Virus record (IMG/VR): IMGVR_UViG_3300045012_000066
Coordinates: 1-64,000 of that record
Reading direction: 5' to 3' (one strand)
Length of the DNA: 64,000 nucleotides
DNA from: a virus
In this document: positions 1 through 64,000 of the stretch, piece by piece
How the letters are laid out: the number at the start of each line of letters is the position of its first letter
How positions within the stretch are numbered: position 1 is the first letter of the stretch
The notes under the pieces: model-generated
Seen by the model: only the letters and a program-made list of their open reading frames with translations
What the model was told of the DNA's origin: nothing
Databases searched by the model: none
Made by a program: the position numbers and the translations under genes

Positions 1-9
1 CCGGATCAG

Positions 10-645
10 CTAGTGCCACGCACCGCCCGCGACCGTACTCTCATTCAGGAACTTGTTCTCGTCTTCCTCAGCGCCCCCATCGCCTTCTACCGGAAGCTCG
101 ACCCCGATAGCGCCACCCCCTCCGCGAGAACTCAAGGTATTGGCCGGGTGAAGCTCCTGCGGGACAGGCATTCGCGGCACCTGTGGCGGTGGCGGCTGCG
201 CCGGGATGTCATACCGGGGCGGATTGGCGTACGACAGCGGCTGATCGCCCACGATCTGTTCCAGTGTCGGCGCGGAAACGATGCCGCCGTACGAGGCTGT
301 GCCGGGGAACTCCATCATCCCCATCGGATTCTTGAGGGCTAGGATGATGCGCTGAAGCGACGGAATCTCCGCGCTCACGACCGCGTACTTGGCAGCAGCT
401 TCGGCGCGTTCAAGGATGGCCTTTGCCAGCCGCTTCTCTGCCGTTTTAAGGGCCGAGGAGAACTCCCGTGGGCCTGAGACCCCTTTCCTGCTCCGCGAGG
501 GCTTAGAAGCGGCCTTGGCGGCTTTAGCCTTGGCCTTGCGCTCCCTCTCCCAGCGCTCTTTAGCCGCAGCGCTCAAAATCTTGGACCGCTCTTCCTTGGT
601 CAGCTTCGAAGGTGCCTGTTTTTCGGGGGTCTGTTCGTCCGCCAT
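10..645 (-). CDS. Lys/Ala-rich hypothetical protein, 211 aa
   Basis: Family not recognised. The first 50 residues are strongly basic and helical (repeated KAKAAKAA-type sequence), followed by a predicted helix (about residues 62-105) and a Pro/Gly-rich C-terminal half with an acidic stretch near the end. This suggests a nucleic-acid-binding or scaffold-like protein, but that is inference. The ATG at 645 has an upstream CAGGAG at a suitable distance. It is the last visible gene of a leftward group and has its own candidate promoter at 690-718. Confidence 0.7.
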   Translation of the reverse strand: MADEQTPEKQAPSKLTKEERSKILSAAAKERWERERKAKAKAAKAASKPSRSRKGVSGPREFSSALKTAEKRLAKAILERAEAAAKYAVVSAEIPSLQRIILALKNPMGMMEFPGTASYGGIVSAPTLEQIVGDQPLSYANPPRYDIPAQPPPPQVPRMPVPQELHPANTLSSRGGGGAIGVELPVEGDGGAEEDENKFLNESTVAGGAWH

Positions 646-689
646 GACTGAATTCTCCTGTGAGTGGGACTTATGGCGCAGTTAGACGG

Positions 690-718
690 AATTTAATTCC
701 CACTTACTCACAAGTCAA
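690..718 (-). promoter_or_regulatory. Candidate sigma70-type promoter
   Basis: On the minus strand TTGACT (713-718), a 17-base spacer and TAAATT (690-695), pointing at the gene starting at 645. The -35 box overlaps the stop codon of the upstream gene. Confidence 0.45.
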
Positions 719-1452
719 GGGGTTTTAGCCAGCTTCCACTCTTTGGGTAGCACGCCGAAGGGGTGAGTAAATTGTTCTTCTCCGACTACACCGCCCCACT
801 TGGCGCGGTAATACTCACGATACAGCGGGAAAGTAACACTGTTCAGGTGGCGCAGATAGGCATCACTGTTGATCGTCTGGCTCCCATGCCCCTCTGGGCC
901 GTGTTTTACCACGATTCCTGAACTGATACGCTCCCAGCCAGCGAGGTCCATGCGCCGAAAATAGTCATTGTCGGAAAAGTAGGCGGCAAAGGTGGTGTCG
1001 TAACCGCCTATCGCCCCATAGACTTTTGGGTTATAGACGCATAGTACGTCGTGCAGGGTGTAGATAACTCCCCATTTAGGATGAGGAAGAGGAGGAAGAG
1101 GATTATTGATAGCGCGAGCATACTCCAGCAGCTTCTCGCATGCACCTTCGGGGATAACTGCATCGTTATGCATGTGTATGCAATAAGACTTGCCCCGGCG
1201 CAGCGTCTCTTCGAGTTCCCAGTTCATGCTCTGGGTGAACGACAGCGGAACGGGCGGACGAAAGACTTTCACAGGTGGTAGCCATCTCATAACCACGCCG
1301 CTATCGTCGAGAATCTTGATGTTTGCGACCATCCCGTCCGGAGAATTGTCGATGATGGTCAGATCGTCGTGCAGGCAGGTGACCGAATTCACCGCGTTTA
1401 TCAGCAGGTCAGGCCGGTTTACGACAGGAATAAAGGCCGCAAAGTCAGACAT
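715..1452 (-). CDS. Family 2-like glycosyltransferase (GT-A fold), 245 aa
   Basis: The N-terminus (IPVVNRPDLL) matches the first strand and loop of GT2 glycosyltransferases. HNDAV (about residues 95-99) sits where the metal-binding D-x-D element is expected. A later GGYD followed by SDNDYFRRM resembles the acceptor-side segment. It would transfer sugar from a nucleotide-sugar to an unknown acceptor. It lies with a second GT2-like gene, a GT4-like gene and a methyltransferase, suggesting a glycan- or nucleobase-decorating cluster. Substrate cannot be predicted. Confidence 0.75.
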   Translation of the reverse strand: MSDFAAFIPVVNRPDLLINAVNSVTCLHDDLTIIDNSPDGMVANIKILDDSGVVMRWLPPVKVFRPPVPLSFTQSMNWELEETLRRGKSYCIHMHNDAVIPEGACEKLLEYARAINNPLPPLPHPKWGVIYTLHDVLCVYNPKVYGAIGGYDTTFAAYFSDNDYFRRMDLAGWERISSGIVVKHGPEGHGSQTINSDAYLRHLNSVTFPLYREYYRAKWGGVVGEEQFTHPFGVLPKEWKLAKTP

Positions 1453-1495
1453 GGTGAGATTCTAAAATTTAATTGCAGTCGCTACCAGATAACTT

Positions 1496-1702
1496 TCAGT
1501 ACCGCCCTTCAATCCACGCGTCCACTTCTTCATCTGTCATTGGATCGAAGACGTGCGGGTCGAGGATCACCTTGCCCTTGAGCGTACCGAATTTTGGTTT
1601 CGGCCTTGATTTAATTTTCCCCAGACATAGCCAAATAAGACCCGTGGTTGCTACTCCGATCACGGCCCACCAGTTGCCAGTCTTAGAGTCTTTCCGAATC
1701 AT
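1496..1702 (-). CDS. Small single-span membrane protein, 68 aa
   Basis: One hydrophobic segment near the N-terminus (about residues 11-28, AVIGVATTGLIWLCLG) is followed by a basic then acidic tail. The start codon overlaps the methyltransferase stop (1699-1702), so the two are probably translationally coupled. No family recognised. Confidence 0.65.
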   Translation of the reverse strand: MIRKDSKTGNWWAVIGVATTGLIWLCLGKIKSRPKPKFGTLKGKVILDPHVFDPMTDEEVDAWIEGRY

Positions 1703-2214
1703 GGCGCGATCCAGATGGTGTCCACTACTTCGACGCCGGGAATCAATTCATCGACGATGCGCTTCACATCCGGCCAGCCCGCGAAGCCGTAATCGTGGCC
1801 GCAGAAGGTTCCGCCTTCGGCCAGCAGCGGTTGCCATGCCATGATGTCCTGCCGCACGTTGTACTCATCATGGGCAGCGTCGATAAAAATCAGGTCGAAG
1901 CGCCGACTGAGCTTGACGGCCTTGCGAGCGGCCCAGATCGAAGCGTGGTTCATGGGGCGCACGTTGGTTAGATGGGCGGTGTTGGCGCAAAACACGTCGT
2001 AGTACCAGCCATCCGTACCGCATTCGGACCAGATATCGACGGAGTAGACTCGCGCCTCTGTGTTCTCGGCCAGAGCGCATGTACTGCGGCCTTTGTAGCT
2101 TCCGATCTCCACGATGCTGCCGCCCTTGGGAACCTTCGCTGCTGCTTGTGCCAGCCAGAGCAACTCGGAACTAGACATCCACCCTTGAATCGTCAACGCC
2201 TTCTCGATATTCAT
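1699..2214 (-). CDS. Class I SAM-dependent methyltransferase (Methyltransf_24-like), 171 aa
   Basis: Rossmann-type motif I is visible as VEIGSYKGRST (about residues 35-45), an acidic residue ends strand 2 (SVDIWSE), and motif IV/V reads LIFIDAAHDEYNVRQD then GGTFCGHDY. This is the typical arrangement of small class I methyltransferases often found next to glycosyltransferases. It overlaps the genes on both sides by 4 bases, consistent with one transcript. The target is unknown. Confidence 0.85.
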   Translation of the reverse strand: MNIEKALTIQGWMSSSELLWLAQAAAKVPKGGSIVEIGSYKGRSTCALAENTEARVYSVDIWSECGTDGWYYDVFCANTAHLTNVRPMNHASIWAARKAVKLSRRFDLIFIDAAHDEYNVRQDIMAWQPLLAEGGTFCGHDYGFAGWPDVKRIVDELIPGVEVVDTIWIAP

Positions 2215-2780
2215 ACACCCATCCCACTCGTCGGTACGTTAATAATAGGAGCAATCTCCGGGAAAGCGATATAGGAATAACGCTCTTTGAGGGCATCACA
2301 AAAGATGCCGTCCAGCGTGTACTCATCCCGGTTGGGCCACTCCGCGATCTCCCGCTTGATGACCATGTTGGCGGTATCGACATGGCAGCAGCGTGGGTCT
2401 TCGGAGAAGAAAATCCGGCCATGGCGCAGGATGGGGAAGACGGCCCAGTCAGGACGCGCCTGATCGAGAGCGCGGTAGATGTCGGTGAGCGCGTCGGAGC
2501 GCTGGAAGAAGTTGTCGTCGTCCAGATAGATGCAGTAGTCGCCAGCCGCCAGCCGCCAGCCGATCCCACGGGGTGTGTTACCGAAATTACCGTAACGCTT
2601 GCCGAGACAGACGATCTGGCGGTCGGGATGCTGGATGGAATTCAGGAGATCGGAATTCAGGGGACCGCCGTCCACGACGACGATGTGTTGCCACAGGTCC
2701 AGTTGGGTTTCGATGGACTGGCAGCAACGAAAGAGACTGTCACGCTGAAGCGTGGCGGTGATAATGCTGAACATCGGCAT
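2211..2780 (-). CDS. Family 2 glycosyltransferase, 189 aa
   Basis: FSIITATLQRD at the N-terminus is the GT2 opening strand; VVVDGG and YLDDDNFF (about residues 85-92) provide nucleotide-sugar and metal-binding acidic residues. It is short for the family (usually over 220 aa), ending soon after the region where the catalytic base is expected, so it may be a minimal enzyme. It forms an overlapping unit with the methyltransferase downstream. Confidence 0.85.
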   Translation of the reverse strand: MPMFSIITATLQRDSLFRCCQSIETQLDLWQHIVVVDGGPLNSDLLNSIQHPDRQIVCLGKRYGNFGNTPRGIGWRLAAGDYCIYLDDDNFFQRSDALTDIYRALDQARPDWAVFPILRHGRIFFSEDPRCCHVDTANMVIKREIAEWPNRDEYTLDGIFCDALKERYSYIAFPEIAPIINVPTSGMGV

Positions 2781-2795
2781 AACAGCCTCATTGTC

Positions 2796-3038
2796 TCATT
2801 CCTTTTTGAGATCGCCGCTTGGCTCAGCGGCTTGCTCTATGAACGTCATCATGGCCTCTGCCGCCTCCGTCCGACTGGCATTGGACGTGACATAAAACGT
2901 ATCCGCGCCGCGATCAGGAAAGATCAGCAAGACGAAGCCGTAAGTGGGGAATGCTTCGGTGAGGGTGGCGGTTAGTTTTCCGCCAACCTCCTTCAGCGCG
3001 GCTGCTAGCTCAGGATCAGGACTATCACCTATGCGCAT
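2796..3038 (-). CDS. Hypothetical protein, 80 aa
   Basis: Starts at the ATG giving MRIGDSPDPELAAALKEV, chosen because GGAGAAGG lies about 10 bases upstream and the start then falls just after the stop of the preceding frame. A GTG at 3098 would add 20 residues but has no good ribosome site. Mixed alpha/beta composition with a hydrophobic strand (GFVLLIF); family not recognised. Confidence 0.55.
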   Translation of the reverse strand: MRIGDSPDPELAAALKEVGGKLTATLTEAFPTYGFVLLIFPDRGADTFYVTSNASRTEAAEAMMTFIEQAAEPSGDLKKE

Positions 3039-3045
3039 GCGAAGC

Positions 3046-3444
3046 TTACCTTCTCCCGAGATCGCCTTCGTGAACTTCGAAGTCTTGGGGCGTGTCACCT
3101 TTCTTGATATGCATCGCTAGGTGTAACGCCTGCCAGCGCCGCCGCAAGTCGGTGCGGTGCATTTCCTTCGGTGGCACAGCTTCGCAAAACATGCAAAAGG
3201 TTGGAACCCCGAAGCCGCGTCCGCTACGACGAATAATGCTGGCCAAGAGCGAGAATGACCCTGCGGGCAAACTGGCGTGGAGCGACATCATGCTCGTCCG
3301 CAGCATGGCTGAGGAAACCTTTGATGTTTCCGACTGCATCAGCGACTGCAATCGTTTCGGCAAACGAGGCATCATGGGAATTACCGTGCCGCTCGGTTGC
3401 GTGGACTGTGTGGGCTGCTGTTCTTTGCGTGCTGCCATTGGCAT
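3046..3444 (-). CDS. Possible overlapping gene with a zinc-knuckle-like C-terminus, 132 aa
   Basis: This frame overlaps the last 220 bases of the C2H2 zinc-finger gene in another frame. In favour: GAGGAG stands 8 bases before its ATG, and its last codons carry the Shine-Dalgarno of the next gene. The unique part (after 3224) contains CMFC followed by closely spaced His residues, a finger-like pattern. Against: the overlapped N-terminal part is low-complexity and may be only an antiphase reading. It could be a frameshift extension of the zinc-finger protein or a short independent gene. Confidence 0.4.
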   Translation of the reverse strand: MPMAARKEQQPTQSTQPSGTVIPMMPRLPKRLQSLMQSETSKVSSAMLRTSMMSLHASLPAGSFSLLASIIRRSGRGFGVPTFCMFCEAVPPKEMHRTDLRRRWQALHLAMHIKKGDTPQDFEVHEGDLGRR

Positions 3445-4123
3445 GTATTAGCTCCTCAGTGGTGGCTGGAAGGATTTGAAGTCCGCGTGGATCGACCTGA
3501 TGTTTGCGCTTAAGGTGAGCCGCCAAGAATTTCAATGCCTTAAAAGTGTTGGGGCATTGCGGACACTGAACCCTGCCGTTCGAATTCACGGCTACCTTCG
3601 GATTCACGATGACCCCATTGGTTCGTTGTTCGATTCGTTGCTCTTGGCGACGCTCCAACGCGACTTGAGCCTTAAGGTGATTGCGCCCAAGAACGCCATG
3701 CTTGAAACGGCGGTGCTTCCCAAGTTCGGTTGCCGTAGGAAAGTCAATCTTTCGGTGTAGGCTTTGCATGCATTCCGGACAACGAAAGATACCTTGCTGA
3801 GCAAGAGCCGCGTAGTGTCTCGCAGCTTTATCGGAAGAGACGTTTACGGTTGCCTTGTCAATCGCCGTGTTGAGCTTTTTCCTCTTTGCATAACTAGCCT
3901 TGATCGCTACCTTGGCTTTCTTCCGTGCTTCGGGCGAATGCCAGCCGCTATCGGAGTGCCTTTTTAGCTGCGACGCTTTAATGTTTTCCTTACGTTTCTC
4001 TATAGCCTCTGGGGGCAGCGGCTCTCCGTTTCGTAAGAGATTATGAGCCATCGCCATGTGGGACGATAAGCCAGAGTTACTCTTGAACTCTTTTCCGCAT
4101 TCAGGAACTGGACATTGTGACAT
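3224..4123 (-). CDS. Three-finger C2H2 zinc-finger protein, 299 aa
   Basis: Three C2H2-type fingers can be read: residues about 4-27 (C-x4-C-x12-H-x4-H), about 114-140, and about 187-208 (CPQC...HLKRKH). They are separated by long basic linkers rich in Lys and Ala. Such fingers normally bind DNA or RNA; a multi-finger C2H2 protein is unusual for a phage, where most zinc motifs are ribbons. The C-terminal tail is helical (SHAADEHDVAPRQF). It sits just downstream of the GT4-like gene. Function unknown. Confidence 0.75.
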   Translation of the reverse strand: MSQCPVPECGKEFKSNSGLSSHMAMAHNLLRNGEPLPPEAIEKRKENIKASQLKRHSDSGWHSPEARKKAKVAIKASYAKRKKLNTAIDKATVNVSSDKAARHYAALAQQGIFRCPECMQSLHRKIDFPTATELGKHRRFKHGVLGRNHLKAQVALERRQEQRIEQRTNGVIVNPKVAVNSNGRVQCPQCPNTFKALKFLAAHLKRKHQVDPRGLQILPATTEELIHANGSTQRTAAHTVHATERHGNSHDASFAETIAVADAVGNIKGFLSHAADEHDVAPRQFARRVILALGQHYSS

Positions 4124-4211
4124 TAACTCTCCTTTACTTCGATTCAGTCTGTTTACTTGTTTTGTTCTAAATTAAATTTCAAATTTTCTCAGTTTGAAAG
4201 GGGAACAAGTC

Positions 4212-5432
4212 TTACTGCTTTGCGAGTGCTTTTCGAAACCACGCGTCAAAGCGGGGCCAAACGTTACTCCAGTCGAGTTGACTAGGCTGATTAACCCTCT
4301 TCCCTAGAAAATACTCTATCTTGTCCACCCAGTCCTTAGCGTCAAAGATCGGGCGGTAGCAGTTGTACACGCCTTCCAAATGAAGACGAACTGGATTTAT
4401 TAACAGGTCTTGGTCTACAAAATCAACTGCGCCTGCGTATTTTCCGTGAATGCAGGGTGTGCCACAAAACAAGCTCTCGGCTATCGGATAGCCAAAACCC
4501 TCACCGGCTCCGATCCCAAGGGTGACATCGCAAGCTGAGTAAGCTTGGGCCATTTCGTCATCGTCCAGATAGCCCAGCGAGAACATGGCAGTGTCAGCGA
4601 GTCCGAAGTCCACCAGCAGGGCAAAGAGCGACCAGTAGTTCTCCATCTTGTCGGTATGAATCCAGAATCTCGCCTTGGGGTGATGACGATGGAGGAGCAT
4701 CTCGCAAATCTCCGCCCACAGTCCCCAGTCCTTGCGGGCCTGATTGGTGGCGACCGCGCCGATCAGGATTTCGTCCTCCCGAATCGGTGGCGGCGTTGTG
4801 CCACGCAGGTTGCCGCAGCCAGTCAGCGACGCGAAGTTCTTACGCGCCTCGCTCCGGTCGCGGGGGTAGAAGATGGCAGGGTCGATGCCGTGCGGGATCG
4901 ATCCCAAGTCTCTTTCTTGCGAACGCTCGTTTCCCAGAGAGCGGCGGATGATGTCTTCGCTCCACTGTCCGTAGGCCAGAATACGGTCGAAGCCCAGAAG
5001 GCTCTGGACGAGCGGGTAGGAGAGCGTGTCATGCGGCCCTTCAGCATCGACCGGATTGTAAATCCAGCGCTCGATCTTGGCGGAGGTGAGAAATTGCTTC
5101 AGCGGTTCGACCTCGCACATTACGTTGGGCCGCGAGAACCAGCCGAGACGACCGGCGTCCCAGACAAAGAGAATGACGCCCGCCTGTTTCCCGGCCCAGT
5201 CCGCCCAGACCTCTGGAAGCGTAGGGAGGACAAAGTCGGCCATGCCTTCAATTGCGTACTGGGGAAATTTAAATCTCTGTGATCCGGGGCCACCGTAGCC
5301 AAAGCTGGCGATGCGGCAAACGTCTTTAAGATTCGCGTCGGCTCGTATAGCGATTTCGCCAGCAATTCGGCCCAATCCTGTTCCTGCGGACACAGCGTCG
5401 CTAACGATCAGCACAGGGGTTGGTGCGACCAT
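4212..5432 (-). CDS. GT-B fold glycosyltransferase (family 4-like), 406 aa
   Basis: N-terminal Rossmann half begins VLIVSDAVSAGTGLGR. The C-terminal half carries a GEGFGYPIAE segment (about residues 315-324), the GT4 E-x7-E motif that holds the donor sugar nucleotide, followed by a CGTPCI loop. Length is typical. It is the first gene of the leftward cluster. The predicted transcription start lies at or next to the ATG, so its mRNA may be leaderless. Acceptor unknown. Confidence 0.85.
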   Translation of the reverse strand: MVAPTPVLIVSDAVSAGTGLGRIAGEIAIRADANLKDVCRIASFGYGGPGSQRFKFPQYAIEGMADFVLPTLPEVWADWAGKQAGVILFVWDAGRLGWFSRPNVMCEVEPLKQFLTSAKIERWIYNPVDAEGPHDTLSYPLVQSLLGFDRILAYGQWSEDIIRRSLGNERSQERDLGSIPHGIDPAIFYPRDRSEARKNFASLTGCGNLRGTTPPPIREDEILIGAVATNQARKDWGLWAEICEMLLHRHHPKARFWIHTDKMENYWSLFALLVDFGLADTAMFSLGYLDDDEMAQAYSACDVTLGIGAGEGFGYPIAESLFCGTPCIHGKYAGAVDFVDQDLLINPVRLHLEGVYNCYRPIFDAKDWVDKIEYFLGKRVNQPSQLDWSNVWPRFDAWFRKALAKQ

Positions 5433-5439
5433 GCAGGCC

Positions 5440-5468
5440 AGTCTAGGACGGCGTCCCTAACATGTCAA
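5440..5468 (-). promoter_or_regulatory. Leftward promoter of the glycosyltransferase cluster
   Basis: Minus strand TTGACA (5463-5468), 17-base spacer, TAGACT (5440-5445). Initiation about 7 bases downstream would fall at the ATG (5432), implying a leaderless or nearly leaderless mRNA. Confidence 0.55.
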
Positions 5469-5492
5469 GCGTATTTACGCATCCATACGCTT
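5467..5492. promoter_or_regulatory. Inverted-repeat operator between divergent promoters
   Basis: AAGCGTAT (5467-5474) and ATACGCTT (5485-5492) form a perfect 8-bp inverted repeat separated by 10 bases. It abuts the -35 boxes of both promoters. The HTH protein encoded immediately to the right is the obvious candidate ligand. Confidence 0.5.
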
Positions 5493-5499
5493 ACTTGTG

Positions 5500-5528
5500 T
5501 TGACACTGAAACCGGGTGGTTTTATTCT
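5500..5528 (+). promoter_or_regulatory. Rightward promoter of the HTH gene
   Basis: TTGACA (5500-5505), 17-base spacer, TATTCT (5523-5528). The ATG at 5535 coincides with the expected start of transcription and has no Shine-Dalgarno upstream. Confidence 0.55.
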
Positions 5529-5534
5529 TGAAGT

Positions 5535-5807
5535 ATGGGACAAACGGCGGTAGTAAGAAAACAGCAAACGAGGGCGACAAAAGTGGCCAACACCTTAACC
5601 GAGGCTGAGGTACTCAACATCATGAAGGCCGAACAGGGGGCACAGTCCCTCCGTGAATTTGCGGCCACGATTGGTGTCACCCCGGCATACATTTCGGACA
5701 TCTACAACGGCAGGCGTCACCCCGGCGCGAAGGTTCTGGATCATTTCGGCATTGGCAAAACGAGCCAGATTATCGTAGAGTACGTATTCTTCAGAAAGAA
5801 GAAATAG
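5535..5807 (+). CDS. Small XRE-type helix-turn-helix protein, 90 aa
   Basis: A helix-turn-helix is visible at about residues 37-60 (SLREFAATIGVTPAYISDIYNG), the usual Cro/C1-type pattern with a small residue in the turn. The N-terminal 25 residues are basic. It starts at the end of a divergent promoter region that carries an inverted repeat, so it probably regulates itself and the leftward glycosyltransferase operon. The mRNA appears leaderless. DNA binding is family knowledge; target assignment is inference. Confidence 0.8.
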   Translation: MGQTAVVRKQQTRATKVANTLTEAEVLNIMKAEQGAQSLREFAATIGVTPAYISDIYNGRRHPGAKVLDHFGIGKTSQIIVEYVFFRKKK

Positions 5808-5825
5808 CCGGGAGGGCAATCCCCC

Positions 5826-6050
5826 ATGCCCATGATCGAACTGCATGAAGGCTTCTACGTCCGTATTGGCAGCGACATCGCATTTGCGGTAGTCAAGGCA
5901 AGCGAGGACGGAAAAGCGTGCTCTGCGTTTTCCGATGGCCAGTCAGCCGTGGATGGAGGCTTCCTCATCCCCTACAAGGCGTCCGAGGTTTGCGAGCAAC
6001 TGAACGACGCCGAGGAAGAGCTTTACGGCGAAGAAGAGGACGAAAAGTAG
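5826..6050 (+). CDS. Hypothetical acidic protein, 74 aa
   Basis: Preceded by GGGAGG at 5811-5816. The chain is mixed alpha/beta and ends in a Glu/Asp-rich tail. No family recognised. It belongs to a four-gene rightward group (5535-6716) with short or no gaps that runs directly into the first guide-like repeat array. Confidence 0.65.
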   Translation: MPMIELHEGFYVRIGSDIAFAVVKASEDGKACSAFSDGQSAVDGGFLIPYKASEVCEQLNDAEEELYGEEEDEK

Positions 6051-6051
6051 A

Positions 6052-6390
6052 ATGCCGCGTCACGTCTTCGTTGGGGACGCCGTACATCTGAAGCAGTCTC
6101 CCTGTCCCGTCTGCGGCCACAAGCTCGACGGCCTCACCCCCGCCAAATTTGACACCCCTCCTGCCAAGCCAGACGACTGGGTTCCGACCAACACCTCTTT
6201 CAGTATCTGCATCTACTGCGCATCCATGCTCCGTTTTGAGGGTGAACGCAAACTGCGCAAAGTCACCCCTGAAGACCTCGTGGAACTGCTCAACGCTGAG
6301 CCGGAACTCTTCAACCTGCTGCATAAGATGGCCGACTTCGCGAACGGGATGATCCGGGATCGGCAGCGCAAGAACTACAGGAAAAACTGA
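6052..6390 (+). CDS. Zinc-ribbon hypothetical protein, 112 aa
   Basis: CPVCG (about residues 18-22) and CIYC (about 53-56) make a four-cysteine zinc ribbon, followed by a helical segment with repeated Leu/Glu. Family not recognised. Its stop overlaps the next start (6390), typical of this element's tight operons. Confidence 0.65.
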   Translation: MPRHVFVGDAVHLKQSPCPVCGHKLDGLTPAKFDTPPAKPDDWVPTNTSFSICIYCASMLRFEGERKLRKVTPEDLVELLNAEPELFNLLHKMADFANGMIRDRQRKNYRKN

Positions 6391-6716
6391 TGCAGGCCAG
6401 CGACAGGCTCAAAACGGTGCTGGGGCTGGGAGACGTGGTCGCCCTGTTCCCGGTGCTCAAGGATTGGAGCACGGATGAGCTACGGGCACTGCTTAGGGAT
6501 ATTGAGGAGTACGCCTCTGTGAGTCACAAGGCCATCGATAGAGCGTGGGAAACAGTTGCGTTGTCGCCCAACGTTTTCCTGAGTGACGCGTTGTCGAAGA
6601 CGGTTGACAAGTATCGCGACGAAAAGAAGATAGAAGTGATGCAGATTATGTCGGAAATTAGTTCGGTGGCGATGTTCTATTTGAACCAACGACGTGGAAT
6701 TAAAATTCCCGAGTGA
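6390..6716 (+). CDS. Hypothetical helical protein, 108 aa
   Basis: Predominantly alpha-helical by composition, with no metal or catalytic motif I can see. Its last codons and stop (TGA within GAGTGA) lie inside the first repeat of the downstream array, so the array is probably co-transcribed with this operon unless an internal promoter exists. Confidence 0.65.
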   Translation: MQASDRLKTVLGLGDVVALFPVLKDWSTDELRALLRDIEEYASVSHKAIDRAWETVALSPNVFLSDALSKTVDKYRDEKKIEVMQIMSEISSVAMFYLNQRRGIKIPE

Positions 6717-8757
6717 ACCAATGGGTATGAGTGCGCCAGAGCAGTGGAGTGAACCAACACCATAGAGCGTGCCCAAGCCTGAGAGTGAAAACCAGTACTC
6801 GTGCCAAGATTGGATGAGTGAACCAACGCTGGAAAGAGTGCCAAAGTGCGGGAGTGCAACCATTTGCGTAGCGAGTGCCAAGATCGGATGAGTGAACCAA
6901 AGAGTGAGAGAGTGCCATGATCCAATGCGTGAACCGGGCAGGACGAGCGTGCCCGGAAAAGTGAGTGAACCAAGCGCAAGGAGAGTGCCATGGTTGAAGA
7001 GTGAACCAATAATTGGGAGAGCGCCAGAAAGAGGAAGTGAACCAACGCTGGGAAGAGCGCCAAAGTACGGGAGTGCCAACCAAATAATCCGCGAGTACCA
7101 AACACTGGGAGTGAACCATATCCTCTGAGGGTGCCAAATATCGAGCGTGAACCAAATACGACGTGCGTGCCAATGTAGATGAGTGGGAACCAATATGTGG
7201 GAGCGTGCCATGAAACAAGAGTGGGAACCAAGTCTGCTGAGAGGGCCAAGAAAGGTGAGTGCAGCCAAATCTGATGAGAGGACCAAAAGTGGCGAGCGAA
7301 AACCAGAGTGCTTGAGCGTGCCCGGAAAAGTGAGTGAACCGTCTTATCGGAGAGTGCCAAAGGTGGTGAGTGAAACCGACTAGGGCGTGAGCACCAAAAC
7401 CCATGAGTGAACCAAGTGCAAGGAGAGCGCCAATGTAATCGCGTGAACCAAATGAGTAGCGAGCACCAGTTTTCGTGAGTGCAGCCCACGGAGATCGTGA
7501 GCACCAATGCTGAAGAGCGGGAACCAACACCAAGGTGAGTACCATGAAGGCGGAGTGCAACCATGAACAGTGAGAGCACCATAGAAGTCGAGTGAGCCTA
7601 GAAGAACGAGAGTGCCAATACTTGGGAGTGAAAACCAATAATGTTGCGAGTGCCGAAGGTGAAGAGTGAACCATGTCAAGTGATAGCGCCAAGGGTTGAG
7701 AGTGAACCACATCGTGCCCAGCCAGACATTCCGTGAGTGCTAAAGGATGCGAGCGGGAAATACAACCATGAGCTATGCGAGTACCGGGAGTCCCGAGTGA
7801 ACCAATCAAGGATGAGCGTGCCAGAGATGCTGAGTGAACCAAAATACAAGTGAGTACCAAAAGGTTTGAGTGAGCCATCTCCGCAGAGAGTGCCAAACTC
7901 GAAGTGCGAACCATACGTGACGCGAGTGCCATAGTACGTGAGTGAACCAGAGTCAGTGCGAGTACCAAATAGGTAGAGTGAACCGTGATATTTGAGAGCA
8001 CCAAGTAGTGGGAGTGAACCAGATAACCGGCGAGTGCCAGAAGATGAAGAGTGAGCCATCATCGAGGAGTGCGCCAAGGTTAATGAGTGAACCGTACAGA
8101 GGAGAGCACCATAGTTGAGGAGTGAACCAGCGTCAGTGAGCCGCACCACAGTGGAAGAGTGAACCGAGAAAGCGGAGGAGCACCAACGGAGTGGGAGTGA
8201 ACCAACGTCAAGGAGAGTACCAATGTGCCAGAGTGCAACCATGATCGTGGAGAGCGCCACTGAACTGGAGTGAACCAATCATGCCGCGAGTACCAAAGCC
8301 CCTGAGTTGAACCCATGTAAAAGGAGAGCGCCAAATGTAGGGAGTGTCAGCCGTGTACGCCGTGAGCGCCAAGGTAGGAGAGCGAACCATATCCACCTGA
8401 GAGTGCCAAGAAGAGAGAGTGAACCATAACTAGTGTGAGCACCAAAATGAGAGAGTGAACCAAACCTAGCGGAGAGCACCATGAAAAGCGCGTGAACCAG
8501 AAATCCAGAGAGCGCCATATGATGAGAGTCGAACCATGAACGGAGAGGGTGCCAGAAATCCAGAGTGAACCACAGACAGAGAGAGTGCCAGACATGCCGC
8601 GTGAACCATCAAATCGGAGAAGCACCAGAAGACGAGAGTGAACCAGAAATCCAGAGAGCACCATATGATGAGAGTCGAACCAAGCTGTGAGAGAGTACCA
8701 GAGCGGAGAAGTGAACCAAAATCGTAGAGAGCACCATCATTCAGGAGTGAAAATCAG
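6711..8757 (+). repeat. TIGR-like dual-repeat guide array, left part (about 55 units)
   Basis: Two related 8-bp cores alternate in one orientation: GTGAACCA and GAGYRCCA (GAGTGCCA, GAGTACCA, GAGCACCA, GAGCGCCA). Each is followed by about 10 variable bases, giving a unit of 8+10+8+10 = 36 bp. I counted about 55 copies of the first core. Between about 7709 and 7796 the pattern decays. Alternating repeats, two short spacers per unit and a 36-bp period match TIGR arrays, which are processed to 36-nt dual-guide RNAs. The final half-unit contains the start codon of the neighbouring tas-like gene. There are no long coding frames with natural composition here. Confidence 0.9.
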
Positions 8758-9651
8758 ATGAGCACCACGCCGATCATTGAAGCCATGGAGCCGCTCAAAC
8801 GGCTCACGAAAGATTTAGCCAAAGCAGCCGTCACCCTGTCGCCCCACGAAGCGCGGTTTCTGGTAGACGCGTATTACATCATGCAACACAACCGTATTTC
8901 CGCTGCGCATCAGGTGCGCACGCTGGACAAAGGCGATGAGCCGCACAGCGTGATTGACTGGTTCGCAGTGCAGAGCGAGATGCTGGAGAATCAGGTCAAA
9001 CGCGCTCTGGATAAGTGGACCGACGGCCAGCCGGTCGCGGTCTGGGCCAAGTCGATCTGCGGGATCGGGCCGGTGATCGCGGCAGGGCTGGAAGCCAACA
9101 TCGATATCAGCCGCTGCGAAACGGCAGGACATATCTGGTCGTTTGCCGGACTGAACCCGGATATGAAGTGGGAGAAGAAAACCAAGCGGCCTTACAACGC
9201 TTCACTCAAAACCCTGTGCGCCTTCAAGCTGGGTGAGTCATTCGTCAAGGTGCAGTCCAATGACAACGACATCTACGGCAGAGTCTTCGTCACCAGAAAG
9301 AAACAGGAAGCAGAGTGGAATGAAGCCCTGAAGTTTGCCGATCTGGCCAAAGAGAGAGCCACCAGCGTTAACAAGAAAACCGATGCCTACAAGGCGTACA
9401 GCGTGGGCAAGCTGCCCCCGGCCCACATCCATGCGCGGGCACGGCGCTACGCGGTAAAACTGTTTCTAGCGCATTACCACATGGTGGCCTACTTCGTGCA
9501 TCACCAGAAGCTGCCGCCCTTTCCCTACGCCTTCTCGCACCTTGAAGGGCACATCCACTTCATCGCGCCACCCCACGCCGATCTGGTGGATGGCCTGCTG
9601 CCTGCGCTCAAAAAGTACGAAGACGAACTGCGCAAGCGCGGGGAAAAATAA
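8758..9651 (+). CDS. Tas-like protein (Nop / IS110 C-terminal-like domain, no nuclease domain), 297 aa
   Basis: An N-terminal helical region is followed by a helix-hairpin-helix segment at about residues 100-120 (SICGIGPVIAAGLEANI) and FAGLNPD (about 129-135). This is the signature shared by the C-terminal domain of IS110-family transposases (Transposase_20) and by Nop-type RNA-binding proteins of TIGR-Tas systems. The IS110 N-terminal DEDD/RuvC catalytic domain is absent, and no HNH or RuvC motif is seen, so it resembles the nuclease-less TasA type. A further helical region (about 235-297) ends in KKYEDELRKRG. It is flanked on both sides by the dual-repeat array, with AGGAG 10 bases before the ATG supplied by array sequence. 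Predicted role: binding array-derived guide RNAs and RNA-guided DNA binding. Confidence 0.85.
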   Translation: MSTTPIIEAMEPLKRLTKDLAKAAVTLSPHEARFLVDAYYIMQHNRISAAHQVRTLDKGDEPHSVIDWFAVQSEMLENQVKRALDKWTDGQPVAVWAKSICGIGPVIAAGLEANIDISRCETAGHIWSFAGLNPDMKWEKKTKRPYNASLKTLCAFKLGESFVKVQSNDNDIYGRVFVTRKKQEAEWNEALKFADLAKERATSVNKKTDAYKAYSVGKLPPAHIHARARRYAVKLFLAHYHMVAYFVHHQKLPPFPYAFSHLEGHIHFIAPPHADLVDGLLPALKKYEDELRKRGEK

Positions 9652-10641
9652 AATCCAAGCGACTGGAGAGCACCATAAAGAGGGGGTGAATCATAAATTG
9701 GGAGAGTGCCAGACATGGTGAGTGAACCCTGAATTGGGAGAGTGCCAAAAAAGACGAGTGAACCAATCGCCTTGTGAGCACCATAGGTGGTGAGTGAACC
9801 AATAAGTGCGAGAGCACCAGAATAAGAGAGTGAACCAGAGTTCCAGTGAGCACCAAATATGAAGAGTGAAAACCAAACATCGCGAGAGCACCATAGGTGG
9901 TGAGTGAACCAGACAACCGGCGAGTGCCACAGTACAGGAGTGAACCAAGAAGCGTGGGAGTACCAGTGTCACTGAGTGAACCAAAGAGTGAGAGAGTGCC
10001 AATCTTCTGGAGTGAACCAGAGGAGTAGAGCCGTACCACAGAACTGGAGTGAACCAGACAACCGGCGAGTGCCATAGTGCAGGAGTGAACCACGGTCGAA
10101 GAGAGTGCCAAAAAGAGCAGAGTGAGCCGCAATCATTGCGAGTACCAGAACGCCAGAGCGAACCAACTAGGCATGCGAGTACCAATTCAAGGGAGTGAGC
10201 CAAGTCCCCAGAGAGCACCATATGAAGCGAGCGAACCATTTTTGGGGAGAGTGCCAGAACAAGTAGGTGAACCAAGTCCCAAGAGAGCGCCACGAGGCAG
10301 GAGTTGAACCAGAATTGTTGCGAGCACCACATTAAGCGAGTGAACCAGCTTTAATGCGAGTACCAAAGCCAGCGAGTGAACCAAGTACCGTGAGAGCACC
10401 GGGATGGACGAGTGAAACCATGCGTAGGGAGAGCGCCAGAGAATTAGCGTGAACCAAATTTGAGGAGAGTACCAGAGTTTGGGAGTGAGCCATCATCAAA
10501 GCGAGTGCCAGAATAGATGAGCTAACCAGCGATCACGACGAGCACCAAGACCAGAGAGTGAACCATCAACGAAGCGAGTGCCCAAACGAGAGAGTGAACC
10601 ATTATCCATGAGAGCGCCAGAAGTAGAGAGTGAGTACCAAA
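9652..10641 (+). repeat. TIGR-like dual-repeat guide array, right part (about 26 units)
   Basis: Same two cores and spacing as the left array. A clean unit is GTGAACCA 9904-9911, spacer 9912-9921, GAGTGCCA 9922-9929, spacer 9930-9939, next GTGAACCA from 9940. The array resumes within 10 bases of the tas-like stop codon, beginning with a degenerate first-type repeat (AAAATCCA), a spacer and GAGCACCA, and ends in a degenerate copy just before the next gene. Spacing of the first and last complete copies averages 36.3 bp. Some spacers are repeated (for example 9784-9793 and 9894-9903). Confidence 0.9.
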
Positions 10642-10662
10642 AGAAGTATCCCGGAGAAGAGA

Positions 10663-10902
10663 ATGGTTAAGATCGTTTTTGCCGCAACCTTCCCCAACGA
10701 ATTGTTGCAGTCATTTTTGCAAACGATTCGCGATTTTGATATGGAGCACGACCCCAACCATGAGGGCAAGGTGCAAATTGAAATGTTGACCGAGTCTGAC
10801 TGGCCGGTGGACAAGATGGCCGAGGTTCTGAGTTCGTTCACCCCTAAGCCGCAATTTATGTACGTCGAAAAATTCGATAAAACAGGCGAGTCTAAAAAAT
10901 GA
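10663..10902 (+). CDS. Hypothetical protein, 79 aa
   Basis: The ATG at 10663 follows CCGGAGAAGAG; an upstream in-frame start would lie in the repeat array and is rejected. Alpha/beta composition with an amphipathic helix near the N-terminus; family not recognised. It overlaps the next gene by 4 bases and begins a run of more than 20 tightly packed small genes. Confidence 0.65.
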   Translation: MVKIVFAATFPNELLQSFLQTIRDFDMEHDPNHEGKVQIEMLTESDWPVDKMAEVLSSFTPKPQFMYVEKFDKTGESKK

Positions 10903-11213
10903 TCCACATGTTACAAGTCCTGTGCGGTCCAAAGCGGCACGCAATCTATGGCATCATGTACGACGACAAGGACATATCTCCAGCGGACGCGATGAAGGGG
11001 ATGGAGCTTCTGGTCGAGGAAGATATAGCCCTTGGCAAACTCAATCGCCGCTGCGAAGTTTGCGACAAGCCGGTATTTAAATTCTTGTACGAAGACGGCA
11101 TCAGCAAAGAACAGGACTGGGCGAAGGCGAAAGCAATTTCTGAGCGGTTACAGGCCGAACAGATGGTGGCACGAGAGTCCATCATGACCGCACGAAAGGC
11201 TAGGAATAACTGA
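10899..11213 (+). CDS. Hypothetical protein with CxxC, 104 aa
   Basis: One CEVC pair at about residues 52-55 and otherwise helical, with a basic Arg/Lys C-terminus. Four-base overlaps with both neighbours suggest coupled translation. Function unknown. Confidence 0.65.
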   Translation: MIHMLQVLCGPKRHAIYGIMYDDKDISPADAMKGMELLVEEDIALGKLNRRCEVCDKPVFKFLYEDGISKEQDWAKAKAISERLQAEQMVARESIMTARKARNN

Positions 11214-11455
11214 TGGCCGAAAAGGAAGAAGACGATTGGCTCTTCGTCGTGCATTGGACCCTCCCGCAAGGGGACGCGGTAGTAAGGGTGCTGTGTGAAT
11301 ATTGCGCCGGAGAGCGGTATACCAGCAAGGAGAACATCCGCGCTGCGTTGGGGAGGAAGATGCACGTGGCCTGCGTGGATTGCTTCGTAAAGCTCGTTCA
11401 GGAGCACACCGTCATACTCGGCGGATCGATACGGCACGGAGTGGTGATCGAATGA
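11213..11455 (+). CDS. Zinc-binding hypothetical protein, 80 aa
   Basis: CEYC (about residues 28-31) and CVDC (about 54-57) could form a treble-clef or ribbon zinc site. The N-terminus is acidic. Overlaps both neighbours by a few bases. No family recognised. Confidence 0.65.
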   Translation: MAEKEEDDWLFVVHWTLPQGDAVVRVLCEYCAGERYTSKENIRAALGRKMHVACVDCFVKLVQEHTVILGGSIRHGVVIE

Positions 11456-11760
11456 GCATGATGTGGTTTGGAAAATGGCACCCTGCACCGGCCTATAGCG
11501 ACTGCCCGCAGACGGAAACTCCCGCAGGACGCGCCTGCGTATACTGCGACGAGTTGATCGCGGTCGGTGAGGACGGGTGGATATACGACAATGGCTCCGT
11601 GAATCACCGCGAATGCCAGTTTCGCGCAGTCGTAGGATCGGTCGCGCACCAGCAGAAGCGCTGCTCTTGCTTCGGCGGCAGCGGCACAGATGAGGAAGAC
11701 GGCATGACGAGGCGGGAAGGCGCACAGGCGGCGCTGGACTATCACGAGGGCCGTCGATGA
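11452..11760 (+). CDS. Hypothetical Cys-containing protein, 102 aa
   Basis: The ATG at 11452 overlaps the preceding stop. CVYC (about residues 24-27) and a later HREC give a possible metal site. C-terminus helical (EGAQAALDYH). Function unknown. Confidence 0.6.
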   Translation: MSMMWFGKWHPAPAYSDCPQTETPAGRACVYCDELIAVGEDGWIYDNGSVNHRECQFRAVVGSVAHQQKRCSCFGGSGTDEEDGMTRREGAQAALDYHEGRR

Positions 11761-11981
11761 AGCGCGGCGACTTTGTATGGATCGAGCGCGGTGACCAACG
11801 GGTCAAGGCCATGGTCGTACTGGCGTCAGACAATGGGCGTTCGCTCATGCTTATGTTCGACGCATTTTTCCGAACCGCAAGCGGCGGCGGGTTCGCCGGG
11901 ATGATGCCGGTCCTCAAAGAGGACGACGGAATCTACTACGACATTGTGGAGCATGAGCCGGTAGAGGTTCAGCCAGCATGA
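11757..11981 (+). CDS. Hypothetical protein, 74 aa
   Basis: Beta-rich N-terminus beginning MKRGDFVWIERGD, suggestive of a small SH3-like barrel, then an acidic C-terminus. Overlaps the preceding stop. A 12-codon reading frame (11978-12016) follows but is too short to judge. Confidence 0.6.
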   Translation: MKRGDFVWIERGDQRVKAMVVLASDNGRSLMLMFDAFFRTASGGGFAGMMPVLKEDDGIYYDIVEHEPVEVQPA

Positions 11982-12018
11982 GCTACGTAATCAAGATCGA
12001 GTGGTTGGGAGACTGAAG

Positions 12019-12195
12019 ATGTCTGACGCAGAAAATAATCCTATGCTCCATGGCAGCGTTACCGTAGCCAACACCGCATGTCCGGATTGCGGATCGACCG
12101 AGTTCGAAATGCGCAACTACGAACAGTTGTGGCGTGAGGGCGACATTCATTGTGCTCAGTGCGGGAAATTTATTCGCAGGTTCGATGCGGGGTGA
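12019..12195 (+). CDS. Zinc-ribbon protein, 58 aa
   Basis: CPDC (about residues 19-22) and CAQC (about 45-48) form a compact zinc ribbon that accounts for most of the protein. GGGAG lies a suitable distance before the ATG at 12019. Probably binds nucleic acid or protein; no partner is evident. Confidence 0.65.
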   Translation: MSDAENNPMLHGSVTVANTACPDCGSTEFEMRNYEQLWREGDIHCAQCGKFIRRFDAG

Positions 12196-12196
12196 T

Positions 12197-12283
12197 ATGC
12201 ACCACTCTTGGGTGATCTATGCCGTGGTCGGCTTTGTGGCTGGCGTGGTGACCAAACAACTGGTTAAGAGGAGAAGTAGATAA
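12197..12283 (+). CDS. Tiny single-span membrane protein, 28 aa
   Basis: Starts two bases after the preceding stop and its TAA overlaps the next ATG (TAATG). The product begins MHHSWVIYAVVGFVAG, one hydrophobic helix followed by a Lys/Arg tail, typical of a very small inner-membrane protein. Confidence 0.6.
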   Translation: MHHSWVIYAVVGFVAGVVTKQLVKRRSR

Positions 12284-12540
12284 TGGCGGAACCGCCGAAG
12301 GAAGTGCAGGAGTTTGAAGTCTACGCATGGGTAGGCCGGGACGAGTTTGGGTCGGGCCTGTTCGGGCTGAAGCAGGGCAACGTGCCAGCGGGGACGATCC
12401 CCATGGTATCCACCAGTCAGGAAAAGCTGGATAAGTACTGGGGTCAAGCTGAGGCGCAGTCGGAGGCTTACGGCCAGCGAATTTATTTCGTCAAGCTTAC
12501 GTTTGCGGAAGTGGTGCGGGAGACGAAGCATGGTGACTGA
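12283..12540 (+). CDS. Hypothetical protein, 85 aa
   Basis: No recognised family. Contains aromatic-rich strands (VYAWVGRDEFGSG) and a helical Gln/Glu region. Coupled to the tiny membrane protein by a TAATG junction and overlapping the following gene. Confidence 0.6.
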   Translation: MAEPPKEVQEFEVYAWVGRDEFGSGLFGLKQGNVPAGTIPMVSTSQEKLDKYWGQAEAQSEAYGQRIYFVKLTFAEVVRETKHGD

Positions 12541-12805
12541 TAAAACCGTCGAGTTCATCCCTTCAGGCCGGGGCAAGGCGCAGTGTCCACCTGATCCTGA
12601 CTTCCCCAACGGGATTGCCATACACGCTCCCGTGGGCGTGCCGGTAAGCTGCAAGGTGGAGCTACCCTATCCCGCGCCAGAGTGTGGCATGTGGAAGGTC
12701 ACCTGCACGACCTGCAACTTTAGCATTCTGGTCACCGCAGCCGGTCGCCCTGACGACCCGATCAGCGTGCGCCTGCCGTGCAAGATCGGAGCGACGAATG
12801 CCTGA
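12530..12805 (+). CDS. Hypothetical Cys-containing protein, 91 aa
   Basis: ATG at 12530 preceded by GCGGGAG. CTTC (about residues 58-61) plus other Cys residues (CPP, CGM) may bind a metal. Pro/Gly-rich and likely beta-structured. Function unknown. Confidence 0.6.
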   Translation: MVTDKTVEFIPSGRGKAQCPPDPDFPNGIAIHAPVGVPVSCKVELPYPAPECGMWKVTCTTCNFSILVTAAGRPDDPISVRLPCKIGATNA

Positions 12806-13025
12806 GAAGATGTGCGCGTGCGGGAAACCACTGCACTACAACGACCCGCAGATTCAGGAACTGATGGAAGGGCATGTTGCAAAGCTGGGCGAGTGCGTCG
12901 AGATTAAGGTACTGGGATCAGGGCGAAGATTTATGGTGCCACGCCATTACGTCGCGCTGCACGGTGTTCGCGGGGCCGACATTCCGGCGCTGGCTGAGCG
13001 GTATGGATTTGAAGAGGTGAAATGA
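12798..13025 (+). CDS. Hypothetical protein with CxC pair, 75 aa
   Basis: Begins MPEKMCACGKPL; a short Cys knuckle at the N-terminus then a mixed alpha/beta body. Overlaps both neighbours. No family recognised. Confidence 0.6.
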   Translation: MPEKMCACGKPLHYNDPQIQELMEGHVAKLGECVEIKVLGSGRRFMVPRHYVALHGVRGADIPALAERYGFEEVK

Positions 13026-13444
13026 ACGAGTGCAACATACTTGAGGCAACGCATGTCTTCTACAGGGGGAAGATGCATCGCATCGCTTCCAAGTGGGGGA
13101 TCAGCGTCGCGAATCGTCTTGCCAAGCCGTCTGAAGGCGGCTTTGGCTGCATTACCGACACGGGCGAGCGCATCAGCATGTGGGATGCTGAGCGGTACTT
13201 CCGAGAGCCACAGGAAGAGCTTTTCATGAGCGTGTGGACGATCTACTACGACCCCCGTGACTTTCCCGGCAAGTACATAGCACGTCGGCACGACATCTTC
13301 CGTAACAGGACGGAGCCGCAGGCCAGCAGCGAATACTTCATGGCCGACACTCTTGATGAAATCCGGGCGTTGATCCCGTTCGGGCTGGCCTGCCTGACGC
13401 GCTCTGAGGGCGATGACTTAAAAATTGTGGAGACTTGGATATGA
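13022..13444 (+). CDS. Hypothetical protein, 140 aa
   Basis: Two parts are visible: an N-terminal stretch ending at about residue 68 and a C-terminal part beginning MSVWTIYYDPRDFPG that resembles a stand-alone small phage protein, so this may be a fusion. No catalytic motif recognised. Four-base overlaps on both sides. Confidence 0.6.
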   Translation: MNECNILEATHVFYRGKMHRIASKWGISVANRLAKPSEGGFGCITDTGERISMWDAERYFREPQEELFMSVWTIYYDPRDFPGKYIARRHDIFRNRTEPQASSEYFMADTLDEIRALIPFGLACLTRSEGDDLKIVETWI

Positions 13445-13620
13445 CAGAAGTAAATGGATGTGATTTGTGCGGAGACTTCCCTGTGGAACTCGGAGCGAAA
13501 TGCCATCCGACAGCGCCTTTGCGCGTAGAGATGACTCGTGAAGATGAACTGGTTCTATATTGCTATCTGCCCGAATGCAATCGCGAGGTGGCAAGGTTTC
13601 GAGTCGAGGTGACCCGATGA
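13441..13620 (+). CDS. Zinc-binding hypothetical protein, 59 aa
   Basis: CDLC (about residues 7-10), a lone Cys and CYLPEC near the C-terminus form a likely zinc site. ATG overlaps the preceding TGA. Function unknown. Confidence 0.55.
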   Translation: MTEVNGCDLCGDFPVELGAKCHPTAPLRVEMTREDELVLYCYLPECNREVARFRVEVTR

Positions 13621-13970
13621 CGCCGGAAGAGGGAATTAAGCAGATCGATGAAGCGCGGTGGGAGAGAGACAAGTTCGGCTATCTCAACCTGCATGTGAGC
13701 TTCCCGGACGGGAGGCCGGTCCACGCCTTTCTTTCGATGCGCCCGCCTTACTGCGACCGAGGCCACATCCAACTCAACGTCGATGGGCCGCTGGAACTGG
13801 ACGGACACGACAGCTTTCCCCGGTTCTTCTTCTCCTTTGAAGAGGCCGATGCTCACGCAAGGGAGTTCCTGAAGTGGCGGCTCTGGAAGGAGCGTACGCA
13901 TTCCTATACTGAGATACGCAGAGCGTTTGAGATTGAAGGTGACCCCACCGGGACTGGCGGGGCCGCGTGA
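13617..13970 (+). CDS. Hypothetical protein, 117 aa
   Basis: Start chosen at the ATG overlapping the preceding stop (MTPEEGIKQIDEARWERD). Beta-strand-rich centre and a helical C-terminal third with many charged residues. No family recognised. It meets a leftward gene end to end at 13970-13973. Confidence 0.6.
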   Translation: MTPEEGIKQIDEARWERDKFGYLNLHVSFPDGRPVHAFLSMRPPYCDRGHIQLNVDGPLELDGHDSFPRFFFSFEEADAHAREFLKWRLWKERTHSYTEIRRAFEIEGDPTGTGGAA

Positions 13971-13972
13971 TG

Positions 13973-14335
13973 TTACGCCTTTCTCTTCTTAAAGGTCGGC
14001 ACCCAGCCTTCGTCCATACGACGCCGCATCACCGCCTTGCTGCTGATCGAGCGGCGGCGCTTGGTCAGCGAGTCCCGCTGGCTGGCAATGGCGGCAGCAA
14101 CCTTGGGCGGCAGCGCCAGACGCGTCAGGCCGTTCTCGTCCATGCACTCGATGAAAATGAAGTCTCCAAGCTCTTCATGGCGAAGGGTCTGCACCACAAA
14201 CGTCTCGCTCTTGCCGGTCAATGTCTGCACGTTCTTGACGGTGGATGGTTTGGTTGTGAGGCTGATGTCATGCAACCCTCCGTAGGTGCGGTCGTACTTG
14301 CTGATTGTCTGTGTTTCTACTTGTCCGTTAGTCAT
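13973..14335 (-). CDS. Hypothetical basic protein, isolated leftward gene, 120 aa
   Basis: The only minus-strand gene between 5.5 and 23 kb. The C-terminal 40 residues are strongly basic (TKRRRSISSKAVMRRRMDEG), suggesting nucleic-acid binding. An AGGAAAGGA ribosome site precedes the ATG. It is convergent with 13617-13970 and divergent from 14559; the AT-rich 14336-14558 gap holds the promoters. Confidence 0.65.
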   Translation of the reverse strand: MTNGQVETQTISKYDRTYGGLHDISLTTKPSTVKNVQTLTGKSETFVVQTLRHEELGDFIFIECMDENGLTRLALPPKVAAAIASQRDSLTKRRRSISSKAVMRRRMDEGWVPTFKKRKA

Positions 14336-14501
14336 TTTATTTGTGTCCTTTCCTATCTCTATTATCTCAAGCGCATTTTTAAAAAGTACGAAATGCCCAG
14401 TGTTTATGCGGGTTTGCGCTTAGTAAGTGCTTGAAATTCAGTATTAGAAAAAATAACTTGACAGGCACTCCGCTTATTTTTCGGTACTTGTCGCTTTAAG
14501 C

Positions 14502-14531
14502 TTGAAAACGCTGGGTTGAACGCGGTATCCT
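14502..14531 (+). promoter_or_regulatory. Candidate rightward promoter
   Basis: TTGAAA (14502-14507), 18-base spacer, TATCCT (14526-14531), 28 bases upstream of the next gene start. The rest of the 14336-14558 gap is AT-rich with a second TTGACA (14458-14463) lacking a convincing -10. Confidence 0.4.
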
Positions 14532-14558
14532 GCGCCTTCGATCCGGGAGGAAATCTCA

Positions 14559-14849
14559 ATGACAACTGAAGCGTTGGAAGCGTACGTTCTGGAAAACAGC
14601 GCACGCTACAGGGACGAGTTTGGACAGGGCACCCTGTGCATTCTCGATGAGTCTGGCGACAGCCGGATACAGTGGGACCGAAACAATCCTGAACAGGTAG
14701 CCGCCGCGCAATCACGGTTCAATGAACTGAGGGCGAAGCGCTATCTAGCCTACAAGGTAGACGCCAAGGGCGGACAGGGCGAGGTGATCGACAAATTCGA
14801 TCCCAGCGCCGAGCGCATCATTCTCCACGCGCCCATGATTGGTGGCTAG
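14559..14849 (+). CDS. Hypothetical protein, 96 aa
   Basis: Strong ribosome site CCGGGAGG before the ATG. Mixed alpha/beta, no recognised family. First gene of a new rightward run (14559-18794) downstream of the candidate promoter at 14502-14531. Confidence 0.65.
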   Translation: MTTEALEAYVLENSARYRDEFGQGTLCILDESGDSRIQWDRNNPEQVAAAQSRFNELRAKRYLAYKVDAKGGQGEVIDKFDPSAERIILHAPMIGG

Positions 14850-14851
14850 CG

Positions 14852-15055
14852 ATGAACGTGAAAGCAAGGCTGGCTCAAGCTCTCATGGAAGCCGACGCAC
14901 CGGCTGACATGATCGATGACGCCACACGCGGCAGATATGCCGATTTCGAAAGTGACAGCGCTACGCCGATCATGGACCTTGTGCGCGATTGTCGCAGGCT
15001 TGGCCTGAACGAGATTGCGACGCGTGCCATGGACGGAGAGTTCGACGGGGAGTGA
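14852..15055 (+). CDS. Hypothetical helical protein, 67 aa
   Basis: Acidic, nearly all-helical small protein (MNVKARLAQALMEADAPADM). It follows the previous stop by two bases. No family recognised. Confidence 0.6.
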   Translation: MNVKARLAQALMEADAPADMIDDATRGRYADFESDSATPIMDLVRDCRRLGLNEIATRAMDGEFDGE

Positions 15056-15063
15056 ATTTAAAA

Positions 15064-15480
15064 ATGTGCCTGACAAAAGTCATCAGCAGCCCTGCAAAGG
15101 TGTCGGACCTGATCGTAGACGGATGGAAGGAGTTCGGCGGCGGCAGGAAGTCGCTGACTTTCGCGAACATGACCGGCGATGTCGCGCTGGACAAGTGGCT
15201 TTTTGCCAATCTGATAAGACCTCCAATAAAAATCAGGGCCAGCGATGGTAAAGAGTACGAGGCAGGGTTCCACGTCTATGCCGAAGAGAGTGACCTCAGG
15301 AATCGCTATCGCTTACGGCGCGTGTACTACCGCCGCGTCACCTGCGTCGGCGAGCAGGATGGAAGCAAATGCGTCATCGCGCAAGAGATGTACGTGCCAT
15401 CAAATCAGGATTCGTGGCCTCCGTTGCCACCGCCTACGGCAAAGAAGAGCCTGATCAAAATGATCAAGGGGGCGTCGTGA
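15064..15480 (+). CDS. Hypothetical protein, 138 aa
   Basis: ATG at 15064 chosen; upstream in-frame starts lie inside the preceding gene. Beta-rich centre with many Tyr/Arg (RYRLRRVYYRRV) and a Pro-rich C-terminus. Function unknown. Confidence 0.6.
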   Translation: MCLTKVISSPAKVSDLIVDGWKEFGGGRKSLTFANMTGDVALDKWLFANLIRPPIKIRASDGKEYEAGFHVYAEESDLRNRYRLRRVYYRRVTCVGEQDGSKCVIAQEMYVPSNQDSWPPLPPPTAKKSLIKMIKGAS

Positions 15481-16130
15481 ATCTGAAGGTTGATTACAGC
15501 CAGTGGATAAACAGTGGATTCTGGGGCGGTCTGGGTAGCTCGACCGGCAACAGCAAGAGCAATATCCAGTACATCTACCAACCCACCGCAGTGACGGGCC
15601 AGTACTGCCCCGAGACCCACATCATTTACCAGTATCAGAACGTTTCTAACCTCAAATACGAGGTGACGAACTGGTATCAGGCACTGGTGGGTGGCGCATA
15701 TATTCAGAGCGGGGCGACTGCCGCAAACTCCATCATCTACAGCAACCTTGGCCAACAAGCGCCGGAGACAGCCGAAGAAAAGGCTGCACGCGTGAAGCGG
15801 TTCGCGGAGCTAGAAGCGAAGCGTAAGGCCGCGTCCCTCCGCGCTGAGCACCTGCTGTTTACGATCCTGACCCCGTCGCAGGTAAGGCAGTATACGGACG
15901 ACGCCTACGTCGAACAGGAGATCGATGGGCGCATCTATCGGCTGCACTGCAACAGCCGGTCGGGCAACGTGATCCTGCTGGAAGACGGCAAGCCGAAGTT
16001 CAAGTATTGTGCTCATCCAATCGACGCGCACGACGTGCCGATGCCCGATGTCCTGCTGAGCCAGCTTTTGATGTTGAAGACGGATGAGCAGGCGTTTCTC
16101 AAGATCGCCAACAGGACGGTGCTGCAATGA
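15477..16130 (+). CDS. Hypothetical protein with conserved C-terminal domain, 217 aa (GTG start)
   Basis: GTG at 15477 overlaps the previous stop. The N-terminal 85 residues are Gly/Ser/Tyr/Asn-rich, like a low-complexity or structural segment. The C-terminal half (from about residue 110, with IDGRIYRLHC, SGNVILLEDGK and a closing LKTDEQAFLKIAN) looks like a small conserved alpha/beta domain I have seen in phage and bacterial proteins of unknown function. Confidence 0.65.
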   Translation: MNLKVDYSQWINSGFWGGLGSSTGNSKSNIQYIYQPTAVTGQYCPETHIIYQYQNVSNLKYEVTNWYQALVGGAYIQSGATAANSIIYSNLGQQAPETAEEKAARVKRFAELEAKRKAASLRAEHLLFTILTPSQVRQYTDDAYVEQEIDGRIYRLHCNSRSGNVILLEDGKPKFKYCAHPIDAHDVPMPDVLLSQLLMLKTDEQAFLKIANRTVLQ

Positions 16131-16219
16131 CGCCCAGAACTGTCAGACTGCTAGAAGATATCGTGCTGCCGCTGCTGGTTGGCATAACTATCGGCTGTCT
16201 GTTAAAGCAGTTGCTATGA
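16127..16219 (+). CDS. Tiny single-span membrane protein, 30 aa
   Basis: ATGA overlap at both ends (16127-16130 and 16216-16219). Sequence after MTPRTVRLLED is one hydrophobic helix (IVLPLLVGITIGCLL). Similar in layout to the tiny membrane protein at 12197-12283. Confidence 0.6.
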   Translation: MTPRTVRLLEDIVLPLLVGITIGCLLKQLL

Positions 16220-16653
16220 CACCTGAAGAAATGAGCGAACTGGAGCGGCTGCGCAAGGAGAACGACATCATGCGCGGGCTGATCGCCGAAAGCAACATGG
16301 ACTGCATCTACTGTGGCCTGCCGAAGGCGGACATGGTGAAGTGCCCATCTGGCTTTCCGGGATGTGGACGCGCAGACGATATGCTGCTTACGGTTTCCGT
16401 CAAAGAGATACTGGAACGAAACCGGATGCTGAGCGACATCGCGCTGTCGGCGGCGTGTCTGAAATTAAATATCGAGCACGGCTTTAAACCCAGCCTGCAC
16501 GCACTGAACCGCGATCTGGCCGCTTTTGACCGTCGCTTTGGAGGAAACATCGATGAGTCGCAAAGTAAACCCAAAAGAGCCAGAGGTGGACGAAAACATG
16601 GTCGGCTTCAACCTGCCAAAGGAAAACCTCCGGTGCCTCGTCGTCCTCAGTGA
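16216..16653 (+). CDS. Hypothetical zinc-binding protein, 145 aa
   Basis: N-terminal coiled-coil-like helix (MSELERLRKENDIMRGL), then CIYCG and a CPSGFPGCG pair that may bind zinc. The C-terminal 30 residues are basic and overlap the next gene by about 100 bases; both frames look coding, but the tail could be dispensable. Confidence 0.6.
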   Translation: MTPEEMSELERLRKENDIMRGLIAESNMDCIYCGLPKADMVKCPSGFPGCGRADDMLLTVSVKEILERNRMLSDIALSAACLKLNIEHGFKPSLHALNRDLAAFDRRFGGNIDESQSKPKRARGGRKHGRLQPAKGKPPVPRRPQ

Positions 16654-17089
16654 CCAAATCGCCGAGGCGATATCGCGGAATGCGGGCGATGCGTTCTGGC
16701 GCGGCTTTATCGTCGAAGATCGCGAGACCGGCGAGATATGGGCCAAATCCCGCTTCCGCTACAAGACCGGCGATTCATGGATACATCTGCACCTGACTCC
16801 GGAACAGCGAAAGCGCCCGGTCAAGGAACAGATTCAGTACATTGCCTCCAGCTTCGAAAAAGTGATGCGTGGAGGACTGGCTTTAATGGCGGGCACGGCC
16901 AAGGGCCTTGAGGGGGCCATGCGCGACGATAACGGCGTTCCGAAGGGGCTGGTGACCTGTTTCTACCCACCCACCCCCGAAGACCCTCAGGCGACGCTGG
17001 ACTGGCTGCTTGCGCAGGATTTGATCGAAGTCAAGCAGATCATCAAGGACGGAAAAGAGATTCCGATAGGCAAAGAGGGGAAGGCGTGA
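16553..17089 (+). CDS. Hypothetical protein, 178 aa
   Basis: ATG preceded by TTGGAGG, the best ribosome site in the area, so the start inside the preceding gene is preferred. Alpha/beta protein with regular charged helices (LTPEQRKRPVKEQIQYI). No family recognised. Confidence 0.65.
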   Translation: MSRKVNPKEPEVDENMVGFNLPKENLRCLVVLSDQIAEAISRNAGDAFWRGFIVEDRETGEIWAKSRFRYKTGDSWIHLHLTPEQRKRPVKEQIQYIASSFEKVMRGGLALMAGTAKGLEGAMRDDNGVPKGLVTCFYPPTPEDPQATLDWLLAQDLIEVKQIIKDGKEIPIGKEGKA

Positions 17090-17436
17090 CCATAAAAACC
17101 GACGAGTGCGACTTTTGCAGTAGTCACGCTGTCGTGCGCCGGTATCAGTGCAGGGACTTCGAAGCGGAGTCCAAAAGCGCGGGCGTTCTGTACGTCGAGC
17201 CTAAAGCTACAAGACCAACCAACCTTGTGCTCCGTTCCATCAACTACTGGGCAGCGTGCGCGGAGTGTTCACGCTACGTGGATGCTGAGGATATCGATGG
17301 GTTGCTGAAACATGTGGACTTAGCCTTAGATACACAGAGAAGACTCAGCCCGTCCAAGCGCGAAGCCTTTCTCGCCCATACGCGTCACGCCTATACACTG
17401 TTTTTCAGGAACCGGATTCGCATCGCGGCGGAATGA
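17086..17436 (+). CDS. Small zinc-site protein, paralogous to 46253-46588, 116 aa (GTG start)
   Basis: CDFC (about residues 8-11) and CAEC (about 57-60) with an intervening segment, then a helical C-terminus. The same CDFC ... WAAC-x-x-C ... VDA layout recurs in the protein at 46253-46588, so the element carries two members of one family. Function unknown. Confidence 0.65.
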   Translation: MTIKTDECDFCSSHAVVRRYQCRDFEAESKSAGVLYVEPKATRPTNLVLRSINYWAACAECSRYVDAEDIDGLLKHVDLALDTQRRLSPSKREAFLAHTRHAYTLFFRNRIRIAAE

Positions 17437-17473
17437 GGGATACTGTATTCCATGTATCGGGAGGGACCGAGCT

Positions 17474-17791
17474 ATGTGTGGTGGAACTGTAAAAATCGAA
17501 CTCCTAGATTTCGACGAAGCCAGCAGCATTCTTGACGTACTTGTCAGCGGTGCAAAACACCGACCGGAGCAAGTCAAGCCGCTTATCGACAAAGGCTTCG
17601 CTGCGTTAGATCGCTACTTTTGTCGCGGGGCGAACTACGACGAGCATCATGTTAGAGCGGCTTGGACGGGAATGGTGACGAAAATAGTAGCGGAGAGGTT
17701 GGCGAACGGCGATGTGCAGGCGATTGAAGCCGTAGAGCAGATACTGATGGACTTGTATGAGCGAAATACTGCTTCCCGGAATGATGGTTGA
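17474..17791 (+). CDS. Hypothetical helical protein, 105 aa
   Basis: Ribosome site TCGGGAGG upstream of the ATG. Mostly helical, no clear motif. Its 3' end overlaps the next gene by 35 bases. Confidence 0.6.
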   Translation: MCGGTVKIELLDFDEASSILDVLVSGAKHRPEQVKPLIDKGFAALDRYFCRGANYDEHHVRAAWTGMVTKIVAERLANGDVQAIEAVEQILMDLYERNTASRNDG

Positions 17792-18164
17792 GCGGTTACC
17801 CTGCGCATCCTGTACGGCGATGTGTTGCGGGCCGGTGCCGATCCCTGCGGCGCGGGTTCCTAAAATTCGCGAGCACCTGAACGCATTGCCAGCAGAAGAG
17901 CGCAGGCGTCTGGCGAAGCAGGAGCGCGGGGAACTGGATTGCGGCTTTCTGGACAAGGACAATTACCGCTGCACGATCTACCCGGTGCGGCCATGGGTAT
18001 GCGAAGCCTTTGGCCGGGTCGATGGGCTGGTGTGCCCGAAGGTAGACAAGCTGGTGCAGATCATTCCGCCCATGGTTGAAAAAGAGCAGATCGAGAAAGA
18101 GATGGCTACGCCCTTCGTCGCTTCGTCAGATCGGTGGAACTGGAAGAGAATGGATTTCGAGTGA
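17757..18164 (+). CDS. YkgJ-type cysteine-cluster protein, 135 aa
   Basis: CASCTAMCC near residue 16, a CGF about residue 62, and C-x-IYPVRPWVC about residues 72-82 make the CxxCxxCC-type cluster of the YkgJ/Fli-B family (PF03692), thought to bind zinc or an Fe-S cluster. A second, more divergent member lies at 44898-45410. Role in the phage is unknown. Confidence 0.8.
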   Translation: MSEILLPGMMVERLPCASCTAMCCGPVPIPAARVPKIREHLNALPAEERRRLAKQERGELDCGFLDKDNYRCTIYPVRPWVCEAFGRVDGLVCPKVDKLVQIIPPMVEKEQIEKEMATPFVASSDRWNWKRMDFE

Positions 18165-18182
18165 AGCTTCGGGAGGGGATAC

Positions 18183-18794
18183 GTGGATGACGAGCTAACC
18201 CGCGCCTTAGAAGATATGGCCCGCAGGATCGAGGAGCTTGCTATCGATTACCGCCAACGGACAGAGCAGTCAGTTGCGGAACGCGGCCCCCAGAATTCAT
18301 GGCTGCGAAAAGATGCAATGGAAATCTTTACGCTCGACGATGAAGAGTGCTGGATAATAAAGCCCCACGTTTGGGATGAATTTGATGAGATCGCCAAGGA
18401 ATTACCGGAGTTTCGCGGCCTAACGGTTGGATATAACGGCTACGTATGTTTCAAGCAGAAGCCGGTCATCGAGCCGGGAAACCGTGGCATATTGACCTAC
18501 ATCCCGGTGCATGGCGGTATCACCTATTGCGTGCATGATGAAATCGGAAGCGTCTACGGTTTCGACACGGCGCACAGTGATTCCGATCAGTATCCAATCA
18601 GAGACGTTGACTGGGTAAAGAATAATATTCTGCTGATGATGCTTGGCATCCGCAAAGCGGCGGAGATCGAACCGGAGTACCTCAGGGCTGACGGTGATAA
18701 TCAGCGCCGTGCAGAGCTAGTACAGCCATTGGTTGATCTCGCTGACGGACTGAATTTCGGGACGATGATCAATCTCCTTAGTGGCGAGCTATAA
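18183..18794 (+). CDS. Conserved phage hypothetical protein, 203 aa (GTG start)
   Basis: GTG at 18183 preceded by TCGGGAGGGG. N-terminal helix, then an alpha/beta region with GGITYC ... YGFDTAHSDS ... PIRDVDWVK, a pattern I recognise from hypothetical proteins of diverse tailed phages; function unassigned. It is the last gene before the RNA cluster. Confidence 0.65.
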   Translation: MDDELTRALEDMARRIEELAIDYRQRTEQSVAERGPQNSWLRKDAMEIFTLDDEECWIIKPHVWDEFDEIAKELPEFRGLTVGYNGYVCFKQKPVIEPGNRGILTYIPVHGGITYCVHDEIGSVYGFDTAHSDSDQYPIRDVDWVKNNILLMMLGIRKAAEIEPEYLRADGDNQRRAELVQPLVDLADGLNFGTMINLLSGEL

Positions 18795-18937
18795 GACGGC
18801 TATTGTTTGACACTCCAGTGCGGCCCGTGCAACCATACCTGAGTTATGACCATGAAACACCTCAGTTCGCTGTCCTCTAGCTCATCTCTGAGCGAAAGCG
18901 GAGGCGTGTAGCTGAAGGTCTAATTAGGTTCAGCGAG

Positions 18938-18965
18938 CGCCTTCCGAATGCCGGAAGGCGTTTTT
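18938..18965 (+). terminator. Intrinsic terminator
   Basis: Stem CGCCTTCCG (18938-18946) and CGGAAGGCG (18952-18960) with a 5-base loop, followed by TTTTTATTT. Ends the 14.5-18.8 kb operon just before the tRNAs. The 18795-18937 stretch before it has a few weak hairpins and no gene I can support. Confidence 0.8.
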
Positions 18966-18974
18966 ATTTGCGCG

Positions 18975-19064
18975 GGAGGATCGGCAGAGTTTGGAGCGCT
19001 GCACAGGTTTGCTAAACCTGCTGACCGCAAGGCAGAGTCGGTTCGAATCCGACATCCTCCGCCA
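18975..19064 (+). tRNA. tRNA-Ser (anticodon GCT)
   Basis: Acceptor GGAGGAT pairs with ATCCTCC, encoded CCA at 19062-19064. Anticodon stem CAGGT/ACCTG encloses TTGCTAA (anticodon GCT). Long variable arm as expected for serine; T arm GTCGG/CCGAC. Confidence 0.9.
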
Positions 19065-19071
19065 GAAGTAC

Positions 19072-19165
19072 GGAAGCGTGGACGAGTTGCTAAAGTCACC
19101 AGTCTCGAAAACTGGCGTGTCCTACGAAAGAGGCACCGGGGGTTGAATTCCCTCCGCTTCCGCCA
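19072..19165 (+). tRNA. tRNA-Ser (anticodon CGA)
   Basis: Acceptor GGAAGCG/CGCTTCC, encoded CCA. Anticodon stem CCAGT/ACTGG with loop CTCGAAA (CGA) and a long variable arm. Confidence 0.9.
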
Positions 19166-19172
19166 TAGTTTT

Positions 19173-19247
19173 GAGGCGGTCTTCTAACGGTCAGGAAATC
19201 GGGTTTTCATCCCGAGAATGGGAGTTCGACTCTCCTCCGCCTTGCCA
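19173..19247 (+). tRNA. tRNA-Glu (anticodon TTC)
   Basis: Acceptor GAGGCGG/CCGCCTT with a terminal G-U pair, encoded CCA. Anticodon stem TCGGG/CCCGA with loop TTTTCAT (TTC). Confidence 0.9.
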
Positions 19248-19252
19248 GATGT

Positions 19253-19328
19253 GGGACGATAACTCAAGTGGCAGAGTACCCGCCTTTTAAGCGGGAAGTT
19301 GGGGTTTCGATCACCCCTCGTCCCACCA
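19253..19328 (+). tRNA. tRNA-Lys (anticodon TTT)
   Basis: Acceptor GGGACGA/TCGTCCC, encoded CCA. Anticodon stem CCCGC/GCGGG with loop CTTTTAA (TTT). Confidence 0.9.
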
Positions 19329-19344
19329 AAAAGTTTTCCACCGA

Positions 19345-19367
19345 TAATTACTTTGTATAAGTAATTA
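19345..19367. promoter_or_regulatory. Inverted repeat upstream of a small RNA
   Basis: TAATTAC (19345-19351) and GTAATTA (19361-19367), perfect 7-bp inverted repeat with a 9-base centre, immediately before a TTGACA at 19371. Candidate operator or weak terminator of the tRNA transcript. Confidence 0.35.
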
Positions 19368-19370
19368 CGC

Positions 19371-19535
19371 TTGACACGATAGTGAGTATCAAGTTAGCTT
19401 AACTTTGCAATGACGATCTTAGCCACTCACGGTTACTGGATGCGAGCGGGAAAACCGCAGCAGAATACATCCGTGTAAGTGGCTTGGGTCGTACCTCAAC
19501 GTTTCCACCCCAAGCCTAAGAACTTGGGGTTTTTG
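19371..19535 (+). ncRNA. Candidate terminated small RNA
   Basis: TTGACA (19371-19376) with a weak -10 17 bases on is followed by nested pairings GCCACT/AGTGGC, GGATG/CATCC and GCGG/CCGC, then a strong intrinsic terminator (19508-19538). There is no convincing reading frame. It lies between the tRNAs and the Y-RNA-like series, but lacks their conserved strings. Confidence 0.5.
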
Positions 19536-19538
19536 TTT
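19508..19538 (+). terminator. Intrinsic terminator
   Basis: CCCCAAG (19508-19514) pairs with CTTGGGG (19523-19529), then TTTTTGTTT. Confidence 0.85.
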
Positions 19539-19665
19539 GTGCGGTAGCTCAATGGCTGCACAGCTAAGTTCTCGCTCTGCGGTGTAGTGAACTGCGGACG
19601 CTAAAGCAAAGGCCGGAATAGCAATCGCTCCGGCGCGGGGGACGAGACGATATTTGGAGGCAGCA
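19539..19665 (+). other. tRNA-5'-half-like sequence, unresolved
   Basis: GCGGTAGCTCAATGG resembles the acceptor/D-arm start of a tRNA, but I find no matching T arm or acceptor strand. It may be a decayed copy of the permuted elements that follow. No gene otherwise; a GGAGG at the end serves the next CDS. Confidence 0.25.
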
Positions 19666-19890
19666 ATGCCTAGACACGAACTGCCGATGAAGAGCGGAGA
19701 TGAACACGACGCGCTGACGCGATGGAGAAGGTTTCTGCACTGGCGTCCCGGCGTTCGGAGGCAGATCAAAAGAGGTTATAACAAGCGTGTCCGCAGGGCC
19801 GTGAAGCAGGAGCTTCAACAGCCGGAAGAGGTGGACACCTTGGAGGTTAATGCGTTGCTGGTGAAGTTTGCGGATACTTCTTCTGCGTAA
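19666..19890 (+). CDS. Small basic protein within the RNA cluster, 74 aa
   Basis: TTTGGAGG precedes the ATG at 19666. The core (LTRWRRFLHWRPGVRRQIKR) is Arg/Trp-rich and basic, suggesting RNA or DNA binding, and the C-terminus is acidic. It lies among tRNA and Y-RNA-like genes, so an RNA-related role is possible but unproven. Confidence 0.6.
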   Translation: MPRHELPMKSGDEHDALTRWRRFLHWRPGVRRQIKRGYNKRVRRAVKQELQQPEEVDTLEVNALLVKFADTSSA

Positions 19891-19940
19891 AGAAAACAAT
19901 GCCGTAGACGCTGGTTCCGCAACGCATAAATTTAAATTTG

Positions 19941-20030
19941 CTCCCGGTAGTGAAAGCTTGTCAGGTACTTCGTGCCACTTCACTACGAATAGCCCGCAAG
20001 GGCTACCTGAAAGCGAGTGTTCTCCGGGGG
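19941..20030 (+). ncRNA. Y-RNA-like element 1
   Basis: Terminal stem CTCCCGG (19941-19947) pairs with CCGGGGG (20024-20030). Conserved strings shared by the series are TAGTGAA, TACTTC and GTTCT in order. A second stem GCTT-CAGGTA/TACCTG-AAGC leads to TAGCCC-GCAA-GGGCTA, a GCAA-capped stem like the capped acceptor stem of the fuller copies. Terminal stem, conserved internal strings and a tRNA-mimicking outer module match bacterial Y RNAs. Confidence 0.55.
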
Positions 20031-20041
20031 CTAAAAGTTGG

Positions 20042-20175
20042 GGCGGGATAGCTCAGTGGTAGAGCGCCGGGGGTGAAACCTCGGAGGTCGTGGGTTCGAA
20101 TCCCATTCTTAGACCGTTGTCGAGCGTTACTGGCTTCGGCCATGTCGATGATGAGGGTTTCATCTCCCGCCTCCA
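20042..20175 (+). tRNA. Aberrant tRNA with a split T stem (anticodon probably GAA)
   Basis: Acceptor GGCGGGA (20042-20048), a normal D arm and T-arm 5' strand GTGGG plus loop TTCGAAT are in order, but after CCCA (ending 20105) 58 bases intervene. Then C plus TCCCGCC T CCA (20164-20175) completes the T stem (GTGGG/CCCAC) and acceptor perfectly. The anticodon arm (CCGGG/CTCGG) has an 8-base loop containing GAA. Either a 58-nt insertion must be removed or the gene is a mimic. Confidence 0.45.
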
Positions 20176-20189
20176 AGATTGAGGGCTGA

Positions 20190-20498
20190 ATGAGGCAGAA
20201 AGTGCAATTCGGCATTGTTGTTGAGCTTGGCGGCGGAGATGGTATTTACATAAAGCCGCGAGGATCAACCCTTGGCGAATGGCAGGTTAAAAGCGGATTG
20301 ATGTTTTATCCGATGGCGGGGTGGCAGATTAGACAGATGCAGCTTGGCGTTATCGAATACGACCCGTTCACCGGCTGCTGGCCTTCGGAGGCTTGCGAGG
20401 AGGATGGAACGGTGAAGCAGGAATACATGGACTACGTCCACGAGCACTGGGACGAGATCATGGAAAGGGCACGGAAGGTGCATGATCAGGTTCGTTGA
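20190..20498 (+). CDS. Hypothetical protein within the RNA cluster, 102 aa
   Basis: ATG preceded by TTGAGGG. Alpha/beta composition, acidic C-terminal helix. No family recognised. It lies between the split tRNA and the next gene, which overlaps its 3' end. Confidence 0.6.
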   Translation: MRQKVQFGIVVELGGGDGIYIKPRGSTLGEWQVKSGLMFYPMAGWQIRQMQLGVIEYDPFTGCWPSEACEEDGTVKQEYMDYVHEHWDEIMERARKVHDQVR

Positions 20499-20760
20499 TC
20501 TCGGCAGGCAAATCGCGTTGGATGAGAATGACGAAAACTGGCCGCGCCAGTTCGCCTTCTACGACACGATGTTTAATCGCTTCGTGGGAATTAACGGCTG
20601 GCAGATTTTCGATTCGCTGGGTGACCTGATGCAGGAGATGGAACAGGACGAATCGATAACAGCGGAGTTCGCGACGCGGCTGATTAATCTCACCCCTAAG
20701 TGGGTGCGAACAGTTCCCGCGCCACGTAACAACGTGCAGATTTTCGGAATCAAGGGTTAA
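20482..20760 (+). CDS. Hypothetical protein within the RNA cluster, 92 aa
   Basis: Starts inside the preceding gene's last codons. Contains a helical acidic stretch (GDLMQEMEQDESITAE) and no recognised motif. Immediately followed by three Y-RNA-like elements. Confidence 0.6.
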   Translation: MIRFVDLGRQIALDENDENWPRQFAFYDTMFNRFVGINGWQIFDSLGDLMQEMEQDESITAEFATRLINLTPKWVRTVPAPRNNVQIFGIKG

Positions 20761-20768
20761 GAAGATTT

Positions 20769-20838
20769 CTCCAGATGGTGAAGCGAGTCGGTTACTTCAT
20801 ATTGAAAAAAGCTACCGTTCGCGTTTGTTCCTCTGGAG
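20769..20838 (+). ncRNA. Y-RNA-like element 2 (minimal, no tRNA module)
   Basis: Terminal stem CTCCAG (20769-20774)/CTGGAG (20833-20838). Conserved TGGTGAAG, GTTACTTC and TTGTTCC appear in order and a second helix closes a short A-rich loop where other copies carry tRNA-like modules. This looks like the bare Ro60-binding scaffold. Confidence 0.5.
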
Positions 20839-20847
20839 GTAAGAATT

Positions 20848-20940
20848 AGGCCGTAGTGAAGTTGGGACTTACTTCGTTCAAATCGAAGACTCCATAACAC
20901 GGAGACTGGTCGTTAGTTCCGACAGAGTTGTTCTCGGCCT
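20848..20940 (+). ncRNA. Y-RNA-like element 3 (T-arm plus capped acceptor-like hairpin)
   Basis: Terminal stem AGGCCG/CGGCCT. TAGTGAAG, TTACTTC and TTGTTCT are present. Inner helix TTGGGAC/GTTCCGA. The insert has a T-arm-like hairpin CTTCG-TTCAAAT-CGAAG next to a capped stem CTCC/GGAG, resembling the top half of a tRNA without D or anticodon arms. Confidence 0.5.
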
Positions 20941-20948
20941 TTAAAAGT

Positions 20949-21079
20949 TCGGGCTGGTGTAGGAAACAGTTACTTCCATTTTAAGGATGAGGTCGGGGGT
21001 TCGAATCCCTCCACCATAGCAATATGGTGTAGCTCAGTTGGTAGAGCGCATACGTCACTGTTCCGTTTGTTCCGCCCGA
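20949..21079 (+). ncRNA. Y-RNA-like element 4 carrying a circularly permuted tRNA-Lys (TTT) body
   Basis: Terminal stem TCGGGC (20949-20954)/GCCCGA (21074-21079), with TGGTGTAG, GTTACTT and TTGTTCC. Inside, the 3' half of a tRNA (20976-21018) precedes its 5' half (21023-21051), joined by GCAA that caps a perfect acceptor stem CACCATA/TATGGTG. Re-joining 21051 to 20976 restores a full cloverleaf: D arm GCTC/GAGC, anticodon stem CATCC/GGATG, loop ATTTTAA (anticodon TTT), variable AGGTC, T arm GGGGG/CCCTC. It could be a tRNA mimic of a Y RNA or a permuted tRNA precursor. Confidence 0.7.
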
Positions 21080-21095
21080 TCTAAACATTGAGGTT

Positions 21096-21374
21096 ATGAA
21101 GCACAGCGAATTCGTGATCGGCGAGAACTTCTGGTGTGGCAAGAAAGAATGGCGCTGTACGGATATCGGCACGCGCACCGTCGCTGCCATTCTTTTGGAT
21201 GACGGAGAGGTGGTGGAATACACTCCCGGCCCGCCCGAGACGACGATTCGCAATGTGAGTCGCGACGAGAAAGAGATGCAGGGGTGGTTTAATGGGCCAC
21301 CCTACGCGGTAGTTGAGCACGTCTTTGATGAGAATGACTTCGGTGGCTGTTCGGCCACGCAGGAGTCGAGTTAA
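21096..21374 (+). CDS. Conserved hypothetical protein, 92 aa
   Basis: ATG preceded by TTGAGG. The N-terminus (FVIGENFWCGKKEWRCTDIG) resembles a small protein family common in bacteria and phages (two Cys, Trp-rich strand, then DIGTRT), function unknown. It separates Y-RNA-like elements 4 and 5. Confidence 0.65.
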   Translation: MKHSEFVIGENFWCGKKEWRCTDIGTRTVAAILLDDGEVVEYTPGPPETTIRNVSRDEKEMQGWFNGPPYAVVEHVFDENDFGGCSATQESS

Positions 21375-21379
21375 ACATT

Positions 21380-21495
21380 GAGCCGTAGTGAGCGTAACGG
21401 TTACTTCGGGTAAATTGCCTTCGGGCAATGTGGTTCGATCCCACAAACCAGCCGCATAAGCTGGGTAACACAACCGTTGCTAAGGTTCTCGGCTC
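21380..21495 (+). ncRNA. Y-RNA-like element 5 (T arm and capped stem)
   Basis: Terminal stem GAGCCG (21380-21385)/CGGCTC (21490-21495). TAGTGAG, GTTACTTC and GTTCT are conserved. Three hairpins follow: ATTGCC-TTCG-GGCAAT, a T-arm TGTGG-TTCGATC-CCACA (21429-21445) and CCAGC/GCTGG capped by CGCATAA. Like element 3 it mimics a tRNA top half, with an added variable-arm-like hairpin. Confidence 0.55.
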
Positions 21496-21505
21496 TCTAA
21501 AGAAA

Positions 21506-21641
21506 ATCGGGCTGGTGTAGGGAACAGTTACTTCTTCAAGAGACAGGGGTCGCGGGTTCGATTCCCGTCATCGTGGCAACACGGTGTAGCTCAACGGTAG
21601 AGCACTGTAAAAATGTCACTGCCCCGCTTGTTCCGCCCGAT
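21506..21641 (+). ncRNA. Y-RNA-like element 6 carrying a circularly permuted tRNA body (anticodon CAA)
   Basis: Terminal stem ATCGGGC (21506-21512)/GCCCGAT (21635-21641). The tRNA 3' half (21534-21575) precedes the 5' half (21580-21608), joined by GCAA capping acceptor CATCGTG/CACGGTG. Re-joining 21608 to 21534 gives anticodon stem CTGTC/GACAG, loop TTCAAGA (CAA), variable GGGTC and T arm GCGGG/CCCGT. CAA would decode UUG, but the variable loop is short, unlike a leucine tRNA. The same conserved strings flank the body as in element 4. Confidence 0.7.
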
Positions 21642-21650
21642 ATAAGAGAG

Positions 21651-21682
21651 AGCCACTCTTTGACTGGAGGAGTGGCTTTCTG
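21651..21682 (+). terminator. Intrinsic terminator after Y-RNA-like element 6
   Basis: AGCCACTC (21651-21658) pairs with GAGTGGCT (21670-21677), followed by a short T-rich run. Confidence 0.6.
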
Positions 21683-21713
21683 TTGTGTAAACCAGTTTTC
21701 GGGAGGTAATGAA

Positions 21714-23105
21714 ATGAGGACCAATGTAGCAAGTCGCAAGGCGCTTTTGTTTACCCACGAGGGTGCGGTGGCAGTTTTTATCGACCCGATTCACCAGCTT
21801 CGCCGGTCGGTGATGGCGAACATGCTGTTCGAGGACCAATTCTACGAAGACGGTCAGAGTATCGCCACGCGTATCCAAGAGGAAGTGAAAGACGTGCTGA
21901 AGGGGAAGGACGGCGCGACCAAGCTGGTGGAGATCGCCTACGAGGCCCGTACCCAGATGAAGCTGCGCCACGTGCCCTTGCTGCTTCTGGTGGCGCTGAT
22001 CCGGGAGAAGACCAAGGCCACGCGTGCCGTAGTCGCTGACGCCATCGCTCGTGTCGTGCAGCGGCCCGATGAGATGGGCGAGTTGCTGGCGCTCTACTGG
22101 CAGGAGGAGGGCAAGCCCAAAAAGCAGCCTCTGACTGCGCAGATGAAGCGTGGACTGATCGCGGCCTTCCAGAAGTTCGACGCCTACACGCTGGCCAAGT
22201 GGAACAGCGACGGCGCGTCGATCAAGCTGCGTGACGTGCTCTTCCTGATCCATGGCAAGCCCAAGGATGAGGCACAGGCCGAAGTGTGGAAGAAGCTGGC
22301 CGACAAGCAACTGGAGTCGCCGGATACGTGGGAGGTAGCGCTTTCGGCGGGTGCTGACAAAAAGGAGACCTTCACTCGGTTGCTCAAGGAAGAGAAGCTG
22401 GGTGCTCTGGCCCTGTTGCGTAATTTGCGCAACATGCAACAGGCGGGTGTGGAAGTGGAGACCATCCGTCAGGGCCTGAGCAAGATGAAGGTGGAGCGGG
22501 TACTGCCGTTTCGTTTCATCACGGCGGCACGGTACGCGCCGACGCTGGAGCCGGAACTGGAAGCCAGCATGCTGAAGTGTCTGGGTGACCATGACAAGCT
22601 GCCGGGTAAGACGGTGCTGATCGTGGACAACTCGGGTTCGATGGAGGCCAAGGTTTCCGGCAAGTCGGAGATCATGCGGAATGACGCGGCCTGCGCTCTG
22701 GCCATGTTGCTGCGGGAGATTTGCGATGAGGTGCAGGTGGTTGTTTTCTCTGACGAGGCTGTTCTGGTTCCTCCGCGCCGTGGCTTTGCGCTGCGCGATG
22801 TGATCCTGCGGGCAACTCCGCATGGTGGCACGCGCACGGAGACCGCTCTACAGGCGGCAGCTAAGCAGGGTTACGACCGTTGCATCGTAATCACTGACGA
22901 GCAGTCGCACCAGACGATCAGCGGCCCGGTCAAGAATACGAAGGGCTACTTCATCAACGTGGCCAGCTACCAGAACGGTATTGGCTACAAGGATTGGGTG
23001 CATATCGACGGCTGGAGCGAAGCAGTGGTCGAGTACATCTTCCAGTACGAGCGCTTCACCGACGAAGCCTTGACCTCGCCGGGTGAACCGGAGACAATTA
23101 ACTAG
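21714..23105 (+). CDS. rsr: Ro60/Rsr ortholog (TROVE domain plus vWA domain), 463 aa
   Basis: The first about 310 residues are a helical-repeat region matching the TROVE module of Ro60 proteins, which binds Y RNAs and misfolded RNAs in a ring. The C-terminal part is a vWA domain with the MIDAS metal site DNSGSM (about residues 348-353) and a later TDEQSH. Length is close to bacterial Rsr. The start at 21714 follows GGGAGG; longer in-frame starts lie inside the RNA elements. It directly follows six Y-RNA-like elements, the classic Rsr/Y-RNA arrangement. In bacteria Rsr with Y RNA can tether exonucleases such as PNPase. Confidence 0.9.
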   Translation: MRTNVASRKALLFTHEGAVAVFIDPIHQLRRSVMANMLFEDQFYEDGQSIATRIQEEVKDVLKGKDGATKLVEIAYEARTQMKLRHVPLLLLVALIREKTKATRAVVADAIARVVQRPDEMGELLALYWQEEGKPKKQPLTAQMKRGLIAAFQKFDAYTLAKWNSDGASIKLRDVLFLIHGKPKDEAQAEVWKKLADKQLESPDTWEVALSAGADKKETFTRLLKEEKLGALALLRNLRNMQQAGVEVETIRQGLSKMKVERVLPFRFITAARYAPTLEPELEASMLKCLGDHDKLPGKTVLIVDNSGSMEAKVSGKSEIMRNDAACALAMLLREICDEVQVVVFSDEAVLVPPRRGFALRDVILRATPHGGTRTETALQAAAKQGYDRCIVITDEQSHQTISGPVKNTKGYFINVASYQNGIGYKDWVHIDGWSEAVVEYIFQYERFTDEALTSPGEPETIN

Positions 23106-23114
23106 GCGATAGAG

Positions 23115-23134
23115 TCGGTTTCCCTACCGATTTT
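23115..23134 (+). terminator. Terminator of the Ro60 gene
   Basis: TCGGT (23115-23119) and ACCGA (23126-23130) followed by TTTT. A second, larger perfect inverted repeat, GAGCGCCCCT (23157-23166)/AGGGGCGCTC (23187-23196), lies further on and may terminate from either side. Confidence 0.55.
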
Positions 23135-23224
23135 GGCGTCCTTTCCTGTAAATCATGAGCGCCCCTCTTGGCCCCTCCCGGCTGGCAGGGGCGCTCTGAT
23201 ATTCCCTCCGGTTCCATCTCGTCG

Positions 23225-23467
23225 TCAGGCAACTTGGGACTCATTGGCGATACTGGCTGCGGCCAGCGCTTGGCGATCCAATTCCTGATTGCGCCTCGCG
23301 GCAGTGCGTTCGACCCTGCGGGTTTCTCGGTAGCGCTTGTTAGCGCAGGTCCGGCACTCACGCACTAAAAACTGTTTCCCTGTGGCGTCGTAGCGGGTAT
23401 GCCAAAGCAGATTGTCTCCGCCCATTTCGTGACCGTGACGGCACTTCTGTGAAGGTGTTCGTGCCAT
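23225..23467 (-). CDS. Small zinc-finger protein (HNH-like knuckle), 80 aa
   Basis: Starts MARTPSQKCRHGHEM; a C-x-H then CRTC (about residues 36-39) followed by NKRYRETRR form the knuckle seen in small phage zinc fingers related to HNH proteins. A longer start is possible but has no ribosome site. The C-terminus is a basic then Ala-rich helix. Confidence 0.65.
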   Translation of the reverse strand: MARTPSQKCRHGHEMGGDNLLWHTRYDATGKQFLVRECRTCANKRYRETRRVERTAARRNQELDRQALAAASIANESQVA

Positions 23468-23512
23468 GCAAGGGATTTTAAGACAAATCGGAGAGGGGAG
23501 GCCAGCCATACA

Positions 23513-23755
23513 TCAGGCAAGGATGCACGGCTGGCGGGCAGCAATCGCCCCTCGATACAAGATAATCGCCTTCGGACCCTCTTTGACCAGCGCCAGCGAT
23601 GGCGGCTCCTGCGTCCTCCAAGGCCAGCGGCAGAGATGCAAAAGGAGAACCGGCGCAGGACCGACCCAGACGACTCTGCGCCCGTAGTAACGAGCTTCCA
23701 TCCATTGCCCGTTCTCTTCGTAGTAGAGGCGTCGCAGCAATACGTCGTCGCTCAT
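23513..23755 (-). CDS. Hypothetical protein, 80 aa
   Basis: ATG at 23755 chosen so that the gene does not run antisense through the tRNA-Trp. Aromatic-rich N-terminus (RRLYYEENGQWMEARYYG). No family recognised; moderate coding evidence. Confidence 0.5.
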   Translation of the reverse strand: MSDDVLLRRLYYEENGQWMEARYYGRRVVWVGPAPVLLLHLCRWPWRTQEPPSLALVKEGPKAIILYRGAIAARQPCILA

Positions 23756-23787
23756 GGTTTCGAACCTGTAAAATCCGTACTTACCAT

Positions 23788-23862
23788 GGGAGCATTGGTT
23801 AATTGGCAAACCAGCGGACTCCAAACCCGCGACTGGAAGTTCAAGTCTTCCTGCTCCCGCCA
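23788..23862 (+). tRNA. tRNA-Trp (anticodon CCA)
   Basis: Acceptor GGGAGCA/TGCTCCC, encoded CCA. Anticodon loop CTCCAAA; stem GCGGA/CCCGC has one A-C mismatch. T arm GGAAG/CTTCC. Isolated on the plus strand between leftward genes. Confidence 0.85.
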
Positions 23863-23866
23863 TGCT

Positions 23867-24523
23867 TCATTTTGGCAGCAGCTTCTCGAACTGCCTGCGC
23901 TTCTTCACTAGGTCTTCCAGACCGCCCGCCTCTGCCCGCGCCAGCGTCTCCAGTGCGACGATCCCGTTCTCGATGGACTGTTCCACCTCGATGCGGGTAG
24001 CGGCGCGTCCACGGCAGTACCACTCCACTTCGTGCGGCCTGCCCATTGTGATCAGGTACTTTCCCATTCCGTCCGGGAACAACTCGTATTCACGGGTGAT
24101 CCAGAGCATGGTCACGCCGGGGTTGCGCGTGATCGCGAAGCCGGGAGAGTGCTCGGTGATCGATGCATTGTTTATCCGATCATCCTGACGGCGCACCATG
24201 TTGGGGTTGCTGAGAAAAGGGCAGTTGCGGGCGCTCCAGCGGGCGCATTCAAGATGGCTGGGCGGCTCCGATGCAGTGCGATTGATGCCGCACATAGGAC
24301 CGGCTACGAAGGCGAAGCGCGTCTCCAGCTTTTGGCCGCACACCCAGCACAGGCGCTGTTTGATGGCCTGCACATACTTGCGCCTGTCCATGGCGCGGAA
24401 CTCAGGCTTGCCGTTGATCCAGTCTACAAACCAAGGTACAACGTACAAGCGATCAGGATCGACCGGGAGGTGAGCCATGCGGCGGGGCACTGGCTGCGTC
24501 TTCACTACGGTTTCAGTGGCCAT
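23867..24523 (-). CDS. Phage hypothetical protein with CxxCG, paralogous to 50741-51214, 218 aa
   Basis: Shared pattern with 50741-51214: VVPWFVDWINGKPEFRAMD-like opening, CWVCGQ, a Cys/His cluster and NCPFL. The family is common in phages of high-GC bacteria and lacks an assigned function; the Cys residues probably bind zinc. Start at 24523 is preceded by GAAGGAG. The extra C-terminal half here is absent from the paralog. Confidence 0.7.
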   Translation of the reverse strand: MATETVVKTQPVPRRMAHLPVDPDRLYVVPWFVDWINGKPEFRAMDRRKYVQAIKQRLCWVCGQKLETRFAFVAGPMCGINRTASEPPSHLECARWSARNCPFLSNPNMVRRQDDRINNASITEHSPGFAITRNPGVTMLWITREYELFPDGMGKYLITMGRPHEVEWYCRGRAATRIEVEQSIENGIVALETLARAEAGGLEDLVKKRRQFEKLLPK

Positions 24524-24527
24524 GATT

Positions 24528-25055
24528 TTAATTATGCTCCTTCCAGCATTCATGATTCTTCGTTGGGGCCGGTGTTTCGTACCCGCAGCGTGGACAGCGA
24601 AAGAGTACCTTGCCGCTGCGTGTTGTCTTGGGAATAAGCTCCCAGTCGATGTCGCCGTTACGCTTCGCGTTGTAGTTGATCCGGCGCGAACCTTTCTTCA
24701 TATTGCATGCTTCGTGCGCTGCGCCGTTCTGCCACTTTACCTTAGCGTGGCCGTTCCTCTTTTTCTCTTTCACCTCGATACGGTCGTCCTGCGATCCCCC
24801 ACCATAACCTCGCGGAATCTCGTGGTCGAAGGTGGCGTCGGCCCAGTTTAAATTTCCGGGGCAACTGGGAATGTAATCCTTCAGGCAGCAGAGGTGATTC
24901 TGTCGCTCCCACATAGCTCTTTTACGGCCCTTGTAAATCTCACGGCCCTCTGCTGTCTGCTGGTTGCAGACCTCTCTTCCACTCCGGTACACGTAGACTG
25001 CTTCCGGCAACTGCTTCTTTTTGTCCTTCGGCTTAGGAAGTGCCAGCGGTGTCAT
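24528..25055 (-). CDS. HNH endonuclease with C-terminal zinc ribbon, 175 aa
   Basis: MWERQNHLCCL (about residues 48-58), FDHEIPRGYGG (about 75-85) and HEACNMKKGSR give the HNH beta-beta-alpha-metal motif with catalytic His in DHE and the closing N/H. A CPRCGYE ribbon follows near the C-terminus. Such enzymes nick or cut DNA and may be homing or packaging nucleases. Confidence 0.8.
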   Translation of the reverse strand: MTPLALPKPKDKKKQLPEAVYVYRSGREVCNQQTAEGREIYKGRKRAMWERQNHLCCLKDYIPSCPGNLNWADATFDHEIPRGYGGGSQDDRIEVKEKKRNGHAKVKWQNGAAHEACNMKKGSRRINYNAKRNGDIDWELIPKTTRSGKVLFRCPRCGYETPAPTKNHECWKEHN

Positions 25056-25314
25056 AAGTCGCCTTTCTCATCCGCGCCGCTGTAGCTTCGGCGCGAGTCG
25101 CAAATACGCGGCATCCGGGATAGCAGTCCCACCAGAGATCGCCGTCCAGCGCGTAACCCTCGCCATGCGGGTACGCCGGGTGACGATCCGGGTGATAATG
25201 AACCTCGCGCACCGTCGCCCGGACAATCGTGTAGCCGCCCGTGTTCTTGCCGTGCGAGGCGTCGCGTACCCAGACTTGGTCGCCGACCTTGAAGCGGTAC
25301 TGTGGTTTAGCCAT
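25033..25314 (-). CDS. Hypothetical beta-rich protein, 93 aa
   Basis: ATG at 25314 overlaps the DnaB stop. KVGDQVWVRDASHGK suggests a small SH3-like barrel; a His/Tyr-rich centre follows. Overlaps the HNH gene by 23 bases. No family name assigned. Confidence 0.65.
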   Translation of the reverse strand: MAKPQYRFKVGDQVWVRDASHGKNTGGYTIVRATVREVHYHPDRHPAYPHGEGYALDGDLWWDCYPGCRVFATRAEATAARMRKATYDTAGTS

Positions 25315-26650
25315 CGAACTCGCTCGTATCGTCGAATCTGTCGCGAAACGCTCCCCATGGTTCCGCCTTGATACCCAGCGACTGAATCTCTTGCAGTTCA
25401 CGCATTTTCCCGATAATGCAGTAGTCTTCGTTTGTGTAGCGCTTCTCTTTTCGGGTGCGGTGCAGCATCAGGATCATCTGCGCCGCCTGCTCAAAGGCTG
25501 ATGACCCGTAGATGTCTTCGATGTCGGGGTATTTATTCAGGTCGTTGGGTGGGGCGCGGCGAAGCTGGGCCAGCGCCAAGGTGCGGCAGTAGTCACGGGC
25601 GATGTGGCGCAGCGTTTCTGCCTGCTTCTTCGCTTCCTCCAGCGCGTTCTTGGCCTTGGGCACGATGAGTAGCTGCGCGTAGTCGGTGACGATCAGATCA
25701 GCCTTCCAGCGCTTCGCTGCCAGAACACTCCTAGAGCGATAGTCTGATGTGGTGAGTTCGTGGGTATCGTCGATCACAATCGGCAGGCTGCTGAGTTCTT
25801 CCCGCGCCTTGAAGAGCCGGAATTTTTCGTTTGGGGTAAGACAGCGAGGATCGCGCATCTGTTTGATGGGCACCATGGCGATATACCGAGCCATGCGGCG
25901 CACGATCTGGCTGGACTTCATTTCCAGAGAGAACATGTGGACGCGCAGGCCGCGACGCGCATTCTCGACGATGGCCTGTATGGCTGCTTCCGTCTTGCCC
26001 TGATGCGGACGAGCGCACAGGAGGCAGAGTTCTCCGGCCTGAATCCCGGAAGTCGCCTCCGAGATGAAGGGGGTAAACAGGGAAGCGCCGAGGACACCTT
26101 GTCTCTGGGCCGCAGCTTCAGCTTCAAAGCGTGGACCGTCTTCGGCAAGGATGTTGTCGATCCCCCTTCCGCTGCGTTTCCTGTCACGCGCCAGAGAGTC
26201 TTCCATCGCCTCAATCGCGGTGGTGAGCACCTCTTCGGCTGGATCGCACTGGTCGGCAGCGCGGGTGATCGCTGTCGATGAAATCCCGATCAGGCTCCGC
26301 GCCATCGACTTATCTTTGACGATGCGGATGTACTCATCAATCGAGATGCGGCGTGGTAGCCCTTCGGTCAGCGATGCGAGATAGGCGACTCCACCAATGA
26401 CGGTGACCTCCTTGCGTCGCGCCAGTTCTTCCGAGAGCGTCACGATATCAACGGCACGCTGCGTGTCCATGAGTTCGCCCATGCGCCGGAAAATGCGCCT
26501 GTGGGAGTCGAGCGCAAAGTCGTCGGCTTCAATCTGTTCAGTGGCTTCGTAGTACGCGACGTTGTCGAGTAGAATTGCCCCAAGTATGGAGCGCTCAGCA
26601 TCAATCGAAGCGGGCAGGCCGCGTTCAAAGGCTACGTCCGGGGTAGACAT
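25307..26650 (-). CDS. dnaB: Replicative DNA helicase, DnaB family, 447 aa
   Basis: N-terminal helical domain (DAERSILGAILLDN, about residues 17-30) and C-terminal RecA-type ATPase. Walker A is ARPHQGKTE (about residue 218), motif H1a follows, SLEMKSSQIVRRM is the usual H2 region, and LIVTDYAQLL is Walker B. The length is normal for DnaB. It unwinds DNA at the fork. It is followed by small genes and preceded by the integrase and a replisome-organiser-like gene, marking the replication region. Confidence 0.92.
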   Translation of the reverse strand: MSTPDVAFERGLPASIDAERSILGAILLDNVAYYEATEQIEADDFALDSHRRIFRRMGELMDTQRAVDIVTLSEELARRKEVTVIGGVAYLASLTEGLPRRISIDEYIRIVKDKSMARSLIGISSTAITRAADQCDPAEEVLTTAIEAMEDSLARDRKRSGRGIDNILAEDGPRFEAEAAAQRQGVLGASLFTPFISEATSGIQAGELCLLCARPHQGKTEAAIQAIVENARRGLRVHMFSLEMKSSQIVRRMARYIAMVPIKQMRDPRCLTPNEKFRLFKAREELSSLPIVIDDTHELTTSDYRSRSVLAAKRWKADLIVTDYAQLLIVPKAKNALEEAKKQAETLRHIARDYCRTLALAQLRRAPPNDLNKYPDIEDIYGSSAFEQAAQMILMLHRTRKEKRYTNEDYCIIGKMRELQEIQSLGIKAEPWGAFRDRFDDTSEFDG

Positions 26651-26683
26651 GAATACCTCCAGAAAGACGAAAAACGCACGTTT

Positions 26684-28507
26684 TTAAGCGTGCGCCGCGT
26701 CTTGTAAAACACTGAAAGGAATGTAGATAGGTAGTTGGTCAGTGAGTTGTTGCATCGAGCAAAGTGACAAATCATTGACCAACTCTGAACTGCCTGATTT
26801 TACGTGATTTACCGATGGCGGCTGTCTGCTGCTCCTGTCAGTTTCGTCGTCTTCGTCTGCCAAGCCCACCCACAAGCCAAGGACTTTGGCCCCGTCCGCC
26901 GTCCTGCCACGTCCCTTTTCGCCTTCGATTAAAACGTTGAAGATTGGGCAAACGGCGGTGAGCGCACTCCGCTTTTCATCTATCGTCATCTTCAGTACGC
27001 CCCAATTGTCGAATGGGCGCATCGCCAGAGATAGTTCATCCGCTGAAATCATGGAGGCCGCAGGGGTCAACGAGTTGAGAACTCGCTGCGCGGCTTTAAT
27101 CGCCACGTCCAAGCGCTCATAGTCGCGGTCAAGCTCCGCTTCGCCATACCCCCTCATCTTCTTCTTAAACAGGATGAAGCATTGCTGCTTCTCGTCCTCC
27201 ATTGCCGCGATCTCTTTTTTGGTTTGCTCGATTCGCAGGCCATTATCGCCACGCTTTGCCGCCGCCTCGTGGTCTTTGAGCATCCCAAACAGTCGGAACG
27301 GATCGCGCAGCTTCTCGGCGACCTCTATATCTAGAAGGGCATCCAGTTTTTCCCGTCGAATCTGTGGGGCATCGCACTTTAATTCAATCTTGCTGATCTC
27401 ATTCTTACTGTTCATGTGCCATCCTCCCCTAGAGGCGCGGCAGATGTAATACTCGCGGACGATTCCGTTTTGATGATGGGGGCGAGTCATTAAACGCTCG
27501 CCGCAGCGAGCACAGCGAAGAAAGTTGCGAAATAGAAAGTGATCTACACTGGTCGAATTGCGCCGCGCCCTCATCCCGGCTTTATGTTTAATGATTTTTT
27601 GCGCGTGCCAGAACAGGTCGGGAGGGATTGCTGGAGGCACCGGTTTACCGTCCGCGCCTAACATGCGGACTCTCTCGATCTCCTCTTCATGGCGGCGCAC
27701 TCTGGTTTGAGAAATTAATCGCCCGTCTACAACTTTGTTAAGAGAGGGATCAACCTCCGCATCATAAGTGCGGTAACCAATGTACGCGGTGTTACATAGG
27801 ACATTTCTTTTCAGATTACGGTAAGACAGCTTAGTTTCTTTTGCGATCTGGAAATAATTTAATTTTCCTTCAATTATGAGGTCTAGTGCGCGATGTACTT
27901 GGCTGATCTTGGCGTCGTCGTAAGCGTATGCCCAGCGATCAGCATCAGCATCGCGGTATCGTACTTGCTTAACGCCGTATGGCAAGGTTAATTCCGACGA
28001 TGGGCATAGTCCGCGTGCTCTTAACCCCAGTCGCTTAGTGTAGGTTCGCTGTTTAATTAAACGGCGCTCGCGTCCATTGAAGAGCGCGAGCATTTGGAAG
28101 ATCATCATCCCTTCCGGGGAGCCGGTATCGTATGCAGCAGTCTTAGTGAAAATTGTGATGGCGTTATCTTTGAACATCTGCAATAACACTTGGTCTTCCG
28201 GCTCGTCGGGCCTCATTAAGCGCGTATCCTCGACCATCACCACGCCGTAATATTCACCAGACTCTAAGTCAGTTTTAAGCTGCGCAATCTCCGGCGTATC
28301 CTTCACGTATTTGCCGCTGACGCCGGGTAGCCTAATCTGCTTCTTTAAGTCGAGTTGTACCCCGTTGCGTCGCGCAATTTCCACGCACTCCTCGTGCTGC
28401 GTATCGAGACCGCCCAACTCTACCTGCTTGGGTGTGCTGACACGCAGAACTTCCAGACAGAGCCGCCCCCGTTGCTCACTACTGAGCTTTCTTGTTTTTA
28501 GTTTCAT
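26684..28507 (-). CDS. Large serine recombinase (integrase), 607 aa
   Basis: N-terminal resolvase domain with catalytic serine in LRVSTPKQ (about residue 24) and the downstream DTRLMRP arginine motif, a recombinase domain (about residues 165-310), a zinc beta-ribbon (CARCGERL...YYICRA) and a coiled coil (about 415-480). This is the layout of phage integrases such as phiC31 type, which recombine attP with attB. I could not locate an attachment site. No clear excision factor was identified. Confidence 0.9.
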   Translation of the reverse strand: MKLKTRKLSSEQRGRLCLEVLRVSTPKQVELGGLDTQHEECVEIARRNGVQLDLKKQIRLPGVSGKYVKDTPEIAQLKTDLESGEYYGVVMVEDTRLMRPDEPEDQVLLQMFKDNAITIFTKTAAYDTGSPEGMMIFQMLALFNGRERRLIKQRTYTKRLGLRARGLCPSSELTLPYGVKQVRYRDADADRWAYAYDDAKISQVHRALDLIIEGKLNYFQIAKETKLSYRNLKRNVLCNTAYIGYRTYDAEVDPSLNKVVDGRLISQTRVRRHEEEIERVRMLGADGKPVPPAIPPDLFWHAQKIIKHKAGMRARRNSTSVDHFLFRNFLRCARCGERLMTRPHHQNGIVREYYICRASRGGWHMNSKNEISKIELKCDAPQIRREKLDALLDIEVAEKLRDPFRLFGMLKDHEAAAKRGDNGLRIEQTKKEIAAMEDEKQQCFILFKKKMRGYGEAELDRDYERLDVAIKAAQRVLNSLTPAASMISADELSLAMRPFDNWGVLKMTIDEKRSALTAVCPIFNVLIEGEKGRGRTADGAKVLGLWVGLADEDDETDRSSRQPPSVNHVKSGSSELVNDLSLCSMQQLTDQLPIYIPFSVLQDAAHA

Positions 28508-28727
28508 TTACACTCCCGTCGTTATGAAGTACGAAGAATTCACGCATAAGTGCTAGCGCCATAGCGTTATCGCCCGCGTCCAGCGCATCCCGAATACGCC
28601 GCAAGTCGGCAGATTGTCGCTTACCGATCTCAAAAGCAATGCGTGCGATTCCTTCGTAGCTACTCTTTCCTGTTGCACTTATTGTAGTGCTTTCTGATGG
28701 CTTTTTCCTATAACTTTGTGGGTTCAT
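28479..28727 (-). CDS. Hypothetical helical protein, 82 aa
   Basis: Helical, with IRDALDAGDNAMALALMREF. Overlaps the integrase start by about 29 bases. Position just upstream of the integrase makes a recombination directionality role conceivable, but no wHTH is seen. Confidence 0.55.
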   Translation of the reverse strand: MNPQSYRKKPSESTTISATGKSSYEGIARIAFEIGKRQSADLRRIRDALDAGDNAMALALMREFFVLHNDGSVNETKNKKAQ

Positions 28728-28789
28728 CTCATTAATTCCTCAGCTAGTTAACTACCAGTTCCACCGGCTTGCTCAAGGTGTCTATATTT

Positions 28790-29656
28790 TTATGGGGGCC
28801 GGGATATAAGCAGCGGCTTAGGCTGGTCCGTCTCCCGCTCCACTGGCTTGCGCGGGATGTGTAACTTCTCAGGCTGATTGCTTTTCGTGAGCGGTTTGCC
28901 GTAGCGGTCAAGTGGGCCAGCGGCATAGCTCGTGATATTGCGAATCCAGAGCGACGGACGGTCAGAGGGAGTCACCTCTGACTTGGCGCGGTTGCGCAGG
29001 TATTTTTTGAATTGATCGATGGTGGTGTTGGGACTGGCGGCGAGCCACATCCCTAGAGCTTTGCCTTCTGCCCCATCCCATGGCATTTCGTCGTCGGGAT
29101 TCTTAAATTTCCAATATGCCTCGATGGCAGCTTTGAATTCTGCATGGCGACTCTCAACCGCTGCGGATTTTGTCTCAGGTTTCGTTTTCGGTCCCTCGCG
29201 CTGCTTTTTTGCGCGAGAGGATTTTTCTGGTACTGGCTCTGGCTCTGGCTCTGGTAGGCGGGATGCCGTACCCAGATTGAGATTTCCATTCGTACTCTGT
29301 ACGTACTCTGTACGTACAGCGGGTGTACAGAATGGAAGGTTCGCTCTCTTCAGTGCGTTCTTAGTCGCCTTGTCCGCATGCTGATCCCAGTCATGTACGA
29401 GGAGCCGGTGCGTCGCGTCTATGTTGATCCAATGACACTTCACCAGCGCTTGTACCATAGCGCCCGCAGGACCGGTCCATCCCACCCAAGCCTCTATCGC
29501 CTGATCGGAGTATTTGCCGACGTTCCCTTGCGGCGCGTAGCGCCCGGTGAAGTGCCACACTCCCTCCAGAATGCCCAGCGTCGCAAACTTGGGCAGGTTC
29601 AGCGTCGCCATAAGCTCAGCGAACTTCGGGTGGTCTGGTACGGCGCGGAGAGCCAT
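28790..29656 (-). CDS. Replisome-organiser-like protein (DnaD/O-type), 288 aa
   Basis: N-terminus (HPKFAELMATLNLP, then LGILEGVWHFTGRYAPQG) resembles the winged-helix N-terminus of phage replisome organisers. A low-complexity Pro/Glu linker (about residues 132-145) precedes a C-terminal helical domain. Lies next to the DnaB helicase, supporting helicase loading or origin binding. The gene contains an origin-like repeat block at 29284-29337. Assignment is by context and weak similarity. Confidence 0.6.
   Translation of the reverse strand: MALRAVPDHPKFAELMATLNLPKFATLGILEGVWHFTGRYAPQGNVGKYSDQAIEAWVGWTGPAGAMVQALVKCHWINIDATHRLLVHDWDQHADKATKNALKRANLPFCTPAVRTEYVQSTNGNLNLGTASRLPEPEPEPVPEKSSRAKKQREGPKTKPETKSAAVESRHAEFKAAIEAYWKFKNPDDEMPWDGAEGKALGMWLAASPNTTIDQFKKYLRNRAKSEVTPSDRPSLWIRNITSYAAGPLDRYGKPLTKSNQPEKLHIPRKPVERETDQPKPLLISRPP
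29232..29262. repeat. GGCTCT hexamer microsatellite in the organiser gene
   Basis: About four tandem copies of GGCTCT encode the Pro-Glu linker of the replisome-organiser-like protein. Repeat number could vary. Confidence 0.6.
29284..29337. repeat. Origin-like repeat block inside the replisome-organiser gene
   Basis: TTCCATTC (29284-29291) and GAATGGAA (29330-29337) form a perfect inverted repeat around two direct copies of GTACTCTGTAC and further GTAC-containing sequence. Direct and inverted repeats within an initiator gene are the layout of lambda-type origins. Confidence 0.4.
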
Positions 29657-30396
29657 CAGAAAGCCTCGGGCACGGCTGGCTGTAATGTCTCTCGCGAACC
29701 CTTTTCTTTATGTGAAGAATTCCGGCGCTGGTCGTCGCACTTGCGAAGCGTAAGAGCAATCTCATTTAAAAGCACGGGAATATCGATGTAGTTGTGAATA
29801 ATAGCGTCGCTAATCTCCTGTCGCCACCAGAGTTCCCCTGTCTTATTCAATTTGTCGAAGTTAAAAAAGAACGGCTCATCCATCGAGCACAGTAGCCGAC
29901 ACCTGCCGCAGTAATCGGAATAAATATTGAAATGATCTAAGCCGCAAAGTGAGCACTCGGCTTTCTTAATTTCCCCGTAGTCGCTGCGACCGAACGTCTC
30001 GATCTCATGGCAGCGGCGGCATAGGACTTCCAAGTCGTCCGACTCTTCGTTCCCAAGATTCTGGTAGTTTAGGTGATGTACGTGCAGGTCTTGGTCGTAG
30101 ACCAGTGATGCCAACCAGCGCGGCAGATCGCAGCGCTCGCACTCATTATTGGCCTCGGCTATAAACTTCTTGCGCCGTTCCCGCCAATCTTCCGACGCTA
30201 AATACTGGGCGTATTCCGTCTTCGTCATTGCGCCATTCTCCCTTAGGCACACGGCTGTGTCGGCACACACTGCATCTGTGCGCCCCTCACTCTCTTCAAG
30301 CAACAGGGGTGTGCGTTGCGCCAGTCTTAGCGGAAAAGTGAAAGGGGCCAGTTTGGAATCTGGCCCGCAATCTTCGCAACGCTTGATGGCTGGCAT
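29656..30396 (-). CDS. HNH endonuclease, 246 aa (or 190 aa from 30228)
   Basis: The core SEDWRERRKKFIAE, CERC, HVHHLNYQNLGNE and LCRRCHE give the full HNH motif with two zinc-binding Cys pairs; a second Cys-rich segment (CSLCG...YCGRC) follows. An internal ATG at 30228 has a strong AAGGGAG site and may be the true start; the 30396 start would follow the promoter at 30420-30447 by about 16 bases. The N-terminal extension carries KRCEDCG. Confidence 0.8.
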   Translation of the reverse strand: MPAIKRCEDCGPDSKLAPFTFPLRLAQRTPLLLEESEGRTDAVCADTAVCLRENGAMTKTEYAQYLASEDWRERRKKFIAEANNECERCDLPRWLASLVYDQDLHVHHLNYQNLGNEESDDLEVLCRRCHEIETFGRSDYGEIKKAECSLCGLDHFNIYSDYCGRCRLLCSMDEPFFFNFDKLNKTGELWWRQEISDAIIHNYIDIPVLLNEIALTLRKCDDQRRNSSHKEKGSRETLQPAVPEAF

Positions 30397-30419
30397 CCGG
30401 TAGCTAGCCGGACTTGTCC

Positions 30420-30447
30420 ATCTTAGTCACGACTTACTCTTTGTCAA
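30420..30447 (-). promoter_or_regulatory. Leftward promoter of the replication/integration group
   Basis: Minus strand TTGACA (30442-30447), 16-base spacer, TAAGAT (30420-30425). Confidence 0.5.
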
Positions 30448-30528
30448 GTACCTCCGTGCGTAGTTATGTGCAAAACCAGCGGGCGGTTGATACTAGAAAA
30501 TAATTTTTCAACTTATAGCGACAGTACT

Positions 30529-30537
30529 TTATCCACT
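30529..30537 (+). other. DnaA-box-like 9-mer in an AT-rich divergent region
   Basis: TTATCCACT matches the DnaA box consensus TTATCCACA at 8 of 9 positions, in an AT-rich segment between the leftward helicase group and the rightward recombination group. It may be chance. Confidence 0.3.
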
Positions 30538-30555
30538 GGTTTTTTCCATACTACC

Positions 30556-30584
30556 TTGACACAGATTTTTTTCAGGACTATGTT
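30556..30584 (+). promoter_or_regulatory. Rightward promoter of the recombination block
   Basis: TTGACA (30556-30561), 17-base spacer, TATGTT (30579-30584). Confidence 0.55.
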
Positions 30585-30617
30585 GCGCTAAGTCGAGGCA
30601 TGGTTCTGGTCTAACTT

Positions 30618-30714
30618 CGATGTTAGTTCCTCCTCCTCTTCCTCCTCTGAGAAAAGTAAGTGGATGTTAGTTCCTCCTCATCCTCCTCTTCCTCCTCTTC
30701 CTCCGAAAGGGCCA
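30618..30714 (+). repeat. Duplicated CCTCC-rich leader
   Basis: GATGTTAGTTCCTCCTC occurs twice (about 30618 and 30664), each followed by tandem CCTCCT/CTTCCT runs. The transcript would carry many copies of the anti-Shine-Dalgarno string CCUCC just before the start codon of the next gene. In frame it would encode a poly-Ser stretch from a GTG at 30660. Confidence 0.65.
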
Positions 30715-30716
30715 CG

Positions 30717-31988
30717 ATGCCAGAAATCCTTGATCCCGAAGACATAGCGATTGACGATAAACAGGACGAGATCGCCCAGATTTCCCCATCTGCGTTGGCG
30801 ACTCTGAACCAGAGCGATCATGCAGCGTGTGTGCAGACGGCGAATATGCCCGGAATGCGGCGCAAGCCAAGCGAGTTCATCAACCGGCTGAAGGAGTGGG
30901 CCGCTCCCTCTCAGGCCATCGCGCTGCTGATGTTCTACTCGCTGCCTCGCGCCAACAAGCGCATCATCGGCCCCAGCGTGCGGTTTGCGGAGGTCGTAGC
31001 GCCCTGCTGGAGGAATTGCCAGACAGGCTCGCGGGCGATAAGCGACGACGCCAACACGGTTACTGCGCAAGGAAGGTTCATCGACTACGAGAGCAACCTG
31101 TTCAACGTCATCGAAGTGCCGCGCCGGATCACGGACAAGGACGGCAAGCGCTACAACGACGACATGATCGTGGTCACGCTCAATGCTGCCATGTCCGTGG
31201 CGAGGCGAAACGCCGTGCTCAAAGGCGGTGTGCCGCAGGCGCTGTGGACTCCGGGATACGAGCACGCGATGAGCGCTGCCGTAGGCAAGGCTCCGTCGCA
31301 TGAAGCACGTGTGAATGAAGCCATGGACTACCTCTACAAGCTGGGTGTGACGGAATGGGCGATCCTGAACTCGGTCGGCGTGCCCAGCCCCAAGGAACTG
31401 GAGACGGAGCACCTCGTCACACTGAGAGTGCTTTGTCAGGAGATCAAGCGCGGCGACAAGACCATCGAAGAAGTCTTCGGGAGTCCTTTCGACAAGGAGA
31501 TCGACGCGCTCTTCGTCCAACTCAAAAAGAACGATACTCAGCAACGCCTGCTGCGCCAGTCGTACATGGGGCGAGCGAAAGACTTGCTGGAATATCTGCG
31601 TAGCCAAGTAGCACCAGCACCCCGCAGCACGCCACCAACACCAACACCAGCGCCAGCGCCCGTAAAGACGGCTGCACCAGCGCCGCCCGTGCAGGAGCCG
31701 CCAGCGCCGGTTGCAGCAGCACCGCAGCCAGTACCAGTTGCAGAAGCACCGCCGCCAGAGCAGCCGCACGACGACGCCGAAGACGCAGCTATGGCCGCAA
31801 GCGTGGTGACGGACGAACCACAGGGAACCGGCTTTGAATTCGGCGCGAACGTAGGTGATAAGGAGCCAACAGCCCGCCCTCGGCGTGGCCGTCCCAGCAA
31901 GGAGGAGTCAGCGCGACGGACGGCCCAGAGCGCTCCGCAGCCGGAAACGCAGGAGATGGAAGATCAGGACGACAGCTTTGCCTTCTGA
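30717..31988 (+). CDS. Conserved phage protein of the recombination block, 423 aa
   Basis: Start at ATG 30717; a GTG at 30660 would add a poly-Ser leader. The core (about residues 60-240) contains RIIGPSVRFAEVVAPCW, VTAQGRFIDYESN and DMIVVTLNAAMSVARRNA, a pattern I have seen in phage proteins next to recombination nucleases; it may be an annealing or ssDNA-related factor, but this is unproven. A Pro/Ala-rich linker (about residues 300-350) and an acidic, basic-patch tail with RPRRGRPSK (AT-hook-like) follow. Confidence 0.65.
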   Translation: MPEILDPEDIAIDDKQDEIAQISPSALATLNQSDHAACVQTANMPGMRRKPSEFINRLKEWAAPSQAIALLMFYSLPRANKRIIGPSVRFAEVVAPCWRNCQTGSRAISDDANTVTAQGRFIDYESNLFNVIEVPRRITDKDGKRYNDDMIVVTLNAAMSVARRNAVLKGGVPQALWTPGYEHAMSAAVGKAPSHEARVNEAMDYLYKLGVTEWAILNSVGVPSPKELETEHLVTLRVLCQEIKRGDKTIEEVFGSPFDKEIDALFVQLKKNDTQQRLLRQSYMGRAKDLLEYLRSQVAPAPRSTPPTPTPAPAPVKTAAPAPPVQEPPAPVAAAPQPVPVAEAPPPEQPHDDAEDAAMAASVVTDEPQGTGFEFGANVGDKEPTARPRRGRPSKEESARRTAQSAPQPETQEMEDQDDSFAF

Positions 31989-31999
31989 GGAGCACCGCT

Positions 32000-32677
32000 A
32001 TGGTTACGGTAAAAGACAGTGACGGTGATCAGAGGGTTGCGGTGAGCTATCGCCGCGTCATGAACGGTCGTTCCATCACGATTGTGATGGAGGACGACGG
32101 AGTCAGACTGGCTGAACGGTACGCCCTAAAAAGGCAGACGCGAAATACGCAACTGAAGCGTAGGTCTGCGCACGGCCACGACGACACCACGTTTGAAAAA
32201 GGACTCGCCACGCACCGCGCAGGCAGTTTTCCTGAACTTGCGGCGGCTCTATTAACAAGCCTCCCATGGCATGCGTACATGGATGACCTGAGTAGTCGTG
32301 GTAGCTATCGTCCACCAGACCTCGGTCGAAACATTCAGATCAGAGGCCGCACCGAATTACATTACGGCCTTATCGTTCACAGGCCGAAAGAGCGCGATAA
32401 CCCGGAAGACATCTTCGTTCTAGCTTATTGGGACCGTCAGCGTTCGGTCATGTTCGCAGGTTGGATGTTTGGTTGGGAGGCGCAAAACGAAAAGTACTGG
32501 AATACCGTGAAGCTTCCTCGCCCCGCTTACCTTATCGACAAAGATTGCCCTAACCTTCGGCCAATCGGGGAACTACTACGCGGCATAGAAGTGTGGTCAG
32601 CTAAGAAACCTGTAGTACGGGCATCACACAACCTGCTCGCACGTGGAGCAGTTCAGGAAGCCGAAGGTCAGCCATGA
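32000..32677 (+). CDS. Candidate PD-(D/E)xK-like nuclease, 225 aa
   Basis: The stretch from about residue 105 (DLGRNIQIRGRTELHYGLIV, then DIFVLAYWDR) has the spacing and hydrophobic pattern of a degenerate restriction-type nuclease core, with later GWMFGWE. Catalytic residues are not certain. Located between recombination genes. Could alternatively be a structural domain of unknown type. Confidence 0.5.
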   Translation: MVTVKDSDGDQRVAVSYRRVMNGRSITIVMEDDGVRLAERYALKRQTRNTQLKRRSAHGHDDTTFEKGLATHRAGSFPELAAALLTSLPWHAYMDDLSSRGSYRPPDLGRNIQIRGRTELHYGLIVHRPKERDNPEDIFVLAYWDRQRSVMFAGWMFGWEAQNEKYWNTVKLPRPAYLIDKDCPNLRPIGELLRGIEVWSAKKPVVRASHNLLARGAVQEAEGQP

Positions 32678-33075
32678 AACATAACGACATGCAGGGATCG
32701 CTGAACTTCGATTTGAACGAAGGGGAGAGACAGAAGGAGGAGGGAATTGCATTGGCGTCCCTACCTCGCAAGCAGCTTGTGGAGCTAGCGCGGCTCTGCG
32801 CTATTCGTGTAGCCCGTAGCTTCGGCGAGGTGACGTACGACGACGTGTTCTACGAAATGATCCGTCAAGGACTGGACCCAATAGCTTTGGGTAATGCAGC
32901 AGGCGGCATCTTTCGCGGCAAGGAATTTGTTTTCACTGGTCGCTGGGAGAAGTCGCGGCGAGTCAGTAATCATGCGCGAGTCAACCGCGTATGGCGTTTG
33001 AATAACGACTACATACCACTAAAAAAGAACCCGCTGCGGGCGGAAATCTTGGGAGAGAAGAATGTCGCTTGCTAA
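32674..33075 (+). CDS. Phage winged-helix-like protein, 133 aa
   Basis: Central helices then LGNAAGGIFRGKEFVFTG, a pattern found in small phage proteins near recombination genes and compatible with a winged helix. Overlaps both neighbours. Confidence 0.6.
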   Translation: MKHNDMQGSLNFDLNEGERQKEEGIALASLPRKQLVELARLCAIRVARSFGEVTYDDVFYEMIRQGLDPIALGNAAGGIFRGKEFVFTGRWEKSRRVSNHARVNRVWRLNNDYIPLKKNPLRAEILGEKNVAC

Positions 33076-33772
33076 TGAAATTCTGCGCGTAGTCAAGCAT
33101 ATCGACGAGACAGGGGATTGCACCACAGCCGCGCTTTCTAAGCTTCGAAAAACAATCCATTTCTCAGATTCCGAATTGGAGGAATTAGCGTGGAGGGCTT
33201 TTGGTGACGAGGTGAATCGAGCGCTAGTCAGCACCGCAAGAAGAGAAGTTCTCCGGCGAGAAGTAACCATCCCTCAACCGGAGGGTAACGCGCAATCAGG
33301 AGCTAAAGAAGTAAGCGCCAAAGCTGTGCATTCAGCGTCAATCCCGGTCCCTATGCCGGTAAGTTTAAGGGTTGTGAAAGTGGAACCCAAGGTGATGTCT
33401 GTGACGGTGCGGGTTTTGGAGGAGACGATGTACGACATTCGCGGTGATGAGCGAAAGTCAGTCGCCGATTTTGAAACAGACGATGTTGCGTATCTGATCG
33501 AGCGCAACCTAGCTGTCATGCGAGGTCATCAGCAGCACCAAGCGCTTTTCGAGTACATCCTAAAAACGCTTCTGGCGGCGAAGGTAAGGCGAGTGCGCGA
33601 GTTGCCTATAGAGGAACAGGAAAGGATTGGGCGCATGCTGCTTTCGGCAAAAGGGAGGAGATCAGAGCCGCCAGAGCCGCCACCACCGGATGGTGCGACA
33701 GGTGCGACGAAACTTGGACCAACGAAACAGGGTCCAACAGCGGGGCGGCGGGTTGTCGCTCAGGCTGGTTAG
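33062..33772 (+). CDS. Hypothetical protein, 236 aa
   Basis: Helical N-terminus, a beta-rich middle (VMSVTVRVLEETMYDIRG), a helical segment and a Pro/Gly-rich basic tail that runs up to the first GG-N3 repeat array. No family recognised. Confidence 0.65.
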   Translation: MSLANEILRVVKHIDETGDCTTAALSKLRKTIHFSDSELEELAWRAFGDEVNRALVSTARREVLRREVTIPQPEGNAQSGAKEVSAKAVHSASIPVPMPVSLRVVKVEPKVMSVTVRVLEETMYDIRGDERKSVADFETDDVAYLIERNLAVMRGHQQHQALFEYILKTLLAAKVRRVRELPIEEQERIGRMLLSAKGRRSEPPEPPPPDGATGATKLGPTKQGPTAGRRVVAQAG

Positions 33773-33773
33773 T

Positions 33774-34012
33774 GGCAAGGCAGGCGAGGCGTGGTCGGGT
33801 CCGGCGCGGCCAAGCGCGGTATGGCATGGCACGGCAAGGCAGGTATGGCAAGGTGTGGCAAGGTGTGGTGCGGTGTGGTGCGGTGCGGCAGGCTGGGCGT
33901 GGTCGGGTAAGGTCTGGCGGGGCGCGGTCGGGCACGGCACGGCAGGTGTGGCTAGGCATGGCAATGCCCGCTGCGGCTGGGTGTGGTCGGGCAAGGCGTG
34001 GCAAGTAAGCCG
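33774..34012 (+). repeat. GG-N3 pentamer array, left copy
   Basis: About 240 bases in which GG recurs every five bases with a variable triplet between (for example GGCAT, GGCAC, GGCAA, GGTGT), about 45 units. It fits a consensus near GGYRN. Not coding with natural composition in any frame. Its RNA could form two-tetrad G-quadruplexes. It ends before an AT-richer leader of the next gene. Confidence 0.8.
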
Positions 34013-34140
34013 GGAGGGACGTTTTTTAAAACCGTCTCTCCCGAAAACCTCAACCCCTTAAACGGTGGCATTAAACGCGGCCCTTCTTACGACAAGCTCG
34101 TAGCGGGCGCATATTTAGACGCCACAATGAGGAAAACAAA

Positions 34141-34845
34141 ATGGCTGTTAATAATCCGAAACTGAAGCCGACAGTGGATGTAACGCAAGTAAACACTGCC
34201 GAATTAAAATCCAAAATTCCACCTGCCTCAAAAGTCATCATGATCAAGCCTCCAAGGCTGGAGGTTGTGGAATTTCCCGTGCGGGGCACAGCACCACTGG
34301 TGGTCCATCGCATGTCGGCAAAACTTAAGGCGCAGTTGAAGGCTATCGCCGAAGGTACAGCGTCGAAGGGTGCGCGAAAGGTGCGTGAACCCATGGACTC
34401 AGACGCTCTTTACATGCAAGCCCGCTACATCAGCAAGGAAGGTTGGGACGGGTTTCATGCAGGGGGAATTCGCAACGCGCTGATTTCAGCTTGCCGCTTA
34501 GTGAATTACAAGATGACGCTAGCGAAGCTCAGCCTCTTTGTGATTGCTGATGGATGGGACGCAATTGAGCCGCAGCATCCACTTGTTCGCATTTATGGCG
34601 AGCCTGTTAAGCAGGAGGATGTGGCTCGCGTGGAAACCGGTCAGCCGTATATCGCTGTGCGACCGGCGTACTACAACTGGAGTGCCAAAATTAAGCTCCA
34701 GTATGACGCCGACCAGTTCAGCGTGAACGATGTAGCAAACCTCCTTCACCGTGTCGGTAAACAGGTGGGAATCTGCGAGGGCCGTCCTGACTCAAAGCGC
34801 TCTCCCGGAGTGGGCTGGGGAACGTTCGAGCTTGTAGAGGACTAG
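34141..34845 (+). CDS. Protein flanked by two pentamer arrays, 234 aa
   Basis: Core with FHAGGIRNALISACRLVN (about residues 108-125), a strand PLVRIYGEP, RPAYYNWSAKI, and a C-terminal Gly-rich segment GICEGRPDSKRSPGVGWG. A glycine-rich C-terminal loop preceded by alternating strands is reminiscent of RAMP/Cas7-like folds, but this is only a visual impression. The gene stands alone between two GG-N3 arrays and is followed by a Cas4/RecB-type nuclease. Confidence 0.6.
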   Translation: MAVNNPKLKPTVDVTQVNTAELKSKIPPASKVIMIKPPRLEVVEFPVRGTAPLVVHRMSAKLKAQLKAIAEGTASKGARKVREPMDSDALYMQARYISKEGWDGFHAGGIRNALISACRLVNYKMTLAKLSLFVIADGWDAIEPQHPLVRIYGEPVKQEDVARVETGQPYIAVRPAYYNWSAKIKLQYDADQFSVNDVANLLHRVGKQVGICEGRPDSKRSPGVGWGTFELVED

Positions 34846-34887
34846 GTTTCACTGGGCGGCTACTGTCTCAAAGTAGCCGCCCTTCTT

Positions 34888-35110
34888 AAGAGGCGTAGCA
34901 GGCGCGGCATGGCGCGGTTCGGTATGACGCGGTCGGGCGCGGCAAGGCAAGGCAAGGCAGGCGTGGCGTGGCAGGTACGGTACGGCGTGGCTGGGTTTGG
35001 CCGGGTACGGTGCGGCGCGGCTTGGCATGGCAGGGCAAGGCTTGGCAAGGTTCGACGGGGCGGGGCCCGGTCTGGCGCGGCAGGTACGGCAAGGTGAGGG
35101 TAAGGCCACG
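34888..35110 (+). repeat. GG-N3 pentamer array, right copy
   Basis: Same five-base GG periodicity as 33774-34012, about 220 bases, with tandem GGCAA runs. It ends at the ribosome site of the nuclease gene. The two arrays bracket gene 34141-34845. Confidence 0.8.
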
Positions 35111-35131
35111 GCGAGGCGTAAGGAGGAGTTA

Positions 35132-36418
35132 ATGAATCTCGTACAGATACAAAGAATTCCTCCGTGGCACCAATCGACGGAGTTTCTAACTAGCTGCCCG
35201 CAGCTATATGTCGAGTCGGTGATCAAGGGCCATCCGCAACCGGGCGGACTGGACTCCGCACGCGGCAAGGAAGTTCACCAGACTGGCGCTGCTTATGTTG
35301 CTTATTGCGCATTGGAACGCGTTTCACTTGATCTAGCAAAGTTCGATGAGTTAGCAGCCGGTGCCGGTCCACTCGCGGCTCGCATTCTGGCTGGGATGAG
35401 AGATTCTTATGAAGTTGACTTTACACATGTGCTGGCGACAGAACTTACCTTGTCGCTGGATGAACACTTTCTGCCGACGCAGGTGACGGATGCGATTAAG
35501 GGAACGTGCGTAGATACAGGAGAAGAGCCAGTAACCGTCGGCACGCTGGACGCGCTGTATGCATTTCCAGTGGAAGCAACGATGCGGATCGACGATTTAA
35601 AAACGCATCCGAAACCCTTTGAACCCGGCGACAAGCTGCAAGCGAAAACCTATGCCCTGTTGACGTTCATGCACTGGCAGTGGGTTGAGAAGGTTATCTT
35701 CCGCTTGATCTTCGTCCGTTATAGAAAGGTAACTCGCGAAGTTACATTTACCCGCGACCAGATACCTGATCTGATCGCAGCCGTCAAAGCTGGCCGCGAG
35801 CGGCAAATTAAAATTCACGCCGACTACGAAGCTGGCAACAAGATCGAAGCCATTGCCGGGACGCATTGCTGGTATTGCCCCCTGCTGTCGAACCTGAAGT
35901 GCCCCATCGCGCAATACAACGAGAACATGCAACTCACCATGGCGCAGCGGCTCAACTTCAATCTCTGGTACGCGCAGTTCAGCCGCAAAAATAACCAAGT
36001 GATGAGGGCATACGTGCAGGAGAGGGGTCGAGGGATCGTACTCAAGGACTACAACGGCAAGGCGTACGTCTACGACCACGTCGAAGTCGAGTCGGAGGTG
36101 TATCCGGTATTTAAATTCATCGATCAACGCATGGAGCTTCGCGATGGCGTCAATCCGACGCTGCCGATCATCGATCTGTTGATCGACTACGCGGCTGGCA
36201 ATCCGGATGACTCAGAGTGGATGAAAAACGTGGTGGTGTCGTCCACTCCGCTGAGGCGCTACCTCAAAACCAACAAGCGCAGCTTTCTCGACCAAGCGGT
36301 CGAGGATGCCGTGGTGAAAGTCCCTAAATCGCCTATACGTGTGTCGAAACCGCTCGACGCGGTGCCGGAGGCGGAGTTTGACGATGACGAAGAGTTCGAA
36401 GACGAGGAGGAATTGTAA
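35132..36418 (+). CDS. Cas4/RecB-type PD-(D/E)xK nuclease, 428 aa
   Basis: Start at 35132 follows AAGGAGGAG. GTLDALYAF (about residue 136) supplies the motif II aspartate and RIDDLKTHP the D-x-K pair; QAKTYALL is the QxxxY motif. One early Cys (SCPQ) and a later CWYC...KCP cluster match the Fe-S site of Cas4/AddB-type exonucleases. The acidic tail is D/E-rich. Likely exonuclease for phage recombination. Confidence 0.8.
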   Translation: MNLVQIQRIPPWHQSTEFLTSCPQLYVESVIKGHPQPGGLDSARGKEVHQTGAAYVAYCALERVSLDLAKFDELAAGAGPLAARILAGMRDSYEVDFTHVLATELTLSLDEHFLPTQVTDAIKGTCVDTGEEPVTVGTLDALYAFPVEATMRIDDLKTHPKPFEPGDKLQAKTYALLTFMHWQWVEKVIFRLIFVRYRKVTREVTFTRDQIPDLIAAVKAGRERQIKIHADYEAGNKIEAIAGTHCWYCPLLSNLKCPIAQYNENMQLTMAQRLNFNLWYAQFSRKNNQVMRAYVQERGRGIVLKDYNGKAYVYDHVEVESEVYPVFKFIDQRMELRDGVNPTLPIIDLLIDYAAGNPDDSEWMKNVVVSSTPLRRYLKTNKRSFLDQAVEDAVVKVPKSPIRVSKPLDAVPEAEFDDDEEFEDEEEL

Positions 36419-36678
36419 TGGATCAGGAAATGCTGATGCGGGCCAGTGAGATCACCGCCGAAACAGAACGTGCCATGAGTATCCACCCTCCCATCAATAG
36501 TGCGCACGAAGCCTATGCAGTCATCAAGGAAGAGTTGGAAGAGTTCTGGGATTTGGTGGTCATCAACCCCAACAAGCTGGATGCAGCGCAACGGGCTGTG
36601 CGGCTGGAGCAGATGCGTAAAGAGCTTACGCAGACGGCAGCGATGTGCCTGCGCACGATGATGGATTTGGCGCTATGA
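36418..36678 (+). CDS. MazG-like protein, 86 aa
   Basis: SAHEAYAVIKEELEEFWDLV then a helical LRKELTQTAAMCLRTMMDL follow the E-x-x-E metal-binding pattern of small MazG-like nucleotide pyrophosphohydrolases. Length is at the short end. It would hydrolyse a nucleotide triphosphate; substrate unknown. Start overlaps the nuclease stop. Confidence 0.65.
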   Translation: MDQEMLMRASEITAETERAMSIHPPINSAHEAYAVIKEELEEFWDLVVINPNKLDAAQRAVRLEQMRKELTQTAAMCLRTMMDLAL

Positions 36679-36992
36679 CTGTGCTCCCCAGATTGTTCGC
36701 GCTGATGGTCGGGCATGCGCTGGCCGACTTCCCGCTGCAAGGAGACTTCCTCGCCAGAGGGAAGGATCATCGCCATCCGATTTCCGGCGTGCCGTGGTAT
36801 CAGTGCATGTTCGCGCACTGCATGATTCAGGCGGGCATGGTCTACCTCATTACGGGAAGCCTTGTGATCGGACTGGCTGAATTCGTACTGCATTTTGTGA
36901 TCGATTACGCGAAGTGCGACGGGAAGCTGACGTTCAACCAAGATCAGGCGCTGCATGCTACCTGCAAAGTTATCTGGGCGGTGGTCGCATAA
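36675..36992 (+). CDS. DUF3307-like membrane protein, 105 aa
   Basis: Hydrophobic segments carry GHALADFPLQGDFLARGK near the start, a central His (FAHCMIQAG) and FVIDYAKCDGK with DQALH near the end; this residue order fits the DUF3307 family of small membrane proteins. Function unknown. Confidence 0.65.
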   Translation: MTVLPRLFALMVGHALADFPLQGDFLARGKDHRHPISGVPWYQCMFAHCMIQAGMVYLITGSLVIGLAEFVLHFVIDYAKCDGKLTFNQDQALHATCKVIWAVVA

Positions 36993-37005
36993 GGGAGCCA
37001 TAGAT

Positions 37006-37245
37006 ATGAGCAATGAAGCGGATCAGAAGAAACGCACGCCCACGGAAGTCCTAGTGCAGGCCATGGAACTGGCCGAAGAGATGGCTGAATGCGTCGTTAT
37101 TTTTCGGCTCATGAAAGACGGTCAGGGGCACAGCGGAATGGGCTGGGTGACAGAGCTTCCAGAACTGGCGCAGAAGTTCGCCTTCCTTGAAGAGGCCAAG
37201 TTAGCGATGTTTCACAAAAGCTACGGAGAGCGGGATATGCGATGA
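37006..37245 (+). CDS. Hypothetical helical protein, 79 aa
   Basis: Ribosome site AAGGGAG. Helical, with EVLVQAMELAEEMAEC. No family recognised; overlaps the next start. Confidence 0.6.
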   Translation: MSNEADQKKRTPTEVLVQAMELAEEMAECVVIFRLMKDGQGHSGMGWVTELPELAQKFAFLEEAKLAMFHKSYGERDMR

Positions 37246-37511
37246 GACTCAAACTTGAATACGAAGACGACCCGGTATTTGCCACCGTCAAGTACAGAAA
37301 GAGCGACTATCGCGCACTGACATTGAAGATCAACGGCAAACCCTTCAGTGTCTGGGTAACGCTGGACCTTGTGTACCAGTTTCGCCGCGATGACCCGGAC
37401 TACATGCGAGAGATCGACAGGAGCCTCGTTGCAGCCATGGAGCGAATGCTGGAAAAGATTTTTCTGGACGCCGTTGGAGCGATCCCGGATGGAAGCGACT
37501 TAATGATATGA
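37242..37511 (+). CDS. Hypothetical protein, 89 aa
   Basis: Beta N-terminal half (LKLEYEDDPVFATVKY) and helical C-terminus. It overlaps the SbcC-like gene start by 4 bases and may encode a partner subunit; this is inference from position. Confidence 0.6.
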   Translation: MRLKLEYEDDPVFATVKYRKSDYRALTLKINGKPFSVWVTLDLVYQFRRDDPDYMREIDRSLVAAMERMLEKIFLDAVGAIPDGSDLMI

Positions 37512-39442
37512 AGCTGATCAAACTGCACTTGGAAAATTTCCGTATCCACAAAGACTCCACCCTGTCACTCGGAGAGAGCGCCTTCGTGGTGATTCGCGGC
37601 AGCAACTTTGCCGGGAAGTCCACTATTGGGCAAGGTCTTTCGATGTGCCTCACACCATCGACCACCGGCCTCGATGCGCAGGGCCGGGGCTACGCCTCGA
37701 AGATTAAGCGCGGCGCTACTAGGGCGGTGATCACGGCAGACTTCCAGACGAAGCGTCATCTGATCGAACGCACGGTCACGCTGAACGCCAACGCTGCGGG
37801 CCGCACACAGAAAACAGTTTGCCTGAGTGATCCAAGCTGGAAGCCGACCAAGTTTGACGACGAGATCGACCGGCAGAAGGCCGCGCTGACGGTGGTGCTG
37901 AACACCGACGCGTTCCTGCGCATGGACGAGAAAGAGCAGAAGAACCTGCTGGCTGGGCTGGCGCTTCCCAGTCACTACGACTTCGACCGGCAGATCGTCG
38001 CGGACGTGGAGGCGGTCCTCGGCGAGTGGTCTGTCAACTTCACAGGCGAACCATTCGCAGCGATCAATCTGGCATACAAGAAGCTCTTCGACGAGCGCCA
38101 GATCGTCAACCGGCAGGTGAAGGAATTCGTGATCCCGGAAGCGTTGGCGGCTCCTGAAGACGTGGACTCCAACTCGCTGCAAAGCAGGCTGGCAGAGTTA
38201 CGGGAGCAGCGTCGGGAGAAGCAGCGCGAGCGCGATCAGGCGGTAGCGGAGGCCAGCAAAGAAGAGACCGCCCGCCAGCGGGCCAAGGATAAAGTGCAGC
38301 AGGCTCTCGACGGTGAGTATCGCCGGGGGAACTCGATCCGGGACAAGCTGGTCAAAGAAGGTCAGTTGGTTTATCTGCGCAAGATCGCGGAAAGCAAGCC
38401 GGAACTGGACAGACTGATGAAGGAGCGCGAGGCGTCCTTAAGGCTGCGCAACCATTACGACATCCAGCTTAAAGCTCTGGAGGCGGTGCCATGGAACGCG
38501 AAGGAATGCCCTACGTGCGAGCAGCCGGTGGACGTGGAGAATTTAAAAAGGCTGAGCGAGAAGCTAAAGAAGGACATCCGGGAATCCAACGGAACGCTGG
38601 GCGTCGTCGAGCAGAAAATCAAAGCTCTGGGCGACGTGGATGATGCAATCGCTCTCATCGAAAGGCACGAGGCGGCGCTGAAGGAACTGGGCACGTTCGA
38701 TGAACAGGCGGAAGAGAGGAAGAAGCAGATCGAAGAGGCGGAACGCGACATTCCGGGTCCGACGCTGTTCGACTTTGCCCCCTTCAATATCAGCATCTCT
38801 GAAATCGAACTGGAGATCGAGCGGCTGTCCGGCCTGCTTCGCCCGGTGATCGTCGCGGAGGAGCGGCGCAAGGAGATCGCGATCAAGCAGGGACAGCTAG
38901 CGGTCCTGAAGCAGAAGGCAGCGACGCTGGACCGGCTGGTCAAGTACTTCGACAAGGGCGGCATCAAAGCCAAGCTCATCGGCCAGTATATTGGCGGTTT
39001 CGAGTCGAAGCTGAATGAGGTGATGGGCGCGTGGGGCTACTCCTGTGCGCTCTCGATTGAGCCGTACTCGTTCGACGTAACCAACGCCCGTCAGGATGTG
39101 ATTCCGGTGCGCGAGCTTTCCGGGGCCGAAGAGGTCATGTTCTCGCTGGCCTTCCAGTGCGCGGTGAGCCAGACGGCCAACATCGGCATGGTGGTGATCG
39201 ACGAGGTCGCCATGTTCCTGCCGGAAATCCGCCGCGTGCTGAATGCGCGACTCTACGACATGATCCAGCGCGGCTTTCTGGAGCAGGTCATTCTGCTGGT
39301 CGCGGACACCTCGGAGCAGGCATCCAGCCTGCCGGGAGCGGCCTTCTACATGGTGGAAAACGGCGAGGTGCGTGCTCTGCCAGCAAACGGTGTACGAAAG
39401 GAGACACAAAGTGAGCGACGAAACGACCAACGTATTGCCTGA
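37508..39442 (+). CDS. SbcC/Rad50-like SMC-type ATPase, 644 aa
   Basis: Walker A GSNFAGKST (about residues 31-39), long coiled coils around a zinc hook CPTC (about residue 337), ABC signature LSGAEE (about 538) and Walker B MVVIDEV. This is the layout of SbcC/Rad50 at phage size (gp46-like). No separate SbcD/Mre11 gene is recognised beside it; the Cas4-like nuclease upstream may be its partner. Role: DNA end processing or recombination. Confidence 0.88.
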   Translation: MKLIKLHLENFRIHKDSTLSLGESAFVVIRGSNFAGKSTIGQGLSMCLTPSTTGLDAQGRGYASKIKRGATRAVITADFQTKRHLIERTVTLNANAAGRTQKTVCLSDPSWKPTKFDDEIDRQKAALTVVLNTDAFLRMDEKEQKNLLAGLALPSHYDFDRQIVADVEAVLGEWSVNFTGEPFAAINLAYKKLFDERQIVNRQVKEFVIPEALAAPEDVDSNSLQSRLAELREQRREKQRERDQAVAEASKEETARQRAKDKVQQALDGEYRRGNSIRDKLVKEGQLVYLRKIAESKPELDRLMKEREASLRLRNHYDIQLKALEAVPWNAKECPTCEQPVDVENLKRLSEKLKKDIRESNGTLGVVEQKIKALGDVDDAIALIERHEAALKELGTFDEQAEERKKQIEEAERDIPGPTLFDFAPFNISISEIELEIERLSGLLRPVIVAEERRKEIAIKQGQLAVLKQKAATLDRLVKYFDKGGIKAKLIGQYIGGFESKLNEVMGAWGYSCALSIEPYSFDVTNARQDVIPVRELSGAEEVMFSLAFQCAVSQTANIGMVVIDEVAMFLPEIRRVLNARLYDMIQRGFLEQVILLVADTSEQASSLPGAAFYMVENGEVRALPANGVRKETQSERRNDQRIA

Positions 39443-39584
39443 TCCTGAGGAGCAGGCGCAAACCACAACCAACGGGGACGACGAAGAGGGCGACGACAGC
39501 AAGGAAGAAACGCCAGAACCGGTGACGGAAGGAACGGTCAAAGACGCAGTGCCTGAGCAGCATAAGACCGTTACTGTTCCGTGA
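39411..39584 (+). CDS. Small acidic protein, 57 aa (GTG start)
   Basis: GTG at 39411 preceded by AAAGGAG. Almost entirely Asp/Glu/Thr/Pro, no fold expected; overlaps the end of the ATPase gene. Could mimic DNA, but nothing specific supports that. Confidence 0.55.
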   Translation: MSDETTNVLPDPEEQAQTTTNGDDEEGDDSKEETPEPVTEGTVKDAVPEQHKTVTVP

Positions 39585-39850
39585 TTGGCGTCTGGGTGCG
39601 CGACAACTGCGAACGCCATCCACGTATTGCGGGTGGCGTCGTGGTCATATTGCGGCACATGAATGCGTGGCTGACGGAGCACGGCCACAGGACGTACAGC
39701 CTCGACGATTTTAAATCTGCTCTGGAGAAAAATGGTCTGCCCGTGATCGAGGTTGCCGGAACACTGCTGGTGCCGGGTCTGGGCTTCAAGGAAGACTGTA
39801 AATGCCTACCAAAGAACAAGCCAAGCAGCCGATCATCCCGAAAGAAATAG
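39581..39850 (+). CDS. Hypothetical protein, 89 aa (GTG start)
   Basis: Starts at GTG overlapping the previous stop. Helical with a YSLDDFKSALEKNGLPV segment; basic Ser/Lys tail overlaps the next gene. Family not recognised. Confidence 0.6.
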   Translation: MIGVWVRDNCERHPRIAGGVVVILRHMNAWLTEHGHRTYSLDDFKSALEKNGLPVIEVAGTLLVPGLGFKEDCKCLPKNKPSSRSSRKK

Positions 39851-40056
39851 TTCACATGGCCAAGTTCTGCTACGCGGCCATGCGAGTCAGTCAACAGTGT
39901 CCGGAGCTTGAAGGGCATGCGCGAAAGGCAATCGACGCGGTCAAGCGAGCGCAGATACAGATGATCGACGGCAAGCCAACCCGCTGGCGTGCGAGCCGCC
40001 ATGTGAAGCGGCTGGTGAGCGACATTTACGAGCGCTTCGGAACGGTGCCGTACTGA
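39802..40056 (+). CDS. Hypothetical basic protein, 84 aa
   Basis: Helical and basic (KAIDAVKRAQIQMIDGKPTR). Start inside the preceding gene. No family recognised. Confidence 0.55.
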   Translation: MPTKEQAKQPIIPKEIVHMAKFCYAAMRVSQQCPELEGHARKAIDAVKRAQIQMIDGKPTRWRASRHVKRLVSDIYERFGTVPY

Positions 40057-40064
40057 GGTGCAAT

Positions 40065-40262
40065 ATGGCTCTGAGCAAAGAAGATCAGGAGTACTACGAA
40101 ACACAGCGAATCGAGCAGGAGAGGCGCGACGATTTTGAATGCGAGCGCGACTTCTGGACCAACGTCATGCTGGCGGTTCTAGGTGAACCCGGAGCCACGG
40201 TAAGGAAATCGGTTGAGCAGGCAGACGAGGCGCTGCGACTCTACAAGGAGCGGTTTCAGTAA
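40065..40262 (+). CDS. Hypothetical charged protein, 65 aa
   Basis: Highly charged, helical. Its stop overlaps the HNH gene start. No motif. Confidence 0.55.
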   Translation: MALSKEDQEYYETQRIEQERRDDFECERDFWTNVMLAVLGEPGATVRKSVEQADEALRLYKERFQ

Positions 40263-40780
40263 TGGGCGACTTCAAGAAGAGGGCGCGTTACAAGACCGGC
40301 TCCGGGATTTTATTTCAGGACGCAGTGAAATCAGTTTTCCTGCGCGTCACCGGGCAGACGTACGACAACATGCTGGTGAGAATCAGAAAGAAGGGATTCC
40401 CCGGCCTGCCATTCGACAAGGACGCCTTCCGGGATCACGTCCTGTCCGCCATGGGCGGGAACTACGACGGCTACTTCCGCTGCCAGTACTGCAACGGGTT
40501 TTTTACTCTGGAACAGGTTGCCGTGGATCATGCCCACTCGCTAGGACGGGCCGGTGGTGTCGAACTCAGCAATCTCGACTATCCGTGTAAGCCCTGCAAT
40601 GCCCGCAAGGGCACCATGCTACCCGACGAGTATCACAGGCTCCTGAAGTTCCTTGATGACGAGCTTCCGCTGGCCAAGACTGACATATTGCAGCGGCTGG
40701 AGATCAGCGTCCAGCTTGCGGCGGCGGATCGGGCGCGGCGAGCCAAGGAAAAGCGTCAGATGGAAGCTAAAACGTTTTAG
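40262..40780 (+). CDS. HNH endonuclease, 172 aa
   Basis: CQYCNG (about residues 80-85), VDHAHSLGR (about 94-102), NLDYPCKPCNARKGT complete an HNH motif with two Cys pairs. It closes the rightward recombination block and meets the leftward gene series at 40780-40798. Confidence 0.85.
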   Translation: MGDFKKRARYKTGSGILFQDAVKSVFLRVTGQTYDNMLVRIRKKGFPGLPFDKDAFRDHVLSAMGGNYDGYFRCQYCNGFFTLEQVAVDHAHSLGRAGGVELSNLDYPCKPCNARKGTMLPDEYHRLLKFLDDELPLAKTDILQRLEISVQLAAADRARRAKEKRQMEAKTF

Positions 40781-40797
40781 CTGCCCCGGTGCGCTCA

Positions 40798-41205
40798 TCA
40801 CTCTGGCGGCGGAGGGTAGAAGGCGTTGAAGTGCTCGTCGATGTACTCCAACGCCTCGGTATAGGTTGCAAAGTTGCAGACCTGCGTGTCTCCAGTGGGG
40901 ATGCCCTCGCGATGCGGCACCCAGCGCGATCCGCTCCATGCCAGACCGGGATGGTTGTTGTGGATAATGACGCAGCGGCCAAGTGCCCCTTGGATCACGC
41001 CGATGGGAAGCGGCGGCGCTTTGGCAGGCTGGGCCAGTACACCCCACTGGTCGCCTTTGCGCATCACGACGCTGCCACACTTCTTGCAGCCAGCCATGAG
41101 TGCCTCTGGTGACGTGCCGACGTACAGGAATTGCTCCCAGTCATTGTTTCCGCAGGTACACCAGACTTTTCCGTCTGCGATCCGCTGTATGTCTGCGAGG
41201 TCCAT
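40798..41205 (-). CDS. Zinc-ribbon hypothetical protein, 135 aa
   Basis: Start at 41205 follows GAGAGG and overlaps the upstream stop. CTCG (about residues 16-19) and CKKCG (about 40-44) form a ribbon; the rest is beta-rich. Last gene of the long leftward series. Confidence 0.6.
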   Translation of the reverse strand: MDLADIQRIADGKVWCTCGNNDWEQFLYVGTSPEALMAGCKKCGSVVMRKGDQWGVLAQPAKAPPLPIGVIQGALGRCVIIHNNHPGLAWSGSRWVPHREGIPTGDTQVCNFATYTEALEYIDEHFNAFYPPPPE

Positions 41206-41408
41206 CAGTGCCTCTCCCAAACGAATTCCCATGAGCGCAGGCCAAGGTCATCTTCGTACACCGGCTCACCCTCAAAGTGATTGCTTAGAAAACGAATGCC
41301 GGTGTGATCGTTGTTGGGGTAGATTGCGCCCTTGAACTGGCCATCTACAAAGACCTCGACCACCTCGACCTTCCTGACGGTGTGCAGCTTCTTCCTGAAT
41401 TCGATCAT
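41205..41408 (-). CDS. Hypothetical protein, 67 aa
   Basis: Beta-strand pattern (VRKVEVVEVFVDGQFKGAIY). Overlaps both neighbours by a few bases. No family recognised. Confidence 0.6.
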   Translation of the reverse strand: MIEFRKKLHTVRKVEVVEVFVDGQFKGAIYPNNDHTGIRFLSNHFEGEPVYEDDLGLRSWEFVWERH

Positions 41409-41623
41409 CGCTCACCAACCCCTTTGCTGAACACCATCTCCGTGTCAGCGGGGAAAACTCTGTAGTAGTCGATCTCGTCGAAAGAGATTCTCTTGGTGCC
41501 GTTGTCGGTCTTCTCCCGCCAGATTTTATTCGCCTCGTCATAGGGCAGGGGGCCGGACACATCGATCCACTGGTTATCCATGCCGTCGTAGAGCCGCACG
41601 ATGAACAGGGAGTCCATCTTCAT
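41405..41623 (-). CDS. Hypothetical protein, 72 aa
   Basis: Start at 41623 follows AAAGGAGG. Beta-rich N-terminus (SLFIVRLYDGMDNQWIDV). No family recognised. Confidence 0.6.
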   Translation of the reverse strand: MKMDSLFIVRLYDGMDNQWIDVSGPLPYDEANKIWREKTDNGTKRISFDEIDYYRVFPADTEMVFSKGVGER

Positions 41624-41922
41624 TCGTGTGCCTCCTTTAGTTCTTTCCACTTCGCGTTAAAAGCTTCGTCGGTAGGAGCCGGAAGTATGCCGAAAGCAGC
41701 CATGATTTTCAGTTGCAAATCACGAGCGCCGCGACAGAGATGCGTTTCCCGCTTGCCGTGCAGTGCCGGGTGATGGCAGAGTTGTGAGCCTTGAAACTGG
41801 GTGCTTCGTTTTACGACGCCTGCGTGGACAGTCGGGTCACCGTTGGGGCCGAATGGGCACGTGGCGCACTGGCTCTTCATTACGGGCAGGTCGAGGGCAT
41901 TGCGACGGGACCGCCGCCTCAT
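41620..41922 (-). CDS. Conserved Cys/His protein, 100 aa
   Basis: CATCPFGPNG, CHHP and LCRGARDLQL in order resemble a family of small phage/plasmid proteins with a C-x2-CPF opening and a closing TDEA; likely zinc-binding, function unknown. Confidence 0.6.
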   Translation of the reverse strand: MRRRSRRNALDLPVMKSQCATCPFGPNGDPTVHAGVVKRSTQFQGSQLCHHPALHGKRETHLCRGARDLQLKIMAAFGILPAPTDEAFNAKWKELKEAHE

Positions 41923-42086
41923 GCGGCCTCCAGTGCTGCTTCCTCTGTGCGTTCGTCGTCATAGCAGAACAGGGCATCGCCGCCGTCATCGTGGTAAACG
42001 GCGTCGTACCCCATCTCCCCACAAAATTCAGGAATCCTGTCCACCCTCACCGGGCGACCGCAGTTCTTGCACTTTAACTCGCTCAT
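41919..42086 (-). CDS. Small zinc ribbon, 55 aa
   Basis: Start at 42086. CKNCG near the N-terminus pairs with two later Cys (EFCG, LFCYDD). Tail Glu/Ala-rich. Confidence 0.55.
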   Translation of the reverse strand: MSELKCKNCGRPVRVDRIPEFCGEMGYDAVYHDDGGDALFCYDDERTEEAALEAA

Positions 42087-42697
42087 TCGTATACTCTCCA
42101 CACTTCGGTCAGGTCGAGGTTGAATCCTTCAACCGGGCCGGAACCCTCCATCTCGCTCGCTGGTGTGCCTATCGCCGCCGCCCCCGCCGCTGCCGCGATG
42201 AAGTAATAACTCTTCCGTCTGTAGGGGTCGATCAACCAGCCTACCTCGACACCGTTATGGCTCCACTCGTGCATCTTGTCTATCGCCTCTGTCAGCGAGT
42301 CCGTAGCTGACATCAGTTCAATAACGAAGTTCGGGCAAACGGGTGCAAACTTGCGCAGCGCCTCGCGTGGTACGGTTGCCAGCCGCTCAGCGGTAATGTA
42401 GGCAGCGTCCGGCCCCTTCTTTGATCCATCAGGCAGGATGAACAGCGTATTGGAGTCGTAAACGCGCCCGGTTTTATGGGTACTCCACCAGCTATATAGT
42501 TGCGCGATGATCGCTGCGTTTGCCTCGCTGCTTTCGTTGCCGGATGGCGTCATCATGCGGATCGTACCCTCTTTCGTCACTTCAAAATTCATGTCATCGT
42601 AGCGAACGCAAAGCTCGAAAAACTCGTCATCGCTCAGTGGTGGTGCAAAAGTAATCGTGTGGTTCTCAAACAGCAGCGGCTTCTCAAGCTGTGGCAT
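42083..42697 (-). CDS. Uma2-family (DUF820) restriction-fold protein, 204 aa
   Basis: The typical Uma2 order is visible: an FFELCVRYDD opening, KKGPDAAYI (the PD strand), FVIELMSATDS (E-x-x-S motif) and VEVGWLIDPYRR. Uma2 proteins adopt a PD-(D/E)xK fold and are abundant in cyanobacteria, Acidobacteriota and relatives. A second copy lies at 47695-48249. Role in the phage unknown. Confidence 0.85.
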   Translation of the reverse strand: MPQLEKPLLFENHTITFAPPLSDDEFFELCVRYDDMNFEVTKEGTIRMMTPSGNESSEANAAIIAQLYSWWSTHKTGRVYDSNTLFILPDGSKKGPDAAYITAERLATVPREALRKFAPVCPNFVIELMSATDSLTEAIDKMHEWSHNGVEVGWLIDPYRRKSYYFIAAAAGAAAIGTPASEMEGSGPVEGFNLDLTEVWRVYE

Positions 42698-43352
42698 ACT
42701 GCTCCTCCATGCGGCGAAGTATCTTTGCCACCGTGGTGCCGCGCCACGGCTTGCCAGAGCGGCTCCTGTGGCCCCCGGCGTTGAGGTGCGCTGCGATATG
42801 CTTCGCCGTTGACCCGGTGCTGCGCCACGCCAGAATAAACTTCATAGTGGCGACCTCTTCCGGCTTCTCACCAAAGGCATGACGACCCTCACCCTTGCCG
42901 TGTTTTAATTTCTTGCGCTGACGGGCGGCGCGAAGCTTCTGCACGATCATCACGCGATCATACTCGGCTATCGCGCCCATGATCTGGCGCATCAGTTTAC
43001 GGCTGGGATCATCGCTGCACAGGTCCGGCTCATACGCTGAGATGAGCGTGAAGCCACGCTTCTGGATATCGGCAAGAATCGTTTCCTGCACCATCAGGTC
43101 GCGGGCTAGCCGGTCGAGCTTTTCGATGATGACGACCGTTACACCGTTCTCTTCCAGCGCTACGAATAGCTCCGCAAGCGCAGGGCGGTCGTCCAGTTCC
43201 TTGGTGCCGGATACGCCCTTCTCCTGAAAGACCTCGGCGATCTCGTAGCCGTTCCCAGCGGCGTACTTCTCGCAGGCGAGTTGCTGACGATCAAAGCCGT
43301 CGCCATCAATTTGGCCCCGGCCAGATACACGTAAATAAGCAAAGGCTTTCAT
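42684..43352 (-). CDS. Small serine recombinase (resolvase/invertase type), 222 aa
   Basis: YLRVSGRGQ with catalytic Ser near residue 10, LDRLARDL arginine motif and SRKLMRQIMGAIAEYDR; C-terminal HTH-like part (STAKHIAAHLNAGG). Size fits small resolvase/invertase enzymes, so it may resolve multimers or invert DNA, unlike the integrase at 26684-28507. No inversion sites seen nearby. Confidence 0.85.
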   Translation of the reverse strand: MKAFAYLRVSGRGQIDGDGFDRQQLACEKYAAGNGYEIAEVFQEKGVSGTKELDDRPALAELFVALEENGVTVVIIEKLDRLARDLMVQETILADIQKRGFTLISAYEPDLCSDDPSRKLMRQIMGAIAEYDRVMIVQKLRAARQRKKLKHGKGEGRHAFGEKPEEVATMKFILAWRSTGSTAKHIAAHLNAGGHRSRSGKPWRGTTVAKILRRMEEQYATA

Positions 43353-43421
43353 TTACCCCTCCCGGTAAGTGATGCAGTTATGTTCGCAGAGTATGCGTAC
43401 AGTTGTCAACGTTGCATGCGT

Positions 43422-43694
43422 TCATGCCTGATGCCCTTTGACGTTGATGTCAGCGAAGTGCTGCAAGCGGGCGTCCATCTCTCTGCTCTCTAGCTTGTTG
43501 GCGTAGAGGCGCAGCAAGTCCACGATGTCGGAGCGAGTCCCGTCATCCATCCGCACGCCATTGATCTCGCGAAAGATTTCCGGAAGCCACATGAAGCGGA
43601 TCGTTCCGTTCCGGTCCATGCGCAGATAGGCAAGGACCACACCATCATCATCCATGGGTTTCATGTATCCGGTAACTGGAGTCTCAGCGTCCAC
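43422..43694 (-). CDS. Hypothetical protein, 90 aa
   Basis: No family recognised; helical C-terminal half (DIVDLLRLYANKLE). The 43353-43421 gap before it carries a TTGACA without a good -10. Confidence 0.6.
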   Translation of the reverse strand: MDAETPVTGYMKPMDDDGVVLAYLRMDRNGTIRFMWLPEIFREINGVRMDDGTRSDIVDLLRLYANKLESREMDARLQHFADINVKGHQA

Positions 43695-44163
43695 TTATCA
43701 CCTCACAGAAAGGGGTTCTAAAGAGTTCAAAGTCTGAATGGATATTGTCGAGCACAGTGCTGCCATCGTGAGCAAGCGCCGCCTTCGCCACGTCCACCGG
43801 GAACGTGACGCCAAAGTAGGCCCGTCCGAGCTTATCCCAAGTGCAGTCGATTACCTTTCCGTCGTGGTCGAGGTTCCACGCGTGGTGGGCAGGGAAGTCC
43901 AGATTGTTAATGTCGGGAACGGCGTATCCTTCCACATACCGATAGCCGCGCCTCCGGCTCACCTGTAGCGCGTTGTAGAAGCACTGCCTCGGCATACCGC
44001 GCCGGATATCCTTCGGCAGCGGCTTCGGCTCGTACCAAACGCCGTGCTGCGTCAGGAAGTCGCCGATCCCGGCGTAGTGGTAGCCCTCAGGCACGCCGTT
44101 ACTGCGACAGTTCTTACTGAGCAAGGTCAGCCACTCAGTGATCGAGTCTTGCGGGCTTGCCAT
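43684..44163 (-). CDS. Possible papain-like cysteine hydrolase, 159 aa
   Basis: RQCFYNAL (Cys), PAHHAWNLDHDG (His) and VIDCTWDKLG (Asp) occur in the order and spacing of transglutaminase/papain-fold phage proteins. Catalysis is inference. It overlaps the next genes by 28 and 10 bases. Confidence 0.55.
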   Translation of the reverse strand: MASPQDSITEWLTLLSKNCRSNGVPEGYHYAGIGDFLTQHGVWYEPKPLPKDIRRGMPRQCFYNALQVSRRRGYRYVEGYAVPDINNLDFPAHHAWNLDHDGKVIDCTWDKLGRAYFGVTFPVDVAKAALAHDGSTVLDNIHSDFELFRTPFCEVISGR

Positions 44164-44350
44164 TCTTCGTTACCTCTTCCTCTTCGTAGTGAATTCCAGT
44201 CAGTTTCTCAACGCGCTTGATGCGCTCGTTGAGTAAATAAAACACTTTGTTCCAAGCCTTATATGCTCGCTTCGACGTAATCAGGACGTAAACCTGTATG
44301 ACGAGCACGGCCACAGCAATCACCAGATTGATGTACACCGGCTTCAGCAT
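44135..44350 (-). CDS. Small membrane protein, 71 aa
   Basis: One strongly hydrophobic helix at residues about 7-24 (INLVIAVAVLVIQVYVL), then a cytoplasmic coiled-coil-like tail. No family recognised. Confidence 0.65.
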   Translation of the reverse strand: MLKPVYINLVIAVAVLVIQVYVLITSKRAYKAWNKVFYLLNERIKRVEKLTGIHYEEEEVTKNGKPARLDH

Positions 44351-44629
44351 TTACCCACCAAATTCTTTCTTCGTGCCGACGAGTACATTGCCGACTACGA
44401 AGTCCACAATACCAGCACGATTGCCGAACAGGAGAATCGAAGCCTCCCGGTTGATGGGCTTCTGCTTCATCTTGCCGTCCTCGTCCATGAGCATGAGCTT
44501 GCCGTTAGCCATCCGCTGCATTTCGAAGTAGCCGCCGACGTGCTCCTGTATCTCTGCCAGCGTGAAAGAGTTGCCGCTTATCGGCTTAATCTCTTCCTGT
44601 GCGCCGCTTGCTTTTATCAGTGTTGCCAT
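44351..44629 (-). CDS. DUF3846-like protein, 92 aa
   Basis: FTLAEIQEHVGGYFEMQR, LMLMDEDGKM and VGNVLV follow the DUF3846 pattern (a small protein found in many phages and plasmids). Function unknown. Confidence 0.65.
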   Translation of the reverse strand: MATLIKASGAQEEIKPISGNSFTLAEIQEHVGGYFEMQRMANGKLMLMDEDGKMKQKPINREASILLFGNRAGIVDFVVGNVLVGTKKEFGG

Positions 44630-44643
44630 TTATTCCTCCCGGT

Positions 44644-44898
44644 TTATGGGTCTTCCTCGTAGTCAATCAAGGCGATAGTTTCCGTCATGGTATGTCGCCT
44701 GCCGCGTTCACGCACAGCCGGAAATTTAATTTCGTGAATATGTGACTGTGTGTGTATCTTTTTACCGTTCCACTCTCGCGACCGGCAGTCCTGATTGCGA
44801 CAGTGCGACGGGAGCGGATTGTCTTCGTATATCGTCCACTCGCGACCGCACACGTCGCATTTGCAGCGCTTCGCCGGGACAGTGATGTCGGTGATCAT
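44644..44898 (-). CDS. Zinc-ribbon protein, 84 aa
   Basis: CKCDVCGREW (about residues 12-21) and HCRNQDC form a ribbon; a His-rich tail follows. Start overlaps the upstream stop. Confidence 0.6.
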   Translation of the reverse strand: MITDITVPAKRCKCDVCGREWTIYEDNPLPSHCRNQDCRSREWNGKKIHTQSHIHEIKFPAVRERGRRHTMTETIALIDYEEDP

Positions 44899-45410
44899 CA
44901 GCTTTCCAGCATCCTCGCCCGCTTGTCCTCAGGCGGTTCAGACTCGTGCCCGGACTCCATGAGGTGACACCAGACGCGCTTGTACAGGGAGTCGGTTTGC
45001 CACGCATCAAAGACGGCCTTCAGCCCGCGCTGGGAAAGCTGGTGCTGGATGCGGTCCTGCTCAGGGTCATCCTTGGACCGGCAGTCAAAGAAGGCACAGC
45101 CGAAAGGGGAAGTCTCCCAGATGAGGCACTTGCGCTTCTCAAAATAAATGCACGAGCCGTCTTCCTTGCTAGCCATGACCAGCGTCGGGATTCTGAAGGT
45201 CTCGCCGTCTTTCTTGACGATGGCTCCCGGTGACGCCTCCAGATTCACCTCGGCCCACTTCAGCGGGTCTTCACCATCCGGGATCATGCGCTCCAGATCG
45301 GCGGGGATGAGAAACCCCGGAAGATACATACAATTCCTGCGGCAGGTGCGGCAGGAGCAGCCCTCGCCGCGCTCTACGCCGAATTCGATTCTTGTGGCAG
45401 TCTGTGTCAT
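44898..45410 (-). CDS. YkgJ-like cysteine-cluster protein, 170 aa
   Basis: CSCRTCRRNC near residue 18, CIYF and KCLIWETSPFGC later, fit the YkgJ-type cluster (compare 17757-18164). Start at 45410 follows AGGAGAG. Confidence 0.7.
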   Translation of the reverse strand: MTQTATRIEFGVERGEGCSCRTCRRNCMYLPGFLIPADLERMIPDGEDPLKWAEVNLEASPGAIVKKDGETFRIPTLVMASKEDGSCIYFEKRKCLIWETSPFGCAFFDCRSKDDPEQDRIQHQLSQRGLKAVFDAWQTDSLYKRVWCHLMESGHESEPPEDKRARMLES

Positions 45411-45832
45411 GCTCTCCTGAATGGTCGTTGTACTGCGTTCTTTGCGGCTGGGACAGGCCGGGGACTCACGCCATCCCATAGCTGGCGACCCGTCTCCCAG
45501 CACAGGCCCATTCTCGTGAAAACCGGTTCTCCGGTGAGGAGTCCCCAGAGGTGGTACTGATTCGAATAATCGACCAGTTGCGACTCTCGCGGGTATATCT
45601 CAACCATCTCCGTCTCCGGCCCAACGATCTCGTTCTTGATCCGCTGGAAGTCGCGCCAGTCATGCTTTGCTGTCCGCTCGTTGTCGCGGATCGAAAGGTG
45701 AATGATGTCCGGCCCGCCATCGTGCGGGTTCGGGTACTTGCGCAGGATGACGTGATACCGGTTGTTGTGGAATAAAATTCCATTGCCCTCTGGTATCTTT
45801 TCAGCCGCAAACGGTCGCCAGCTTTTAGGCAT
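45407..45832 (-). CDS. DUF7694-like phage protein, 141 aa
   Basis: HDWRDFQRIKNEIVGPE then VEIYPRESQLVDYSNQYHLW is the hallmark of a widespread phage domain (DUF7694) of unknown function. Confidence 0.7.
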   Translation of the reverse strand: MPKSWRPFAAEKIPEGNGILFHNNRYHVILRKYPNPHDGGPDIIHLSIRDNERTAKHDWRDFQRIKNEIVGPETEMVEIYPRESQLVDYSNQYHLWGLLTGEPVFTRMGLCWETGRQLWDGVSPRPVPAAKNAVQRPFRRA

Positions 45833-46232
45833 CCACTAACTCCCCGTTCTTCAGGGCAGACGCGGAGCGTCGCAGCGCAGTCAGTCTCTCAATATGCTCG
45901 TCAATTTCAGGCATCAGTTTTTTCAGGTCAGCGCGTTTGTACGTTTCGTGAACAAGAATCTCCTCGATAATTGCTTTTATACTGGCCAACGTTTCCAGCA
46001 GGGCAGCGCTGTTCGGTCCACTGGGAGCGAGAGTGCCGACCTTAATCTGCGCCCTCGCGGGGACATTTGAGTTCTTGTTGTTGTAGGGATTCTGGAAGCG
46101 GTGGTCTTCACCGTTCCAGCGTCGGCTCTTGCACGACGAGCATCGCCCCGGCTTCTTCTCGGCGCTCCACTCGTGGCCGCACTTGATGCACTTACAGTCA
46201 AAAACCCTTTTCGTTCTGAGAGTAATGGGCAC
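45825..46232 (-). CDS. Zinc-ribbon plus coiled-coil protein, 135 aa
   Basis: CKCIKCGHEW and CSSCKSRRW make a ribbon in the first 40 residues; the C-terminal half is helical (LKKLMPEIDEHIERLTALRR). No family recognised. Confidence 0.6.
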   Translation of the reverse strand: MPITLRTKRVFDCKCIKCGHEWSAEKKPGRCSSCKSRRWNGEDHRFQNPYNNKNSNVPARAQIKVGTLAPSGPNSAALLETLASIKAIIEEILVHETYKRADLKKLMPEIDEHIERLTALRRSASALKNGELVDA

Positions 46233-46252
46233 TGGGGAAATCTCTTTCTGTG

Positions 46253-46588
46253 TCAGTTGACCTGCTGCCTATTCTCGCGGAATTGGCGGTGCAGATCGGA
46301 AATAAATTTACGCAAGTCGCGCTCCGGGATCATGCCGCCGAACTTCACGCGGAACGTCTCGACGCTGCGTTGCAACAGGGCGTCCCACTGGCTGGCATCG
46401 ACGAGGTCGGCGCAGGTTTTGCATGCCGCCCAGTCGGCCTGCGAATTGATGTTCAGCTTCTTGCCGTCTGGGTTTTCCACTTGCTGCGTAAAGGTCTTGG
46501 CCGGGTAACTGGCGTAGATGGGAGTGCCGGAACAGAAGTCGCAGATTAGACCCTCCGCTGGCGCGGTGACGTAGACCTCCTGCTTCAT
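46253..46588 (-). CDS. Small zinc-site protein, paralogous to 17086-17436, 111 aa
   Basis: CDFCSG (about residues 16-21), WAACKTC (about 54-60) and LVDASQWDALL match the protein at 17086-17436 in layout. C-terminal helix basic. Function unknown. Confidence 0.65.
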   Translation of the reverse strand: MKQEVYVTAPAEGLICDFCSGTPIYASYPAKTFTQQVENPDGKKLNINSQADWAACKTCADLVDASQWDALLQRSVETFRVKFGGMIPERDLRKFISDLHRQFRENRQQVN

Positions 46589-47454
46589 GCCTGAGTCGCT
46601 TCCCAGAAGCCCTCACCGTAAGTGGTTTTACCGTCCTGAGAGTGGAAGACAAGCCTGTCGCCGCCCTCGCAGACGCGCACTTCTTTCTTTTGCGCGATGG
46701 CTTCAACGGCTCGCCGCATAGCCTCTCCGACGGCGATCTGCTCGTCCTCGTACTCGACGACCTTGGCGAAGTATTGGCATCCGCTGTGCAGTCCGTCATC
46801 GCCGAAGATGTACAACGCCCACGGACCTTCGCTGTCCTCGGTATACTGAAGCTCAGTCAATTCGTGGACGATGCTCACCCGATCCGGGGTCGCCATAGCC
46901 GGGTGGCCCGCCACGGCGCGAAGGAAGTCGTCCTGCTTGCGCTGGCGAGCACTGATGAGTGCATCCATCTGGTGAATCGCTTCGCGCAGGGCGGCATAGT
47001 TCTCGTCGTCAGCGATCTCCAGCAGCGTCGTGCGATGCTCGTTGAAAAACTCGGACGCCTCATTCGCAAACGCCACCGTGGCAGCTTCAAGCTCCTGTAC
47101 AGCAGTATTTACGCGCTTGGCACCTTCCGGGGTGGTCAAGCCTCGGGGTGTGAGGTCGATTGTCTGTTGATTGGCCAGCGCGTAGCGGGGCGTGAAGACA
47201 TCCTCGGTCAGCTTGCCGGTCTGGCGGTTGATGGCTTTACGGATGCCGTAAACGTCATGCGAAAAGTCCTGCATGGGAGCCGCCAGCAGTCCCGCGAAGT
47301 CCAGCGGGCATCCATTGGCGTGGCAGGCGGTCAGGTCCATAATCAGGGTGCGTGGCTCGTCGGGATAGCCCGTAAGGTCGCGCATGGCCCGGTCTACAAC
47401 CTGCATGAGGAGATCGTGTTCCTGCTCCGTGATTTCCCAGTTGGTGATCGTCAT
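46585..47454 (-). CDS. Phage hypothetical protein (DUF6874-like N-terminus), 289 aa
   Basis: Residues about 1-100 (LIMDLTACHANGCPLDFAGLL, DFSHDVYGIRKAI, FTPRYA) resemble a conserved phage domain (DUF6874, tentative). The middle is helical; the C-terminal part has beta-strands. Function unknown. Confidence 0.6.
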   Translation of the reverse strand: MTITNWEITEQEHDLLMQVVDRAMRDLTGYPDEPRTLIMDLTACHANGCPLDFAGLLAAPMQDFSHDVYGIRKAINRQTGKLTEDVFTPRYALANQQTIDLTPRGLTTPEGAKRVNTAVQELEAATVAFANEASEFFNEHRTTLLEIADDENYAALREAIHQMDALISARQRKQDDFLRAVAGHPAMATPDRVSIVHELTELQYTEDSEGPWALYIFGDDGLHSGCQYFAKVVEYEDEQIAVGEAMRRAVEAIAQKKEVRVCEGGDRLVFHSQDGKTTYGEGFWEATQA

Positions 47455-47470
47455 TTATTTTCTTCCCTCT

Positions 47471-47487
47471 CCTGTAAACCTGTTTAC
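47471..47487 (-). repeat. Intercistronic stop-palindrome-SD element (first copy of a dispersed family)
   Basis: On the minus strand GTAAACAGGTTTACAGG: a TAA-containing palindrome running into the Shine-Dalgarno of the next gene. Copies or close variants recur near 49570, 54606, 54960, 55650, 57992, 58290, 58765, 59515, 59900, 60182, 60560, 61724, 62403 and 62703. Confidence 0.7.
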
Positions 47488-47687
47488 GTGTTGAACTTCT
47501 CGCGCCTCGGGCGCTTGGTGATCGGCTGCGCATTCCCGCAACTGCCGCAAACGTTGTAGCGGAGTCCCGGCATGCCGCCGACTTCCGAACCGTCCCGCTC
47601 GGTCAGCGCCATCTGGCCGCACTTGCGGCAGCGCAGATTGCGTGTCTGATTGCTGACTCGTATTGCCTCTCTCTGATCGTCATCCAT
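47484..47687 (-). CDS. Zinc-ribbon protein, 67 aa
   Basis: CRKCG and CGSCG form a ribbon; basic tail KRPRREKFNT is read through the intercistronic element. No family recognised. Confidence 0.6.
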   Translation of the reverse strand: MDDDQREAIRVSNQTRNLRCRKCGQMALTERDGSEVGGMPGLRYNVCGSCGNAQPITKRPRREKFNT

Positions 47688-47694
47688 ATTGCGC

Positions 47695-48249
47695 TTAGCC
47701 CTGAGCTAGTGCGGTAATCTCCGTCATCATGAAGTCGATGCCCATGAAGACTTTTCTCGCCTCGGTTTCATATAGAAAGCGCTCTGTAGGAACCAGCACG
47801 CCGTCAATGTAGCGTTGCCATACTCCCTTATCCGGGTCCACGAACCAGATGTGCGGTATCTCTGCCTCGTCATATTCCGCGAACTTGCGACGGATGCGCC
47901 TCATAGATTCATCGGGGCTGAGTATCTCAAATACGGCTAGCGGCGTTGCGGTGACAATCTTCCCTTTGGCTCTTTCTTTGGTAGCGTCGAGAATGGTAAC
48001 GTCGGGAACCCGGTGCATGCCGGGGCGCAGCCGCACGCGCACCTCGGGCAGGCTTTCGATGGCCCACTCTCTTTTGTGCTGCGCAAACCAAAGCATAATG
48101 GCTTGCTGCCATCTACTGTGCTCAATCGTTCCCACTGGCCTCTCCTCAACAATCCCATCGGTAAATTCTGCATCTGGCTCAAAGCTGAAATGGTTGAGGT
48201 ACTCTTCCTCGGTCATCATCATTGGCGGATGCTGATATGCGGTTGCCAT
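47695..48249 (-). CDS. Uma2-family (DUF820) restriction-fold protein, 184 aa
   Basis: MTEEEYLNHF opening, RVPDVTILDA (PD strand), AVFEILSPDES and IPHIWFVDPDK. Start at 48249 follows AAGGAG. Second Uma2 protein of the element, about 5 kb from the first; the two are divergent. Confidence 0.85.
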   Translation of the reverse strand: MATAYQHPPMMMTEEEYLNHFSFEPDAEFTDGIVEERPVGTIEHSRWQQAIMLWFAQHKREWAIESLPEVRVRLRPGMHRVPDVTILDATKERAKGKIVTATPLAVFEILSPDESMRRIRRKFAEYDEAEIPHIWFVDPDKGVWQRYIDGVLVPTERFLYETEARKVFMGIDFMMTEITALAQG

Positions 48250-48647
48250 TAAGACTCCTTCTGTCCGTTCTCCTGTGGGCTTGTCCGAAAGAGAAACGCC
48301 CAGCCCTCTTCGGCGTCGAAGCTGCCCAGACGGTTGCCCTGCGCGTCGTACCACGTCCGGCGCTGCTCGTCGTTTTCCTTCTGGCTCTTCCAGCCCCGCG
48401 CCGCGACGGCCTCGTGCAGGGTCTGGCCTTGGGCCATGTTCTTCTTAATCCAGAACGGATCGTAGGCAAACGGGATGTCGTAGCAGAGCTTCCCGGTCAC
48501 CTGATTGTGGAACGTAGTCGCGTTGGCTTTCTCCAGCGGGTAGCGCGACAGGATTCCCTTGTTGACTTCGTTGACTTCGATGTATAGATCGGCCTCGTGA
48601 TCGGCGATATAGCCGCCTGTTGCTTTTACTTCTTCGTAGAGACTCAT
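48249..48647 (-). CDS. Hypothetical protein, 132 aa
   Basis: Helical, with DEQRRTWYDAQGNRLGSF. Start overlaps the upstream small membrane gene's stop (TAATG). No family recognised. Confidence 0.6.
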   Translation of the reverse strand: MSLYEEVKATGGYIADHEADLYIEVNEVNKGILSRYPLEKANATTFHNQVTGKLCYDIPFAYDPFWIKKNMAQGQTLHEAVAARGWKSQKENDEQRRTWYDAQGNRLGSFDAEEGWAFLFRTSPQENGQKES

Positions 48648-48796
48648 TAGCTGCCGACTCTCTCGCGGCGCAGGTCGGCCTCGATGTTGAGTAGCCGGGT
48701 GTCGGTGCGGCTCTGCCCAAGCTGGTCAAGCAAAATGCCCACGAGGACTAGGAAGCTGGGAATGCCGATGGCAAGAAAAAGTTGCGAGTTGGTCAT
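48647..48796 (-). CDS. Small single-span membrane protein, 49 aa
   Basis: Preceded by GGGAGGAG. MTNSQLFLAIGIPSFL begins a hydrophobic helix, then a charged tail (LRRERVGS). TAATG junction with the downstream gene. Confidence 0.65.
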   Translation of the reverse strand: MTNSQLFLAIGIPSFLVLVGILLDQLGQSRTDTRLLNIEADLRRERVGS

Positions 48797-48841
48797 GCGT
48801 GTTCTCTCCTCCCAGAGATTGGTTTAGGTGTGTGTTCGTCT

Positions 48842-49282
48842 TCAGTCAATTTCGCCGCCTGCCTCGATTGGCCCGCAAATTTTAATTCGCAGCACATGCC
48901 ATTCTTCCGGCGTCATGCAGTCCAGCGGGTGATGGCCGACGGTCATTGCTGAAAGCTTGTAGGCGATAGCGGATGCGTGGCGGTAGTCTTCGCGGGAGTA
49001 AAATGCCTGCACCTCGCGCTCGCGCCTGTCGCGCTCTGCCTGCTTTTGATTGAACTCGGCGATCATGTCCGGGGTTGCGACGATGTAGTGGCTGGCACCG
49101 TGCAGCCCCGGCTCGCGGCCAGTGCCTTTCTCGATCCGCTGACTGCCCATGAAAATGAATTTAGGTGTGACCTTGGTGACCCCGCGCAGAGCGCCCGTCC
49201 ACTTGGACTCGTTCTCGCGGTCAACTCTCATCGGCGCAAGCTGGTCGCCGACCTGTACGTCCTGAAGACTGTGTTTCGCCAT
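48842..49282 (-). CDS. Hypothetical protein, 146 aa
   Basis: Start at 49282 follows CGGGAGGGG. Beta-rich N-terminal part (VQVGDQLAPMRV) and helical C-terminus. No family recognised. Preceded by a member of the promoter family at 49313-49342. Confidence 0.6.
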   Translation of the reverse strand: MAKHSLQDVQVGDQLAPMRVDRENESKWTGALRGVTKVTPKFIFMGSQRIEKGTGREPGLHGASHYIVATPDMIAEFNQKQAERDRREREVQAFYSREDYRHASAIAYKLSAMTVGHHPLDCMTPEEWHVLRIKICGPIEAGGEID

Positions 49283-49312
49283 TACCCCTCCCGGTAAATT
49301 AACTGAAATCAC

Positions 49313-49342
49313 AGTACAGCATGCTCGGCACCGCAGTGTCAA
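49313..49342 (-). promoter_or_regulatory. Leftward promoter, weaker member of the shared-operator family
   Basis: Minus strand TTGACA (49337-49342), spacer with CTGCGGTGCCGAG and TGTACT (49313-49318) at 18 bases. Confidence 0.4.
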
Positions 49343-49348
49343 GTAGTG

Positions 49349-49558
49349 TCAGGCTTGCTCCTGACCGGGGGTCTTCCATCCCGGCTGGCTGCGAATTTCA
49401 AGTACCTGCTCAATGGTGAGGTTTTCGGCGTCCCAGTTCTTCGCTGCGCAGTACGCGATTGCGAATTCACCGCGTCTGCGCAGGAAGTCGTGTTCTTGCT
49501 GCGTACCGCCTGCGACAGTGACCCCGAAGGGGAGTTTGGTCGCGAGCTTTTCGGTCAT
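49349..49558 (-). CDS. Hypothetical protein, 69 aa
   Basis: Helical with a QQEHDFLRRRGEFAIAYCAA stretch; no family recognised. Preceded by the intercistronic element. Confidence 0.6.
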   Translation of the reverse strand: MTEKLATKLPFGVTVAGGTQQEHDFLRRRGEFAIAYCAAKNWDAENLTIEQVLEIRSQPGWKTPGQEQA

Positions 49559-49582
49559 CAGGGCTTCTCCTGTAAACAGGTT

Positions 49583-49636
49583 TTAGGTTGTGACGAGGTC
49601 GGCGTCGAGCAGGGTTACTTTCCGAATGCTGCGCAA
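49583..49636 (-). CDS. Possible 17-codon peptide (TTG start)
   Basis: TTG follows GGAG at the end of the upstream gene and the frame ends in the intercistronic TAA element, as neighbouring genes do. Sequence reads LRSIRKVTLLDADLVTT. Low confidence. Confidence 0.3.
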   Translation of the reverse strand: MRSIRKVTLLDADLVTT

Positions 49637-49638
49637 AA

Positions 49639-50106
49639 TTAAACTCCTTCCTTCTGCCACGAAACCACAACCGCGACGACCATTGGCTGTAACGGAACGA
49701 ATGCACCTGTGTACGGCGTGAATTGGTTCCACGGCCCGCCAGCGTAGGAAACGATAGGCACCCCTGTGGTCGATGTGGCCCAGCGTGTGGTTGTAACGAC
49801 TGGCTTGTATTCGCAATACTTCTCGCCGATTGGCGCAGCGAGGAAGTCGCAGTCGTGCGGTTGCTTGCCAACGAAAACATTGTCGTAGCGAACCCGGTTG
49901 GGGTTGACGTTGTACTGGATAAAGTAGCGCAACCTGCTGTGCCAAAGATCACCGGGCATCAGGTGTATCAGAGAAAGAGTGACGAGCAGCGAAAATAGCA
50001 TGTAGCCCGCATAGGTCCAGAAAGCCAAGCTAGTCGTGGAGCTTCTCTCTACCGCATCCTCAACTCTTGAGACTGCTTGTTCGATATCGTAAAGATTGGT
50101 CGGCAT
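49639..50106 (-). CDS. Membrane-anchored hypothetical protein, 155 aa
   Basis: N-terminal helix, one membrane span (about residues 30-50, YAGYMLFSLLVTLSLIHL) and an outside-like beta/aromatic part. No family recognised. Confidence 0.65.
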   Translation of the reverse strand: MPTNLYDIEQAVSRVEDAVERSSTTSLAFWTYAGYMLFSLLVTLSLIHLMPGDLWHSRLRYFIQYNVNPNRVRYDNVFVGKQPHDCDFLAAPIGEKYCEYKPVVTTTRWATSTTGVPIVSYAGGPWNQFTPYTGAFVPLQPMVVAVVVSWQKEGV

Positions 50107-50111
50107 TTTCT

Positions 50112-50399
50112 TTATGCTCTCTTCCTCGTCGTTTTCTTCGCATGCGCGACGGCCCAGTTATAGCCGCAGGACGCACCGCAAAAGAGGCTGTCACGAAAGC
50201 GCCCGTAGTCTCCGGTGAACTGCTCCGGGTGCCCTTTTACCCACGCCTCACGCTGCGTGCGGCGGCGACCATCTGCAAGGTCCGGGGGCATCGCCTCGGT
50301 TATAAACTGCGGGTCTAGTTCCTTGGTGCAGTACAGGCAGCGGGGGCGCTGGCCCTTCGGTTTAGGTTTAAGGTTGATGTTTTTGCTGCCTGACTTCAT
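50112..50399 (-). CDS. Zinc-binding basic protein, 95 aa
   Basis: CLYC (about residues 21-24) and FCGASCG; basic at both ends. Probably nucleic-acid-binding; family not recognised. Confidence 0.6.
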   Translation of the reverse strand: MKSGSKNINLKPKPKGQRPRCLYCTKELDPQFITEAMPPDLADGRRRTQREAWVKGHPEQFTGDYGRFRDSLFCGASCGYNWAVAHAKKTTRKRA

Positions 50400-50436
50400 T
50401 GGTTTGCTCCTGTTGTTGAGTTGTTTGGTACGTCAT

Positions 50437-50739
50437 TTAAATTGCACCCTCTTCGTGAAAAGCTGTTTCAGTGCGCCACGCGAGTAACTCTGCGTTGTCG
50501 ATGGTGGGCAGGTTATAGCTGGTGACTAGGTCGCTGTAAATCTCTTTCCCGTTGTCACTCAGGGACTCGAAGCCGTTGAAGGCTAAGGCGGGCTTGAACT
50601 TCAGGCGGTGAAGCTGAACGTGCGTCGCCTCGCTGCGCCTGCGGTTGCTCGGCCTCTCGTGCAGCCAGCCGCCCACGTTGTAATCGCTCTCCAGCGCAGC
50701 GTAAGCCTCGCAGATATCGAATCGGTCAAAATAGGCCAT
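50437..50739 (-). CDS. Hypothetical protein, 100 aa
   Basis: Helical N-terminus (FDICEAYAALESDYN); no family recognised. Confidence 0.6.
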   Translation of the reverse strand: MAYFDRFDICEAYAALESDYNVGGWLHERPSNRRRSEATHVQLHRLKFKPALAFNGFESLSDNGKEIYSDLVTSYNLPTIDNAELLAWRTETAFHEEGAI

Positions 50740-50740
50740 G

Positions 50741-51214
50741 TTAAAACTCCTTTACCACTGTCAGTTGTTTGCCAGCGTAGAGTGCCGCCGACTCCGACCC
50801 TAGCTCGTGCCACTCGATAGCGCCGGTCAGTCCGCGCAGGAGGTACATCTTCGCGGGCCGCTCGTCAGCACCCTGTAATGGCATCGCCTTCACGTCATCG
50901 CCGCGATACGTCGGTTTCGTTCCATTCAGAAACGGGCAGAGGTTGATCGATAGCTCCGCGCACTTCTCATGCATGGGACCATCGGCGAAGTAGTGCGAGT
51001 CCGCGCTGGCCTTCCCGCCGACCCAGTAGCAGGACAGCTTGAGCTTGGTGCCGCAGACGGAGCAGAGCTTGTACCGGTAGTGTTGAACGTAGGTCTCCCC
51101 GTCGATCTGCCGGAAGTCCGGCTTGCCGTCGATCCACTTCACGACCACCGGGACCGGCATTCCTGCAAACGTCTTTAGGCGTGCGATGGCTCGCGTGATA
51201 GGGCACTTGCTCAT
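50741..51214 (-). CDS. Phage hypothetical protein with CxxCG, paralogous to 23867-24523, 157 aa
   Basis: VKWIDGKPDFRQIDGETY, CSVCGTKL, CAELSINLCPFL align by eye with 23867-24523. Shorter at the C-terminus. Probably zinc-binding, function unknown. Confidence 0.7.
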   Translation of the reverse strand: MSKCPITRAIARLKTFAGMPVPVVVKWIDGKPDFRQIDGETYVQHYRYKLCSVCGTKLKLSCYWVGGKASADSHYFADGPMHEKCAELSINLCPFLNGTKPTYRGDDVKAMPLQGADERPAKMYLLRGLTGAIEWHELGSESAALYAGKQLTVVKEF

Positions 51215-51270
51215 TGATGCTCCGTGTACCAGCGATCCATAAAGGCCAGCACTCGCTCGATCAGACTCAT
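51211..51270 (-). CDS. Possible 19-aa peptide in an overlapping chain
   Basis: ATG overlaps the upstream stop and its TGA overlaps the next ATG. Sequence MSLIERVLAFMDRWYTEHQ is amphipathic. Perhaps a coupling peptide. Confidence 0.4.
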   Translation of the reverse strand: MSLIERVLAFMDRWYTEHQ

Positions 51271-51482
51271 TGAATCACTCCTGTGTCTTCGTGGTTGGAA
51301 ACGCTGGAACCACAGAGCCGACAGTGAATCGTCGGCCCGGAGATGACGCAGCGCTCACCTACCCAGATATCGCGTCCGCAGGTGTTACAGTCCCGCGCCG
51401 CCGTGCATTCCGTCCAGTACGGCACAGCGGAAGTAGGCGGTTGGATCAATCCCGTTCTATGGTGATAGCCAAGCCAGTTCAC
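51267..51482 (-). CDS. Zinc-binding hypothetical protein, 71 aa
   Basis: CNTCGRDI (about residues 32-39) and HCRLCGSS form a zinc site. No family recognised. Confidence 0.6.
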   Translation of the reverse strand: MNWLGYHHRTGLIQPPTSAVPYWTECTAARDCNTCGRDIWVGERCVISGPTIHCRLCGSSVSNHEDTGVIQ

Positions 51483-51484
51483 GC

Positions 51485-51763
51485 CTATGCCTCCTCAACT
51501 TCCCGCAGAAACGCTGTGCTGTAAGCCAGAAAGGTAACGATGCGCCCGTCCTTAAGGTTGCGTGCCTTGCCTCCGTGGTGTGCGTCAACGGTAAGGCGCG
51601 TCCAAGGCTCCAAGTTGGCTTCCTTGTTGAGCGGCAGGTTTGTGCGCAGCACGATTGGCTCGCCGGGGGCAGGGGATAAGAACGCTCTGCCCACGGGAAT
51701 ATTTTTAAATAGCGGCAGCTTCGCCTCGCGACGCGCCCTCTCCTCTTTGCTTAACTTCGGCAT
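51485..51763 (-). CDS. Hypothetical basic protein, 92 aa
   Basis: Basic N-terminus (KLSKEERARREAK) then a beta-rich core. No family recognised. Confidence 0.6.
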   Translation of the reverse strand: MPKLSKEERARREAKLPLFKNIPVGRAFLSPAPGEPIVLRTNLPLNKEANLEPWTRLTVDAHHGGKARNLKDGRIVTFLAYSTAFLREVEEA

Positions 51764-51764
51764 G

Positions 51765-52262
51765 TCAGTGTTTCCCTCCGCAGCGGCAATGCTCCCGCGC
51801 TACCTCGTCCCACTTGTCGGAGACGGCCAGACGGTCGATGTTGTAAATAAATCCGTGGCTCCGTACCATGCGATCTGACTGCGCCCAGTAGCCCAGCTTC
51901 TTCATGCCGCGCACGCTGCCGGTCTTGTCGATGTTCGGGTGGCAGGTGTGCCCGCATCCGGCGCTGCCGTTCTCGACCCATGCGAGTCCGGTGCGCTCGT
52001 CGAAGTGAAGCTCGATGTATGGCGCAAGCTGCTTTACGAAAGTCTTCTTGTGCTTCTTCGCCTCGATATCCTCTCCCAGCGCTTGGCGGTTGCCCTTCTC
52101 GAATTTGGCACGTAGCCGTGCAGGCACATTCACGCGGTCGTCGATGTAGTAGCCCTCTCCGCGCTTCCAGTGGTCCTCGGTTGCGGATGCAAGGAAGAGG
52201 CAATTGCGATTGCGGAGCCTCGTCAAAACGTCTTTCTGTAACTCGGTCAATTCGTTCGGCAT
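51765..52262 (-). CDS. Hypothetical protein, 165 aa
   Basis: Helical N-terminus, a Cys/His cluster in the C-terminal half (GCGHTCHPN, HCRCGG). Function unknown. Confidence 0.6.
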   Translation of the reverse strand: MPNELTELQKDVLTRLRNRNCLFLASATEDHWKRGEGYYIDDRVNVPARLRAKFEKGNRQALGEDIEAKKHKKTFVKQLAPYIELHFDERTGLAWVENGSAGCGHTCHPNIDKTGSVRGMKKLGYWAQSDRMVRSHGFIYNIDRLAVSDKWDEVAREHCRCGGKH

Positions 52263-52745
52263 TTAAATTTTTCTCCAGTAGCCATACACGCAGCGGTTGC
52301 CGTTGCGGGACGGGTCATAGGTGTCGTAGATGATGCCGTCGATGACGGCTGTAACGTGACGGCTGACGTTGACCACCAGTCGTCCCATAGGAAGCTCGCC
52401 AGCCCGAAGGTGGACTTTGCAGCCTTGGCCGATGTGCATCGTCGGAATCCACTCAAAGCCCAGCGACGCTATGTAGTTTTTGAACCACTGCCGCTTGATG
52501 TGGATGCCGCGCTCGGCGGATGCCACCCGCTTCGGAGTGTGCTTGGTACGCCTCTGCGCTCCGGTGCCTTCGGCCAGAGCCTGATGAATCTCGGCGTAGG
52601 GCATACCGCTGGCAATGGCGATGGCTCGCGTGGTGCAGTCCCAAGCTTTGTCGTAGTATCCGGCAGCGCGTCGCCCGCCGTCGTGGCGGACCCACGGCAG
52701 AGTGCGCGGCTGGACCCGGAACCCGTAGATAATTTCGTGGCTCAA
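52263..52745 (-). CDS. Possible papain-like cysteine hydrolase, 160 aa
   Basis: WDCTTRAIAIASGMPYAEI (Cys), NVSRHVTAVIDG (His) and YDTYDPSRNG (Asp) fit the order of a papain-fold peptidase seen in phage hypothetical proteins. First gene after the promoter at 52784-52812. Confidence 0.65.
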   Translation of the reverse strand: MSHEIIYGFRVQPRTLPWVRHDGGRRAAGYYDKAWDCTTRAIAIASGMPYAEIHQALAEGTGAQRRTKHTPKRVASAERGIHIKRQWFKNYIASLGFEWIPTMHIGQGCKVHLRAGELPMGRLVVNVSRHVTAVIDGIIYDTYDPSRNGNRCVYGYWRKI

Positions 52746-52783
52746 AACTCAACCCCTCCCGGTTAGTTTTTAAAGTTACGACA

Positions 52784-52812
52784 ATGTTAGCGTACACACG
52801 CGTACACGTCAA
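52784..52812 (-). promoter_or_regulatory. Leftward promoter with tandem GTACGC operator
   Basis: Minus strand TTGACG (52807-52812), 17-base spacer with two GTACGC repeats, TAACAT (52784-52789). Confidence 0.5.
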
Positions 52813-52821
52813 GCGCGGAAT

Positions 52822-53106
52822 TTATTTCGGCCAGCGCAGCCACGATATGAAGACGAACACTAGCACGCTGGCGACCCACCAAAGGAAATACTGGCGTGCC
52901 TTTTTCGGCTCCTTCTTTACGGCCCAGTAGATACTGCAAGGCAGCAAACACATGGCGGCGATCAGGGCATAGGTCTGGCTGACAAAAATCAGAAACAGAA
53001 CGACTACGGCGATCCCTAGAAAGCCAAGGATGAGAACATCAAGACCGGCATCGCAAAGCAGGATGAATGCGGCGATGCCCATGAGAATAAGTGCGATAGT
53101 ACCCAT
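52822..53106 (-). CDS. Multi-span membrane protein, 94 aa
   Basis: Three hydrophobic segments (about residues 2-20, 24-50 and 76-90), with KKEPKKARQ between. No family recognised. Confidence 0.65.
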   Translation of the reverse strand: MGTIALILMGIAAFILLCDAGLDVLILGFLGIAVVVLFLIFVSQTYALIAAMCLLPCSIYWAVKKEPKKARQYFLWWVASVLVFVFISWLRWPK

Positions 53107-53738
53107 TAGACTGAAACCTCTTTTCCTGTAATTCGTTCGCGCATCAGGCGCATGATCTTCAAATACGCTTCCGGTCTGCCAGCATACTCTTCGCGCCAGT
53201 TCTTTCCGGTCGTGTAGCTATCGTCCCGCAACCGCCTGTAACTCACCAGACACTCACCGACCTTGACTCCCGTCCGCTGGCCCTTCGACTTCGCAAAGAA
53301 GCTGGAGCCGGGATGACCGCATAGCAGGGCAGGGAGCAGGATGCCTTTCTGTTCGCGCTGTGCCTGTTGCAGGGAAGCGTCTACCAGCACGCCATTCACG
53401 TTGAGTACCAGATGCCCGCCAAAGCTGTTCGGTTTAAGCTGCCCATTCTCCGGTGGAACGATGCCGACTCCCCACGCGCCGTGCTGGTTGAAGAGCGCCA
53501 TGCGCTCGTCATGATCCTCGGGCAGCGGTCCTTGTTCCACCAGCTTCTGCATGGGACCATTGAGGACTTGGACGGTCACTGCGACCGCACGCGCCTTGTA
53601 GCCATACTCCGCGAAGACAGCCTGTAGTATCTTGCAGGTCGCAACGCAGCAGTCAGGCCGAAAATACTCCAGCATGGTCTTGCGCACCACGGGCAGCATG
53701 ACGTTGAGCAAGGTCGGCAGTGGAATTTTATTTGCCAT
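53106..53738 (-). CDS. Possible transglutaminase-fold protein, 210 aa
   Basis: PDCCVATCKILQ (Cys), FGGHLVLNVNG (His) and VLVDASLQQAQ (Asp) in the right order for a Cys-His-Asp triad. Enzyme activity is inference. Third such protein on this strand. Confidence 0.55.
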   Translation of the reverse strand: MANKIPLPTLLNVMLPVVRKTMLEYFRPDCCVATCKILQAVFAEYGYKARAVAVTVQVLNGPMQKLVEQGPLPEDHDERMALFNQHGAWGVGIVPPENGQLKPNSFGGHLVLNVNGVLVDASLQQAQREQKGILLPALLCGHPGSSFFAKSKGQRTGVKVGECLVSYRRLRDDSYTTGKNWREEYAGRPEAYLKIMRLMRERITGKEVSV

Positions 53739-53842
53739 CTCTCCCTAAAACCTCTTTTCCTGTAAGCTTCCGGTTTTTCAAATTCAAATGCATTCCCCGG
53801 TTCGGTAAAATAATTAACCAAACCGGGAAGACTGACAGGGGT

Positions 53843-53901
53843 TGGTGGACCGGACGGGATTTGAACCCGCAAAGCGCTCACCCTACCACGGGTTCCGGCC
53901 C
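53843..53901 (-). tRNA. Anticodon-armless tRNA-like element
   Basis: Acceptor GGGCCGG/CCGGTCC with an A and encoded CCA, a D arm CCC-GTGGTA-GGG and T arm GCGGG-TTCAAAT-CCCGT are complete. Between D and T arms there are only 10 bases, so no anticodon arm. Total 59 nt. Confidence 0.55.
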
Positions 53902-53910
53902 ACATTTGGT

Positions 53911-54519
53911 TTACTTGGTGGCCTCTAATGCAGCCGATGTGAACTTGGACTGATCGAGTGCCATGTCGCCCACAGTGTACGCGGTAAGCTCCGTCCCTGA
54001 AGGGATCGTGATGTCCTTGCCGTGCATCATGAGGAACAGGGCAGAGCCGCCCAGCGTGAAAATTGCCGTTGCCGCCATCGCGCCGATCATGGCTCCCGTG
54101 TGTCCGCCGCCTTTGCCTCCGGTGGTTGCCGCAAGGTCGTCGCGCTCGCCGTCCGTTAGACGAACGTAGTTGAGGGTGACATCCAGCTTGCCGCCCCGGC
54201 CAGCCCACTTCTTGCCCTCGTGCTCGTTGATAGTGCCCAGAGCCTTGGTGCCCTTGGCGATCACCACGATGCCATTGACGGTGACATCCTCGACGACATC
54301 GAAAGATATCTTCTCGCCCACGTAATCGTGAAACGCGTTTGAGGATGATATGGCTTGCGCGATCCTCAGCTTTACAGGCGTTCCGTCCACCAGTATGAAC
54401 GGCTTTGCTGCCGGTGCTGTCTGTGCGGGTGTATGGTTAGCCTCGACCGCTTGCTGCTGGCCGAAGACCGTAGGAGTTATCAAGGCAGATATGGTTGCAA
54501 TTGCTAAAAACTTTCTCAT
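53911..54519 (-). CDS. Secreted protein of a type seen in Acidobacteriota, 202 aa
   Basis: Signal peptide at the start (MRKFLAIATISALITPTVFG). A mature domain with DGTPVKLRIAQAISS, VNGIVVIAKGTKALG, YVRLTDGE and a C-terminal HGKDITIPSGTELTAY segment containing a hydrophobic stretch; I associate this pattern with exported proteins of Acidobacteriota. Function unknown. Possibly a host gene acquired by the phage. Confidence 0.7.
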   Translation of the reverse strand: MRKFLAIATISALITPTVFGQQQAVEANHTPAQTAPAAKPFILVDGTPVKLRIAQAISSSNAFHDYVGEKISFDVVEDVTVNGIVVIAKGTKALGTINEHEGKKWAGRGGKLDVTLNYVRLTDGERDDLAATTGGKGGGHTGAMIGAMAATAIFTLGGSALFLMMHGKDITIPSGTELTAYTVGDMALDQSKFTSAALEATK

Positions 54520-54604
54520 CGTTCTCTTTCCTGTAATTTTATTTACTGCAACTCCGCAGTCGGTTGGGGTTATTTCAACGGGGGGCGGCACTCGATCTTC
54601 TCTC

Positions 54605-54940
54605 TTAAACCTGTTTATGTGTGAATGATGTTGTTTGCTGTGCTGCCAAGGTGCAGCCGGGATGATGGCCAAGCTCCAGCGGGTTTTGCCCGCAATGGAC
54701 GCAGAGTGATTCGCGCCGTCTCTTTATACGTGAGCCAATGAAGCTAATGCCGCCGCCGACCAGCCCGCAGAGGACAGCGGTCACCAGTATCGGATGCTCC
54801 GGGCTGATTGCGTGAGCCAGCCCGAACTGGCGGGACGCCGTGGCCGTGAGCGCACCGGCAATCATACTTAAAAAGCTCCAGCCATCCCGCTGCGCCTTGG
54901 TCGGTTGTGGGGTCGTTGGGGTGGAATCTATATCAGTCAA
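54605..54940 (-). CDS. Membrane protein with Cys/His tail, 111 aa (TTG start)
   Basis: TTG at 54940 follows AAGGAGAG. Two hydrophobic segments (about residues 20-35 and 50-66), then CVHCG and HHPGC. No family recognised. Confidence 0.55.
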   Translation of the reverse strand: MTDIDSTPTTPQPTKAQRDGWSFLSMIAGALTATASRQFGLAHAISPEHPILVTAVLCGLVGGGISFIGSRIKRRRESLCVHCGQNPLELGHHPGCTLAAQQTTSFTHKQV

Positions 54941-54966
54941 AAAATCTCTCCTTGGTAGGAACGTGT

Positions 54967-55323
54967 TTATGTGTGGGTGTAGCCGTCCGGTTCGATACCG
55001 ACAAACATGCCGCACCAGTTAATCCCGGCGTAGCGGTCAGAGCCGATGCCGCTTTCCTGCACGCGGGTAAAGAACTCGTGACGGTTGCGTGAGCCATCCG
55101 GGCTGCGCTTGTACAGCGCATTGATAGCCTCGACCTGCTTGGGTGTCATCCACTCAGGAATGACGATATGCGGTTCACCGCGCACCAGCCGTTCGTCGCG
55201 ATCCTGTGAGCCAGCGGAATAGCCCTCAAAGTATGCCTCACGGTTGGACACGCCACGGGTGTCAGGCATCTCTGAATCGGAGCCGTGACGATATCCCAGC
55301 GCGTAATTCTCGGTCTTGGTCAT
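54967..55323 (-). CDS. Hypothetical protein, 118 aa
   Basis: ALGYRHGSDSEMPD then EAYFEGYSAGSQDRD, a repeated GY-x-G pattern typical of small phage proteins; ends THT within the intercistronic element. Function unknown. Confidence 0.6.
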   Translation of the reverse strand: MTKTENYALGYRHGSDSEMPDTRGVSNREAYFEGYSAGSQDRDERLVRGEPHIVIPEWMTPKQVEAINALYKRSPDGSRNRHEFFTRVQESGIGSDRYAGINWCGMFVGIEPDGYTHT

Positions 55324-55329
55324 GACTTT

Positions 55330-55641
55330 CTATTCCTCCGGTTTCGTATAAATTGGTTTAGCGTTGAGGTCCATGAAGAAGACTGCATCGCATTCGTCAC
55401 AGGCTCGCAGTGCTTGCGCCGGGACGCCTTCGGCTGGCTTCGTATGCACCCACTTGCCACACTCAGGGCAAAGCAGGAACTCTCGCTGCGCGTCGCGTTC
55501 AAGGTCGGATGCTGATTGGGGACACACGCCGTTGGTGTGATCTGTGAATGGTTGGCCGCAGTTGCGGCAGCGGTCTGGCACGTCGTATCCGGCGTTGCCG
55601 CGCTGATGTTCCTTGGGATCGAGCGGTTCAAAGTGGGTCAT
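55330..55641 (-). CDS. Zinc-ribbon protein, 103 aa
   Basis: CRNCGQ, CPECG and CDEC: six cysteines in pairs, two ribbons. Preceded by the intercistronic element. Confidence 0.6.
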   Translation of the reverse strand: MTHFEPLDPKEHQRGNAGYDVPDRCRNCGQPFTDHTNGVCPQSASDLERDAQREFLLCPECGKWVHTKPAEGVPAQALRACDECDAVFFMDLNAKPIYTKPEE

Positions 55642-55725
55642 TGCCTCTCCTGTAAACGTCTTTGTGTGAGGGTCAGATTTCAAAGTGGCCGGTGGTTGCC
55701 GACCACTTTTCATCCGGGGTAGTTC

Positions 55726-56700
55726 TTAGGCCGCTTTCTGCGGGCGGGGGACAAGTACCCGGTACGCCTTGTGTGCGGCGACCAGCTTCTTCTCCGTGTC
55801 TGCGGTGGCGTTCTCCAGCCACGCATCGAGTGCGCGGGCTACAGTCTCAGCCGCCTCATAGACGGAGCTTGTCACCTTCGGTACAGGAGCGGCAGCAGGG
55901 GCAGGAGTATGGGTGGGTTTCTTGCCAGCCTTCCTGTCCTGTGAGGCTTGGACCTGAGCCTTCGCCCTCTCCGCCGTCTTGCCCTTACCCTTGGCGAGGA
56001 CAGCGGCGACCTTGACGCGCTTCTTGCCCTTCACCACGCTCGCGCTCTCAGCGATGATCTTGCGCTGCTCGTCCTTGCTCACCTTCGCCAGTTGCTTCGC
56101 AGTGGTGACCTTGATTTCGCCCTTGGTGACGGCTTCCTGTGCTTCGACGGCCAACTCTGCCAGTGCAGCGCGATCCTTGACCCACTTTGCAGCGTTCGCC
56201 CTCTTTTCGCCCTGCTTCGCCTCGGGGAAATAGATAAATGCAATCTCTTCGTCGGACTTCTTGAAGCGTTTGCGCAGCAGAGTGATATTCCAGCAGTCGT
56301 CCATTGGCGAGGTGCCTACGCGGAAGCGGTTCTCGCTGATGGCGGTGATGAGAGCCTCTTCCTCGGACAGAGTCTCGTAGATACCCTCGACCTTAAGAAG
56401 CTGCTCTTCGGAGGTTCCCTTGGCGCGGAGCTTCTTATTAATCAGGTTGATGGCATGGTAGCGGCAGTAGCCGAAAACCAGAACGGGCTGACCCGCATCG
56501 TTCTTGCGGAACTTGACCGGCGTGTCCTGACCTTTAGCCTGAATGTCTGCGGCCAGAGCTTCAACAGCAGCCTTGACATCAGGGTTGTCGCGCTCGTAAC
56601 GCCCATTTAGCTGGGGGTCGAGGACAATGTTTTCGGGGTAGTCGGCAACGACCAGCGTGCTAGTGCGCTTAGTCGTCTCGTTAGAAAAGCTTACGTTCAT
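55726..56700 (-). CDS. ParB-like protein, 324 aa
   Basis: NGRYERDNPDVKAAVEALAADI and VFGYCRYHAINLI correspond to the ParB N-terminal (Srx-like) domain; ISENRFRVGTSPMD follows. The middle has a helix-turn-helix-like region and the C-terminal third is Ala/Lys-rich with a helical end. It could act in partition, transcription or as a nuclease. A pair of promoters lies upstream. Confidence 0.8.
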   Translation of the reverse strand: MNVSFSNETTKRTSTLVVADYPENIVLDPQLNGRYERDNPDVKAAVEALAADIQAKGQDTPVKFRKNDAGQPVLVFGYCRYHAINLINKKLRAKGTSEEQLLKVEGIYETLSEEEALITAISENRFRVGTSPMDDCWNITLLRKRFKKSDEEIAFIYFPEAKQGEKRANAAKWVKDRAALAELAVEAQEAVTKGEIKVTTAKQLAKVSKDEQRKIIAESASVVKGKKRVKVAAVLAKGKGKTAERAKAQVQASQDRKAGKKPTHTPAPAAAPVPKVTSSVYEAAETVARALDAWLENATADTEKKLVAAHKAYRVLVPRPQKAA

Positions 56701-56783
56701 TTTTTAAATTTCCTCCCGTGTGATGTTTCGTGAATGCGAGCATCTAACCTCCCTGAGTCAGATGCAGTTTCGTCGTTAGAGTC

Positions 56784-56812
56784 AGCTTATTTCCTCGGTA
56801 CTGCGGTGTCAA
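56784..56812 (-). promoter_or_regulatory. Leftward promoter of the ParB-like gene (downstream of two)
   Basis: Minus strand TTGACA (56807-56812), 17-base spacer containing CCGCAGTACCGAG, TAAGCT (56784-56789). Confidence 0.6.
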
Positions 56813-56896
56813 GCAGAATCTTGGAAATTCCCTAACTATTTTCTTCTCATGTAAAGAGTTATAGGTGAGATGTCGAGTCTCACCAAAACATGTTTT

Positions 56897-56925
56897 TGTA
56901 AGGTTTTTCGGTACTGCCGTGTCAG
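56897..56925 (-). promoter_or_regulatory. Leftward promoter of the ParB-like gene (upstream of two)
   Basis: Minus strand CTGACA (56920-56925), 17-base spacer containing CGGCAGTACCGA, CTTACA (56897-56902). Confidence 0.5.
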
Positions 56926-56999
56926 CGGGGGGAAATTCTCGGCAAGCCAGAAGCGCAGGATAGGCGCAGGATGGACTGATATTTATTTCGACCTCTCGA

Positions 57000-57482
57000 T
57001 TATGAAGCTGTCTTAACCAAATGCATCCCTAGTTTTGTCCGCGTCTCTAGGAACTCAAGCAGGGAAACCTGAGACTCAGGCTTCATAATAACCGCTTCCT
57101 GCGTGGCGTAATCAAAGACGTAGTATGCACCGTCGCCCGCTTTGGCCACTTCGGCGCGGATGCGGCGGGTGGCTGCGTCAGTACATTTGATCTGCATCCC
57201 GCCGTCGCTCCGACGTAAGCCCACCCTAAAGCGTTTAACCGGCAAGTCTTTGGCGACAAGCACGTCGGCTAGGTCGGTAATGATGCAGGCAGGTGATGTA
57301 CCCGTCCACCATGCGGGCTTAGGACAGGGTTCGCCCTCGGCAGTGAGTGCAGGTGTGGTTACCGTGCGGGCCGGGTCGGCTAGGTTGGCGGACTGCCAGA
57401 TGGCGATGCCGCCCCTGTCGCGTATCCACTCGGTTACCTGTATCGCATTCTCAGGCGATGTGATGTACGGCTTTAAATTCAT
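57000..57482 (-). CDS. Hypothetical protein, 160 aa
   Basis: N-terminal AIQVTEWIRDRGGIAIWQSANL, conserved Trp/Pro centre, C-terminal helical part. Pattern seen in phage hypothetical proteins; function unknown. Confidence 0.6.
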   Translation of the reverse strand: MNLKPYITSPENAIQVTEWIRDRGGIAIWQSANLADPARTVTTPALTAEGEPCPKPAWWTGTSPACIITDLADVLVAKDLPVKRFRVGLRRSDGGMQIKCTDAATRRIRAEVAKAGDGAYYVFDYATQEAVIMKPESQVSLLEFLETRTKLGMHLVKTAS

Positions 57483-57620
57483 TCACTCCCCCTGTACTGC
57501 GTCGAAGATGCGAGCGCCAGCGAACAGGACGATGGCTGCGATGATGCCAGCGATCCACCCAAGGTGTATCCAGACAAGAACTATCACGGCGATGATTGCC
57601 GCCCAGATTAACCAAACCAT
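57483..57620 (-). CDS. Small double-span membrane protein, 45 aa
   Basis: Two hydrophobic stretches around a short IHLGW turn (MVWLIWAAIIAVIVLVW, then IAGIIAAIVLFAGA). Starts after GAGGTGG and is directly adjacent to the next gene. Confidence 0.65.
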   Translation of the reverse strand: MVWLIWAAIIAVIVLVWIHLGWIAGIIAAIVLFAGARIFDAVQGE

Positions 57621-57621
57621 T

Positions 57622-57981
57622 TTATGCGCCACCTCTCTGCGGCTGAACTGGCGACCGCCAGTCAGTGACGTTGGCCTTGTACAGGCGGTCGAACTCGGAG
57701 CGATCCTCGTCGGTTAGCTCGGTGCGGTACTCGCTCAGGTTGCGCTCTAGATCGTCGGCGCTGCCGATGAATGCGCCTCCGCCGTCTGACATGGTTGAGG
57801 CTGCGGTGACGAAGCCGTCAGACGTAATGCTCAGGCCGTACAGTTTGCCGCTGCGCCCGTCGCGTACTCCGTAGTCATGACCGATGATTGCGCCCACGAT
57901 GGCGACCAGCTTGGGGCTGAAGTTGAACTTGCTCGGATTGATGCGATCTGCGAAGTCGATGACTCCCGTTTCGTTTCCCAT
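57622..57981 (-). CDS. Hypothetical protein, 119 aa
   Basis: Gly-rich centre (GAIIGHDYGVRDGRSGKLYG) then an acidic helix. No family recognised. Confidence 0.6.
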   Translation of the reverse strand: MGNETGVIDFADRINPSKFNFSPKLVAIVGAIIGHDYGVRDGRSGKLYGLSITSDGFVTAASTMSDGGGAFIGSADDLERNLSEYRTELTDEDRSEFDRLYKANVTDWRSPVQPQRGGA

Positions 57982-58028
57982 TGCGATTCTCCTGTAAATA
58001 GGTTTTACGGTTGCTGCGTGGCCGGGAT

Positions 58029-58256
58029 TTAGTCGGCCACGGGGTTAGGTGGGGCGAGTGATACCAGACCTGCCGTAGATGACCACTGGTAATTCACAGG
58101 CTCGGCGGACTCAACGACTTGGTAGCCCTCGGCTAGCGTCCATGCTGCCACCTTGTTGCGGCCATAGGACTCAGCTTCCTCGCGGGTCGCCAGTGCAATG
58201 CCGTTCTGGTAATACTTCGGGTCGTCGTAGACTTTGATTGCTGCTTTGAAGCTCAT
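58029..58256 (-). CDS. Hypothetical protein, 75 aa
   Basis: Starts AAIKVYDDPKYYQNG; mixed alpha/beta. No family recognised. Confidence 0.6.
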   Translation of the reverse strand: MSFKAAIKVYDDPKYYQNGIALATREEAESYGRNKVAAWTLAEGYQVVESAEPVNYQWSSTAGLVSLAPPNPVAD

Positions 58257-58295
58257 GTTTAAAATTTCCTCCCGGTTGATTTCGTGTAAACAGGT

Positions 58296-58754
58296 TTAGG
58301 TGTGGGTAGCTTTGATCCGCCAGCTTGCGATCTTGCGACGGCGAACCTCACTTGCGCTGGATGGCACACGCTGCCGCACATCCAAGTGATATACGTATGG
58401 CTCGGACTCCAATTCTTGTTTCAGACTCGCGTACTCTTCAGGCTTCGCCAGTGTGGTGCGGTAGATGATGTCAAGGTTCGCTGCGCCATGCCCTCCAAGG
58501 TGCTCGTAGCTGTCGCAGTCATATGCATTGGTGCCGGGGTCGCAAGGGAACAGGGCGAAGACATCGCCACCCTCGGACTTCGGCCACTTGCGGAAGATGA
58601 CTTGCGTCTTGCACAGCGCGAACCATAGGCCAGTGGGGCCGATGACTACGGTGTGGTTGTGCTCGTCCTGAAGGCACTCTTCGCAGTAGTTAAACTCAAA
58701 CGTTTTCCGCAAGAACTCTTTTGCGGAGATGCCGCTCGCGTCTTTGATTTCCAT
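58296..58754 (-). CDS. Hypothetical Cys-rich protein, 152 aa
   Basis: CEECLQDEHNH (about residues 24-34) and later Cys residues; aromatic-rich centre. Ends THT in the intercistronic element. Function unknown. Confidence 0.6.
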   Translation of the reverse strand: MEIKDASGISAKEFLRKTFEFNYCEECLQDEHNHTVVIGPTGLWFALCKTQVIFRKWPKSEGGDVFALFPCDPGTNAYDCDSYEHLGGHGAANLDIIYRTTLAKPEEYASLKQELESEPYVYHLDVRQRVPSSASEVRRRKIASWRIKATHT

Positions 58755-58790
58755 TTCCCCTCCCGGAAACGTGTTTGTGTGAACTAGGTT

Positions 58791-58918
58791 GGGACATGCC
58801 GGAATCGAACCGGGATGTTACTAGCACCATGAGTACCTCCAACGGGGCCGCTTACCTAACCAGCTTGACCTAGTAAGCCCACTGGCAATTCGGCGGGTTC
58901 CCGCAGTACACATGCCCC
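58791..58918 (-). tRNA. Aberrant tRNA-like element with a long internal insertion
   Basis: Acceptor strands GGGGCAT (minus strand, 912-918 end of the element) and ATGTCCC pair perfectly, with a T arm whose loop is TTCGATT and a following A, but 128 nt separate the ends and a normal D and anticodon order is not clear. A GCTTAC/GTAAGC pairing crosses the interior. No CCA is encoded. Confidence 0.45.
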
Positions 58919-58932
58919 ATAAAAAGCTTGCG

Positions 58933-59089
58933 CTTTCGGATGCCCATCGATGATTCCTGCGACTGCGCTTGTCCGCAGGACAATCAAGATACTCGCGGCT
59001 GCGTCCAGCCGCACTAGATTTCCACCCAGCCCCGCTACACCCGGTAGGGTGCTGTTTCACGAGGGTAGTACCTGACGGGCATCCGAAAG
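58933..59089 (-). ncRNA. Structured leader RNA closed by a 13-bp stem
   Basis: GGGCATCCGAAAG (59077-59089 on the plus strand) and CTTTCGGATGCCC (58933-58945) are perfectly complementary, closing about 130 bases with further hairpins (GCGGCT/AGCCGC, TTGTCC/GGACAA, CACCC/GGGTG). It starts just after the promoter at 59107-59135 and runs into the aberrant tRNA. It has no coding potential I can support. Confidence 0.6.
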
Positions 59090-59106
59090 AGCAATGCTCT
59101 TCCTTG

Positions 59107-59135
59107 AAGATACTTACTCGGTACTACGGTGTCAA
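59107..59135 (-). promoter_or_regulatory. Leftward promoter with shared operator
   Basis: Minus strand TTGACA (59130-59135), 17-base spacer CCGTAGTACCGAGTAAG, TATCTT (59107-59112). Drives the structured leader RNA and the tRNA-like element. Confidence 0.65.
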
Positions 59136-59500
59136 GCAGTACCGGGTAATTTAAATTTACGTCCCTCGGCCTCCTCAATGGCCTCGACGGGCAGGGGAAC
59201 CTCGATCCATCCAACCGGGGCGCACGCATAGGCCGTCTTGCTGTTGAGGACAATCACGTCGCCAACGCTCATGCTGCGGTTGCGGTAGTCGGCAGGGTGA
59301 CCGATGTTGAATGTCTCAAACAGTCGATTGCAAGCGTCGCGCTCCTCAAAGCGTTCGCGGCCTTCCTGCGTCTCGCGCATATGCGCTGCCAGTTCGCTGT
59401 CAGGCTCGACCTCGCCAGCATACGCAAGCTCCAGCGTGTCGCCCTCCCGGTAGCCGCTGAAAAAGTCTGTCTGCGTGTTCACGAAGAACAGGTACTTCAT
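59132..59500 (-). CDS. Hypothetical protein, 122 aa
   Basis: MKYLFFVNTQTDFFSGYREG opening resembles small phage/plasmid proteins; the rest is alpha/beta with VGDVIVLN. Function unknown. Confidence 0.6.
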   Translation of the reverse strand: MKYLFFVNTQTDFFSGYREGDTLELAYAGEVEPDSELAAHMRETQEGRERFEERDACNRLFETFNIGHPADYRNRSMSVGDVIVLNSKTAYACAPVGWIEVPLPVEAIEEAEGRKFKLPGTA

Positions 59501-59560
59501 TTCGATCTCTCCCATGTAAACCAGTTTCAGTGTGGCGGGGGAGACTCGCTCCCCCGTGTT

Positions 59561-59887
59561 TTAGCTTCGACTCAGGTAGGGAATGCCGGGGCCTTCAAAG
59601 AACACCTCGCCAGCCTTACCATCGTCCGTGCTTGTGAATGACCAGTGCGGCAGCGGCAGAAAGACCTTGAACCGCGATACCAGTAACTTAGTCTTGCTGG
59701 CCTCGCTTGTCGCTCGCGTGAGGCTTTCTTCAAAGCGTCGCCACTCATCCTCGGGCAGCGTGTCGCGCAGCGCTGCAATGGCCTGTTCCAGTGCTTTCGG
59801 GTCGCGCTGCCGCAAGTGTTCGCGGATGTGCGGCGTAAGCACCAGAACGAGAAGTGCGTTGATCGTTTTCCGTTGGCTGTTTTCCAA
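59561..59887 (-). CDS. Hypothetical helical protein, 108 aa (TTG start)
   Basis: TTG at 59887 chosen because AGGAGAG precedes it. Helical core then an aromatic, beta-rich C-terminus (VFLPLPHWSFT). No family recognised. Confidence 0.5.
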   Translation of the reverse strand: MENSQRKTINALLVLVLTPHIREHLRQRDPKALEQAIAALRDTLPEDEWRRFEESLTRATSEASKTKLLVSRFKVFLPLPHWSFTSTDDGKAGEVFFEGPGIPYLSRS

Positions 59888-59986
59888 TAAGCTCTCCTGT
59901 AAACCGGTTTTCGTATCAGGCAATGCGCCTGTTCAAAGCCTCCAGCGAAGCCTTGAATAGGCGCACGGGCCGTAGCCCATGCGGGT

Positions 59987-60166
59987 TTAGTGTGTGTGCG
60001 GCTTCGATTGCAGGGCGTGCCACGGCGTCATGGCATCCAGCTTTTCCATCAGCGTGCCACCGTGTACTTGCCAGTACAGGTTCGCGTCCTCGTAGTTGGT
60101 GAAGGCTCGCCCGTTGACGCGGTACTTTCGCTCGTCCTCTCGGGGTTGCTGTGCGGGTGTCGCCAT
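59987..60166 (-). CDS. Small hypothetical protein, 59 aa
   Basis: Starts MATPAQQPRE after AGGAGAG; VNGRAFTNYEDANLYWQVH follows. Stop lies in the intercistronic element. Good coding signal despite its size. Confidence 0.6.
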   Translation of the reverse strand: MATPAQQPREDERKYRVNGRAFTNYEDANLYWQVHGGTLMEKLDAMTPWHALQSKPHTH

Positions 60167-60214
60167 TTCAATCTCTCCTGTAAACCTGTTTTCCTGTGTA
60201 CTTGCGCGATATTC

Positions 60215-60538
60215 TCATCGAACCTCTGGGAACTGCATCCCGGCCTTGTTGCCGTGCTTGGTGTAGAACGCTTTGATAGGTGCCAGCGTCTTCTTCAGGT
60301 CTGCATCTGTCGGCTCGGGCAGTCGTGGATATGCGCCCATGCCCGCGAACATATGACCGTGCAGGATAGTCATCAGCTTGTCGGCTGCTTTCGTCGGAAG
60401 CTTCCAGTAGGCCCAGCCATCGCTGTGCTCGTTGACTTCATTCTTGAACGCGTCCAGAAACCTTGCGTACTTGCCCAGCACAGGATGCGACTTGAACCTC
60501 TCCGCTGCCTCCTCAACTTCCCACTGATTCATCCACAT
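60215..60538 (-). CDS. Hypothetical helical protein, 107 aa
   Basis: Helical, with KSHPVLGKYARFLDAFKNEV. No family recognised. Confidence 0.6.
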   Translation of the reverse strand: MWMNQWEVEEAAERFKSHPVLGKYARFLDAFKNEVNEHSDGWAYWKLPTKAADKLMTILHGHMFAGMGAYPRLPEPTDADLKKTLAPIKAFYTKHGNKAGMQFPEVR

Positions 60539-60569
60539 AATTTTTTCCTCCCGGTTTGTGTAAGTTGGT

Positions 60570-61202
60570 TTATCTGTAGGCGCTGCGTCGTTCAGCGCGT
60601 CTCTTTGCTTCCTGATTGGCTCGCTCTACCTCCGCGTAATCAAATACGGGGTCAAGCAGTATCAGCGTCTCGCCATCCACGGCTAAGTTACGCTTGGATA
60701 TCTCGATCAGATACTCGCCGTAGGAGCATGCCCAGTTCACCAGTGCGCGAACGTCATCGCGGATACTCTGCGGCAGTTCGTCGTCCTCTTCGACCAGTGA
60801 AGCAAAGTCCTCATTGACTCGCTGCACGTTCAGCCTTTCGTTGTATTTCGGCTGCGCCTCTCTCAATGCTTGCTCAGCGTAGCGCTGGAGCACCTTGAAA
60901 AGGTTCCATGCTGGCCTGTTGCTGGCCGTCAGCGGCTCATAGAACTGTGTGCGATACAGAGTCTCCTCGGCAGTGAACTGCCCGCACTGTTCCAGCTTGG
61001 GGATGTGTACGCCGTCAAGGTGACTGAGTAGTTCTTTGCTGTTGTCTCTGTCGCTCACTTGGAGATAGACGACGGCAGGATTGGAGACGCTGCGCCATGC
61101 AATCGTATAGCGACCCTTGCCCAGCTTCTCCACCTCTGCGGCTGCACCTGTGTCCAGCGTCAGCATGGCGCGACGCGGCAAACTTTTTAAAGTGACTGTC
61201 AC
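60570..61202 (-). CDS. Hypothetical protein, 210 aa (GTG start)
   Basis: GTG at 61202 follows GGGAGG. Alpha/beta protein with a helical centre and a basic C-terminus (NQEAKRRAERRSAYR). Function unknown. Confidence 0.55.
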   Translation of the reverse strand: MTVTLKSLPRRAMLTLDTGAAAEVEKLGKGRYTIAWRSVSNPAVVYLQVSDRDNSKELLSHLDGVHIPKLEQCGQFTAEETLYRTQFYEPLTASNRPAWNLFKVLQRYAEQALREAQPKYNERLNVQRVNEDFASLVEEDDELPQSIRDDVRALVNWACSYGEYLIEISKRNLAVDGETLILLDPVFDYAEVERANQEAKRRAERRSAYR

Positions 61203-61254
61203 ATTTACCCTCCCGGTAAAGATGTTCTGGTGTGATTGCGTTCTAACCTCGCCG

Positions 61255-61710
61255 TTACTGGCGGATTGCCGTAACGATGCCGTTCTCAAGAGCGCAGTCT
61301 ATTTTGCCTAGACGGATGGCTTCGGCTTCGCTGTCCGCGTTCACGGTGACCTCAAAGCGAAACGTCCATGTCGGTTTTAACGGATCGTTTATCAGCGTCG
61401 CTAAGTCTGGCTTCGGCTTTGCCTCGGCCTCGTCGATCACTGCGATAGCTCGGACAAGCAAGTCATGCGGACTATTGGCATCGCGTGGTGATGTGTGCTC
61501 ACGCGCCCAGTCTGTCAGCGCTCGCAGTGCCTCCAGTAATTCAGCGTTGACTGGTGATGGTGTCGGGAACTCGCCCTCGACTACGATAGGCTCGCGGCTT
61601 GGCGCGATGCCAGACTCGTACACCAGCGCCTCCAGTCGAGTATCAAACTGGCGACTCGTCGCCAGCACATAGGAACCGCTCTCATCGCGGCAGACGACAA
61701 AGTGCTTCAT
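61255..61710 (-). CDS. Hypothetical protein, 151 aa
   Basis: N-terminal strand/helix (HFVVCRDESGSYVLATSRQ), C-terminal TFRFEVTVNADSEAEAIRL, like small SEFIR-less ferredoxin-like domains; no family assigned. Confidence 0.55.
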   Translation of the reverse strand: MKHFVVCRDESGSYVLATSRQFDTRLEALVYESGIAPSREPIVVEGEFPTPSPVNAELLEALRALTDWAREHTSPRDANSPHDLLVRAIAVIDEAEAKPKPDLATLINDPLKPTWTFRFEVTVNADSEAEAIRLGKIDCALENGIVTAIRQ

Positions 61711-61749
61711 GGTTTTCTCTCCTGTAAATCAGTTGTGGTGTGATGCGGC

Positions 61750-62391
61750 TCATGCCGTGCGGTTGATAATCTCCTCGGCTTGCTCCCACGTCAGCGGCTG
61801 CGTCTCGTCCGAGTATGTCGGCTCGTCGTTGTTAAGTGTGGCCGTTGGATTGAACAGAGTCCCGTGTGCGGTATGCTTCTCAACGTTAAACGTGATACGT
61901 GCAAAGCCTTCCGACCTGTACTTGACAGGTTCAAAGTCGCGGTAATCCTCGTATGTCTGGAGTAAATACCACTGGTTGCCAGTCAGCTTCGGCTCGCGCT
62001 GTGCTGGCAGGTTGCCCTCGTTGCGTGTCGTGGCTGTTGCCGTATCCGTCCACGGACGCGATACGTTCGCGGCTGTATTAATCGCGCTCTCGTGCTGCCA
62101 CGAAGTAAGCACAGCATCCGGTGTGTACGTCTCCGTATACCTGTGCTTGAAACTCCCGCGCAGAATGGACCCAGCGGGGATAATGGCCGCGCCTTTCAGT
62201 TCCAGCGCGATAGAGCGCAGCGCGTTGTCGGCGGACTCGGCACGCGCTCGCTTTTCCTTCTCGGCTCGCGTGAGTCTCGACTTGCGGTCTAGGATTTTAA
62301 CTTCTGTGCTTCGCCGCAAAGCTTCCATGTCGATGTATTCGGCCACTTCTTTCAGTAGCTCCTGCGGTGTCAGTGATTCAAATGCAAGCAT
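61750..62391 (-). CDS. Hypothetical protein, 213 aa
   Basis: Helical N-terminus with a charged stretch (RKSRLTRAEKEKRARAES), then a Thr-rich middle. Function unknown. Confidence 0.55.
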   Translation of the reverse strand: MLAFESLTPQELLKEVAEYIDMEALRRSTEVKILDRKSRLTRAEKEKRARAESADNALRSIALELKGAAIIPAGSILRGSFKHRYTETYTPDAVLTSWQHESAINTAANVSRPWTDTATATTRNEGNLPAQREPKLTGNQWYLLQTYEDYRDFEPVKYRSEGFARITFNVEKHTAHGTLFNPTATLNNDEPTYSDETQPLTWEQAEEIINRTA

Positions 62392-62428
62392 GTTCTCTCC
62401 TGTGTAAACGTGTTTAGGTGTGATGGGC

Positions 62429-62689
62429 TTACTTCGATTGCAAGCTGGCGTTTATCGCCGTCGCTCCTGCCGGTTGCCGTGCGAGTATGTCTGCCGCTTC
62501 CTTGGCCGGGATCGTCACGCGTCCAAGCTCTACCCATTGCTCGCCGCTGCCAACAACTGGAACGATCAGCAAGCGCGGCTTGCCCCATGCGTTCTTTACG
62601 TCCTTTACCCAGCATTCAACGGTCAGGGACTCAAAGCGGACTAGGACGTGTGCGCCCAGCGCGGGGATCATCTCTCTTGCTGTTGTCAT
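62429..62689 (-). CDS. Hypothetical beta-barrel-like protein, 86 aa
   Basis: Strand-rich composition (VLVRFESLTVECWVKDVKN, LLIVPVVGSG). No family recognised. Confidence 0.55.
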   Translation of the reverse strand: MTTAREMIPALGAHVLVRFESLTVECWVKDVKNAWGKPRLLIVPVVGSGEQWVELGRVTIPAKEAADILARQPAGATAINASLQSK

Positions 62690-62754
62690 TGACTCTTCTC
62701 CTGTAAATTGCTTTGTGTGTGAAGGGCCGGACCCTTGCGGGTCCAGCCTGTTGA

Positions 62755-63990
62755 TTACCAGCCTACGTACACCGTCTCGCCAAAGGGTGCCTCGCGTTCC
62801 AGCGTGGCCAGCCAGAGCACCGGGACTTGCGGTTCAACCTGCGGGAAGATGCCCAGCAAGTCAGTGATGAAGATCGTGCAGACCGGTTGATTCTCGTCTG
62901 CGTCGATTGCCTCAAGCACGGGCCGGAAGTCTGTTCCCCATCCGCCCTTCGGCTCCCACACCAGCGTGTCGCCACGCTCAAGTCGTTGTACGTGGCAGAC
63001 CTTCTCGTCTGCGAAGTACAGGGTGACTCCAGCGGGTTCGACCTCGTCCAGCACCTCCTGTACGATTGCTGCCGCCTTGCCTAGCGCCACTTGATCGATT
63101 GATCCAGAGGTATCGATGGCGATGGCCACCTCGCCCATCTCCTTGCTGTGCCGCTTCGGGAAGAAGTAACCGCTGCCCGCGTAGCGGGGGTTGGGCCTCT
63201 GCCAGTCGTAGGACGCTGCGTTGCTCTCTTGCATGAAGCGCAGGACTAAGCTGTACACGTCCACGCGTGGTTGCAAGGTCTGCTCGAATGCTCGCGTGAG
63301 TGCTTCGCCCGTCTCCAGCCCTTGGCCTTTGGCCAGTGCTGAAGTCTGCGCGACGCGCTCTTTCCACTCGTCCTCTGAGGGTGGGCCGTCGCCTTCGGCG
63401 TCACTGTCAAGCGGTGCATCGCGGCACTCACCCAACTCGTCGCCTTCCTCGTCGCCTTCCTCGTCGCCTTCGCCCTGACCTTCGCCCTCGCCTTCGCCGT
63501 CCTCGTCGCCAGACTCCCCGTCGCCCTCGTCCTCGTCTCCCTCTCCGTCCTCGTCACCTTCTGGCTCGGACTCGTCGTCGCCGTCCTCGTTCTCGCCGTC
63601 CTCTTCGCCCTCTTCCTCGCCAGACTCACCCTTGCCCGGTTCAGGCTTGGGCTTGTCTTGCGGTTCGTCGAATGGCATGTGGTCGTATATCCACTCCGCT
63701 GATTGGCCTTGCTCGTCGCCTTCGGCGTAGTATGCGCCGTCCGGCAACTCGAAACCGAATCCGCGAAGCAGGGTATTGATTGCCTTGTCGCAAGCAATAT
63801 TCCAGCGTCGCATATCGCGATTGCCACGCCGCCACGGATGCCCCAGCGCGACGTGCAGGACTTCGTGGGCTACCAGCGCAATCAACCGCTTCGGAGTCAG
63901 GCTTAGGACGAAGTGGGGGTTGAACCCCAGACTCCGCCCGTCTACCCATGCCGTTTTGCAGCGCGGGTCTGCCAGCAGCTTCAGCCCCAT
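62755..63990 (-). CDS. Metallopeptidase-like/vWA protein (DUF2201-VWA), partial at the window end
   Basis: HEVLHVALGH (near residue 42) is a zinc-peptidase-type HExxH motif; a very acidic Glu/Gly/Asp linker (about residues 110-190) separates it from a vWA-like domain with MIDAS DTSGS (near 293). This two-part layout is that of the DUF2201/VWA_2 family. The frame stays open upstream of the ATG at 63990 to the window edge, so the true start may lie outside. It is the second vWA protein in the window besides Ro60. Confidence 0.7.
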   Translation of the reverse strand: MGLKLLADPRCKTAWVDGRSLGFNPHFVLSLTPKRLIALVAHEVLHVALGHPWRRGNRDMRRWNIACDKAINTLLRGFGFELPDGAYYAEGDEQGQSAEWIYDHMPFDEPQDKPKPEPGKGESGEEEGEEDGENEDGDDESEPEGDEDGEGDEDEGDGESGDEDGEGEGEGQGEGDEEGDEEGDELGECRDAPLDSDAEGDGPPSEDEWKERVAQTSALAKGQGLETGEALTRAFEQTLQPRVDVYSLVLRFMQESNAASYDWQRPNPRYAGSGYFFPKRHSKEMGEVAIAIDTSGSIDQVALGKAAAIVQEVLDEVEPAGVTLYFADEKVCHVQRLERGDTLVWEPKGGWGTDFRPVLEAIDADENQPVCTIFITDLLGIFPQVEPQVPVLWLATLEREAPFGETVYVGW

Positions 63991-64000
63991 CGCCAGTGCT

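Follow-up and report, generated by a model that had tools for sequence, protein, structure and literature searches.

A permuted tRNA module with a split anticodon arm in a phage Y RNA encoded near a Ro60 gene

Described relatives and the phage locus

Bacterial Y RNAs of the YrlA type (Rfam RF02553; Salmonella YrlA, PDB 6CU1) are linked to Ro60 and combine a terminal stem with permuted D, T and capped acceptor arms, and in all these respects the phage RNA studied here is like them. The tRNA-like domain of YrlA is described as having D, T and acceptor arms only, with DusA and TruB modifying its D and T loops (PMC8394870), and in the RF02553 consensus the D stem is directly followed by a 4-bp connecting helix, an anticodon hairpin being absent; neither of these two descriptions, on which our comparison is based, has an anticodon arm. 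The class that we describe differs from RF02553 in having an unpaired position 26, a split anticodon stem of 5 bp and a loop with U33. It was suggested that Salmonella YrlA is a competitive inhibitor, i.e. a decoy, of an anticodon nuclease, YrlA itself not being cut (PMC7790460). As to phages, three very abundant transcripts, putative Y RNAs, were reported in the Listeria P100-like phage CKA15 from the 2 kb that precede an Rsr-like gene, and the Rsr-like protein is among the proteins of its purified particles (PMC12282133).

The Y RNA of Deinococcus radiodurans (Rsr-PNPase, RYPER) also stands beside a Ro60 ortholog and is thought to tether an effector; the RNA described here differs in that it is phage-encoded and appears to mimic a whole tRNA, and its effector is only putative. 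Permuted tRNA genes of algae and archaea likewise have the 3′ half before the 5′ half, and are spliced to mature CCA-ended tRNAs, whereas the phage RNA has a sealed acceptor, and its break is located in the anticodon stem, within the putative Ro60-binding stem. Phage tRNAs that resist anticodon nucleases, such as the tRNA-Lys of T5 against PARIS, provide another parallel, that of a phage RNA with an anticodon arm and a possible link to tRNA-targeting defences. However, these are functional tRNAs, whereas our RNA, its acceptor being sealed, would not be chargeable. Phages do counter tRNA-Lys nucleases with tRNAs (PMC11455837).

The window, i.e. the whole stretch of 64,000 nucleotides that was analysed, is part of a virus record of 122,463 bases (IMG/VR IMGVR_UViG_3300045012_000066, positions 1 to 64,000), that of a phage of ~122 kb. 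In it, a tRNA cluster (18975-19328) precedes several Y-RNA-like elements, after which comes a Ro60/TROVE gene (21714-23105, + strand; the ATG at 21714 is our own reading of the start), the product of which matches Pfam TROVE (E 3e-13), vWA_Ro60 (E 5e-9) and the RNA-binding PHROG 850 (E 2e-48). A normal tRNA-Lys(UUU) gene is already carried by the phage (19253-19328, ARAGORN). One Y RNA design recurs in the window: a closing stem, a TACTT motif in the 5′ strand and a GTTC-type element in the 3′ strand. Sequence and fold place Y RNAs without a tRNA module at 19940-20030, 20771-20838 and 20849-20940, and one with a partial module at 21379-21496, the latter lacking a D arm but having a T arm and a capped acceptor hairpin, with a TTCG hairpin where the anticodon arm would be. 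Permuted tRNA modules are found in two Y RNAs, the one under study (20949-21079) and a sister (21508-21640) which is 77% identical over the matched region and scores 43.7 bits (E 8e-8) against Rfam YrlA; like the preceding elements, both are on the + strand. The array is followed by a candidate terminator (21649-21685, + strand), a hairpin AGCCACTC...GAGTGGCT and then a T-rich tract, which is a reading of the sequence only and is absent from the output of a terminator scan.

Two other elements of the region should be mentioned. A long hairpin at 19418-19487 (AGCCACT-CACGG-TTACT-GGATG ... CATCC-GTGTA-AGTGGCT) resembles a further Y RNA without a tRNA module. At 20042-20175 there is a tRNA-like gene in linear order, which scores 40.8 bits against Rfam tRNA at 20047-20108 and receives no ARAGORN call. 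Its acceptor complement TCCCGCC, with TCCA, is located at 20165-20175, 56 bases downstream, the insert (20109-20164) contains GAGCGTTACTGG, similar to the Y RNA motif, and the anticodon loop has 8 nt and lacks U33. The gene, identical in the closest relative, phage L001, may be a chimera of tRNA and Y RNA in which the permutation took place at a different site.

Against RF02553 the RNA under study gives, over 20987-21052, a sub-threshold match of 37.4 bits (E 5e-6), the cut-off being 69 bits. At this cut-off no match was found in 20 sampled loci of the class; sub-threshold matches of 33-54 bits were obtained in most of the 16 loci that were searched again. Since the score is below the cut-off and RF02553 has a connecting helix in place of the arm, we treat the RNA as a variant apart from that family: it probably works like a YrlA-type Y RNA and forms a separate variant of bacterial Y RNA.

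Anatomy of the permuted module

An earlier note on this DNA had proposed a circularly permuted tRNA-Lys body inside a Y-RNA-like RNA. The Y-RNA-like character is borne out by the closing stem, by the shared motifs and by the Ro60/TROVE gene, which lies nearby downstream, also on the + strand. The fold of 20949-21079 (MFE -44.7 kcal/mol) starts with a terminal stem, TCGGGC (20949-20954) pairing with GCCCGA (21074-21079), and the two ends of the RNA form a long, putatively Ro60-binding stem in which the 5′ strand (20949-20975, GGCTGGTGTAGGAAACAGTTACTT) is paired with the 3′ strand (21052-21079, from the fold). The former carries GTTACTTC, a motif common to the Y RNAs compared here, of phage as well as of bacterial origin, and the latter includes GTTTGTTCC, an element similar to one in the neighbouring Y RNAs; the identity of GTTACTTC...GTTTGTTCC as the Ro60-binding motif relies on this recurrence and on prior knowledge.

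Between the two strands lies the tRNA body, 3′ half first, all the elements that had been named being found exactly at the positions given in the note. The 5′-strand part of the anticodon arm (20976-20989), whose composite stem covaries in the family, consists of C30 C31 (20976-20977), the loop 32-38 ATTTTAA (20978-20984), i.e. A32 T33 T34 T35 T36 A37 A38 with U33 and a UUU anticodon, and 39-43 GGATG (20985-20989). It is followed by the variable loop AGGTC (44-48; 20990-20994), for which covariation demands a length of exactly 5, by the T arm GGGGG-TTCGAAT-CCCTC (20995-21011; 5/5 stem pairs, one of them G-U) and by the acceptor hairpin CACCATA-GCAA-TATGGTG (21012-21029; 7/7 bp). In this hairpin, acceptor positions 66-72 (21012-21018) and 1-7 (21023-21029) are sealed by a GNRA tetraloop, GCAA (21019-21022), the cap that the note had described. 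The last segment (21030-21051) provides U8 A9, the D arm (21032-21047, stem 4/4), G26 (21048) and C27 A28 T29 (21049-21051), the bases that serve as 5′ strand in the lower part of the anticodon stem.

When 21051 is joined to 20976, C27 A28 T29 and C30 C31 together face G39 G40 A41 T42 G43 across a 7-base loop, and ARAGORN reports a full cloverleaf with anticodon ttt for the sequence joined at 29|30. The complete anticodon arm, U33, the TTT anticodon and the exact break can be retained from the earlier note; the cloverleaf was given there as 73 nt, whereas we count 72 nt for the join, and 'tRNA-Lys' is only the anticodon label. In native order, 20949-21079 yields no ARAGORN tRNA call, and its Rfam tRNA score, 27.4 bits, is below 29. 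The module has the GCAA cap and encodes no CCA, which can also be added post-transcriptionally. Within 20976-21051 the closest relative, L001 (97% identical), shows a single difference, A to C at loop position 32, giving the loop CTTTTAA. The sister RNA also closes perfectly at 29|30, its joined loop being TTCAAGA with anticodon CAA and G37.

For a lone RNA, the extra pairs represent a coincidence of about 1 in 60 (CC/GG separated by 7 nt plus U33, given the first three stem pairs). Evidence for an anticodon arm from a single RNA is thus weak, and relatives were for this reason examined for retention of the pairs. The lowest-energy nearest-neighbour fold of 20949-21079 contains three local pairs but lacks the lower three. 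In this calculation the full composite arm has to be forced, at an expense of 3.6 kcal/mol that tertiary stacking or a protein would have to pay.

Read linearly, 20955-21016 gives a tRNA look-alike without D arm (27.4 bits), in which the 5′ strand GGTGTAG can pair with acceptor CACCA, and this look-alike probably explains the tRNA calls of gene finders at such loci. In the phages L014 (2628-2695), L013 (3266-3340) and L010 (3334-3401), GenBank 'tRNA' entries coincide with permuted Y RNA modules or adjoin them, in most cases upstream of Ro60, and another such entry is that of L017, phage Myrna (2970-3041); these four are likely mis-annotated. Rfam tmRNA_permuted matches occur in the Brevundimonas jumbo phages L012 (7249-7504) and L013 (6842-7187); this is another permuted tRNA-like RNA near Ro60.

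The anticodon arm in phage and bacterial modules

Viral and genome collections were scanned with a pattern that had only two fixed parts, the Y-RNA motif TTACTTC and the first bases of the T arm, with 3-33 free bases in between, so that the anticodon arm was not selected for. Once modules lacking a D arm or having fewer than 6 of the 7 acceptor pairs had been removed, there remained at least 125 non-redundant modules (69 viral, 56 bacterial), which are a sample and are called below the listed modules. A complete arm, with a 5-bp stem and a 7-nt loop, is present in 86 of the 125 listed modules, as compared to 3.4 (sd 1.8) after strand shuffling. With 36 of the 56 bacterial and 50 of the 69 viral modules listed, it is about equally frequent in both groups, and hence not a phage invention; about one third of the listed modules do without a complete arm, which is therefore not essential to being a Y RNA. 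Judging from these sequences, the Y RNA modules of both phages and bacteria have had the complete anticodon arm for a long time, and it is widespread among them. Such breadth contradicts the recent derivation from a real tRNA(-Lys) that the earlier note had suggested. We also considered whether the module was copied recently from the tRNA-Lys that the phage itself carries (19253-19328), and rejected this, as the body sequences differ by eye.

Among the listed modules, 37 of the 87 short acceptor loops are GNRA or UNCG caps, against ~10 in shuffled sequences, and NCCA directly follows the acceptor strand in 14 of 125, when about 2 would be expected by chance according to our own estimate; the retained NCCA suggests true tRNA ancestry. 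Calls by ARAGORN on modules joined in silico were discarded as proof: 120 of the 125 listed modules are called, but 103-109 are still called after shuffling of the arm, which makes the joined-module test uninformative. In the parts of Listeria phage P100 that were covered (1-75000 and 105000-131384), no permuted module was found by the criteria used here.

The pairing partners differ along the stem. Among the listed modules, 27-43 is paired in 99% (z 13.8) and 28-42 in 95% (z 14.3), the partner strand being in both cases the bases after the D arm, on the 3′ strand of the RNA; 30-40 (74%, z 7.3) and 31-39 (78%, z 9.3) are paired locally, on the 5′ strand, and position 41 finds a partner on either side. 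No pairing signal is seen in the listed modules for loop sizes other than 7 or variable loops other than 5. An anticodon hairpin wholly local to the 5′ strand (break at 26|27) was tried and rejected, 27-43 and 28-42 giving z values of only 0.6 and -0.2 locally and strong ones with the post-D-arm strand. The signal persists in sets of 97, 52 and 20 dissimilar representatives, with the two local pairs dropping to z ~2-3 in the smaller sets. In an independent count over 37 aligned modules, complete or not, the covariation score of the five pairs is 0.913, against 0.203 (sd 0.037) for shuffles and at most 0.180 for slid registers, and compensatory changes are observed in all five; RNAalifold, run on this alignment, did not pick the composite stem. 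The anticodon stem is split at 29|30, and it is there that the putative Ro60-binding stem branches off.

In the loop, U33 is present in 80 of the 86 complete arms as against 5 of the 28 modules with three pairs or fewer (p 5e-14, listed modules). When close relatives are compared, position 33 differs in 4% of the pairs, position 38 in 10% and position 37 in 17%, the figures being 46% for 34, 51% for 35 and 44% for the acceptor stem (all raw pair rates, ignoring tree structure); L174, for instance, has the same arm and stem as the RNA of the window with GCU instead of UUU. A34 is nearly absent (1 of the 86 complete arms listed). Positions 36-37 are UA or GG in 67 of these 86 arms and in 255 of 512 ordinary tRNAs from the same loci (p 1e-6, relatedness uncorrected). 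These two dinucleotides are the contexts of t6A37 (UA) and m1G37 (GG). Among phage loci with two modules (L014, L015, L100, L148, L162, L166, L181, L216, L221), there is often one U36-A37 loop and one G36-G37 loop, as if two classes were kept; L014, L015, L100, L148, L162 and L181 have one module of each type. On the comparisons made here, the fold of the anticodon loop is conserved and the particular anticodon is not. With the fold kept and the anticodon free to change, the thing that is read would be a tRNA anticodon loop and not one codon.

The modules are also linked to Ro60. A Ro60 match is present in the available DNA of 44 of the 63 viral and 34 of the 55 bacterial module loci listed, many of these loci being short. 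Where Ro60 is on the same piece of DNA, all of the 83 listed modules are on the same strand as Ro60 and 63 are upstream of it. Control loci, chosen for a tRNA pair, have Ro60 in 6 cases out of 120, several of which contain such modules.

Possible roles of a proposed whole-tRNA mimic on Ro60

The best explanation, to which we give a probability of about 0.6, is that of a bacterial-type Y RNA, a partner of Ro60, whose effector end is a complete and sealed tRNA mimic. Its architecture, the covariation and the Ro60 linkage are what the sequences show. The tRNA sequence would have been circularly permuted. A GCAA tetraloop, closing the acceptor stem, would link the old 5′ and 3′ ends, and the new ends, which fall between nucleotides 29 and 30 in the 5′ strand of the anticodon stem, would continue into the Ro60-binding stem. 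Because the new ends are at this place, the anticodon arm is intact but split, its lower pairs being made with the strand after the D arm, and its upper pairs and U-turn loop being local. The RNA at 20949-21079 would then be the partner of the phage Ro60, to which it putatively binds, and Ro60 would tether, via the RNA, proteins that recognize a whole tRNA, anticodon arm included. Anticodon-loop modification enzymes, tRNA nucleases and repair enzymes may be such partners; a genuine anticodon loop makes tRNA-modifying and anticodon-nuclease partners more plausible. An RNA that is not charged would not need to preserve any given codon, in agreement with the drift seen at 34-35. We infer that its function could be the docking of tRNA-handling enzymes, or that of a nuclease decoy.

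Could the arm simply be a chance reading of an ordinary YrlA with its connecting stem? The extra pairs in a single RNA are only a ~1-in-60 event and Rfam YrlA does have a plain connecting helix at the position of the arm, but 86 of the 125 listed modules have the arm when 3.4 are expected, and covariation is strong on diverse representatives, with an exact loop size and spacing, so that coincidence is very improbable. Just as improbable is a real permuted tRNA gene, cut out, joined at 29|30, completed with CCA and decoding AAA/AAG, as in the spliced alternative of the earlier note. Flawless as the joined cloverleaf is, the acceptor is sealed without an encoded CCA, no protein of the RtcB and RNA_ligase families, the two ligase families searched, was found in the virus record, the anticodon of the sister RNA would be CAA, followed by G37, and a normal tRNA-Lys(UUU) is available to the phage from 19253-19328. 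The anticodon, the non-conservation of which the note itself had counted against this reading, is not conserved among relatives: between close ones, 34-35 are about as variable as the acceptor stem.

Another possibility, improbable in our opinion, is that the arm is a vestige, left from a tRNA ancestor of Y RNA modules and without present role. The modules are plainly tRNA-like, some keep NCCA after the acceptor strand (14 of the 125 listed, ~2 expected by chance), about one third of those listed have lost the arm, and the anticodon bases drift. However, a mere remnant does not agree with compensatory changes in five of five stem pairs, with conservation of U33 and A38 in close pairs while 34-35 change, or, among the listed modules, with the rarity of A34 (1/86) and the excess of UA or GG at 36-37 (67/86 against 255/512 in ordinary tRNAs, p 1e-6). 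A role as decoy, in which the Y RNA would offer host anticodon nucleases a tRNA-shaped target and so spare the real tRNAs, with an anticodon varying as the nucleases do, has more in its favour and is still rather unlikely. Such nucleases read a complete anticodon loop, 34-35 change fast on a conserved scaffold, several phages have two modules of different loop classes, a decoy role has been proposed for Salmonella YrlA (PMC7790460), and phages fight tRNA-Lys nucleases with tRNAs (PMC11455837). On the other hand, listed modules of bacterial (36/56) and viral (50/69) origin have the complete arm at similar frequencies, so that it is not phage-specific, Salmonella YrlA was not cut (PMC7790460), and no nuclease is linked to the Y RNA here.

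Returning to the sealed tRNA mimic as the preferred explanation, we may extend it, though only tentatively, to the whole family. Split-arm Y RNAs could be a separate class of wide distribution, through which Ro60 would present a sealed mimic of a whole tRNA with a diversifying anticodon and with tRNA-like features at the U-turn, 37 and 34, serving as bait or decoy for enzymes that read the anticodon loop and, in phages, countering tRNA-targeting defences. If whole-tRNA mimicry holds for most modules, other partners have to be considered: the enzymes of t6A37, m1G37 and queuosine, anticodon nucleases and repair enzymes become candidates, and the proposed role as anticodon-nuclease decoy becomes directly testable. 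It may also explain why some such RNAs bear tRNA-gene labels in phage and genome annotation.
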